Of a DNA stretch of 64,000 bases, positions 1 through 64,000 are shown one piece after another. Made by a program: the position numbers and the translations under genes. Under the pieces are notes generated by a model. The model was given only the letters and a program-made list of their open reading frames with translations, was not told the DNA's origin and did not search any database. The stretch is from Halichondria panicea (lineage: Eukaryota; Porifera; Demospongiae; Suberitida; Halichondriidae): contig NC_087380.1 of the NCBI RefSeq assembly GCF_963675165.1, positions 1,355,803 through 1,419,802 on the forward strand. Reading direction: 5' to 3'. Position 1 is the stretch's first letter. Every line of letters starts with the position of its first letter.

Positions 1-203
1 TTAATAGTTTCCTTCATCAGAAGCAAGCATACACACATGCATTATTGGATCGAATCAGTGACCGTAACTCTATACAGTTATAATCAGTTGCATTATGATT
101 TTAGAGTGAGTCCTTTCAGATGGAGATCGAAGTATTTTTAGAGTACTGTTTCAACCTCTCTCCTACAGGGCCCTTACTTGTACGTGTAACTGCCTCATTA
201 CAG

Positions 204-2299
204 GGGGAGTGCTCGCCAGAGAAGAACAAGAACGGATTTGTTGTCTGGAAGTACCTGTTTAGGAGAGATATGAGGTGAGAGGGTATATGTGTTGTGTTAG
301 TATAGCTACTGTATAGCGAGTATACTTCGAGGGTATAAAGTTTTAAGGAAATACCGTTAAAGATGTTAATTTTTGCAGATTTAATTTTCGAGCCTTTTTG
401 CAGCATGCATGCATGCGATATTTAATTAAAATCAGCGAACATTTATACCCTCAAAATTAGTATAGGTGCATGAGGTGCCTGTATATAGTTTTTACTGTAT
501 GCATGTAAGGCCAGGTACTGCATGGGCAGTACTTACCTGGTACTTATGACTATGTTATTGTATGTGTTACTACTTTCTTAAGAAAACACAAAGCAGCTTT
601 GTTTGTTATCATTGAGTTTAGAGTACACTCTATAATGTGCTGTACCTACTGTATATTGTCTGTATGCTATACTGTTACAGTAGTGTAGTGTAGTGTATAT
701 TCATTTTCGTTGTTTCCCTCCTTAGACTGGTCTCTGTTGAGTCGTATCCAGGAGACATTCAACTGCATCGTGTGTCAGGAGGTGGTCTACCAGCTCGTCA
801 CTACCACCTGCAGCCACAACATCTGTAAGGTGTGGAACTACTGACTAGAGATATCACTGTGTCTTTGTAACACCATACCCTCTTGTTGTTATTGTCACGA
901 TGCTGCCGATGGTGTTGAGCCTGAGACAGAGTTCATGTATACGACCTCAAGCTACTGTTGGACTTTGTACCCACCCCTCTCGACGGAGAGGTCAGCCAGT
1001 ACTACCTCTGGGGGATGGACAAGGTGGAAGAGTGTGTTGTGTGCTGTAGATACTAATCATCATTTACTCATTACTGACATGACTGAGAAAGTATACACTA
1101 TACTGAAAGCTTAGAACTGTACAACTCCAGCAGGAGGCTTCTCTGCATCATAGTCTTTAACATAGGTATCATCCATATTCATAATTATTTTGGGACAGTA
1201 GCACCCTCTCCTTGCTAGTGTCCCTGTGGCTATACTCCCCACAGTGGATATGCAGGGGTGCTGAGAATAATTAAGTGAGTATTTTGGGCATTGTACCAGA
1301 GACGTGGTGTCAATCTTATTGGGTCTCACACAATATTTGCACGTTTACACACAATGCATACTATACTGTTAGTATACTGTTGAACTCATTCTATCTCTTT
1401 CCTATACAGATCAAAGAAGAAATAGCTAATGGCCACTTCAACCCCAACAGTGCTCTTGTGTGTCTCAAGTTTATGATACGACACGGACTCATCACACCAG
1501 AAACAGGTGAGAGCATTTTATAGACAGTCCGAGTGATTGTTCCCGTTCCCATTCCCCATACAGAGCCACTGTACGAACACCTGTCCTGCTGTTCCCATAT
1601 CAACCACTACCAGTGATCTATATGGACACTTGACATTGTAGCGTCTTTTTTAATGAGTTTTGTGCACTCCACATTAATTATACATCACGTGGATTTGGTC
1701 TGTAACAGGCATGAAATGCCGCGTGGATTTTCGGCTGTATATTGATAATGCACAATGTTTATCTTTGTTTCCCTCCCTAAGGCTGGTCTGCTGAGAGACA
1801 TTCAACTGCATCGTGTGTCAGGAGGTGGTCTACCAGCCCCATCACTACCACCTGCAGCCACAACATCTGTAAGGTGGGGAACCACAGGTCCTTTGTGTGG
1901 CTTCATAACATTGCTGAGGAATGCAGCTGAAGCTTTTTGCTATCTTTGTATCAGGAGCACTCAGTCTCTTGATTGCATCTATATATTATAGATATAAATG
2001 CATATAAATGCATAAAATTCTCCATGATTATATAGTCAAATGGTTTTGCTTTCAATGAATATTTTATGTACACTATCCCTTCCCCCCCCCCCCCCACACA
2101 CACACTAATGTGTCTGAGTCGTTCCTTCAAGGTGGGTGTGTACAGCTGCCCCAACTGTCGTCATGACCTGGGCAAGGACTATGCCATGACAGTCAACAAG
2201 TCCCTACAGGCAGTACTATTGGACCTGTTCCCTGGATACAATGGAGGGAGATACACACTAGCTGATGGGACTACTGAACAGTATTTAGAACTGCAATGA
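204..2299 (+). pseudogene. UHRF1-like gene 3' remnant, copy 1 (SRA end plus split RING)
   Basis: Three exon-like blocks match the UHRF1/2 E3 ligase order. Positions 204-274 encode SPEKNKNGFVVWKYLFRRDM, like the end of the SRA domain. Positions 726-829 encode LSRIQETFNCIVCQEVVYQ and then TTTCSHNICK, the first half of a RING. Positions ~2104-2299 encode the rest of the RING ([20 protein letters not shown], then [10 protein letters not shown]) and end at a TGA. A second RING half at about 1783-1878 has lost 12 bases. The UBL, tandem tudor and PHD parts are absent from the window. The expected acceptor before the last block reads TAATG where copy 2 reads TAGAC, so the splice site is lost. I take it as a non-functional fragment carried along by the tandem duplication. 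Confidence 0.75.
1410..1616 (+). pseudogene. Two-exon C-terminal coding fragment of unknown gene
   Basis: Exon 1410-1506 (acceptor tatacag, donor gtgaga) encodes IKEEIANGHFNPNSALVCLK, FMIRHGLITPET. It joins in phase 1 to exon 1564-1616, which encodes EPLYEHLSCCSHINHYQ and a TGA stop. Clean splice sites and an open frame suggest a true gene end. I do not recognise the family. It lies between the two RING pieces of the UHRF1 remnant. Versions of the second exon recur at about 35171-35220 and 45071-45120, so it belongs to the duplicated block. Confidence 0.5.
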
Positions 2300-2415
2300 G
2301 GCATGTCATGTGCACCTTCCTTATTGAGCAATGTGCTTTCATTATGAATCTACTTATAATTGTTATTTCTTTGAGCAATATATCAGCTAACCTTATAGCA
2401 AGAGTTCATTATAGG

Positions 2416-14496
<12,081 letters not shown>

Positions 14497-14921
14497 AACT
14501 AAAATGGAAACTAGAACTGGGTAGCAGCTTTTGTTCCGCTCACATTTGGGAGGGGGAGATTCTAATATAATGTGCACATGTTTGAAGTTAGACGTAGGAT
14601 TTTAGTTTCGTGTATTGCCACAATGTCCTTTTAGTCTTTTCAGTATAATGAATCAATTTTGGGAGGATTTGGACGAGAGTCGCCTAACTAAAAATCGGCC
14701 AATTAAAATAGATTGTGTCTTTTGTGGCGGCCGTGGTTCAGGTCGTCTTGTGATAATGTTATGTTTAACTGATGGCTTGTCATACAGCCGCATAACATTG
14801 CTAATGAATGCAGCTCAGATTGAGAAGCCTTTTTTAATAGCTACCTTGTACTTGTACCCTCCTCCTTCTTTTATCTATAGACCTTTTATAACCTTAAAGC
14901 CAACATGCATGCTCGTTTAAT
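14497..14921 (+). other. 3' flank of the first receptor
   Basis: About 425 bp after the stop, near-identical to the flank after paralogue 2 (26563-26830 and 27852-27965). It contains the stretch that in paralogue 2 is interrupted by a LINE, so it serves as an empty-site reference. No gene is seen. Confidence 0.6.
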
Positions 14922-15123
14922 TAATAGTTTCCTTCATCAGAAGCAAGCATACACACATACATTATTGGATCAAATCAGTGACCATAACTCTATACAGTTA
15001 TAATCAGTTGCATTATGATTTTGGAGCGAGTCCTTTCAGATGGAGATCGAAGTATTTTTAGAGTACTGTTTCAACCTCTCTCCTACAGGGCCCTTACTCG
15101 TACGTGTAACTGCCTCATTACAG

Positions 15124-16150
15124 GGGGAGTGCTCGCCAGAGAAGAACAAGAACGGATTCATTGTCTGGAAGTACCTGTTTAGAAGAGATATGAGGTGAGA
15201 GGGTATATGTGTTGTGTTACTGTATAGCGAGTATATTTCGAGGGTATAAACTTTTAAGGAAATACCGTTAAAGATGTTAATTTTTGCAGATTTAATTTTC
15301 GAGCCTTTTTACAGCATGCATGCATGCGATATTTAATTAAAATCAGCGAACATTTATACCCTCAAAATTAGTATAGGTGCATGAGGTGCCTGTAGATAGT
15401 TTTTACTGTATGCATGTAAGGCCAGGTACTGGGCAGTACTTACCTGGTACTATGACTATGTTATTGTATGTGTTAATACTTTCTTGAGAAAACACAAAGT
15501 AGCTTTGTTTGTTATCATTGGGTTTAGAGTACATCCTATGATGTGCTGTACCTACTGTGTATTGTATACTGTACTGTATGCTATACTGTTACAGTAGTGT
15601 AGTGTAGTAGTATACTGATTTCCATTGCCCGTCACTACCACCTGCAGCCACAACATCTGTAAGGTGGGAAACCACTGACTAGAGATATCACTAATGTAGT
15701 GTGTCTCTGTAGTGTGTGGCTTTATAACCGTCTGATGAATGCAGCTCAAGATTGAGAAGCTTTTTTAATACCTAGTATATAGGCTACGTATATCTATAAT
15801 TATAGAGACCGTTTATAACACATCAATTTCTATTTTCACCAATAAACTGCATGCATGGTTTTGCTTTCAATGAGTATCTTATGCAAGTGTACACTATCCT
15901 ACTGCGTCCCTCACTTACCCCGCACCCGCCCCTACACACCACACACACCCACACACTAGACGTGCCTGAGTCGTTCCTTCAAGGTGGATGTGTACAGCTG
16001 CCCCAACTGTCGTCATGACCTGGGCAAGGACTATGCCATGACAGTCAACAAGTCCCTACAGGCAGTACTGCTCCCTGGGTACAATGGAGGGAGATGACAC
16101 TACACACACTAACTGGGACCACTGAACAGTATTTAGAACTGCAATATAGG
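15124..16150 (+). pseudogene. UHRF1-like remnant, copy 2
   Basis: The SRA-end exon at 15124-15194 (SPEKNKNGFIVWKYLFRRDM) is intact. Of the RING first half only the tail remains (about 15630-15666). The last exon at about 15957 onward keeps [21 protein letters not shown] but has a 10-bp loss before PGYNGGR, and then a TGA. The RING is broken, so the fragment is not functional. Confidence 0.75.
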
Positions 16151-16261
16151 CATGTCATGTGCACACTTCCTTATTGTGACGACGTTTGTTATTGAATGTT
16201 GTTTCAGTATGAATCTACTTATAATTGGTTATTTCTAGAGTTCATTTAATATTATATTAGG

Positions 16262-19200
16262 ATGAATAATGAACTCCTGGCTACAAGAATAATGAGAATG
16301 TTCCCCTCAAGGTTATTTCTCTGCTGTCTGCTGGGAAGTGCTTTCCTAGTGTATGGGCAGCCTTTGAGTGAGTTGATATAGATTATGCAGTGCAACTAGC
16401 TTTTACTGATTATGTAGACGTCTGTATAGTGTAATACTATTAAATCTTGTGTTACTAGTACTGGTGTTATCTAAGTAGTACCAGAGCATCAATTATTGTA
16501 TTAATGGCATACAGCTAGACTAGCATCACCCACTGAGTCCTCTACCACTAACCACACTGGAGAGATCATCTCGTTTTCTGATGTTGGACCAAAAATTGAT
16601 AGTGATCCATCAGCCTGGTATTGCTACACCTCAGACCCTGGTGGTGTAGTGTGGCAGTTCCCTGATGGGAGTGGTGTGCCCATAGGCAACCCGAACAATC
16701 CCAGCACAGCTGCAGGTGATGACGAACTGATCATCACTGGTGTTGTTGGAGTTGGCGTTGCTCTGCATCGTGGTCCTGATCACTTCAGTCCTGATGGAAA
16801 ACACTGCTGTGTGAGGATTTCCACCACTGAGAGGAAATGTGTCACGTTCAGTGAGTGCTGACTATTATTATTGTCTATGTCCAATACTTACCCCCATCCC
16901 CACATGCAGCTCCCTGCCCCACACTGAGTCCCTTGTCTAATGGACAAATCTTATACAACCCTGGTACCGACATGGCCACAGCCACCTACACCTGTAACAC
17001 TGGGTACACTGTGACTGGTACCATCTCATCCATTATCTGTAACAAGGGTACAAGGGAGTGGAGTAGCACTGAGAGACCCACTTGTGAACGGCGTAAGAAA
17101 CATTTGATTTAATTTTTCACATTTATTGGCTTCCTCCTTGCATACAGTGATTTGTCCAGACATCATCATCCCAGCCAATGGAGTGATCACTTACAACCCA
17201 ACAACTACCCCCAGAGATGTGGGGTCCATGGCTTCCTACAGCTGTACCACTGGCTACCTGATGACTGGACTGGCAGTGAGGATGTGTACTGTCACTGGAT
17301 GGAGCACTGGAGATGATCCCGTCTGTACTGGTGAGGGTGATGGGTAAAGTGTTGTTGAACTGATGTGATCAAGTGTGTACCCGGACCCATATATATACAC
17401 AGCTATCTGTCCTGACCTCCCTGCACTGGTCAACGGAATGATATTCTACAATCCACTCTCCACCCCCAGACTGCAGGGAACAGTGGCTAGACACTTCTGT
17501 ATTGTCACTGGGTACCAACTGTCCTCATCCACTACTACTAGGACCTGTCAGTCTAACAGAACATGGAGTGGATCATCCCTCATTTGTAACCGTAAGTCTT
17601 AGATATGAGTAACTTTACCGTTTTAATTTATCATGTATTATAGCTGTCTTCTGTGGCTCCCCTCCCACTGTCCCCAATGGAGTGATGACCAGCTCTACTG
17701 GTACAACATTCGGAGCAATAGCCACCTACTCCTGCAACACTGGGTACCAAAGGTCAGGATCAGCCACGATAACTTGTCAGACTAGTGGGAGCTGGAGTGC
17801 AGCACCAGTGTGTAGAGGTAAGACACATCACTGAAGGTATTGTATCAGGCTATTTCCCCCAGCCATCTGTTCTAACCTCTCTGTACTGGTCAACGGAATC
17901 ATCGTCTACAATCCAACCTCCACCCCCAGACTGCAGGGAGCCATGGCTAGACACTTCTGTGACACTGGGTACCAACTGTCCTCATCCACTACCACTAGGA
18001 CCTGTCAGTCTAACAGAATGTGGAGTGGATCATCCCTCATTTGTAACCGTAAGTCTTATAGATATTAGTATTATGAGAAACTTTATCGTTATTATGTATT
18101 ATAGCTGTCTCCTGTGGCTCTCCTCCCACTGTTCCCAATAGAGTGATAACCAGCTCTACTGGTACAACATTCGGAGAGACGACCATCTACACCTGTAGCA
18201 CTGGGTATCAAAGGTTAGGACCAGCCACGATAAGTTGTCAGGCTAGTGGGAGCTGGAGTGCAGCACCAGTGTGTAGAGGTAAGACACATCACTGAAGGTA
18301 TTGTATCAGGCTATTTCCCCCAGCCATCTGTTCTAACCTCTCTGTACTGGTCAACGGAATCATCGTCTACAATCCAACCTCCACCCCCAGACTGCAGGGA
18401 GCCATGGCTAGACACTTCTGTGACACTGGGTACCAACTGTCCTCATCCACTACCACTAGGACCTGTCAGTCTAACAGAATGTGGAGTGGATCATCCCTCA
18501 TTTGTAACCGTAAGTCTTATAGATATTAGTATTATGAGAAAATTTATCGTTATTATGTATTATAGCTGTCTCCTGTGGCTCTCCTCCCACTGTTCCCAAT
18601 AGAGTGATAACCAGCTTTACTGGTACAACATTCGGAGAGACAACCATCTACACCTGTAGCACTGGGTATCAAAGGTTAGGACCAGCCACGATAAGTTGTC
18701 AGGCTAGTGGGAGCTGGAGTACAGCACCAGTATGTAGAGGTAAGACACATCACTGAAGGTATTGTATCAGGCTATTCCCCCCAGCTATCTGTCCTGACCT
18801 CCCTTTACTGGTCAATGGAATCATCGTCTACAATCCAACCTCCACCCCCAGACTGCAGGGAGCCATGGCTACACACAGCTGTACTACCACTGGGTACCAA
18901 CTGTCCTCATCCACTACCACTAGTACCTGTCAGTCTAACAGAATGTGGAGTGAACCATCCCTAACTTGTCAAAGTGAGTTGTGTTGACCCTTTAAAGTTT
19001 TTACACACAATAATTTTCAGTTGTGGACTGTAACAATCCTCCGATGATCTCAAATGGAATGAGGCAATTTTCTGCAACTACATTTGGAGAGACTGCCACT
19101 TATATGTGCAATGGAATCTTTGTTCTATCAGGAAGCTCCACCGTAACTTGTATGGCTAGTGGACTCTGGAGCACACATCCAATATGCTCTCGTCAGTCAA

Positions 19201-22200
19201 TAGTATATTAAAGATCATATCTGCACGTATTTTTATTGTGCAGCTGTTTGTGAGGACCTTCCCCCACTTGCTAATGGAGTGATTAGCTACAGCACGATGT
19301 TGTCCCCAAAACCAGATGGTACAGTGGCCACCTACACCTGTGGCATTGGGTACGATATCTTTGGTCCCAGAACAAGAACATGTCAATCAGACACTACCTG
19401 GACTGGAGGAGGAGACATAGTCTGTCAAGGTATCTTTATTGCTTGTACCTTTAGTGACACATGACTTCTCCTACAGCAAGCTGTCCTGCTCTCACTCTAT
19501 TAAATGGTGACATGATCACTTACAACATGAACACCTCTCCTATTCCAGTGGATACTGTGGCTACCCACACCTGTAGTGCCACGTTTGTGCTCTCTGGTGA
19601 TGCTACCAGGACATGTACTAACAGTGCTAGTGGAGGAATCTGGAGTGGATCAATGCTAACATGCAGTGGTAAGCAATCTTCTCTTGTTGTATTATCAATT
19701 AAAGTCCATACAATTATGGTGTCCTTATAGGGACATGTGAGGACCTACCCAACATCACTAATGGAGCCATTGCTTATATATATTCATCAGCCTCTCCACG
19801 TACTAATGGGAGTACTGCCATTTATTCTTGTGGGATGATGCTTATGGTGATGGGGAGCAGTATAAGAACATGTCAATCAGACCGTAGCTGGAGTGGAGAT
19901 GAGCCATTCTGTCAAAGTCAGTTCCCATACATGCATGTGTTCTAGTTAAATGCCATATTTTATTGCAGGAGTGTTCCTTCAACATGAAGGATCCACAATA
20001 GCTGAGGCTAGTTTTCAAGTGCAACTTGACACCATTGGAGAGGGGGAGAGAGGACTGGTGTGCAGGACTGACCACCAACAATGCTGTAACAATACCTCTA
20101 ACGCTACGTGGCTTACTCCCAATGGCACTACTGTCTCTTCAACACGTGGAAACTCTGACTTCTATACAGACACTGGTGTCGGGTTCATACGCCTCAACCT
20201 CATCAGAAATGTCACTACTGCAACTGGTGAATATTGCTGCCAAGTGCCAGTGGAGGGAGGAACTATCGAGAGATTCTGTGCAGAACTATTCCTGCCTGCA
20301 CCTCAAGGTAGCTCGAAAACAATACAAAAACCTGTAACCATTTGTTGTTTTTCCTAGTTTCTGCTTCTCTCTCTATTGCTGCTGTTGCTGGTGGGATAGT
20401 CGGTGCTATAGTGGTGGTGATTCTAGTGATCTTGGTCATCATATTCCTAGTACTGTTCCTGAGGTAAGTCATGCATATGGTACCATCATGCAGTGTGTGT
20501 ATATATTATGTATATATACATTCATTGTGGATCTAGCTAAAAACAATAATATTATTGTGTACTCCAAACAACCCACAACCTGTTCATTGTGTATCCAACA
20601 CCACAATAGTGTATATAGACACTAAAATGCCAATACAACTGTTCAGACGCTCACGGAAGAAGCAGTATGAACTCGCTGCCAAAAACTCTGGTCTCTCTAC
20701 TGTATATACCAAACACAGCGATGCCAGTGATGGGGGCGTGGCTATTATATCCAAAAATCAAGGTCAGTGCTGCTGCTGATTAGTGTGATGAATTTCACCA
20801 CTTTAAAAAAGTGTAGAGCCTACCATCACTGGCTTCCCAAGTGAGAGCAGGGCTAATGAAGGGGAGGAGGTGGTCATTAAGCCCAAGGTGGGAGGTCACC
20901 CTCCACCCAGTCTCACCTGGTACCACGATGGTAGGGAGGTGACTGCAGACTATGCCACAGAACTGGACCAGGACGGTGGATTATCCTTTCCTAGTGTAGA
21001 GGCTAAGCATGCTGGTGAGTATAGGCTATATACACCAAGGTCTTGTTGTGTACGATAAAATTGACCACAACTGGGAATGTGTACAACTCTCACATTGAAA
21101 ATACACTTTGGTTTGCTATTTGATAACACACTAATCGCTATATGTCTCATTAGTTAACTATATTATAATAGCATATGCAGGGTGTGTGTTTGGGTTATAG
21201 ACACACAACTGACTAGCTGTTGTATGTGCATGTGTGTGCAGGTGTGTATAAGCTGGTGGCCAGTGGACCTTCTGGCACAGCTGAGAAAGAGCTCCAGTTG
21301 ATAGTAGTATCAGAGGGAGGGAAAGAAGAGGTGACAGATGAGGTGGACCTCACTCCTATACCAGTGGATGGGTTTGGAGCATATGTCACTGAGCAGCATG
21401 CTAATGGAAATAAAAAGTTTGCCAGTAACTATTTGGTGGGTTTAATACATGTGTAGATTCTACCAGCGTCTTAATGTGCTGTATTGATTCCCTCCTCCAC
21501 ACCAGCTTATACAATCTTGACTCTACACACTGTACAGGGTCTCGGTGGCAAGGAAAGTGAACGCTCAACAGCAATTGCCAAACAGCACAAAGATGAAAAT
21601 AGATTTGGAAACATTCTTGTGTGTAAGTTCCTGAGGATATTTTATACTAAGTTCCTATTGTGGATTCATACACACACACTGACACCGGCTTGGTTTCCTG
21701 CAGATGATGACAACCTCATTATCCTAGACCCCATCCCTGGACAAGAGGACTGTCAGAGTGACTACATCAATGCCTGCTATGTAGACGTGAGTGTAGTGTG
21801 TGTGTGGGTCATGGAAATTGATGGTGCATGTTTGGAACTATATGTAGCTAGTGACAGGAAGGAGTCGGATATTCCTATTCATGCGTGTTATAACAGCCTG
21901 CGATGGCTGCTGTCTCTCCCATGAAAGTCAATGAATAACCATGTAATTTAAATTGGACACCAAAAAGGACGTAAACAAGATGGTTGATTGATAATTTGAT
22001 ATTTAATTTAGCATTTCAGTGAAGCACACTTCTCCTTCAGATGTTGCACGCATCTTCGCTATAATTATTAATTGTATATACACATTGTTGCTACATGCAT
22101 GCACTTTATTGAGCTGATAATTATGTGATTGTGTGTTGTTTTTATTGTGGGTAAATAATCCATAACAGTGAAAGTAAATGAAGGATAAATTATTGCTTGT

Positions 22201-25200
22201 AGCGTTGTTGTGAGATAATGAATAATGTATTCTCTCTATCATGAAACGCCAGCAAAGAACCTGAATGCGAGAAATGCGAATTAAAAAAGTGCTGTACCTC
22301 ACTTAAACCATACCAATATCAACCGTAACCAACACCAACCCATCTCTTAATTGTTCTGTCCTTTTTTGGTACCTTTTGGTATTTGAGCGGCTCAACCACT
22401 GGCAACCCTACTTCCTCCCAAAAGATTTTTGCACTTGCTTGTACTACACTTTTGCCTAATTTGTAGGTTTGCGCTAGCTATAGATCGAATATCTGCAGTC
22501 TAGTAGGTGGTATAACGCTGCTAGCTGTACTGAATTTTTATTTTCACTGTTGCACAAAAAGTTGTATTTTTTGTTATATGTTACAGACTCTATCCTAGAG
22601 AGGAGATTTTTTGCTATTTTCATCATAATTATTAGCACTATACCCTGCTATAATTATTCATGATAACCAGCATGTTTATGTCGAGTCATGTTACCTTCAA
22701 ATGGTGTCATGCTCTCTTCTGCAGGGTTTTGTCAAGCGAAACAAGTTTATTGCTTCTCAAGGTATCAATTTTTCACTAGAACATAACTGTACACACAAGA
22801 CTGTAACTATATATGCACACTTGCTGTGTGCTTGCTTTTACAATCATATCAGTTACTATTGTTAAATACTTCATTGCTTGTTTTCAATATGTCTATTGCC
22901 CCCCTCCCACATAAAGGACCACTACCCAATACTCTAATGGACTTCTGGCGCATGATGTGGCAGGAGAGACCACCCATAATAGTCATGCTCACCAACGTCA
23001 TGGAGAAGAACAAGATCAAGTGTCAACAGTACTGGCCTGACAGTGGCAGTGTGAGCTATGGCCCTTTCACGGTCACCATCACAGACCAGCAGGTCCTGGC
23101 TGACTACACTGTCAGAAACCTACAACTTGCAGTAAGTACACATTATGATGGCACATGTTGACATTTTAGGATTGTGTTTTTTGGAAGTTTACTTTCATGC
23201 ATACAGTTTCTTTTGTTATTGTGAAATGTTTGTCTTTATTGTAATGGATTGGAGTTATGCTCTCGACAGATTCTTGTTTCCAAGCACGTGTTAACTAACG
23301 TGGCACATGTTGACATTATTAGCATTGTGTTTTTTGACAGTTTATTCATTATGGTGAGATATTTCTTTGTCACAGATCAAAGGGGAAAGTGGGAAACCTT
23401 TCAAGACCACTCAGTTTCACTTTACGACGTGGCCTGATCACGGAGTGCCTGACTATGCCACGCCCATTCTTGGGTTCCATCGTCGGGTCAAATCTCAGCA
23501 CAAGCCATCCAGAGGTCCCCTCCTGGTCCACTGCAGTGCTGGTGTGGGACGCACAGGCACTTACATTGCCATTGATAATGTCCTCGATCAGATCGCAACT
23601 GAGGGTATCGTCGATATTTCCGGCACAATTGTCAAATCTCGCAACCAGAGAATGAAAATGGTCCAGACCCGGGTAAGCAAGACACAGAAGCTTACACAGT
23701 TAATTAGTGTTATAATTATGTCGCATGAGAATGTGTAATGTGGGGATAACTTGTAGTCAGGGAAAGTGGGTCATTTGTACACACTATAGGGTCTTGTCCC
23801 CACCCACTTCTTCTCAGAGATGGGCCTGGTATTAGCTAACGCAGGATGACGTTATCTGTCTTCCTTGTAGAATTCTTTACCATAATTATGCTATGCTATG
23901 CGGATTTTTTTTGGTTTTAAAGTTGTTCTTGTCTCTATAGCTTTGTTTTTAGCTTTTAGATTGTTTTTTTGCTGTTGTTCGATGGGAACTACGAGTATAG
24001 GCCACATATGCATTATGTACAACTCTCATTCAATTATTGATTCAAAACAGCTCACACACTGCCATTTTGATTCTACTGAGTATGCTCATTGCCCCTCTCC
24101 CTGCAGGACCAATATGTGTTCATCCACGATGCTATCCTGGAGTCAGTGACGTGTGGAGACACTCAGATCTGTGCTGCAGATCTGCGCAGGCAGATACAGA
24201 AGATGTCATTAGTGGCCCCGGGAAAAACCACCTCAGAATTTCAATACCAATTCCAAATTCTGGAACAGGTCTCTCCAAATCCGAATGAGGTCAACTGCAG
24301 TAGTGCATTGAGACACAAGAACTTGAACAGGGGAATACAGTACCTACCAAGTAAGTTTTTAGATTTTAGAATAAACGACCTTTACCTGATTATATGTAAA
24401 CGCCCCTGTACCAACTCCACAGTTGAGAATCATCGTGTGTTCCTGAAAGGGCAGGACCCTGGCCGTGACTACATCAATGCCGTCTTTGTCAATGTAATAC
24501 TAAGTGTGTTTGCAAAGTTCATGTGTTTGCAAATAGACTTACAGAACACAACTTTTTTTTAATTGGACATTCGCAACTAGTCTATCAAAATAGCTCTGAA
24601 AACAGGCCTGATTAAGAAAAAACCCACTTACATATAGCCCACGCTTTTTCAGAAAAGGAAAATTTGAGTCAGAAAAAAATCACTCACTAAGCACACCATA
24701 ATTAATTATAACGCTATAATTATGCCTCGAGGCGTAGCCGCACGAGGGATACGGTAAAGCTGACTGTGTGTGTGTCTGTCTGTCTGTGTGTGTGTGTGTG
24801 TATTCCAGCTATAACTGCTCAACGGTTGCAATGTAACGAAAACTAACAGCTTCTATAGGCTTCTAGCCACATTCTCTTGGATTTTGATTCGTGGATTAGC
24901 AAACTAAAGCTTCTTTCTCGAGTTATGGCTAGTTTGACTCACATTGAAGGCTGTTGCAGTCTCTTCAGAATCTTTCATAGCATCATCTGTCCGCACAAAC
25001 TTTCTATTCAACATATGAGTTAGCCTTGCACTAAAGCGCTAGCTTTTTGTTAGCTACAATACTCAGAAAATATCTGTTAAAACAGCTAGCTAGCAGTAGC
25101 CATTTGTGAAATTGATCTCTTTGGACACACCCTTTAATTATTCCTGTGGATGTAATGCGCATGCGCGCTCATTCCCCACGTGTGAGAAAATAATATCCCA

Positions 25201-26562
25201 AGATCCTCCTGGCAGAATTATCTTTGTTTTGAGGGCCTGGTATATAAGCCACAAAACACTACCATATAACAATATAGATAACAATATGCATGTACACAGG
25301 TCTTTTCTTCTTAGATATTATATACACTGAACTACAGATCCTGGAAGAATCAATTTTCTTCTTTCTTGAGATCCTGGTAAGCCACATAATACAACAATAG
25401 ATGCATGTAAATAAGTCTTTTCTTCTCAGTGACTTTATATAGATAAGCTAACTTTAATACTAATATAACACTCTAATACTTTTAAGCGAAAGCAAAAACA
25501 TGGCGAGAGGCATTAGCACAGCGCCAGCTTGAACACTAGTTTGGAGTTCAGTGGTCCTCCTCCCTCCAGGGCTACAAGCACCAGAAGGCATACATTATTG
25601 CCCAGAATCCACTGGATTCAACTGTGCGTAACTTCTGGAAGATGATCTATGACAGGAAGTGTGCGGCTGTTGTGATGTTGACTCCACTCAGTGAGAATGG
25701 GAAGGTAAGAGATGGTCTCCATTAGAGGTCCTCCCTGTTGAGTGTGTGTGTGTGTGTGTAGGAGGCATGCTCCCAGTACTGGCCAGAGAGTGGCAATGTC
25801 ACCTCCTTCGGTGAGTTCACCATCGATAACTTGGGGGAGGAAGTCAACACTGGGTTCGTTATGAGGCAACTGAGCGTGCTTAACAAGAAGGTGTGTTATT
25901 CATAATAATCTTCAGTTGTTTCTTTATCGTTCCTTAATTTTTCTCCAGACAAAAAAGCCTCTCCAAATAATTCAGATCCAAATTCTCGATTGGAAGTCGA
26001 CTGGTGCATGTGCAAACTTCAAGATTATAACTGACGTCAATGAGGAGGTTGTAAAGGTTCAAAGGAGAACTGGAAACAAGGCGATTGTGGTCCACTGCAG
26101 GTGTGTATTTTTTGTGATATATGTGTTTAATATATTTAGTTGTTTCTAGTGACACTGCGACCCGCTCTGGTATGTACTGCTCTGTAGCTACTACCATTGA
26201 CCGTTGCAAGACAGAGGGAGTGGTGGATGTGTTCCAGGTGGTCAAGGCTCTCAGGGTCCACAAGCCAGGGGCAGTACCCTCAGTTGTGAGTTCATCTGCT
26301 GCTTACAGCTATTATAGATCTGTACCACTTAATTACAAGCCAGACCTCTCAGCTAGTTGTAGAGAGAGAGCTATTATTTCACCATGCATTGCAATAGCTG
26401 CATGTGCATTTATTTTCGTACCACAATATACAGTGTGTGTGTGTGTGTGTGTGTGTATGGGTATTAATGTGCCACTCCCCCTCACAGGACAACTACAAGG
26501 ATGTTTTCGAGGCCTTGTTGGTCTACTTGGACTCCTTCGATACTTATGCTAACTTTCTGTAA
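16262..26562 (+). CDS. Receptor tyrosine phosphatase with 13 CCP domains (paralogue 2, intact)
   Basis: All exons keep frame, giving 1808 codons. 16262-16367 signal (FLCCLLGSAFLVYG); 16515-16850 CC-motif domain; CCPs 16910-17092, 17148-17330, 17403-17591, 17644-17817, 17863-18048, 18105-18278, 18324-18509, 18566-18739, 18785-18973, 19021-19191, 19244-19429, 19477-19668, 19731-19916; 19969-20307 Ig-like (GEYCCQVP); 20358-20463 span; 20647-20762 basic stretch RRSRKKQ; 20817-21014 plus 21242-21435 I-set; D1 in 21538-21622, 21704-21786, 22725-22761, 22917-23131, 23376-23672; D2 in 24107-24350, 24423-24493, 25570-25704, 25762-25890, 25949-26100, 26150-26285, 26488-26562. D1 has [18 protein letters not shown] and a Q-loop MVQTRDQY, so it should dephosphorylate phosphotyrosine at the inner membrane face. 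D2 lacks the WPD acid (DWKSTG) and has HCSDTATRSG. The intracellular I-set position is unusual. Confidence 0.92.
17403..18973 (+). repeat. 461-bp two-exon tandem duplication, about 3.4 copies
   Basis: CCP exon pairs repeat at 460-461 bp: A exons start 17403, 17863, 18324, 18785 and B exons start 17644, 18105, 18566. The middle copies are almost identical including introns. The sequences are unrelated to the 497-bp units of paralogue 1, so the two genes expanded different CCP pairs independently. Confidence 0.93.
21787..22724. other. Expanded intron of paralogue 2
   Basis: Paralogue 1 has a 90-bp intron at this site (8258-8347); here it is 938 bp. Sequence matching the short intron resumes near 22665 (attcatgataac), so about 0.85 kb was inserted. 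I see no clear terminal repeats or coding region. Confidence 0.5.
24722..25110. repeat. Dispersed repeat, copy 1
   Basis: Starts cctcgaggcgtagccgcac, then a (TG)/(TC)-rich part, then tattccagctataactgctc and aaaactaacagcttct. A second, shorter copy is at 35494-35690. It lies in an intron of paralogue 2 and is absent from paralogue 1. Class unknown, probably a degenerate DNA transposon. Confidence 0.6.
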
Positions 26563-26830
26563 AACTAAAATGGAAACTAGAACTGGGTAGCAGCTATTTT
26601 TCCACTCACATTTTAGGAGGGGGAGATTCTAATATAATGTGCACATGTTTAATTTGAAGTTAGACGTACGATATTAGTTTTGTGTATTGCCACAGTCTTT
26701 TCAGTGTGATGAAACAATTTTGAGAGGATTTGGATGCATCGCCAATCTAAAAATCGGCCAATTACTTCAATTGAATAGATTGTGTCTTTTGTGGCGGCCG
26801 GTCATGTCAGTGGTTCAGGTCATATGATAA

Positions 26831-27851
26831 TTTTTTTTTTTTTATGAAAGATTTAGCAATTAATTGCAAGGATACACAAATAGCTACAAAGCTAGGGTGA
26901 AGTGAGTCCTATAACATACGTTTTAATAGTTACAACATGTCAACTAGATGTGAATACAGATGAGACTTAAATGAACTTATACTAGTACAGTCTACTAAAG
27001 TAAAGTCCTTGTGGCTAACCAGCCTATTCCATATTGTGATTGCATGCGGAAAAAATGAGAATTTGTAAAAGGATGTTCTACATTGGTAGGGGACCAGAGT
27101 AAAACAGTTAACAGTTCTACTACTGTACGTCATATTTCTCTTGGTTGCTGGGTTGTTTGGGAAGTCAGTTAGATTGTGTAGTATTTTGAAAAGGTGGCAA
27201 AGCACCGCAGCAAGGCGCCTCAGCTGCAGAGAAGGAAGCCTGGTCAAGGTGAGTAATTCTTCACTTTTCAAATTCCATTTCTTCAGACAGACTCTCATAG
27301 CAAATCTCTGGACTTTTTCTAAATTGTTTATTTCACACTTGTGAAATGGGTTCCATACAGAGGATGCGTATTCCAGATGTGGTCTCACGAACGATGTATA
27401 CAACTTTAACAGTGTTGTTGGAGAAGAATTCTCAGAGAACCTGCGATGTAGGAGACCTATCAACTTCCTTGTTTTATTACAAATCGTATTGATGTGAGTG
27501 TGCCAGCTCAAGTCAGCCGATATGGTAATTCCTAAATACTTGTAGTTAGAAACCTGCTGCAGTACATAACCATTTAGAAGTAGAGTTGGAGCCTTCAATG
27601 AGCGCGATGTTTTCTTAGAAACGGACATAAACTTACACTTGCCAAGATTAAATTCTAATAATTTAGTTCAAAAAATTTGAGACTTTAGAAATGTCCTTTT
27701 GAAGATTCACGTAGTCATTAGTAGATGTGATAACTCTGTATAAGGCCATGTCATCAGCAAACATATTTAGCTTACTGTCTTGAGAAATAACATCTGTGAC
27801 TTGGTTTATGTACGTAATGAACAATAGTGGACCCAAAACCGAACCTTGTTA
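26831..27851 (-). mobile_element. 5'-truncated LINE with reverse transcriptase C-terminal part
   Basis: Read on the minus strand, the element runs from SVLGPLLFITYINQVTDVIS through the catalytic FADDMALY and, after one frameshift near 27670, FNLGKCKFMSVSKK. It continues as a 232-residue open frame (27628 to 26930) containing NYKYLGITISADLSWHTHI and RPHLEYASSVWNP. These are motifs of jockey/CR1-like non-LTR reverse transcriptases. The plus-strand T run at 26831-26843 is the poly(A) tail. The element interrupts a duplicated spacer that is uninterrupted near 14750-14775. There is no endonuclease part, so it is inactive. Confidence 0.88.
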
Positions 27852-27965
27852 CTGATGGCTTGTCATACAGCGCATAACATTGCTGATGAATGCAGCTCAA
27901 AAATTGAGAAGCCTTTTTTAATAGCTACCTTGTATTTTACCTTCTACTCATGTTTGACCTTTTAT

Positions 27966-28935
27966 AATATAAACTTCCTTCATCAGAAGCAAGCATACAC
28001 ACATGCATCATTGGATCGAATCATGCAGTGGCCGTAAACAACAGTTATAATCAGTTGTATTATGACTTTTGATACTTATAGAGCGAGCCCTTCAGATGGC
28101 ATGCTTATAGATCAAAGTCTTTTTTAGAGTACTGTTGTATGCAACCTCTCCCCTACAGGGCCCTTACTCGTACGTGTGACTTGACTGCTCCCTCAATGAC
28201 AAGACAGGGGGTAGTGCTCGGAAGTGGACAAACAGCAAACCATGCAGTGAGAGTGGTACGGAACTACAAGGGACGGAAGAACTCAGAGTACGATTATCAT
28301 TGAGTTTAAAGTACACCCTATACTGTATTGCATTGTACATACTGTAGTGTATTACACTTGTACAGCACAGCACAGTACAGTACAGCAGTATACAGTACAC
28401 TCCACACTCTACTATACTGTACTGTATATTCATTTGCATTGTTCCCTCATGACAGGCTGGTCTGCTGAGTCGTATCCAGGAGACATTCAACTACATCGTT
28501 GTGTCAGGAGGTGGTCTACCAGCCCGTCACTACCACCTGCAGCCACAACATCTGTAAGGTGAGGAACCACTGACTAGAGCTCACTAGTGTAGTGCGTCTT
28601 TGCAGTGCATGGCTTGCTAATGAGAATGGCAGCTCAAGATTGAGTTTTAATAGCTAGATCTATACGTGTAACCAGTTAAAACGCAGCAATTTCTATTTTC
28701 AATTTGCATCCAATAAACTGCATGGTTTTACTTCCAATGAGTATTTTATGCAAGTGTACACTATCTCACTGCGTCCCTTACTTGTCCCCCCCACACACAC
28801 ACACACATGCACACACACACACTAGACGTGTACAGCTGTCCCAACTGTCGTCATGACCTGGGCAAGGACTATGCCATGACAGTCAACAAGTCCCTACAGG
28901 CAGTACTGTTCCCTGGATACAATGGAGGGAGATGA
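27966..28935 (+). pseudogene. UHRF1-like remnant, copy 3
   Basis: The SRA-end exon is lost around 28205. The RING first half at about 28457-28559 (LSRIQETFN) has a Cys-to-Tyr change and an inserted base that breaks the frame. The last block, about 28826-28935, keeps [20 protein letters not shown] and stops at TGA after PGYNGGR. Clearly decayed. Confidence 0.7.
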
Positions 28936-29251
28936 CACTACACACACTAACTGATGGGACCACTGAACAGTGTTATTCTAGAATTGCATGTCATGTGCAC
29001 ACTTCCTGACTTTTTTTTTTCGGGACTTTTGCTATGATCTACTTATAATTATTAGCTATTTCTTGAGGAATTTACTAGCTATATACAGCAAGGGTTTTTT
29101 AATGCATGTGTGTATACATGTTCTGTGAATGAAGTAGCTGTACATAATTATGTGTACCAGTATGGTTGTAGAGAGAGCTTTTCTGCGCATGCCATGCATT
29201 ATAAAGTCATGTATAGTTAATGGGTTCCGTTCAATCTTCTATTTCTTGCAG

Positions 29252-29429
29252 ACTACCCCCAGTGGTGATGAGTCATTTCCCCTCGTACGATTACGAGGGG
29301 TTGAGCAGACTACAAGAGGAGGCTACCTATGAGGTGGTGGACCAGCCACGCCCCCATCCTCCTGCAGACTACCAGCTCTCAGACTGTGCAGCTTATGCAC
29401 CCACTGACTTCAACACAGAGAACAAGTAG
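29252..29429 (+). pseudogene. Orphan final exon of a tyrosine-tail receptor
   Basis: After an acceptor (tttcttgcag) this open exon encodes LPPVVMSHFPSYDYEGLSRL and then EEATYEVVDQPRPHPPADYQ, ending NTENK and TAG. It is homologous to the last exons at 34636-34813, 41044-41182, 54689-54863 and 61367-61544. The upstream 130 bp match the last intron of those genes, but directly before that is UHRF1-like remnant DNA, so the rest of the gene was deleted. Confidence 0.8.
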
Positions 29430-29659
29430 AACACAAACTAGTTTGTCAATGTATTTGTCACTGTAATTTAGCAAGTTGTTTTTATTGTTCAATGTGTCGA
29501 CTGAAATTTAAATCTATACTGAAGGCAAAGATCATCATATAAAATGGTTAAATTCCAGTGGCAGTATGGTTGACACCCACTCAGTCACTGATTGAAACTG
29601 AACTTTGTCTATTGCTTAATATAGCTAGCTAGATTTTATATTTTATACTGTACTAGAGA

Positions 29660-32600
29660 ATGGCTACTGTAACTCTATTTCTCTGCTGTCTGTTGGGAAG
29701 TGTTTCTCTTGTGTATGGACAACAGATTTCAAATTCTTTGGGTAAGTTGATATGAGTGCAACTTTCTCTGTAGGTACTGGAGTTTGCAGAATATCTTTGC
29801 GAATAAAAGTGTTGGTTCCTTATATGGGAAATGCTCATATACATTTAAGTAGTAAACAGACCACAGTGTGTACACAAAATCCATATAAGGAATGCGTAAC
29901 GCTCTACGCTTTTACTGGTGTGTTGTAAAGATTCTGCAAACTCCAGTAAACTACTCAGTGCAAACTATCAAGAGTGATAAGAGTAAGAGTGTTGAACTTC
30001 TGTAGTAAACATGGAACCGCATTGGCCTTAAATTGCGTCAGCACTGTCGTCACTATTCAATTAATGAGGCCTGTTGAGTAAACTGTGGTCTGTGGTTTGT
30101 AGCACTGCCTGTATCATGAATTGAGCAATCAGCATGTGTGGTTTCTGGGAAGTGTTGCTAATAGGCCTTGCCCAAATATGCTTAAAATTTTGCATATTAG
30201 TCTAGTCTCCAAGTCTCGTGCGTCTCCAATTATTACCCATTAGTCTCAATAAAAAATCATCAACGAGTATACTGCAACATCACAGACGCTTCTATATAAT
30301 CTTCTAAGGAACTATAATATTATTGGTGAAAGAAATCTTAGACATGCAGTTGCTTCAGCGTTGAAGATTATTCATCAAGCCATCAGATAGGATTCTGTTT
30401 CCATTTTGCTCCTCTCCTATAATGACTCGGTGGAATTCAGCAATTACAGTCAACAATAACAACGTAATAATTATATATAACTATTAGTTTTTGAGCGAAA
30501 GCAAAACAACGGCGAGAGGTATTAGCACAGCACAGTTTGCACCACTCGTTGGTGAGAATTAAAGACTAAGAGGTACAATGCGCAAGACTAATACATGTAG
30601 GCAAAATTTACTGCGCCTTGTGGGGTATCAGATTACTCTCACGTGTAAATCAACTACCGTATAGCACGAAATTTTCGAGGGGGAGTAGAGTATCAATTAT
30701 CAAACAGAATGTATAATCAGACAGCTGCCAGATGAGAACGGATCTGCGAAACAAGCTGATTTTCACCCGACAATAGGTCTACCTATATATATATATTATG
30801 AACAACATAAAAATGATAGCCCGATTCTAAAATATGCATGCCTGATAAATGCACCAAAATGTAGTCGTGTCTGATAAATTGAGACGAATAAACATAATAT
30901 GAACCTACGAAATACTGAAGAGGCAGAGCCAAAAGATTTGATGTGCTTTTGGTATAGCTAAAGTCTCCCCTACAACATATCAGAAAACAACAAAGCTACA
31001 TCAATCCTATGCATGAAAGCAGCAGCAGTTTACAAACCCCTACACAAATATCAGATATCAGACAGTGGGATCCAAGACCATGCTCATTCGTACTCACAAG
31101 AAACCTTTATCGATATCTGACTTCAATGATTGAATCATGCAGTAACTATACCCGTGGATATCTGCGTGTGTATTGTTATTGTACTACCTCGTGCAGTTGT
31201 ATGTATTCCCTTGGGGAATACCGTATAGCACGAAACTTTCGAGGCACTTATATTTCGTGGATTAGCCTCTAAAAGCATTTCGTTGCACAACGTTCGCGGA
31301 ATGACTGCTTACCGGAAGCCACGCCTTTACAGTGGCGGATCTAGGATTCTTGAAAGGGGAGTTCCAGGGCTCTGAGCGGGTCAAGGACACTGTTAAATGC
31401 TAAAAAAAAGGTCGTCACTTCTTCGAAACAGTGACCATGCGCATTAACACACCGAATTTTTTCCTAAAAAAAGGGTCATCACTTTTCATAAGCCACTACG
31501 CTGGAGAGTTTTTAGCCTTCATAGTCACTGAAACTGCACAGACAAAGCTTCGCAGGACTAACAAGGACTAAAGGTAAGTGAGAAGTGCATGTGAAAGCTA
31601 GTAAGAAAGGAACAACTTGCTAACTAGTTGCTTGAGCCTCCCACTCACTTCTTTCTCAAAGAACCCAAGAACCCCCTCTGGATCCGCCACTGCTTTAAAT
31701 CTTTGCACGTTATAGCAGGTAATTCTAATTAAAGAACAATTTTCGTGGACTTAATTTTCGTGTAGGATTGCTAAACCACGAAATCCGCGAAAATTAAGCC
31801 CCTCGAAAATTTCGCGCTATACGGTACATATACACCTGCCCTCGGTAGTACAAATCCACTACAGCCTTGATATACATAGTACATGCAACTATTACATGTC
31901 TAAATCTATTATTTTAGGCACTGTACCTATAATATAGCATTATCTATGATCCTAGCTAGAAATGCCTCTAACCGATACTTGTATACAGGTTCAGCAGATT
32001 GATCTCCAAGAGTACGTGGCATCGATGCTGAAAGCCCCTGTTATATCATTCATGACCCTAAACTATATATACCATTCACACACATGCAAACATTCTTGCA
32101 CATGATACTAATTAATTACTGTGGATTGCGCATGAGCATAACCTACGTCATAGACTATGACCCACTGTATAGATTTGGTACCAGATCATCAAACAATGCA
32201 TATATTAATGGCATACAGATCGACTGGCAGCATCCAATGAGCCCGATGGCACCGACCATACTGGAGAGATCATCTCGTTCTCTGATGTTGGATCAGGAGT
32301 TGGTACTGATCCACGAGCCTGGTATTGCTACACTGACCCTGGTGGTGCAGTGTGGCAGGGTCCTGGTGGGAGTGACGTGCCCATAGTTCTCAACAGGGCT
32401 GCAGTTGAGAATGAACTATTCATCAGTGGTGTTAATAATCCTGATGCAGTTGTTCTGCATCGTGGTCCCACACACTTCAGTCCTGATGGAGAACACTGCT
32501 GTGCGAGGATTGAAATAGGCGGTGTCACTGTGCCGGTTATGGAGGTTGTGAGGAGATGTGTCACCTTCAGTGAGTTACTGACTATAATTATTTTCTCTGT

Positions 32601-34813
32601 CCAATACTAACCCCCATGCATGCACTCCCATAGCTCCCTGCCCCACACTGAGTCCCCTCACTAACTCTAATGGAAGGATTTCATACGACCCTGACACCAA
32701 CATAGCCACCTACGGCTGTGTCACTGGGTACACACCAACCATCATCAGTGGAACAGCACAGAGGACTTGTCAGAGTGATGGTACTAGTGCTGGTACCTGG
32801 ACTGGAACAGCAGCTACAGTTACTTGTGCACGTGAGTATTGCTGTATCATATCCTCTACTTCTTCACACACTTAACGTACATTACGTTACATGATTAATC
32901 TTTACAGGTGTCTCATGTGGTGACCCTCCTCCTGGCACCAATGCATCTCCTGGAACACCATCCAGCACATTGTACCAAGGAGCAGTGACCTACACTTGTG
33001 TCACTGGATACCGGATCACAACTGGAGTCACCACAGCAATGGCTACCTGTATGGCTAATAGGATGTGGGAGACTGTACCAACTTGTATAAGTAAGTTGTG
33101 GATTATAGTGTCCTTCTATTTCTGTCTAATTCATAATTTATAGTTGTTGACTGTGGTGACCTCCCTAATCCAACCAATGGAGCAGTGGACACATCCTCTG
33201 GAACCACCTTTATGACGACTGCTACCTACACCTGTAACACTGGATACACTCTCATTGGAGCAAACACTCGGACTTGTGGTGGTGATGGACAGTGGATTCC
33301 AGATGCTCCACCCTGTTTACGTACGCAATTTATAACAGTATAGCCGTATATAATCCAACTGTTGTCATCTGTCATCCCATTATATAGTCTTACTAAGATG
33401 TGCATGTTTAACTGTAACTATATTGTTATGATGTTCACAGAGTTCCTAGCTGTGATCAGCCCCAGTGGTATTCCAATGGCTGGTCAGAGTTTCTCCCTCA
33501 CTTGTTCCCTGAGTGGAGGAGCCTCTCTACAACCCACCCTCTCCTACCAGTGGACGAGGGAGGGAGGGTCACTCATGACCAGCACAGCAACCCTCAACTT
33601 TGACACTCTCTACTTGTCAGACGCTGGTCAGTACAGCTGTCAGGTCATCCTCACCTCCAGTCAGCTTGAGGGGGAACACACTGTAGCTGCTCACTACACC
33701 GTTGAGTTCATGAGTAAGTCACTACGTTTATATATTTTCCAAATGGCAATGATAAGTAAAATCATTTATGAAAACCTAAAGAGTGCATAGTTTCTAGTGA
33801 GCATGCATGCTGTTGTTGTGAAGGTCAATTTGGATTGATAACAGCTTATATTTTTTTTACAGCACTCAACATTCAACTCCGTCTGGATGGAATAACAAAC
33901 TGTGAGGTGTACATTGAGCCAGGAAGAACTGCCATAGCTGGTGGCATCACTAACAGACTATCTCAAGGTGTTGAAGGATTGTGTGCTTGTGGGTTCAGCC
34001 CCTCCCTTCTCACTGACGAGTTCATCAATTGTTTCAACGGTTCCTCTAGTCATGTGACCTACAGAGCTGTACTGACTGGAACAGAAACTGCATCTGCTGT
34101 GGAACTCATTTCTTTAATTGAACAATGGATCAGCGACACTTCAAGCATCATAGTACAAAGTACCCGACTTGGTTTGACAAACACTTGCCCTGTGGTGATC
34201 ACTGACAGAGACAGTCCAGAGTGCCCTGAGGATATCACTAATCGGACGCAGATGGCTACTCCAACTTCTTTTATAGCTACTTCCTCACCAACAGAGGGTG
34301 TAGTGGTCAATGTTGGTGCAGTGGCTGGTTGGGTGGTTGCTGGAGTCTTGGCCATTGCTGTGCTGGTACTGATTGTAATAGTGCTGGTTATGTGGAGGCA
34401 ACGGAGGTCTGGATCCAAGGACATGAGTGAAGAGAGGACAGGCAGCCAACCAACACAGTGAGTGTTAGTGTGAATGGTCTGTGAACGAAGTAGCTGTATA
34501 TACATGTACATATACCATTATGATTGTATATAGAGAGATTTCCTGCCCTTAATTATAATTATTACATGCATGTATTAAATGTATGACAGATGTACATGCA
34601 TGCAATTAATGGATTCCATTCTATTTCCCTTACAGACTACCCCCAGTGGTGATGAGTCATCTCCCCTCCCATGATTTCGAGGAATTGAGCAAACTACAAG
34701 AGGAGGCTACTTATGAGGTGGTGGACCAGCCACGCCCCCCTCCTCCTGCAGACTACCAGCTCTCAGCCTGTGCAGCTTATGCACCCACTGACTTCAACAC
34801 AGAGAACAAGTAG
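29660..34813 (+). CDS. CCP-Ig-SEA-like receptor with tyrosine tail, receptor 3 (intact)
   Basis: Exons: 29660-29741 signal (LFLCCLLGSVSLVYG); 32219-32569 CC-motif domain (WYCYTDP, GEHCCARI); CCPs 32634-32831, 32908-33090, 33144-33320; 33441-33713 Ig (LTCSLSGG, YQWTREGG, SDAGQYSCQV); 33863-34457 SEA-like domain, spacer and membrane span (GVLAIAVLVLIVIVLVMW); 34636-34813 tail. All junctions are phase-consistent, giving 678 codons. The 595-nt exon has the pattern VTYRAVLTG with WISDTSSIIVQS, which I read as SEA-like with modest confidence. The tail has ATYEVVDQPRPPPPADYQL, possible SH2 and SH3 docking sites, and no enzyme domain. The front end resembles the phosphatase receptors upstream. Ligand unknown. 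The first intron is 2.5 kb and full of transposons. Confidence 0.87.
29777..29946. mobile_element. 170-bp MITE with TA target duplication
   Basis: Inverted ends CTGGAGTTTGCAGAAT (29777) and ATTCTGCAAACTCCAG (ending 29946) are flanked by TA on both sides. No coding capacity. The Tc1/mariner type is suggested by the TA duplication. It lies in the first intron of receptor 3. Confidence 0.75.
29947..31220. other. Repeat-derived intron sequence
   Basis: No coding exon is seen. A word similar to agcgaaagcaaaacaacggc (about 30493) recurs near 25486 and, more diverged, near 37262. The phrase attcatcaagccatcagata (about 30370) recurs at about 35833. A lone CCGTATAGCACGAAATTTTC end at about 30658 matches the family of the element at 31221. 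These are fragments of dispersed repeats. Confidence 0.5.
31221..31824. mobile_element. CCGTATAGC-family element carrying a nested insertion
   Basis: It begins CCGTATAGCACGAAACTTTC and ends with the complement of CCGTATAGCGCGAAATTTTC, flanked by TA (31219-31220 and 31825-31826). The inverted repeats cover about 50 bp. A second element sits inside it (31330-31692). The same terminal word bounds a 105-bp palindromic element at 50442-50546. Confidence 0.78.
31330..31692. mobile_element. hAT-like element nested in a TA element
   Basis: Ends CAGTGGCGGATCTAGGA and the complement of CAGTGGCGGATCCAGA, the style of hAT terminal repeats. Direct flanks share cttta (31325-31329 and 31693-31697), shorter than the 8 bp expected for hAT, so the class is tentative. 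No coding region. Confidence 0.6.
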
Positions 34814-37445
34814 ACACTATAACAACACAGTTTAGTTTGTCAATGTATGTGCGCATGTCACTGTTTCATATTTTAATAGCAATTATTCAATGTTATAAAT
34901 CTCAATTTATATAATGAGATTCATTTTTTCCTCATTTCCTTAGTAGATCACATTTAATGTAATCATTCATAGTTTTTCCTTGGTCCCACAAATAAGTTGT
35001 TTGGGTCTCAGAAGTGCACTCCTGCATGGTCTCACAAATAAGCTACTGCATGTACACATTCTTGAATCCATTATTCTTCTAATGATACGCCACGAACATA
35101 TAAAACCAGAAACAAGTGAGAGCATTTTATAAGACAGTCTAAGTGATTGTTCATTCCCATTCCCCATACAGAGCCACTGTACGAACACCTGTCCTGCTGT
35201 TCCCATATCAACCACTATACCGACATTGACATTGTAGCAGTATGAGTTTGTTGACTCATAAATTTGGGATAGTGTAAGCAAAGGCATGATAATTATAAAG
35301 CAAACTAATGACCTCTTCTAAAACACGTATACCCTGGTGCTATATTATAGCACCCCATTTTTTACAGTGTATAGAAATAACAACTATCTTCATGTAGTTG
35401 TTGTAGTCATTCTGATTATTGTAAAGTGCATGACTGTATTCATGTAAGAATTAAGGATCAACTGCATGCAAGTACATGTACTTGTGCATGTGATTGCCTC
35501 GATGGATACAGTAAAGCTGACTGTATGTGTGCCGTCTATTCCAGCTGTAACTATACGCAATGCGACAAAAACTAACAGCTTCTAGCCACGTTCTTGATTC
35601 GTGGATTTGCAAACTAAAGCTTATTTTTCTCGAGTTAATCTTATGGCTAGTTTTACAGAGTCTCTTGCTACAAGCCAGAAAAAAAGATGCAAGGCTGTAC
35701 CCCAGGCCATGCAGAGAAGCAGCCATTGCATGTGAACTCTGACCTCTTTGCAAATCCACTCCTTTTCATTGACAGGAAATACTTATACATTGTAGCTTCT
35801 ACTTTGTATTCTTGATTACAGGAGTGCTGAAGATCATTCATCAAGCCATCAGATATACATAGATCTAGACTTTTGTTTCCAAATTAATGGGAACAGACAG
35901 GACGTATAGCTAGACTAGGAGCTAGGTATATACAGAAGGTTCAACCAGCAGAGGTCCTGGCACATACACTGTAGTATAGGCTATACTACAGTGTATGTAC
36001 TATAGCTGCTCATGCAGTAAATAAGTGCCAACAGGAGTAAATGTACTCCTGGTGCCAGCTAATATAGGATTTAATTTCACATTGAACAATTAGAATGTAA
36101 GTTATGTTGTCTTAATTCTATTCGTGTATAATCTCCTATGCAATGCAGTCTCCCTTTTGCTTATGCCAACACCCCCACATTCCACCACAACTGCAGAGTG
36201 CACACTGCACAGTACGTGAACAAGACGTTGATATAAAAACAAATAACACCACCAACTGCATGTCTAACACGTACTCTTAATAATTGGGGCGAGCAAAGCG
36301 AGTATGTCTGTATGTATGTCTGTATGTATGTATGTATATAATTATGTCATGGACGACACAGAGATGGTCTGACCACACACTATACTCTTGAGGTACGCTT
36401 ACAGCAGGCCTTACTTGCTAAAATATAAACTTCAAGCATTGTAGAGTAATGCGTATACTTGTGACCAGCAAGAAACACTATATGTTTGGAATCAGTATAT
36501 TTAGAGCAGTTTGCCAATCCTTCAATGGCTGTATATATGCACTTTCCAATGCAACCTGCATTTATCACTTGCTCCTCAATATCGGTCCGACACACTTATC
36601 ATTGTATAGACTACTGCTTGTATAGGAGTCCAGAGCCAAGGCAATCGTTTTGTTGTTAAGCTGAGTATTGTCATAATATTTTTTGGGCCACATGCGTTGT
36701 TACATGCATGCTGAACTTTCACTCTATAGCTATTATTGTTGGAATTCTACAATAACATGCAGCTTCGGGTTTACAGCAGTTCCATTATGACATGAACAGC
36801 TGTGCCTTGTTACCGCAGACATTGCCTAACCATGCACAACCTTTTCCCTGTTGGTCAAATTCAACTACACTGTTATCCTAACTGGAACCTAGTCTTATGA
36901 ATCAGCCTGCCTTGGGAGATTATCTCAGGGCGGCTGATGCACGAGACTAACTGGAACCACTGTTACTGGACAGACTTGTATTATTCTAGAAGTGCATTGT
37001 AGGCATGTCATGTAGACACATTTTGTTATCCTGACTTCTGTTATTATATTTACCGTTGGATACATGCATGATAGTTTGCACATGTACTTTCAGTATAAGT
37101 CTATACATTGTAGATCTATATGCTTTTATCCTTAGGACTCATATGCTTAAAACAATTAACAAAATGGTTTTGCAATGTGTCTACTTAATGTTTGGAATTC
37201 AAAATGCAACCATATATTTCGTAACATAATTAGCTATCTCTTCTCTAACACTCTATACCTTTTGAGCAAAACAAAACATGTCGAGAGATATTACCACAGT
37301 GCAGCTAGAAACATTCATTCTAGAACAGCAATGTAGACGTGTCATAATTATGTATACACACTTTTGTTATTTAATACCATTGGATAAAATGCATGTATAC
37401 TTTCAGTATGAACTACTTTAAATGTTAAGCAATAGCTAGCTAACT
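34814..37445. other. Intergenic repeat mosaic between receptors 3 and 4
   Basis: I see no gene in these 2.6 kb. It holds a copy of the unknown EPLYEHLSCCSHINHY exon (35171-35220), a dispersed repeat (35494-35690), a perfect palindrome (acatacactgtagtatag, 35962-35999), a short TATG-rich array (about 36300-36345), and degenerate UHRF1-unit 3' sequence at about 36950-37020. Confidence 0.6.
35494..35690. repeat. Dispersed repeat, copy 2
   Basis: Contains cctcgatggatacagtaaag, attccagctgtaactatacg, aaaactaacagcttctagcc and tgattcgtggatttgcaaac in the same order as at 24722-24920. The class is not identified. Confidence 0.6.
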
Positions 37446-40400
37446 ATGGCCTTCTCAAGACTTGCTCTGAGCCTACTACTAGGACTGACAGTGTCTGTTG
37501 GATGGGTACATGCACAAACACTGAGTGAGTTATGCATGGTACCACTTTCTACAATGCAAGCATAGATGTGGTGTGTTTGCCACTTTGTGCAGCACTCTAA
37601 ACACAGTGGATTTTTGACAATATTGATTTGGTGATTCAGAACTGATGAATGATAACACATGCACATCACATGCATGCACTATATACTCAGCTCGACTGGC
37701 ATCACCCAGTGAGCTCCTGGCACTGACCGCACTGGAGAGATCATCTCGTTCTCTGATGTTGGATCAGGATATGGTACTGATCCACCAGCCTGGTATTGCT
37801 ACACCTCAAAAACTGGTAGTGTAGTGTGGCAGTTCCCTGATGGGAGTGCATTGCCCATAAACCTAACCAAAAGGGTTGCAGTTGGGGACAAAGTGTTCAT
37901 CAGTGGTGTTATAAATCCTGGAGCTGTTGTTCTGCATCGTGGACCTACACACTTCAGTCCTGATGGAGAACACTGCTGTGTGAGGATTGCTGAAGGTCCT
38001 GCACAGAGGCTGTGTGTCACCTTCAGTGAGTGTTGACTATATTGTCTATATGTCCAATATTTATACGGACTCCCATCCCCCGCCACAGCTCCCTGCCCCA
38101 CACTGAGTCCCCTCACTGACACTAATGGAAGGATTTCATACAACCCAGACACAAACATAGCCACCTACAGCTGTGTCACTGGGTACACACCAACCATCAC
38201 CAGTGGATCAGCTCTACAGATAACTTGTATGAGTGATGGTACTAGTGCTGGTAATTGGTCTCCCACACCACCTACAGCTACTTGTGCACGTGAGTACTGT
38301 ACTGCAAGCTGTACTTAAACAATGCAAGCATTCAACTTAACGTAATAATTTACTCTCCAGTTGTGGATTGTGGCTCCCCACCCACCATTGACAATGGCTC
38401 TACTGGAGTACCAACTCCTGGCACAACCTACCAAGGGACAGTGACCTACACCTGTAACAGTGGGTATGAGGTATCCAATGGAGTCATCACAGCAATGGCT
38501 AGCTGCGTGGCTAGTGGGACCTGGAAGCCTATACTAATTACTTGCACAGGTAATTTGTGGATTATAACAATTGTCCATGTCATCAATTTCCTACATTGTA
38601 CATACTTCATAGCTGTTGACTGTGGTTCTCTGGAGGCCCCCTTTAATGGAGCAGTGGACACATCCTCTGGAACCACCTTCATGATGACTGCTACCTACAA
38701 CTGTAACACTAGATACATTCTCAATGAAACTGTGACTAGAACCTGTCAGGCTAATGCGATGTGGAGCCTCACTGCACCCACCTGTACTGGTAATATGTAT
38801 TGTGTAGTCATGTGTATAGAGGGTACCTCATGTTTCCACAGCTCTGTGTCCTCGTGAGCTCCTCTCCAATGGAATGGTGACGTACTCCACTTCTGATGAC
38901 CCTCCACTAGTTGGAGCAGTGGTCACTTACTCTTGTGACACTGGCTATGAACTGAGTGGTGCTAGTACGAGGAATTGTGTGGCTGTCAGTGGATGGAGTA
39001 CATCTCTGCCTGTTTGCAATAGTCAGTTGAATTAAAAAAATTAATGCTTATAATAATAAGTACGATAATTACATACAGTTGTTGACTGTATTGGCCTCCC
39101 TAATCCAACCAATGGACAAGTCAGTACATCATCTGGAACCACCTTCATGATGACTGCTACCTACACCTGTAACACTGGATACACTCTCATTGGAGCAAAC
39201 ACTCGGACTTGTGGTGGTGATGGAAGTTGGACTCCAGATGCTCCAACCTGTTTACGTATGCAAGTTAACAGCATTAAGTTTATATTAATGTTATTTTGGT
39301 ATACTTGTTGATATCAGTCATCTCAGTAGATAAAACTATGTTTTAATGTTTACAGAGTTGGTGATCAGCCCCAGTGGTGGTCCAATGGCTGGTCAGAGTT
39401 TCTCCCTCATTTGTTCCCTGACTGGAGGAGCCTCTCTACAACTCACCCTCTCCTACCAGTGGACGAGGGAGGGAGGGTCACTCATGACCAGCACAGCAAC
39501 CCTCAACTTTGACACTCTCTACTTGTCAGACGCTGGTCAGTACAGCTGTCAGGTCATCCTCACCTCCAGTCAGCTTGAGAGGGGATACACTGTAGCTGCT
39601 CACTACACAATTGAGTTCATGAGTAAGTGGTTGTTGTTTTCTAAAGCATGTTGGTTCAATTTTACATTCATAGAATGTAAACAGCAAAGTTGTTTTATAT
39701 ACATGCATGTAATCTCGCATGTAATCTCCCAATGTCTATATACCTACTATAGTAGTTGTCTTTTACTGATGCCAACCACTCCACATTCCACAGGCCTGCA
39801 CATTCAACTTCGTCTGGGAGAAATAACAAACTGCAGAGTGTACACTGAACTAGATGCTGATGTGAAAACTAATGACATCACCAACCGTCTAAAACAAGGC
39901 ATTGAAAGCCAGTGTGCCTGTGGATTTAACTCTTCCCTCATTTTGAATTCATTCTTTGTTTGTTTCGATGTCTCCCCTAGTCATGTGACCTACCGAGCTG
40001 TGCTGACTGGATCAGAGAGTGTATCCACCATACAACTGGCTAGGCTAATGAAACAGTGGATTGAGAATGATCCCATCGTTGTGGTGCAGAGGGCAGGTCT
40101 CAGTGTGACTAACAGTTGTCCGGTTGTCATTGCTAACCTCAATAGTCCGAAGTGCCCTGAGGACATCACTAATCAGACGCAGGTGGCTACTCCAACTTCT
40201 TCTATAGCTACTCCAACATCTTCTATAGCTACTACCTCACCCACACAGAGTGTAGTGGTCAATGTTGGTGCAGTGGCTGGTGGAGTGGTTGCTGGAGTCT
40301 TGGCCATTGCTGTGCTAGTACTGATTGTAATAGTGCTGGTTATGTTGAGGCAATGGAGGTCTGGATCCCAGGACATGAGTAATGAGAGGACAGACAGCCA

Positions 40401-41182
40401 ACCAACAGAGTGAGTGTTAGTGTGAATGCATGGTCTGTGAATGAAGTAGCTGTACAGTACATATACCAGTATGATTGTACTGATAGAGAGCTTTCCTGCC
40501 CTTAATTAATAATTATTATATGCATGCATTAGATGTGATATACAGTGGAACCTCTTATAACGGACTCTCTAAACATGCATTTAGAGCAAGAATTAACCTC
40601 CTATAACGGACGATGGGTGTGGTTATAGTCAATATATATAGATCTACAAGACTGGCATCCCCTATACCTGCTGCTCCACAGCAGTGTGAGTTCAAGGACA
40701 AACACCAGTAATTAATTTGGACCCCATGCCAGTTGTTGGGGATGTGTTGTTGTTTGAAAGAGAACTCAGTAGTCCAGTTTACAATAATTAATTTGTGGTA
40801 GTTAATCTGTTCCCAAATACCATGGCTACATATATACTGATATTTGTGTATTTGAAAGTCATTATTGTCTCATTAAACACATTTGGGGTAATGTAACCTT
40901 ATGTGGTATAACCTCCCAATAAAGGAAACCTCCGAATAGCGACAAAACCCCCTGCACCAACTTGTCCGTTATTCGGAGGTTCCACTGTACATGCAGGCAT
41001 GCATGCATGTAGTTAATGGATTCAATTCTTGTATTTTGTGCAGACTACCCCCAGTTGTGATGAGTCATCTCCCCTCCCATGATTACGAGGGGTTGAGCGA
41101 ACTACAAGAGGAGGCTACCTATGAGGTGGTGGACCAGCCACGCCCCCTCCTCCTGCAGACTACCAGCTCTCAGCCTGTGTAG
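37446..41182 (+). pseudogene. CCP-Ig-SEA-like receptor with two frameshifts, receptor 4
   Basis: Exons: 37446-37524 signal (MAFSRLALSLLLGLTVSVGW); 37691-38025 CC-motif domain; CCPs 38089-38289, 38361-38549, 38613-38789, 38842-39021, 39079-39255; 39356-39622 Ig; 39794-40409 SEA-like domain plus membrane span; 41044-41182 tail. The CC-motif exon is 335 nt where the closest homologue (58290-58625) has 336: one base is missing near 37710, leading to a stop at about 37820. In the last exon one C is missing from the run in cgccccctcctcctgcag, so the frame leaves PRPPPPADYQ and stops at 41180. All other exons are open. The two single-base losses may be real decay or assembly errors. Skipping the phase 1-1 CC exon would bypass the first lesion. 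Confidence 0.75.
40543..40987. mobile_element. Pogo/Tigger-like MITE
   Basis: Ends CAGTGGAACCTC and GAGGTTCCACTG, flanked by TA at 40541-40542 and 40988-40989; 445 bp. CAGTGGAACCTC-type ends are familiar from pogo/Tigger elements. It lies in the last intron of receptor 4 and is absent from the shorter last introns of its relatives. Confidence 0.8.
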
Positions 41183-41263
41183 CTTATGCACCCACTGACT
41201 TCAACACAGAGAACAAGTAGACACTATAACAACACATGTGTGTCACTGTTGTTTATGAATGTC

Positions 41264-41334
41264 AATTATAATGAGATTCATTTTTTCCGCATTCCTTATT
41301 ATAAGGAATGCGGAAAATGAATCTCATTATAATT
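41264..41334. repeat. Near-perfect 71-bp palindrome
   Basis: The arm aattataatgagattcatt...ccgcattccttat meets its complement with almost no loop and with one small length difference in the T run. A single arm occurs downstream of receptor 3 at about 34910-34940. The sequence was therefore inverted-duplicated here, directly beside the large foldback element. Confidence 0.85.
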
Positions 41335-41499
41335 AAATGTGGTCTGGTCTCACAAAATGAGGCTATACCTTGGTATAAAAAGTCACAATTCATGAATATA
41401 ATTAAACCTCTATAATGACGGTATAGGCATCAATATTATGGTTACATTCCATTCCAATAAGTGTACGTACGCATGGAGTGTACCATATAATTATGTCAC

Positions 41500-42900
41500 T
41501 ACTGTAACAACTGTAACACCAGTCACCACTGTAACAACTGTAACACATGTCACCACTGTAACAACTGTAACATCTGTCAACATTGTAACAACTTTAACAA
41601 TTGTAACAACTGTAACAACTGTAACACTTGTCACCACTGTAACGCTAGTCACCACTGTAACAACTGTAACGTCTGTCAGCACTGTAACAACTGTAACACA
41701 TGTCACCACTGTAACAACTGTAACACTTGTCACCACTGTAACAACTGTAACACCAGTCACAACTGTAACACTTGTCACCACTGTAACAACTGCAACACCA
41801 GTCACAACTGTAACACTTGTCACCACTGTAACAACTGTAACACCAATCACAACTGTAACAACTGTAACACCAGTCACAACTGTAACAACTGTAACACCAG
41901 TCACAACTGTAACAACTGTAACACTAGTCACAACTGTAACAACTGTAACGCTAGTCACCACTGTAACAAGTGTAACATCTGTCAACACTGTAACAACTGT
42001 AACACATGTCACCAATGCAACACATGTCACCACTGTAACAACTGTAACACCAGTCACCACTGTAACAACTGTAACACTTGTCACCACTGTAACAACTGTA
42101 ACACTTGTCACCACTGTAACACATGTCACCACTGTAACGCTAGTCACCACTGTAACAACTGTAACACTAGTCACAACTGTAACAACTGTAACACTTGTCA
42201 CCACTGTAACAACTGTAACACATGTCACCAATGCAACACATGTCACCACTGTAACGCTAGTCACCACTGTAACAACTGTAACACATGTCACCACTGTAAC
42301 AACTGTAACATCTGTCAGCACTGTAACAATTGTAACAACTGTAACAACTGTAACACCAGTCACAACTGTAACAACTGTAACACCAGTCACCACTGTAACA
42401 ACTGTAACACTTGTCACCACTGTAACACTAGTCACAACTGTAACAACTGTAACACTTGTCACAACTGTAACACCAGTCACCACTGTAACAACTGTAACAC
42501 CAGTCACCACTGTAACAACTGTAACACTTGTCACCACTGTAACACTAGTCACAACTGTAACAACTGTAACACTTGTCACCACTGTAACAACTGTACCATG
42601 TCACCAATGCAACACATGTCACCACTGTAACGCTAGTCACCAATGCAACACACGTCACCACTGTAACAACTGTAACACCAGCCACCACTGTAACACCAGT
42701 CACAACTGTAACAACTGTAGCACTTGTAACACTAGTCACAAATGTAACAACTGTCAACTGTAACACATGTCACCAATGCAACACATGTCACCACTGTAAC
42801 AACTGTAACACTAGTCACCACTGTAACAACTGTAACATCTGTCACCACTGTAACAACTGTAACACATGTCACCAATGCAACACACGTCACTACTGTAACA
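41500..42900 (+). repeat. Minisatellite, left arm of foldback
   Basis: The main unit is 27 bp (gtcaccactgtaac aactgtaacacca), itself three 9-mers related to aactgtaac. Shorter 18-bp units (gtcaccactgtaacacta) and longer variants occur irregularly. The fourth position varies between cca, cta, ctt and cat. Translation gives VTTVTTVTL-type strings in every phase. Confidence 0.95.
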
Positions 42901-42949
42901 CTTTAGTCTGGCACCACTATAGATTATAAGTACTATAAGAACTAGTGTT

Positions 42950-44810
42950 ACAGTTGTTGCATGTGTTACAGTGGTGACAAGTGTTACAGTTGTGACTAGC
43001 GTTACAGATGTTACAGTGGTGGCATGTTGTTACAGTTGTGACTAGTGTTACAGTTGTTACAGTGGTGACTGGTGTTACAGTTGTTACAGTTGTGACTAGT
43101 GTTACAGTTGTTACAGTTGTGACAAGTGTTACAGTTGTTACAGTGGTGACTAGCGTTACAGTTGTTACAGTTGTGACTGGTGTTACAGTTGTTACAGTGG
43201 TGACTAGTGTTACAGTTGTTACAGTGGTGACAAGTGTTACAGTTGTTACAGTGGTGACTAGCGTTACAGTTGTTACAGTTGTGACTGGTGTTACAGTTGT
43301 TACAGTGGTGACAAGTGTTACAGTTGTTACAGTTGTGACTAGTGTTACAGTTGTTACAGTGGTGACAAGTGTTACAGTTGTTACAGTGGTGACTAGCGTT
43401 ACAGTTGTTACAGTTGTGACTGGTGTTACAGTTGTTACAGTGGTGACAAGTGTTACAGTTGTTACAGTTGTGACTAGTGTTACAGTTGTTACAGTGGTGA
43501 CAAGTGTTACAGTTGTTACAGTGGTGACTAGCGTTACAGTTGTTACAGTTGTGACTGGTGTTACAGTTGTTAGAGTGGTGACTAGCGTTACAGTTGTTAC
43601 AGTTGTTACAGTGGTGACTAGCGTTACAGTTGTTACAGTTGTGACAAGTGTTACAGTTATTACAGTGGTGACTAGCATTACAGTTGTTACAGTTGTGACT
43701 AGTGTTACAGTTGTTACAGTGGTGACTAGCGTTACAGTTGTTACAGTGGTGACTAGTGTTACAGTTGTTACAGTGGTGACAAGTGTTACAATTGTTACAG
43801 TGGTGACTAGTGTTACAGTGGTGACAAGTGTTACAGTTGTTACAGTGGTGACTAGCGTTACAGTTGTTACAGTTGTGACAAGTGTTACAGTCGTTACAGT
43901 GGTGACATGTGTTACAGTTGTTATAGCTGTGACTAGTGTTACAGTGGTGACAAGTGTTACAGTTGTTACAGTGGTGACAAGTGTTACAGTTGTTACAGTG
44001 GTGACTAGCGTTACAGTTGTTACAGTGGTGACTAGTGTTACAGTTGTTACAGTTGTGACAAGTGTTACAGTCGTTACAGTGGTGACATGTGTTACAGTTG
44101 TTATAGCTGTGACTAGTGTTACAGTGGTGACAAGTGTTACAATTGTTACAGTGGTGACTAGTGTTACAGTGGTGACAAGTGTTACAGTTGTTACAGTGGT
44201 GACTAGCGTTACAGTTGTTACAGTGGTGACTAGCGTTACAGTTGTTACAGTTGTGACTAGTGTTACAGTTGTTACAGTGGTGACAAGTGTTATAATTGTT
44301 ACAGTGGTGACTAGTGTTACAGTGGTGACAAGTGTTACAGTTGTTACAGTGGTGACTGGTGTTACAGTTGTTACAGTGGTGACTAGCGTTACAGTTGTTA
44401 CAGTTGTGACTAGTGTTACAGTTGTTAGAGTGGTGACAAGTGTTACAGTTGTTACAGTGGTGACTAGCGTTACAGTTGTTACAGTTGTGACAAGTGTTAC
44501 AGTTGTTACAGTAGTCAAGTACGTGTTACAGTTGTTACAGTTGTGACATGTGTTACAGTTGTTACAGCTGTGACTAGTGTTACAGTTGTTACAGTAGTCA
44601 AGTGTTACAGTTGTTACAGTTGTGACTAGTGTTACAGTTGTTACAGTGGTGACTGGTGTTACAGTTGTTACAGTTGTTACAGTGGTGAGTTGTGACTAGT
44701 GTTACAGTGGTGACAAGTGTTACAGTGGTGACTGGTGTTACAGTTGTTGCAGTTGTTACAGTGGTGATTGATGTTACATTAGTTACAGTAGTGACATAAT
44801 TATATGTTAC
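42950..44810 (-). repeat. Minisatellite, right arm of foldback
   Basis: Reverse-orientation units (gttacagttgttacagtggtgactagt) fill about 1.85 kb. The array is more regular than the left arm and about 450 bp longer, so the arms have expanded unequally. A few unit variants (gtgttataattgttac, gttatagctgtgacta) recur and show higher-order block duplication. Confidence 0.95.
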
Positions 44811-44984
44811 ACTTAATTATGTGGAATGGAATGTAACCATAATATTGATGTCATTATAGAGGCTTAATTATATTCATGAATTGTGACTTTTTATACCAAG
44901 GTATAGCCCAAAATGAATACTGTCAAGAGTTCATTGGGATTCCTTGATACTGTACACATTCTTTATTCTTTCTGGGGAAATAGC

Positions 44985-45300
44985 TAATGGTCACTTCAAG
45001 TCTAGATAACACAGGTGAGAGGGAACATTATTTTGTAGACAGTGAGTGATTGTTCCCATTCCCCATACAGAGCCACTGTACGAACACCTGTCCTGCTGTT
45101 CCCATATCAATTATACCAGTGAACGAAATACGTGTACATTGTCGCACATTATTTAATGAGTTTGTACACTCCACAATGTGAATAGTTATAGGATCGATAA
45201 CTGAAATTCAACTGCATCGTGTGTCGGGAGGTAGTCTACCAGCCCGTCACTACCACCTGCAGCCACTGTAAGGTGGGGAACCACTGACTAGAGAGATCAC
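44985..45300 (+). pseudogene. UHRF1-unit remnant, copy 4
   Basis: Contains the decayed unknown exons (aaatagctaatggtcacttc, then agccactgtacgaacacctg at about 45071) and half of a RING exon (attcaactgcatcgtgtgtc to cactgtaag, about 45208-45270) with an internal loss. The last RING block is gone. Non-functional. Confidence 0.65.
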
Positions 45301-45833
45301 TAAATGTAGTGTGTCTTTGTAGTGTGTGGCGGCCATGCACACAACATTGCTGATGAATGCAGCCCAATATATATAGCTATACCTAGACATTTCCATAATT
45401 ATGTTGCTTGTGCTTTGTACACTATCTCACTGCGTTGCTCACTTATCACTGGATCCCCCTCCCATATATACAACACACAAGCACACACACTATATAGACG
45501 TCCTCTTTTAATAATTCCTCTGAATAATTAGAAGAGAGAGTTCAAAATTCAAATTTATTACACACGCAGCGTTGATAGAGAACTACTCTTTAGCTTGTGG
45601 GAAGCTATACACCATATTCAGAAGATTAATTAAAGGTGGTACAGCTCAACCATGCAGTTCATGGGGTTTGCCTTATTTCAGTGCTCCATAGTTACGTTGT
45701 TGATTGTCACGATCTCAATTGATTATCTCTGATCAGCTTTTAGTTGAAAGGTTTTGTACTGTTGCATCAGCAGGAAGTTCAGTCAAAGAAATCTTATAAA
45801 TTGCTCCTTGTGTGAACTGAGATATTATTCAAG
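45301..45833. other. Spacer upstream of alternative oxidase
   Basis: The first part still resembles the decayed UHRF1-unit spacer (gctgatgaatgcagc; cactatatagacgt). The last 200 bp presumably hold the oxidase promoter and 5' UTR. No convincing motif was identified. Confidence 0.4.
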
Positions 45834-48800
45834 ATGTATACAGTGCTAGTGAAAGCAACCCGTGCCCCCAGGGGGATCTTACTCATCAAGTCACTCTGTT
45901 ACCAGGTATTACATCATAGCTATGATTAACTTAGATCCCACTAGCTTGCATGCATGTGTTCAGTAGAGATAATTAATAATAATAAGCTTGAGGGTATAAA
46001 GTATAGGGAAATGTTTTGTTAATATAATACTGAAATGATAAATGAAGCTGTAGGTGTATGATAGTCTATGTGGCTGTTCAGTTTTTTTCACTACCAGTTT
46101 CTATAGCGCTTGCTGGGTTGATGACATGCATGGGTCATTTAATAATAACTTTTCTTGTCTCTAAGAGGAACACAATGATTTTACTGAACTGCCATTGTCA
46201 CAAGCAGGCCTTCTAGGAATTTGTCAACTTTGTTCTCCTGACTTCTGTTTCTGACTTCTGTTTCTATCCTTTCAAAGTTGTTTTCTGCCCATTCAGTAGA
46301 CTCTTGTATTTTGGTTTTTTGGGGGGAAACAGTGTAGCAAGCTGTTCCTTGCATGCTAGACAGAATCGCGAAGCTTGGGTTGGGGGGTGGGGCTGTATGG
46401 GCTCGTTTGTTGCAGAGCGCTTCCTGCAGAAGGCGGAGTCATAGTTAATCCACTAGCTTGTCCATTCCAATGTTGAAGCAGGGAAATTCAGGGCCAATGC
46501 AAAGGTTTTAGCAGAGAAGCAGAAATCACTCTTCCTGAACAGGACAATAACGCTGTTGCTAGGCTTGCTGCTTTTACAGATAACTTCTTCCGGCTAGTAC
46601 ATAGACAATGAAAAGTGGGATCTATATAGTACATGTGCATTCGGTATCTGGCACCTAATCTAGGGGGGGGAGGGGTCAAATCAGATTTTTCTGAGTAGTG
46701 GATAATAATAATTATAGTAAAAGGACCATATTTGTGCAAACATTGACTGATAGGGGAACACCCACAAACATGTAAAACACCTCCGAATTAGCCACACTTC
46801 TGACACAATCTGAATCACCTCCAGACGTGGGTTGATTAGAACCCACACAAAGAACCCACACAAACAAAGAACCCACCCAAACGTGGTTAGGTAAAGGCCT
46901 TGTGTAAACAGGTGATAAATACCTCATGCACTGCTTAAGGTGACATATTTTCACAGGTAGATTTGTTTGCGTTCACTGTTTGCTGGTATTAAAATCTTGC
47001 TCAAGTTATGAAATTAAAATGTTATTCATAGCGTTTCTAATTACTTGCAAGTGGCATTCCAATTATCTGCGAGTACACATTTTTGCGATTTTACTTTCAT
47101 TCGCAGAAATAGCAGAAATAAATACTCGAAAATATGTCACCTTAAAGTATTATATTATATTATTGCTTTTTAATAAGTGCTGACATCAGCGTTTTACATT
47201 CAAATTGCACAGGAAGCGACTCATCACCAACTGTGCAGATATTTTTCCATATCGCACACCCGGAAGTATTATTGCACACTAGGAAGTGATTCTTATTTGG
47301 AATAAAACGTTTTCAGCAGTGAGAGAACAAGAAAAACATAGTTTACACACTTATAATCATGCATTGCAATGTTTATCAGTCTCTTTTCTTGTTTTCTGAT
47401 GCTCTGTATCACTTCTGTGCTCTTTTTGCAGTGAAGCTGAGGGTCAGGAGGTTGTCAGAGTTCATATTTAATGCATCAAACAGGCATCAGTGTTGGGAGT
47501 GGGTGCTTTGAGCGGAGTATTGCACATGTAGAAGTGTACTGCACCACCATATAAGCCTGTTCAGGCTTGTATAAAGTCGTTTTGGCTTCAAAAACGGTTG
47601 TCACACTTTTCTTCAGCTATAACGGTGCATGTTTCCTCATCTGATACACTGGAGCATGATAGAAAGCAAGCACATGCTGTTTATCCTTCAGAACTATCCA
47701 TTTTCAAAACGGGTTGCTGGTTGTCAACGTTTGTCTTGTCTTTTTTTCTTGTCTGTTCTCTACAAAATCTTTAAGTAGCCTTCTGCAAGCTCTCTTGGTG
47801 TTCTAGAGTCTTATTTCTTTGTCTTTCTAGCTGTTTTCTTTCTCTTAAACTCGTCTTCAACTGGGATAACTCAATTTTGTTGCTACACATTCTTCTGGTT
47901 GATAAAGCAACCGCATGTTGCGCATGCGCAGATTCAACCTGCATTTTGGTTGCCAAGCAATAAATGCATTATCCCATGGATACTGATGATTATCACTCGT
48001 CCGTGCCTAGTAACTGTCACTCGTGCCTTGCAGGCACTCGTGCAGTTACTGGCACAGACTCGTGATAATCTTCAGTATCCATAGGATAATATCATAGTAT
48101 TAGTATAACTGGCCGAATAATAGCTATATAATATAATTATTTGGCAAAGGAGCTATAGCTATAATTATAATTATGCATTTGAGCAACTTGGCGTTTTTTT
48201 ATCAGTTTGCTATACAGCAATGACGTTGTATTAATTTGGCAATCTTCGGTAAATCCATCAAATCGCCAAATAAAAAAAACCTACCAAAATAATGTTCCAG
48301 TTATACCACAAATCATGCATCTAATTAATTGGCTACAGTCAGTACGAGCTCGAGCTCTCAGTGTCAGCTGGACGGTGTTGTCCGGAGAGGAGGGGGCCTC
48401 TCATTTCAAGAACTCGTCCATTAAACACCCCCTGTCAAGTGAGGGGGCATACGTAAATCTGTACCTATATAATTATATTCACACAGGCAAGCTTACGTCT
48501 AACGAGAATGTTCCTGTTGAGAATGCTGAGAATGCCACAGGCGATCGCAGCGACTCGTACTCACTACCTCACCCGATTTGGAGTGCGGCCGAAGTGGATG
48601 GGGTGGAGGTAACCCACCGGCCCCCCACAGATAGGGTTGACAAGGTGAGGGGTACCTATCACCACTATACTATAATTATGTCATGCCAATAATATTATGT
48701 TATCTATATACAGGCTGCCTTCTATACTATGAAGTTGATGCGCTTTATGTTCGATCTATTCTCTGGATATGGTTGGGGCAAGTGGAGGGGTACGCTGAGT

Positions 48801-50144
48801 GAGAGGAAGTGGATCAAACGTTTTATCTTCTTAGAGACGGTTGCCGGGGTCCCAGGTGAGACTATATGCCACACTGTAATTTAATCCATATATATACATA
48901 GCTATACTGCAGTTAATTAATTAAAGTCACTCAAATCATGTCCTCCTCCTCCCCCACTCGTGTAGGTATGATGGGGGCTATGATAAGACATATGAATTCC
49001 TTACGTTATATGGAGCGTGACCACGGGTGGATTCACACATTGCTAGAGGAAGCTGAGAATGAGCGAATGCATCTTCTAACCTTCCTAGAGCTGCGGAGAC
49101 CCGGGCCATTATTTAAAGCAATGGTTATCTGCAGCCAAGGTAAGTTGCTCCGTTACTACCATTTTAGTGAGAGAAATAACCTGCCTGTTTTGATTGCCCA
49201 TATATAACTCTTAGCTGAGATTATTTTGATTATAATTATGTTCCTCTTGTGCACAGGTGTGTTTGTGACTCTGTTTGGGGCAGCCTATTTCATAAATGCT
49301 CGTTTTTGCCATCGCTTTGTTGGCTATCTCGAGGAGGAAGCCGTCATCACCTACACTCACTGTATCCAGGTGACACAGCGGCTGTTTGCCATATTTACTT
49401 TCAGTTGCATGCTTTATGTAGAGTAGTCTAGAGAAGCTTTGTTGTGGTGTAGTGTGTAGATAAGAAGGTTGTTCACTCGTATGTACCCAACCACTGCAGT
49501 GTATGGACAAAGGTGATCTTCCCATGTGGTCCAAAATGGCAGCCCCTTCCATAGCAGTGAACTACTGGAACCTCAAGGTGAGAGGAGGGGACATGGCATT
49601 GAGTTAGTAAGTTCAAATCCTATGCATGCATATACTAGCTACTATACCACGTGTGACCCTCTGCTCCAATTAACACCACTCAGCAACGTATACAGTAGCT
49701 GCATGCGAGCCAAGGCTAAAAAACTGTATAGAAACACATGTGCATGTGAACCCTGAACCCCCATCCCTCAGTCAGGCCATGCATTAATAATTATTGCCAT
49801 CTCATAATAGACAGTTGCATCAGTGTTGAAACTACACACTTCATCAGAACTATACCTGTACTGTTAATTCGGTAAACTGTTCAGTGTACGATTTTCCTAA
49901 TGGATGGGTTCTGTTTTGTAACATGTTTTTAGTTTAAAGAGTCTGGTTAAAGTAGCTTTGTGCTAAGCATTGTAGTGGCCTTGCTCTGCAACTGTTTATG
50001 CCCCCCTTCCCTACCCAGGAGGATGCAATGATGCGTGACGTGTTGTTAGCCATCCGAGCAGACGAGGCTCATCACAGGGTTGTCAACCACACACTCGGCA
50101 GCATCAGCCCTGACGATGACAACCCATATGGCCCTGGGAGGTGA
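45834..50144 (+). CDS. AOX: Alternative oxidase, mitochondrial
   Basis: Exons: 45834-45905, 48339-48438, 48487-48644, 48714-48855, 48966-49139, 49257-49369, 49500-49577, 50019-50144. Junctions stay in frame, giving 320 codons. The N-terminus (MYTVLVKATRAPRGILLIKS, then SVRARALSVSW) is basic and lacks acidic residues, fitting a mitochondrial presequence; exon 1 is the least certain. The core has all four di-iron boxes: RFIFLETVAGVPGMMG, EEAENERMHLLTFLE, YLEEEAVITYTH and RADEAHHRVVNH, so all Glu and His ligands are present. The enzyme oxidises ubiquinol and reduces oxygen to water on the matrix side of the inner membrane, bypassing complexes III and IV. The C-terminus ends SPDDDNPYGPGR, the tail style of animal AOX. 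A 2.4-kb first intron contains MITEs. It is unrelated to its receptor neighbours. Confidence 0.92.
46939..47141. mobile_element. piggyBac-like MITE, TTAA target
   Basis: Ends GGTGACATATTTTC and GAAAATATGTCACC, flanked by TTAA at 46935-46938 and 47142-47145; 203 bp. The TTAA duplication is diagnostic of piggyBac or Kolobok transposition. Confidence 0.75.
47968..48090. repeat. Imperfect palindrome
   Basis: The left arm attatcccatggatactgat pairs with atcttcagtatccataggataat. The inner part (tcactcgtgccttgcaggca and neighbours) also folds back, so about 120 bp form a long hairpin. Probably a foldback MITE in the AOX intron. Confidence 0.7.
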
Positions 50145-51892
50145 CCCCTCTCTCACAACTCCATGAAAACACAACAAACTCAGTCATTTATTTCACAGTC
50201 ATTTATTGCCTTGACAGTATTGGAACTATAACTATTATTTTTGACCACCAGGCTCTTAATTATTATATAGAATGTGCAGCACATGCACTAAATTAAATCT
50301 TGAACTCTACATTAGGGCTTGGTAAATTATGTTGGGAGATTTCTAGCAACTAGCATAATTGAGCACTAAATTCACATAATTTAACCCTAGACCTAATTTC
50401 ACATCTTATGATGTAGCTAGATAGACATAATTATTACAATACCGTATAGCTAGAAATTTCTGCAGCCCAAAAATTCTGCGAATTCTGCGAATGAATGAAG
50501 AAGTAAACGCAGCATTTTTGGGCCGCAGAAATTTCTAGCTATACGGTACATCTGTACTGTAAGCACTAGCCACTAGGCAGGCATGGGGGAGTATTTTATT
50601 TTTCAGCACTAGAGGATTATATTTCACTTTCCGTAATGCTATATACCTCAGGTATAGCCTCGGTCCCGGGACGATTTTTTAAATAAAAATACTAGCTAGA
50701 GACAACAGGCTGGGAATGAGGCTATGTATCTTTTTTGACTGGAATAATGGGTACACCAAACTGGAATGATAGGCTGACTTTTTAAACAGAATAATAGGCA
50801 AAATAAAAAGCATAATTTGCCAAGGCCTACTCTACACTAGCTGCATGTTCTTTATGGTAATTGGGTGTGGTCCTTCCGTTAAAAAAAGGAGGTCGAGATT
50901 ATGTCTGATAAGCAGCTATGATTGCCTATGAATGTAGGTGCCAATTTTAATTGCTTGGGCTAACCATGCTGCAGGAAGTGACACTGACCACGTTAAAAAT
51001 GCTGTAATGCTGTAATTTGATAATAATAATAATAATAATAATAAAGGTCGAGCCACGCCCAACCAGTACGTGAAGATTAGCGCTAGATGCTAGTCTCGCA
51101 AGCCACGCCCCTTCACTTGAAGAAGGGTCTGTGTGTGGAGTTGTCCCATACGTACTCACTCTGCCACGCTATAGTGGGCGTGGCAGATTAGCTGCTCAGC
51201 CTATCAGCAGACAGGCAAGCAATTAGCCTTTGATTGAATACTAATTATTCACCCACGCCCCGCCCACGCAGTGTGTTATTGCTGAATGCAATCAGAGGCT
51301 AACTGCTTGAGCTGAACTGCGCCTGTCGTGCCTCCTCTGGCCTATCAGTATGCTAATCCATGACGTCATGTGGGTGTTGTTTTTATGATACGAGTGAGAT
51401 ACATGTAAAGGAACCACTCACCATACACGGCTCTGTTCTCAGTAGGCACTGCAAACACTCTCAACCTCTCTGGGCCAAGCCATTTGCGAATGTGTTGCAT
51501 TTTGAATAATTCAAAGGGGTTGCAGAAGTGGAGGATTGGTAAAGTAGGCGTTGTTCAACCCTCACACAGCTGATGTAGAACACTGCTGTGCGAGGATTTA
51601 TAAAGGCTCTGCCTTGACAGTCAACAAATCCCTACAGACAGTATTGGATACAATGGAGGGAGATATTAAACACTGCACACACTAACTTTATTAAATCTAC
51701 TGGGATGACTGAACACACTATTATATAATTCTATATAACTGCATGTCATGTAGATCTAGACACACTTCTACTCCATATTCTCACAGTTGACTTTTGTAGG
51801 TTGTTATTTTGCACAGTGTCCTTTATGAATCTTGCATACATATCAGGTACAATTCAATATTAGACTAGCTAGAGATCTATACAGGAACAAGA
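50145..51892. other. Spacer between AOX and receptor 5
   Basis: Contains a palindromic MITE (50442-50546), an ATT microsatellite (about 51019-51043) and unassigned AT-rich DNA. A short fusion of receptor CC-domain sequence (gaacactgctgtgcgaggat, about 51580) lies next to UHRF1-like last-exon sequence (gacagtcaacaaatccctac, about 51618-51665). No gene is seen. Confidence 0.55.
50442..50546. mobile_element. 105-bp palindromic CCGTATAGC-family MITE
   Basis: Begins CCGTATAGCTAGAAATTTCT and ends with the complement, flanked by TA on both sides. The arms are nearly perfect over about 35 bp. It shares its terminal word with the element at 31221-31824. Confidence 0.8.
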
Positions 51893-54863
51893 ATGTTTCC
51901 TCTAAAGATACGATTGTACTGGCTACTGGGAAGTGTGTCATTTTTGTTTGTGCAGACTATAAGTGAGTTCTGTGGGTACATTTTTATAGACTAGAGACTA
52001 TTTTAATTTTAAAGAGTGTGTGGATATAGGACGTTTAGCCCACTTGTAAATGTGCATGAATGTTTGTTCTCCACAGCGGCTTGTCCAGACCTCCCTGTAC
52101 CAACCAACGGAAGAATTTCCTACAGTGACACCACCATCCCGAGAGCTGTGGACTCCACGGCTTTCTACACCTGTCACCCTGGCTACCTGATGACTGGACT
52201 GGCAGTGAGGATGTGTACTGCTAGTGGATGGAGCACTGGAGATGACCCCGTCTGTATTGGTGAGAGTTATTAGTGTGTTGCTGAACTGATGTGGAGTGTG
52301 TGTACCCCCACAGCTATCTGTCCTGAGCTGCCTACTCTGGCCAATGGAATGATCAGCTACAGCCCAAATAATGTCATGATCAGGCGAGATGGAGCTATAG
52401 CAACACACAGCTGTGATAGTGGCTACACACTGAGTGGAGATCAGACCAGGACTTGTCAGGCTAATAGAGACTGGAGTGGGTTAGAACCTGCTTGTAATAG
52501 TGAGTACACTGTAATCTCTGAAAATTAACAACCATGTTTGTTGTTAAGTTGGTGACTGTGGGCCTCTAACTATTAATAATGGACAAGTCAGTACAACAGT
52601 TGGAACCACTTTTGAGAGCATAGCTACCTACACTTGTAACCCGGGATACATTCAAAATGGACCATCCACCAGAACTTGTCAGGCAGATATGATGTGGAGT
52701 AGAGCTGCACCAACTTGTGATGGTGAGATGATTAAAGTATAATTTTTTATGATTCCCCATTATTATCTGATATCCCCCACAGTCCTGTGTCCTCGTGAGC
52801 CCCTCTCCAATGGAATGGTGACCTACTCCACTTCTAGATCTGATGGCCCTCCACCAGTTGGAGCAGTGGCCACTTACTCTTGTGACACTGGCTATGAACT
52901 GAGTGGTGCTAGTACGAGGAATTGTGTGGCTGTCAGTGGATGGAGTCCATCTCTACCTGTTTGCAATCGTTGGTTGAATTAAAACATGTTTAAATTGTTT
53001 ATGGATTCTATTACAGTTGTTGATTGCAATGGTCTCTCTAATCCAACCAATGGACAAGTCAGTACATCCTCTGGAACCACCTTCATGATGACTGCTACCT
53101 ACACATGTAATGATGGATACATGCGTATTGGTAGTGAGAACATAACGTGTGGGAGTGATAGAAACTGGACTCCAGAAGCTCCAACCTGCGAACGTAAGCT
53201 CGTTATAATTATAGCTGGAACCAATAGTACATGTAACATTTAGCTGTTGACTGTGGTGTCCTCACTGACCCCTCCAATGGAGCAATAAACATATCCTCTG
53301 GAACCACCTTCATGATGACTGCTACCTACACCTGTAACACTGGATACACTCTCATTGGAGCAAACACTCGGACTTGTGGGAGTGATGGACAGTGGACTCC
53401 AGATGCTCCAACCTGTTTACGTACGCAAGTTATTACACATATTCATATTTGTTGATGTGGTCTGCCTGTTGTCATCATTTTGTCATCTCAGTAGATGTGT
53501 TTACTCATCAGGCTTAAACTGCGTGAAACTGCATTCAATTTGTTGTTACATTGTTATAATGTTCACAGAGCTCCTAGCTGTGATCACCTCCAGTAGTGTT
53601 CCAATGGCTGGTCAGAGTTTCTCCCTCACTTGTTCCCTGACTGGAGGGGCCTCTCTACAACCCACCCTCTCCTACCAGTGGACGAGGGACGGAGGGTCAC
53701 TCATGACCAGCACAGCAACCCTCAATTTTGACACTCTCAACTTGTCAGACGCTGGTATATACAGCTGTCAGGTCATCCTTACTTCCAGTCAGCTTGAAGG
53801 GGGACACACTGTAGCTGCTCACTACACCATTAAGTTCATGGGTAAGTTAAAATTTTCCCGAAAAAATTTCATATGAGATTGTGTATAATTTATATCTAGT
53901 TATGCTCTTTTTAAGATCAATTTTTCGATCACATCAATTATCGTAACAGCTTATGTTTTGCTCTATAGCACTCAACATTCAACTCCGTCTGGATGGAATA
54001 ACAGACTGTGAGGTGTTCATTGTGTCCGAGACAATGGCCAAAGCCACTGACATCACTAACAGACTATCTCAAGGTATTGAAGGATTGTGTGCTTGTGGGT
54101 TCAGCCCCTCCCTTCTCACTGACGAGTTCATCAATTGTTTTGATGGTTCCTCTAGTCATGTGACCTACAGAGCTGTACTGACTGGAACAGAAACTGTATC
54201 TGCTGTGGAACTAATTTCTTTAATTGAACGATGGATCAGCGACACTTCAAGCATCATAGTACAAAGTACCCGACTTGGTTTGACAAACACTTGCCCTGTG
54301 GTGATCACTGACAGAGACAGTCCAGAGTGCCCTGAGGACATCACTAATCGAACAACTGCTACACCCACAGAGAGTGTAGTGGTCAATGTTGGTGCAGTGG
54401 CTGGTGGGGTGGCTGGTGGAGTCTTGGCCATTGCTGTGCTAGTTATGATTGTAATAGTAGTTATGTTGAGGCAACGGAGGTCTGGATCCCAGGACATGAG
54501 TGATGAGAGGACAGGTAGCCAACCAACAGAGTGAGTGTTAGTGTGCATGGTCTGTGAATGCTCTACATGCATGGTTTTAGAGTGCTCTTGTGTTCACTGC
54601 ATTTCCATAAAATATATAGTTACATTAAATGTAAAGCCCACAAAGACACTCACAATGGTGATCCATGCATAAATTAAATGTCCTGCAGACTACCCCCAGT
54701 GGTGACGAGTCATCTCCCCTCCCATGATTTCGAGGAGTTGAGTGAACTGGAAGAGGAGGGTGCCTATGAGGTGGTGGACCCCCCTCCTCCTGCACGAGGA
54801 AACTTCCAGCTCACTGCCTGTGCAGCTTATGCACCCATTAACTTCAACACAGAGAACAAATAG
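51893..54863 (+). CDS. CCP-Ig-SEA-like receptor with tyrosine tail, receptor 5 (intact, no CC domain)
   Basis: Exons: 51893-51962 signal (MFPLKIRLYWLLGSVSFLFV); CCPs 52077-52259, 52314-52499, 52549-52722, 52783-52968, 53017-53193, 53244-53420; 53569-53841 Ig; 53969-54530 SEA-like domain and membrane span; 54689-54863 tail. All phases agree, giving 720 codons. Unlike its relatives it has no N-terminal CC-motif exon; a scrap of that domain survives upstream near 51580. The SEA-like part keeps GLCACGFSPSLL and VTYRAVLTG. The Thr/Ser spacer before the span is shorter than in receptors 3, 4 and 6. The tail has GAYEVVDPPPPARGNFQL, so the first tyrosine motif is kept and the second (ADYQL) is replaced by GNFQL. 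Donor gttggt after 52968 is weak. Confidence 0.87.
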
Positions 54864-55369
54864 AGACTATAACAACACAGACTGTTATGAATATCATGTA
54901 GTTGTTATTGCAAGTTATGTAACTCCCATATGCCACGGTGTGTGCAGTGATTTGCGCAATAGTGTATGTTTATCTAACACAAGCATGCAAAGCATGCAAA
55001 AGATACTGCTATGATTCTATCTGTTTAAACTGCATGAGTGAGATATTAATTCTGTACAGCGGGTATATTTCGAGGGTATAAATGTTTGCAGTTTTTGTAA
55101 AAGCCTGTACCGTGAACATGCATGATACCCACAAATTTAATATCGCATGCATGCATGCTGCAAAACTGCTATTCCGCGAAAATCTTTCAGAGATCTTTCC
55201 GGTAGGACAGGTATCTGTGTTGTCATATACATATAATTATTCTTACCAACATGCACAGGCAGTAAAGTGGGCTAGTTTTTTTTGTATAGGATGTGACTGT
55301 ATTCATTTGTGTCTATAATTATTCATAGCGTTCACATGACTGTTTAGTAGCTGAGTGTTTTGATCAGAC
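54864..55369. other. Spacer upstream of sulfatase 1
   Basis: The sequence at 55057-55090 (gcgggtatatttcgagggta) matches the beginning of the UHRF1 units (about 320), so a trace of that repeat is present. The promoter of the sulfatase must lie here. No recognisable motif. Confidence 0.4.
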
Positions 55370-56956
55370 ATGCCTCAGGGGAAGAAGCTCAGTATCTTAG
55401 TTACCCTGCTTGTAACTAGCTGTGTTTTCAAAACAACTGCTGGTTTGAAGGATGTATTGTTTATTGCTGTGGATGATTTGAGACCCGACCTCGGTACTTA
55501 TGGAATTGATGTTGTGAAGTCTCCAAACATTGACAAGCTAGCTTCCGAGTCACTTGTGTTTGATAGAGCGTACTGTCAGGTAGCAATGTGTTCGCCATCT
55601 CGAGCTTCTCTGCTAACTGGAAGACGTCCAGACACTAATCATGTTTGGAAGATAGCTGGTGACGAATATTGGAGGACAACTACGAATGCTACAACTATTC
55701 CTCAGTACTTCAAGGAGAATGGGTATGTGAGTGCTGGAATAGGAAAGATATTTCACCCTGGTTCCCCAAGTGGAAATGATGATATACAATACTCATGGAG
55801 TGTGCCTTACTTTCATGCCCCTGCAGACACTACAGGTAATAACCCATCTTGGCATTCCTTTGACAATAACGCTACCAACTTACAAGACGGCAAACTTGTC
55901 GACTATACTATCACCACCATGAAAGAAATCAAGGAAAACAGGACCAAAGGGGACAACAGGCCATTCTTTCTTGCACTCGGTATTCATAAACCCCATCTTC
56001 CATTTTTCTGTGCTGAAAAGTATTTTGATATGTACCCACCAGCTGAGCAGATAGAGCCTCCAAAGAATACTGATGTTCCAAAAAACTTTCCACCAATCGC
56101 AAGAGGACTTTGTGCAATTAATAGGTTCAATGACACAAAAGAATTCTTTCCACATTTCAATAAATGTAAAACTGATGTTCAGGAATCATTTCACGGAAAA
56201 GACTGTCAAATTCCTCTTAACTACACTCGTGTGTTGAGAAGAGCCTACTACTCTTGTGTGAGTCAGACAGATGCACTGATTGGAGAGGTTATTAATGAAA
56301 TGACATCACTCGGATTAGCTGATGACACGATTATTGTCTTATGGGGTGATCACGGTTGGCAACTGGGCGAACACAATCATTGGTGTAAAATGAGTAACTT
56401 CGAAGATGCTACACGAGTACCCTTCATGCTGAGGGTTCCTGGGGTCACGGACAAAGGCATGCGTACTAGCGCTCTGGTTGAACTCATTGACATATTCCCG
56501 ACAATCACTGAGCTAGCTGGTATTAAGGTACCTCCAATGTGTCCTGTTGGAAACAAGCAACCTCTGGTGTGTGTGGAGGGGACTAGTCTAACCCCTCTGC
56601 TCCAGAACCCCAACATGGACTTCAAGAAAGCAGCCTTCTCACAATTCCCACGACCATATTATGGGATGAGTGTGATACCAGATGAACCTGTTTTTGACTC
56701 TGAGAGTGAAGAGAATGTGATGGGTTACTCCATTCGAGTGGATCAGTATCGTTTCACAGAATGGTATCGTTTCAATCACATAACAGCAACTCCAAATTTT
56801 ACAGATATTTGGGGGACTGAACTTTATAACCACACGGAGCCGACAATGTCCTTCAACGATGAGAACGAGAACATGGCCGGTGATTCAGACAAGCAAGACT
56901 TGGTCGAGTCTCTCCGAAAAATACTACAAGCTGGTTGGAGGGCAGCTATGCCTTGA
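55370..56956 (+). CDS. Iduronate-2-sulfatase-like enzyme, intronless, copy 1
   Basis: A single 528-codon open frame. The N-terminus has a hydrophobic signal (LSILVTLLVTSCVFKTTAG). The metal motif AVDDLRPDLG (residues 33-42) and the sulfatase signature CSPSRASLLTGR with Cys74, the residue converted to formylglycine, are intact. RRPDTNHVW, TTIPQYFKENGY, GKIFHPG, HKPHLPF and WGDHGWQLGEHNHWCK follow the iduronate-2-sulfatase pattern rather than the arylsulfatase A/B pattern. Expected role: removal of 2-O-sulfate from iduronate-type sugars in the lysosome or outside the cell. The length is near the usual 550. It lacks introns although surrounding genes have many, suggesting origin by retroposition or an old intron loss. 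It lies between two receptors and has two relatives in the window. Confidence 0.9.
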   Translation: MPQGKKLSILVTLLVTSCVFKTTAGLKDVLFIAVDDLRPDLGTYGIDVVKSPNIDKLASESLVFDRAYCQVAMCSPSRASLLTGRRPDTNHVWKIAGDEYWRTTTNATTIPQYFKENGYVSAGIGKIFHPGSPSGNDDIQYSWSVPYFHAPADTTGNNPSWHSFDNNATNLQDGKLVDYTITTMKEIKENRTKGDNRPFFLALGIHKPHLPFFCAEKYFDMYPPAEQIEPPKNTDVPKNFPPIARGLCAINRFNDTKEFFPHFNKCKTDVQESFHGKDCQIPLNYTRVLRRAYYSCVSQTDALIGEVINEMTSLGLADDTIIVLWGDHGWQLGEHNHWCKMSNFEDATRVPFMLRVPGVTDKGMRTSALVELIDIFPTITELAGIKVPPMCPVGNKQPLVCVEGTSLTPLLQNPNMDFKKAAFSQFPRPYYGMSVIPDEPVFDSESEENVMGYSIRVDQYRFTEWYRFNHITATPNFTDIWGTELYNHTEPTMSFNDENENMAGDSDKQDLVESLRKILQAGWRAAMP

Positions 56957-58055
56957 CCATGCAACGGAACGTGTGTACTGTACTTATGTATTAGTAGTGT
57001 TTTATGTTTGTGTTTGTGTATATATAGGAGTTTGGAGTATACATTGTAGAAATGTAGCTTTTCAATGTAGTAAACTTCGGTTTCCAAGCGACTGCATGCG
57101 ATGGTTTCGAATCGAAGATGGTGTTATTTAAACTATTGGGTTGGTCCAACAATTATGTGTCTAATGCAATATATATCTGTGGTAAACTAGCATTACTTAG
57201 AATAGAGTAGTAGATTACATCATTTTGTATACGGAATAGTTATTCTTATTTTAGCTACCTGTTTTACTTGCTTATCCTGTTTTCTATGTTATAACCTGTT
57301 TTTGTACCACGTGGAGTTCAGTTGAATGATATATACAAATAATTATATGACAATATCAGCATCAACAATAAATACATTCATTATAGGCTTCTAATACTAG
57401 GAAATTCTTTTATCATGCCACGAGTGTATACAGTTATGATATATTTATGTCGATCCCCCTTAACCAACAATGGCTGAGGTATCCTCCTGTAACACAGATC
57501 CAAACACATGCTATAGTCATGTGGCCATTATTTAAAGTTTGATGTTACTTGTGCGACAACATGCACAGGATGTTGTTGGTCTATGTTGTGCATTGGAGAA
57601 ATAATGTGGGAATAATATAGTGATATATCTATTTGGAGGATAAAAGAATATAGCATAATAGGCAATGTTTTGAACATAATCTACCAACCACTATATTGTA
57701 TGGAGACTTCGGGGCCAACCTGGCTGTGTTATAGCATTTATATGGTGACCACAATAGACTGGCAGAAAATTGACATTTGGGGTTGTGGGAGGATTGCCAC
57801 AGAATCGTCAGATCAATACTTTAAAGAGTCAGCAACTCACTTTGACAAGTGATGACATCTCCACTCCATGCTCTGTTGGACTGACATACCCAGGCAGTAG
57901 ATTTATTATTCCTATTGGTCAATAAAATGGACATGTTTCCTGCATGGAGGGATCTAACATTACAGCTTATTCTACAATATTCACTTCCTTATCATAACTT
58001 TTGTATTTATATCTATGATTTCAGTGAATCTTAAATTATTTCTCACAATTAAGCT
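56957..58055. other. Spacer between sulfatase 1 and receptor 6
   Basis: About 1.1 kb of AT-rich sequence with no recognised gene or element. The last few dozen bases precede an ATG shared with receptor 4 (ctatggccttctcaagactt). Confidence 0.4.
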
Positions 58056-61000
58056 ATGGCCTTCTCAAGACTTGCTCTGAGCCTACTACTAGGACTAACA
58101 GTGTCTGTTGGATGGGCACATGCACAGGCAGCACTGAGTGAGTTATTGTGTGTATAGATCCACTTTGCATATAGATATGGTGCAAGCTATAAGCTCTATA
58201 AATACAGTCAATTTCTTGGCAATATGATTTGGTGGACTATAATTATTATGATATTATAAACACACATGCATGCACTACCATGGACTCAGTTCGACTGGCA
58301 GCATCCAATGATCCCGATGGCACTGACCACACTGGAGAGATCATCTCGTTCTCTGATGTTGGATCAGGATATGGTACTGATCCACCAGCCTGGTATTGCT
58401 ACACCTCAAAAACTGGTGGTGTAGTGTGGCAGTTCCCTGATGGGAGTGCATTGCCCATAAACCTAACCAAAAGGGTTGCAGTTGGGGACGAAGTGTTCAT
58501 CAGTGGTGTTATAAATCCTGGAGCTGTTGTTCTGCATCGTGGACCTACACACTTCAGTCCTGATGGAGAACACTGCTGTGTGAGGATTGCTAATGGCCCT
58601 GCACAGAGGCTGTGTGTCACCTTTAGTGAGTGCTGACTATATTGTCTATGTCCAATACTAACCCCCACCCCCCACAGCTCCCTGCCCCACACTGAGTCTC
58701 CTCACTGACATTAATGAAGGGATCTCATACGACCCTGACACCAACATAGCCACCTACGGCTGTGTCCCTGGGTACGCACCAACCATCACCAATGGAACAG
58801 CACAGAGGATGTGTCAGAGTGATGGTACTAGTGCTGGTAACTGGACTGGAACACCACCTACAGTTACTTGTGCACGTGAGTACTGCAAGCTGCACTTGAG
58901 CAATGCAAGCATAACTGATCGTTGTTGTCTCAGCTTTGAATTGTGGGACACCTCCCTCTGTTCCCAATGCATCTTCTGGAACACCCACCAAAATAACTTA
59001 TCAAGGGACAGTGACCTACACCTGTGTCAGTGGATACTGGATCTCTCCAGGAGTTACCACAGTAACGGCTACCTGTATGGCTAATAGGAACTGGGGACCT
59101 CTACCAACTTGTCAACGTATGGGAATTTTATACTGTCGGTAATCATACTGCATTGACTGTGTTCTCACCCACTCAGTTGGGGATTGTGGCTCACCTCTCT
59201 CCATTTCCAATGGATCTCCTGAACCACCAACCATCACAACTCTTGAAGGGATGGTGACCTACACCTGTGTCAGTGGGTATGAAGTTTCCAATGGAGTCAC
59301 CACAGCAATGGCTACCTGTATGGTTAGTGGAATGTGGGAGCCTGTACCAACTTGTTCAGGTATGTATTTTCACACACTTATACCGTATACTAGATTACGT
59401 TGCATGCTTAATGAACACAGGTGTCTCATGTGGTGACCCTCCTCCTGGCACCAATGCATCTCCTGGAACACCATCCAGAACAACCTACCAAGGGACAGTG
59501 ACTTACACCTGTGTTACTGGATATTGGATCTCTCCAGGAGTAACCACAGCAACGGCTACCTGTATGGCTAATAGGATGTGGGAGACTGTACCAAGTTGTT
59601 CACGTAAGTCATACAATTGTCCATGTCATCAATTTCATGTCTCTTGATCAAACATCTCTCCACAGCTGTTGACTGTGGTTCCCTGGACGCCCCTTCCAAT
59701 GGAACAGTGAACACATCCTCTGGAACCACCTTCATGATGACTGCTACCTACACCTGTGACACTGGATACACTCTCAGTGAAACTGTGACTAGAAGATGTC
59801 TGTCTAATGCAATGTGGAGCCTCACTGCATCCACCTGTACCGGTATGTCTCGTGTAGTCAAGTGTATAGTGTTGCTGTCAGTGGATGGAGTGCATTTCTA
59901 CCTGTTTGCAATCGTTAGTTAAACAAACACATATTGTTTATTATAATTCCTTTATAGTTGTCAACTGTGGAGCACTTATCAACCCTTCCAATGGAGCAGT
60001 AAACACATCCTCTGGAACCACTTACCTCCAAATAGCTGCCTACACCTGTAACACTGGATACACTCTCATTGGAGCAAACACTCGGACTTGTGGGAGTGGT
60101 GGACAGTGGACTCCAGATGCTCCAACCTGTTTACGTACGCAAATTATAGCAACATCAATTGTATATTAATTTTTCGTTAGCAGTGTGCATGTTTGTTGTT
60201 GTGGTCGACTTGTTATAATAACTTATGATGTTCACAGAATTAGTAGCAGAAGGGACCCCCAGTGGTATTCCAATGGCTGGTCAGAGTTTCTCCCTCACTT
60301 GTTCCCTGACTGGAGGGGCCTCTCTACAACCCACCCTCTCCTACCAGTGGACGAGGGAGGGAGGGTCACTCATGACCAGCACAGCAACCCTCAACTTTGA
60401 CACTCTCTACTTGTCAGACGCTGGTCAGTACAGCTGTCAGGTCATCCTCACCTCCAGTCAGCTTGAGGGGGAACACACTGTAGCTGCTCACTACACCATT
60501 GAGTTCATGAGTAAGTGGAGGGGTGTTTTGAAATTTTTCCTTGTAACATTATAGCCAATTACATACTTAGGTTAAATTGTTAAAATAAAGCTTTATTGTG
60601 TTGCCAATTTGGATCACTCTCTTTTGTTAATAGTTTACTCTTTTTTTAGCACTCAACATTCAACTTCAATTGGATGGAATAACAAACTGTGAGGTGTACA
60701 TTGAGTCAGTGTCAGGAAGAACTGGCTTAGCTGGTGACATCACTAACAGACTATCTCAAGGTGTTGGGTTCAGCCCCTCCCTTCTCACTGACAAGTTTAT
60801 CGATTGTTTTGACGGTTCCTCTAGTCATGTGACCTACAGAGCTGTACTGACTGGAACAGAAACTGTATCTGCTGTGGAACTCATTTCTTTAATTGAACAA
60901 TGGATCAGCGACACTCGAAGCATCATAGTACAAAGTACCCGACTTGGTTTAACAAACACTTGCCCTGTGGTGATCACTGACAGAGACAGTCCAGAGTGCC

Positions 61001-61544
61001 CTGAGGACATCACTAATCGGACACAGGTGGCTACTCCAACTTCTTCCATAGCTACTACCTCACTCACAGAGAGTGTAGTGGTCAATGTTGGTGCAGTGGC
61101 TGGTGGGGTGGTTGCTGGAGTCTTGGCCATTGCTGTGCTGGTACTAATCGTAATAGTGCTGGTTATGTTGAGGCAACGGAGGTCTGGATCCAAGGACATG
61201 AGTGATGAGAGGACAGGCAGCCAACCAACAAAGTGAGTTTTAGTTTGCATGGTCTTCTGTGAACTGAAATTAGCTGTATTATATATGTATATGCATGGCG
61301 TTAGAAAGGTCATGTGTATATGTTTAATTTTAAGTATATTGTCGTGTTCCATTCTATTTTCTGCAGCCTACCCCCAGTGGTGATGAGTCGTCTCCCCTCC
61401 CAAGATTTCATGGAGTTGAGCGAACTACAAAAGGAGGCTACCTATGAGGTAGTGGGCCAGCCACGCCCCCCTCCTCCTGCAGACTACTATTTCACCACCA
61501 GTGCAGCTTATGAATCCACTGACTTCAACACAGACAGCAAATAG
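58056..61544 (+). CDS. CCP-Ig-SEA-like receptor with tyrosine tail, receptor 6
   Basis: Exons: 58056-58137 signal (MAFSRLALSLLLGLTVSVGW); 58290-58625 CC-motif domain (WYCYTSKTG, GEHCCVRI); CCPs 58678-58875, 58934-59116, 59177-59359, 59421-59603, 59666-59842, 59958-60134; 60238-60510 Ig; 60650-61232 SEA-like domain and span; 61367-61544 tail. All phases agree, giving 850 codons. Relative to receptors 3 and 5 an 18-bp deletion removes EGLCAC, and with it two cysteines, from the SEA-like domain (near 60766). The tail keeps ATYEVVGQPRPPPPADYYF. Signal and CC domain are almost identical to receptor 4. One CCP, 59666-59842, is nearly identical to a CCP of phosphatase paralogue 1 (4850-5026), so ectodomain sequence has been exchanged between classes. 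Confidence 0.88.
59876..59920 (+). pseudogene. Tail of a deleted CCP exon
   Basis: The words gctgtcagtggatggagtgc and ctgtttgcaatcgttag match the end of the CCP exons at 5079-5287, 38842-39021 and 52783-52968. The first three quarters and the acceptor are gone, joined directly to upstream intron sequence. It marks a CCP lost from receptor 6. Confidence 0.8.
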
Positions 61545-61911
61545 AGACTAATACAACACGTACTGTTATATATGAATCATACATGTAGTTGTTATCCGCA
61601 TGACCTGTAACTATAGCTACAGTGTGTAATTGATATTAGTGCGGTGTTTAACTGAAACTGACCCACATCGCATAATCATACTGGTATAGTGTAGATCTCT
61701 CTCTCTCTATACTGGCATCTAGCATTTATTAAACGGGAGGAGGGGGGGTTGTAGTTTAACCGCCTTTCAGCAACCATAATTTTACAAGAAAGACCAATTA
61801 ATGATTTGTTCAAAAATGTTTTGACTAATACACACACTCAGCAAGCTAACAGCATATAAGTTGAGGACACATTCATGCATACAATAACACTATTATACAC
61901 TATATCTTAAT
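61545..61911. other. Convergent 3' spacer
   Basis: The 3' ends of receptor 6 (plus) and sulfatase 2 (minus) face each other across 367 bp. Only a short CT microsatellite (about 61698-61709) and a G run are visible. Confidence 0.5.
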
Positions 61912-63495
61912 TTATGGCATAGCAGCCCTCCAACCAGCTTGCAGCATTTTTCGGAGAAGACCAACAATGTCTTGTATGTCTGGATCACCAGCTATGTTAA
62001 TATTTTCATCGTTGAAAAACATTGTCGGCTCAGTGTGATTGTATAGTTCAGTGGCCCAAATATCTGTGAAGTTAGGTGTTCCTGTTGTACGATTAAAGCG
62101 ATACCAATCCGTGAAACGATATTGATCCACTCGAATGGAATAACCCATTACATTTTCAGAATGCTCTTTTTTGTCAAAAGGAGGTTCATTTGGTATAGAG
62201 GTCATTCCGGCAGAAGGCCGAGGGAATTGTGAGAAGGCTGCTTTCTTGAACTCCATGTTGGGGTTCTGGAGCAGAGGGGTTAGACTAGTCCCCTCCACAC
62301 ACGCCAGAGGTTGCTTGTCTCCAGCAGGACACATTGGAGGTACCTTAATACCAGCTAACTCAGTGATTGTCGGGAATATGTCGATGAGTTCAACCAGAGC
62401 GCTAGTACGCATGCCTTTGTCCGTGACCCCAGGAACCCTCAACATAAAGGGCACTCGTGCAGTATCTTCAAAATTCGTATGCTTGCACCAATGATTGTGT
62501 TCGCCCAATTGCCAGCCGTGGTCAGCCCATAGAATAATTATCGTGTCGTCTGCTAATCCGAGTGATGTCATTTCACTGATCACCTTCCCAATCTGTGCAT
62601 CTGTTTGACTCACACACGCATAGTAACCCCTCCTCAGCACACGAGTGTAATCGTCTGAAATTCGGCACTCGTCTCCATACAATGATGCTTGTGCGTCAGT
62701 TTTACACTTTGTCATATTAGGATAAAACTTTTTGATGTCACTGAATGAAACAATCTCTGTAATAGCTCTTGCAATTGGCGGAAAGTTTTTTGGTACATCT
62801 GGATTCTTTGGGAGCTCTATTTGCTCAGCTGGCGGGTACATGTTGTAGAACTCTTCGGAACAATAGAACGGAAGATGAGGCTTATGAAAACCGACAGCGA
62901 GAAAGAATGGTCTGTCGTCTCCTTTGGTCCTGTTTTCTTTGATCTCTTTCAGAGTGCTGATAGCATTGTCAGCAATCTTTCCATCTCGCAAGTTGCTAGC
63001 ATTGGTGTCAAAGTTATGCCATGATGTGTGGTTGGCAGAGTCATCAACAGCATGAAAGTAGGGCACACTCCATGAGTATTTCCTATCATCATTTCCACCC
63101 GGGGGACCAGGGTGGAATATCTTTCCCATTCCAGCACTCACATACCCATTCTCCTTGAAATATTGAGGAATAGTTGTAGCGTTTGTAGTTGTCCTCCAAT
63201 ATTCGTCACTAGCGATTCTCCAAACATGGTTAGTGTCTGGACGTCTTCCGGTGAGGAGAGAAGCTCGAGATGGTGAACACACTGCTACCTGACAGTACGC
63301 TCTATCAAACACAAGTGACTCGGAAGCTAGCTTGTCAATATTGGGGGACTTTACGAAAGTAGCTCCATAAGTACCGAGCTCAGGTCTCAAATCATCCACA
63401 GCAAGGAATAACACATTCTTCACACCAGCAGTTGTTTTGACAACACAGCTGATTACAAGCAAGGAAAATATAATACCGAAGATTTGCTGAGGCAT
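61912..63495 (-). CDS. Iduronate-2-sulfatase-like enzyme, intronless, copy 2
   Basis: One open frame of 527 codons from the chosen ATG. An upstream in-frame ATG at 63519 would add eight residues, but the second gives MPQQIFGIIFSLLVISCVVK, a signal that lines up with copy 1. It has AVDDLRPELG, the signature CSPSRASLLTGR, GKIFHPG, HKPHLPF and WADHGWQLGEHNHWCK, so the catalytic Cys and metal ligands are present. It differs from copy 1 at scattered residues and in a small insertion (PFDKKEHSENV). Like copy 1 it has no introns. It is transcribed towards receptor 6 and away from the third copy's 3' end. Confidence 0.9.
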   Translation of the reverse strand: MPQQIFGIIFSLLVISCVVKTTAGVKNVLFLAVDDLRPELGTYGATFVKSPNIDKLASESLVFDRAYCQVAVCSPSRASLLTGRRPDTNHVWRIASDEYWRTTTNATTIPQYFKENGYVSAGMGKIFHPGPPGGNDDRKYSWSVPYFHAVDDSANHTSWHNFDTNASNLRDGKIADNAISTLKEIKENRTKGDDRPFFLAVGFHKPHLPFYCSEEFYNMYPPAEQIELPKNPDVPKNFPPIARAITEIVSFSDIKKFYPNMTKCKTDAQASLYGDECRISDDYTRVLRRGYYACVSQTDAQIGKVISEMTSLGLADDTIIILWADHGWQLGEHNHWCKHTNFEDTARVPFMLRVPGVTDKGMRTSALVELIDIFPTITELAGIKVPPMCPAGDKQPLACVEGTSLTPLLQNPNMEFKKAAFSQFPRPSAGMTSIPNEPPFDKKEHSENVMGYSIRVDQYRFTDWYRFNRTTGTPNFTDIWATELYNHTEPTMFFNDENINIAGDPDIQDIVGLLRKMLQAGWRAAMP

Positions 63496-63689
63496 GTCTT
63501 TCAACTTTGTACCAAGCAAACAGTGGCTAGCTACTAATGTGACCTTTATTTAAAATTATGGCTATGCAGAGCAGGTGTTCAGCTGTAAACAAAATATTCA
63601 CACACGATATGAATATGTATACACAATAGCTGTATAATTTAAGCACTTGCTGATCTACTAAATCTAGCACTGAATGTACATTTTGTTAT

Positions 63690-64000
63690 TCAAGGCATAG
63701 CTGCCCTCCAACCAGCTTGTAGTATTTTTCGTAGAGATTCAACCAAATCTTGCTTGTCTGAGTCACCGGCCATGTTCTCATTCTCATCGTTGAAGGACAT
63801 TGTAGGCTCAGTGTGGTTATAAAGTTCAGTCCCCCAAATATCTGTAAAATTTGGAGTTGCTGTTGTGTGATCGAAACGATACCATTCTGTGAAACGATAC
63901 TGGTCGACTCGAATGGAGTAACCCATTACGCTTTCAGCATCTGTTCTGTCAAAAGGTGGCTCATTTGGTATAGAGGTAAGTCCGGCTGAAGGACGTGGGT
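63690..64000 (-). CDS. Iduronate-2-sulfatase-like enzyme, copy 3 (C-terminal part, runs off window)
   Basis: The minus-strand frame is open from the window edge to the stop at 63690-63692 and encodes PRPSAGLTSIPNEPPFDRTD, then VMGYSIRVDQYRFTEWYRFD, ending LRKILQAGWRAAMP. The catalytic half lies outside the window. The C-terminus is nearly identical to copy 1, while the segment before it looks like copy 2, hinting at gene conversion. It is in the same orientation as copy 2, only 195 bp upstream of its ATG, so the two form a direct tandem. Confidence 0.85.
   Translation of the reverse strand, partial: PRPSAGLTSIPNEPPFDRTDAESVMGYSIRVDQYRFTEWYRFDHTTATPNFTDIWGTELYNHTEPTMSFNDENENMAGDSDKQDLVESLRKILQAGWRAAMP

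Follow-up and report, generated by a model that had tools for sequence, protein, structure and literature searches.

The Foldback (FB) elements of Drosophila have the architecture considered here, long terminal inverted repeats (TIRs) with internal tandem repeats, together with non-coding copies; the number of repeats in their arrays varies between copies and between arms, and chimeric copies without matching duplications occur. Sea urchin TU elements are foldback elements with short tandem units and 8-bp duplications, a likeness drawn from their description. Galileo, as far as the cited accounts describe it, shares long TIRs with tandem repeats and non-coding copies with the element reported below, and resembles it in array numbers that vary between copies and arms and in chimeric copies without matching duplications (PMC3688188, PMC3573991). 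It differs in its 7-bp duplications (PMC3573991), which are 8 bp long here, and in repeat units much longer than 9 bp. The Galileo transposase is of the P type, whereas the searches made here turned up no transposase with the foldback ends.

Tetris of Drosophila virilis is described as a non-autonomous foldback element with internal tandem arrays, 8-10 bp duplications and no autonomous copy; its repeats are 220 bp long and also form free satellite arrays, whereas the unit reported here hardly occurs outside the 14 copies of its element (PMC4079207). Tm1 of root-knot nematodes has foldback-like TIRs with a varying number of a motif of about 14 bp, and differs in its 9-bp duplications, its Phantom/Mutator-like transposase and its several interior types (PMC3169594). 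Merlin elements are alike in their GG termini, their 8-9 bp duplications and a TIR within the range of 24-462 bp, but they code for a transposase; the excerpted account mentions tandem repeats inside one dinoflagellate family and describes no opposed arrays like these (PMC8101967). Among the best-matching papers of the open-licence literature, no title or abstract opening gave an account of this family or of a sponge foldback element. The kind of element is known; an account of its unit, its ends or its host was not found among those papers. What it offers is a base-by-base record of the history of a young foldback family, in the form of intact duplications, a conserved centre, the stub of a lost copy and an apparent composite, the empty site of which is known from paralogues. 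Within a single genome it can thus be tested how the arms of foldback elements lengthen and remain inverted, and with what frequency such elements take host genes along.

The element lies in a stretch of 64,000 nucleotides from the sponge Halichondria panicea (the window), where it occupies positions 41361-44908 (3,548 bp, both ends exact). Its termini are GGCTATACCTTGGTATAAAA and the reverse complement thereof, and the inverted ends start GGCTATACC. The octamer caaaatga abuts the element on both sides (41353-41360 and 44909-44916) as an exact target-site duplication. The left terminal domain (L-type TIR, 41361-41493, plus strand, inner boundary approximate) contains extra blocks without a counterpart in the right terminal domain (R-type TIR, 44791-44908, minus strand, inner boundary approximate). 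Between them, the left arm (41494-42899, plus strand) consists of 9-bp units with a 27-bp higher order (TGTCACCACTGTAACAACTGTAACACC), and the right arm (42945-44790, minus strand, outer boundary approximate) of the same 9-bp unit reverse-complemented; the orientation of the repeats switches at a 45-bp centre (42900-42944).

A preliminary description, made from the sequence of the window alone, had proposed a foldback element with opposed arms of 27-bp units meeting at a centre of about 45 bp and flanked by an exact 8-bp duplication. The duplication was read directly at both ends, and Tandem Repeats Finder located the 27-bp period at 41494-42882 in forward orientation and at 42982-44753 in reverse complement, which confirms this architecture. 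The inverted ends that it reported also stand; they are, however, not 'perfect-style' over 140 bp, since the outer 45 bases are identical, the extra blocks of the left end lie further in, and 119 bases of the right end match the 140-bp left end at 81%. The 27-mer is made up of three 9-mers, each of the form TG(T/C)(A/C)AC followed by three variable bases. Across both arms of all 14 copies, the spacing between successive hexamers of this form was 9 bp for 2,502 pairs and 18 bp for 887. The arrays account for about nine tenths of the element in the window.

Folded as single-stranded DNA, the element has a predicted energy of -1500 kcal/mol, compared with -358 kcal/mol for one mononucleotide shuffle and -433 kcal/mol for one neighbouring stretch of equal length, and 1397 of the 1525 predicted pairs span the centre. 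A 453-codon frame in the left arm gave no Pfam match at E 0.001; it was rejected as a gene because the 9-bp period keeps frames open.

The 131.5-Mb host assembly (39 contigs) was scanned for further copies, and all copy counts given here are lower bounds. The 140-bp left end had at least 34 matches in the genome, among them at least 14 complete elements, which range from 1,112 to 4,718 bp, as well as six decayed ends that stand singly. For the 20-bp end, 29 matches with up to two mismatches were found against none for a reversed control, so these matches are not due to chance. The complete copies are spread over five contigs, each with its own flank. All 14 have the tandem-repeat inverted arms in opposed orientation and a terminal 5'-GG at both ends, and 11 of the 14, at dispersed sites, are flanked by an exact 8-bp duplication, which differs in sequence in all 11. 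Two of the conditions that the preliminary description had named as refuting it, a TIR absent elsewhere in the genome and no flanking duplication at other copies, were checked and did not hold; TIRs, 8-bp duplications and similar interiors recur at other copies, in support of a mobile foldback-type element. Coding interiors, for which it had proposed to look as well, were not found in the other copies. The 27-bp unit is almost confined to the 14 copies: a genome scan gave 46 exact matches to the 27-mer and 320 with up to one mismatch, and 46 and 317 of these, respectively, lie within the elements.

The left and right TIRs of one copy are unlike in the same way, by the extra blocks of the left end, in 13 copies, and therefore each copy has a left and a right. 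The centre of about 45 bp is conserved in 13 of the 14 copies, and only the 1.1-kb copy (L032) differs. It is also present in the most diverged copy (L034, contig C9), which we oriented by its longer end. This copy has no target-site duplication and contains about 600 bp of other sequence within one arm (L034 1000-4642), and it may be a chimera.

Comparison between copies points to recent movement of the family: over 3,521 aligned bases, 3 substitutions and 5 gaps separate the window copy from its nearest copy, on contig C5, and against a copy on C6 there are 7 substitutions in 3,431 bases. Seven pairwise alignments of the closer copies contained 45 gaps, of which 33 were multiples of 9 bp; the remaining gaps were mostly long, and the alignments are not independent of one another, since some sequences recur among them. 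This agrees with the array growth inside a mobile element that had been suggested earlier. The overlap in 21-mers was 0.71 between left arms and 0.66 between right arms, whereas left and right arms overlapped by 0.31 inside one element and 0.30 between elements. The left and right arms thus have separate lines of descent and change in length mostly by whole units, and the 21-mer overlap gave no sign that the two arms of an element are homogenised by pairing.

Among the insertions flanked by duplications, three of 11 interrupt open frames (136, 354 and 571 codons), and the frames split by the other eight have at most 98 codons. The 354-codon frame encodes EGF domains. For the 136-codon frame, the piece to the left of the insertion gave no match in Pfam, but about 156 bases to the right of this insertion a Merlin transposase domain starts. 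Insertions into exons fit a young family. The copies are clustered: four pairs of neighbours are less than 63 kb apart, which none of 100,000 random sets reached, and with the composite described below counted once, three pairs remain, which 3 of 100,000 random sets reached (the test ignores contig boundaries). Local hopping was considered and set aside; outside the composite, neighbours are not closest relatives, and a regional target preference is as likely.

A genome-wide scan with the 16-bp end detected a short remnant at C1:15035769-15035788, 42.8 kb from an intact copy. This stub reads CAGAATTG-GGCTATACCAAGGTATAGCC-CAGAATTG, that is, 20 bp of both element ends between 8-bp duplications. 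To judge by its sequence, the stub marks a lost copy, an element that was nearly all removed and the ends of which were joined via TATACC or GGTATA, which both ends carry. Such a product can result from excision followed by annealing of the staggered ends, or from a transposase-free hairpin deletion between the 6-bp end repeats. The nearly precise excision of Tn10 is a similar hairpin deletion. The sequence of the stub does not choose between excision and hairpin deletion. Seven other near matches to the 16-bp end that were examined (L071-L077) look unrelated to the element, and so does L080; the examined sites cover a minority of the matches with two mismatches. An exact 16-bp match at C17:2517121 (L066 422-437) stands without the rest of the element and without a clear duplication.

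On the basis of the inverted ends, the 8-bp target duplications, the absence of a recognisable coding interior, the near-identical dispersed copies and the stub, we consider it very probable that the element is a non-autonomous foldback DNA transposon that was moved recently by a transposase acting in trans, and that neighbouring copies can form the ends of one larger transposon. Each copy would move by cut-and-paste. The arms would have arisen from the inner border of each TIR, where the 9-bp unit was amplified, and would now change as whole units are gained or lost. Repeated along the arrays, this unit may serve as a binding site for the transposase, as in the TIR repeats of Galileo, sites in which are described as binding the THAP domain of the Galileo transposase (PMC3688188). 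By analogy this supports, rather than shows, a like role for the 9-bp units.

The transposase supplied in trans would most likely be of the Merlin type. The cited account names GG termini together with 8- or 9-bp duplications as hallmarks of Merlin (PMC8101967); as sequence features, the GG termini and 8-bp duplications found here fit Merlin better than P or hAT, and the assignment of the element to P or hAT in the preliminary description is not upheld. The genome contains at least 24 matches to the Merlin domain PF12762, and four of these 24 loci have GG ends and exact 8-bp duplications. Beyond GG, however, the four resolved Merlin TIRs show no likeness to the foldback element, and no clear ends emerged at the remaining 20 loci. 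None of the 24 loci, inspected with 1.5 kb on each side, has foldback ends of its own, and the one foldback copy that lies close to a Merlin domain has it as a neighbour or a target only. A scan of the assembly with the 20-bp end detected no coding element with matching ends, nor did the examined matches to the 16-bp end include one, and no autonomous partner was found within about 4 kb on each side of the six decayed ends when 12 Merlin frames and one P frame were used as queries. A Merlin (IS1595-like) transposase of this genome as the one that moves the family, which would refine the explanation given above, is in our judgement about as likely as not. We speak of a probable Merlin-type foldback element and do not place it within Merlin, since no IS1595-type transposase with the same ends was found.

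A transposase of the P type, or of the hAT or Mutator type, is a more tentative candidate, one that we would rate as possible but rather doubtful. Domains of all three are present in the genome, with at least 46 matches for P (PF21787), 31 for Mutator (PF10551) and 32 for hAT. Such a stub would result if two ends with a stagger of up to 17 nt annealed, since the near-palindrome TATACCTTGGTATA lies within the outermost 17 nt, and a 17-nt stagger is a property of P elements. On the other hand, CA-type or C/T-A motifs, and not GG, are usual at the start of P and hAT ends, and the hAT terminal motif C/T-A-A/G-N-G is not seen in the GGCTA ends. In one P family of the host, the two copies compared (L078, L079) end in sequence unrelated to the foldback ends. 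Mutator duplications usually measure 9 bp, against 8 bp in all 11 cases here. In favour of Mutator, most foldback elements seem to belong to it according to the account of Tetris (PMC4079207). The L078/L079 family of P-type transposases is itself of note: it has several equally scoring long frames, its termini show no clear inverted repeat or duplication, and it was recently amplified, since the two copies are 99.9% identical over 3.5 kb.

The capacity of the proposed in trans-mobilised foldback transposon to form the ends of a larger one is suggested by a pair of copies on contig C4. The copies L026 (C4:2577920-2582610) and L025 (C4:2612953-2617670) bracket 30,342 bp, so that the unit C4:2577920-2617670 comprises 39,751 bp in all. 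They are 99.9% identical, with 3 substitutions in 4,610 bases and 5 gaps, and a copy on C1 (L027) is about as close to L025 (4 substitutions in 3,556 bases). L025 and L026 each lack a private duplication; instead, AATTTATG stands to the left of L026 and to the right of L025, and the inner flanks differ (ACTATAAT and CAAGATTG). The joined outer flanks match paralogous sequences across the junction at C4:2641645, 2638705 and 2625421 (69-70% identity), and a fourth paralogous match, at C4:2633436 (86%), was found on the right side only in the search. An alignment of all four paralogous sites showed the left and right flanks to be contiguous without the unit. A paralogue was also seen to continue past the insertion point with sequence akin to the right flank of L026. 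About 20 bases at the paralogue junctions, with the 8-mer AATTTATG among them, align poorly, and AATTTATG itself is not kept in the paralogous sites. Because four paralogous sites that lack the unit span the junction, we infer that the unit was put into one former site: the outer flanks would once have been continuous, and the entry of the 39,751-bp unit was probably a single insertion of a composite transposon. The involvement in rearrangement that had been expected of the element finds support in the C4 pair.

Two elements moving the DNA between them have been described before. Ising's composite TE of Drosophila, reported in the 1980s, was an earlier composite between foldbacks (PMC6431247), and in the maize Ac macrotransposons two nearby elements move the intervening DNA, with an 8-bp duplication at the maize site (PMC9910405), as far as these sources are quoted here. 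The C4 composite differs from both in that it is deduced from one sequenced genome and was not seen moving.

Ectopic recombination, with a circle integrating into an element already present at AATTTATG, is an unlikely origin of the C4 pair and its 30 kb. The near identity of L025 and L026 would be expected from recombination also. Such an integration would, however, require that two other copies first gave rise to a circle and that another exchange followed, while composite transposition needs one event and a local jump; the differing inner flanks exclude a simple circle built around a single element that has a duplication of its own. A single transposition with the outer two ends explains all observations on the composite in fewer steps. 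That misjoined repeats in the assembly created the inverted arms or the composite is very improbable. Near-identical 4.7-kb repeats are where assemblers fail, and the closeness of L027 to one composite copy is relevant to misassembly, but the 14 copies have their own flanks on five contigs, 11 have a private 8-bp duplication, and the conserved centre in 13 of them speaks against an artefact.

Under the preferred reading as a composite transposon, the pair and the 30,342 bp were most likely inserted together into a formerly continuous site and carried receptor-gene DNA with them. We read 9 kb of this cargo (L068, L069, L081). For one 7-kb piece (L081), 10 of the 44 frames listed were scanned against Pfam, and seven of these 10 contain a domain (four Sushi, one Sushi plus EGF_CA, two Y_phosphatase); three had no domain match. 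Parts of the cargo are 69-90% identical in DNA sequence to the receptor region of the window over 42 to 666 bases. Most relatives of the two cargo ends fall within C4:1.93-2.33 Mb and are oppositely oriented, the best at 91% and 83%; a search of the genome for them did not reveal the exact donor of the cargo. They recur inside the cargo as well, which makes the cargo itself repetitive. A repeat present on many contigs makes up the final 150 bases ahead of L025. It is conceivable, though we hold it to be improbable, that the foldback family acts as a gene-moving engine in the receptor-gene cluster, with arms serving as arrays of transposase sites and paired neighbours carrying whole Sushi, EGF and tyrosine-phosphatase genes, and so feeds the expansion and reshuffling of the receptor family.

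The genes of the window encode Sushi, Ig, phosphatase and sulfatase domains (Pfam). A 497-bp unit, present in three copies at 98% (3338-4818), multiplies exons of the Sushi domain, and a 461-bp unit occurs in 3.4 copies in the receptor region (17400-18969). The sequence 7819-8161 is a (CA)171 microsatellite with 98% matches. Two long similar sulfatase frames (55364-56956, plus strand, and 61912-63549, minus strand) have receptor exons between them. A MITE-like palindrome of about 70 bp (41264-41334, 93% self-complementary) ends 26 bp to the left of the foldback insertion, and decayed pieces of it lie at 34905-34945.
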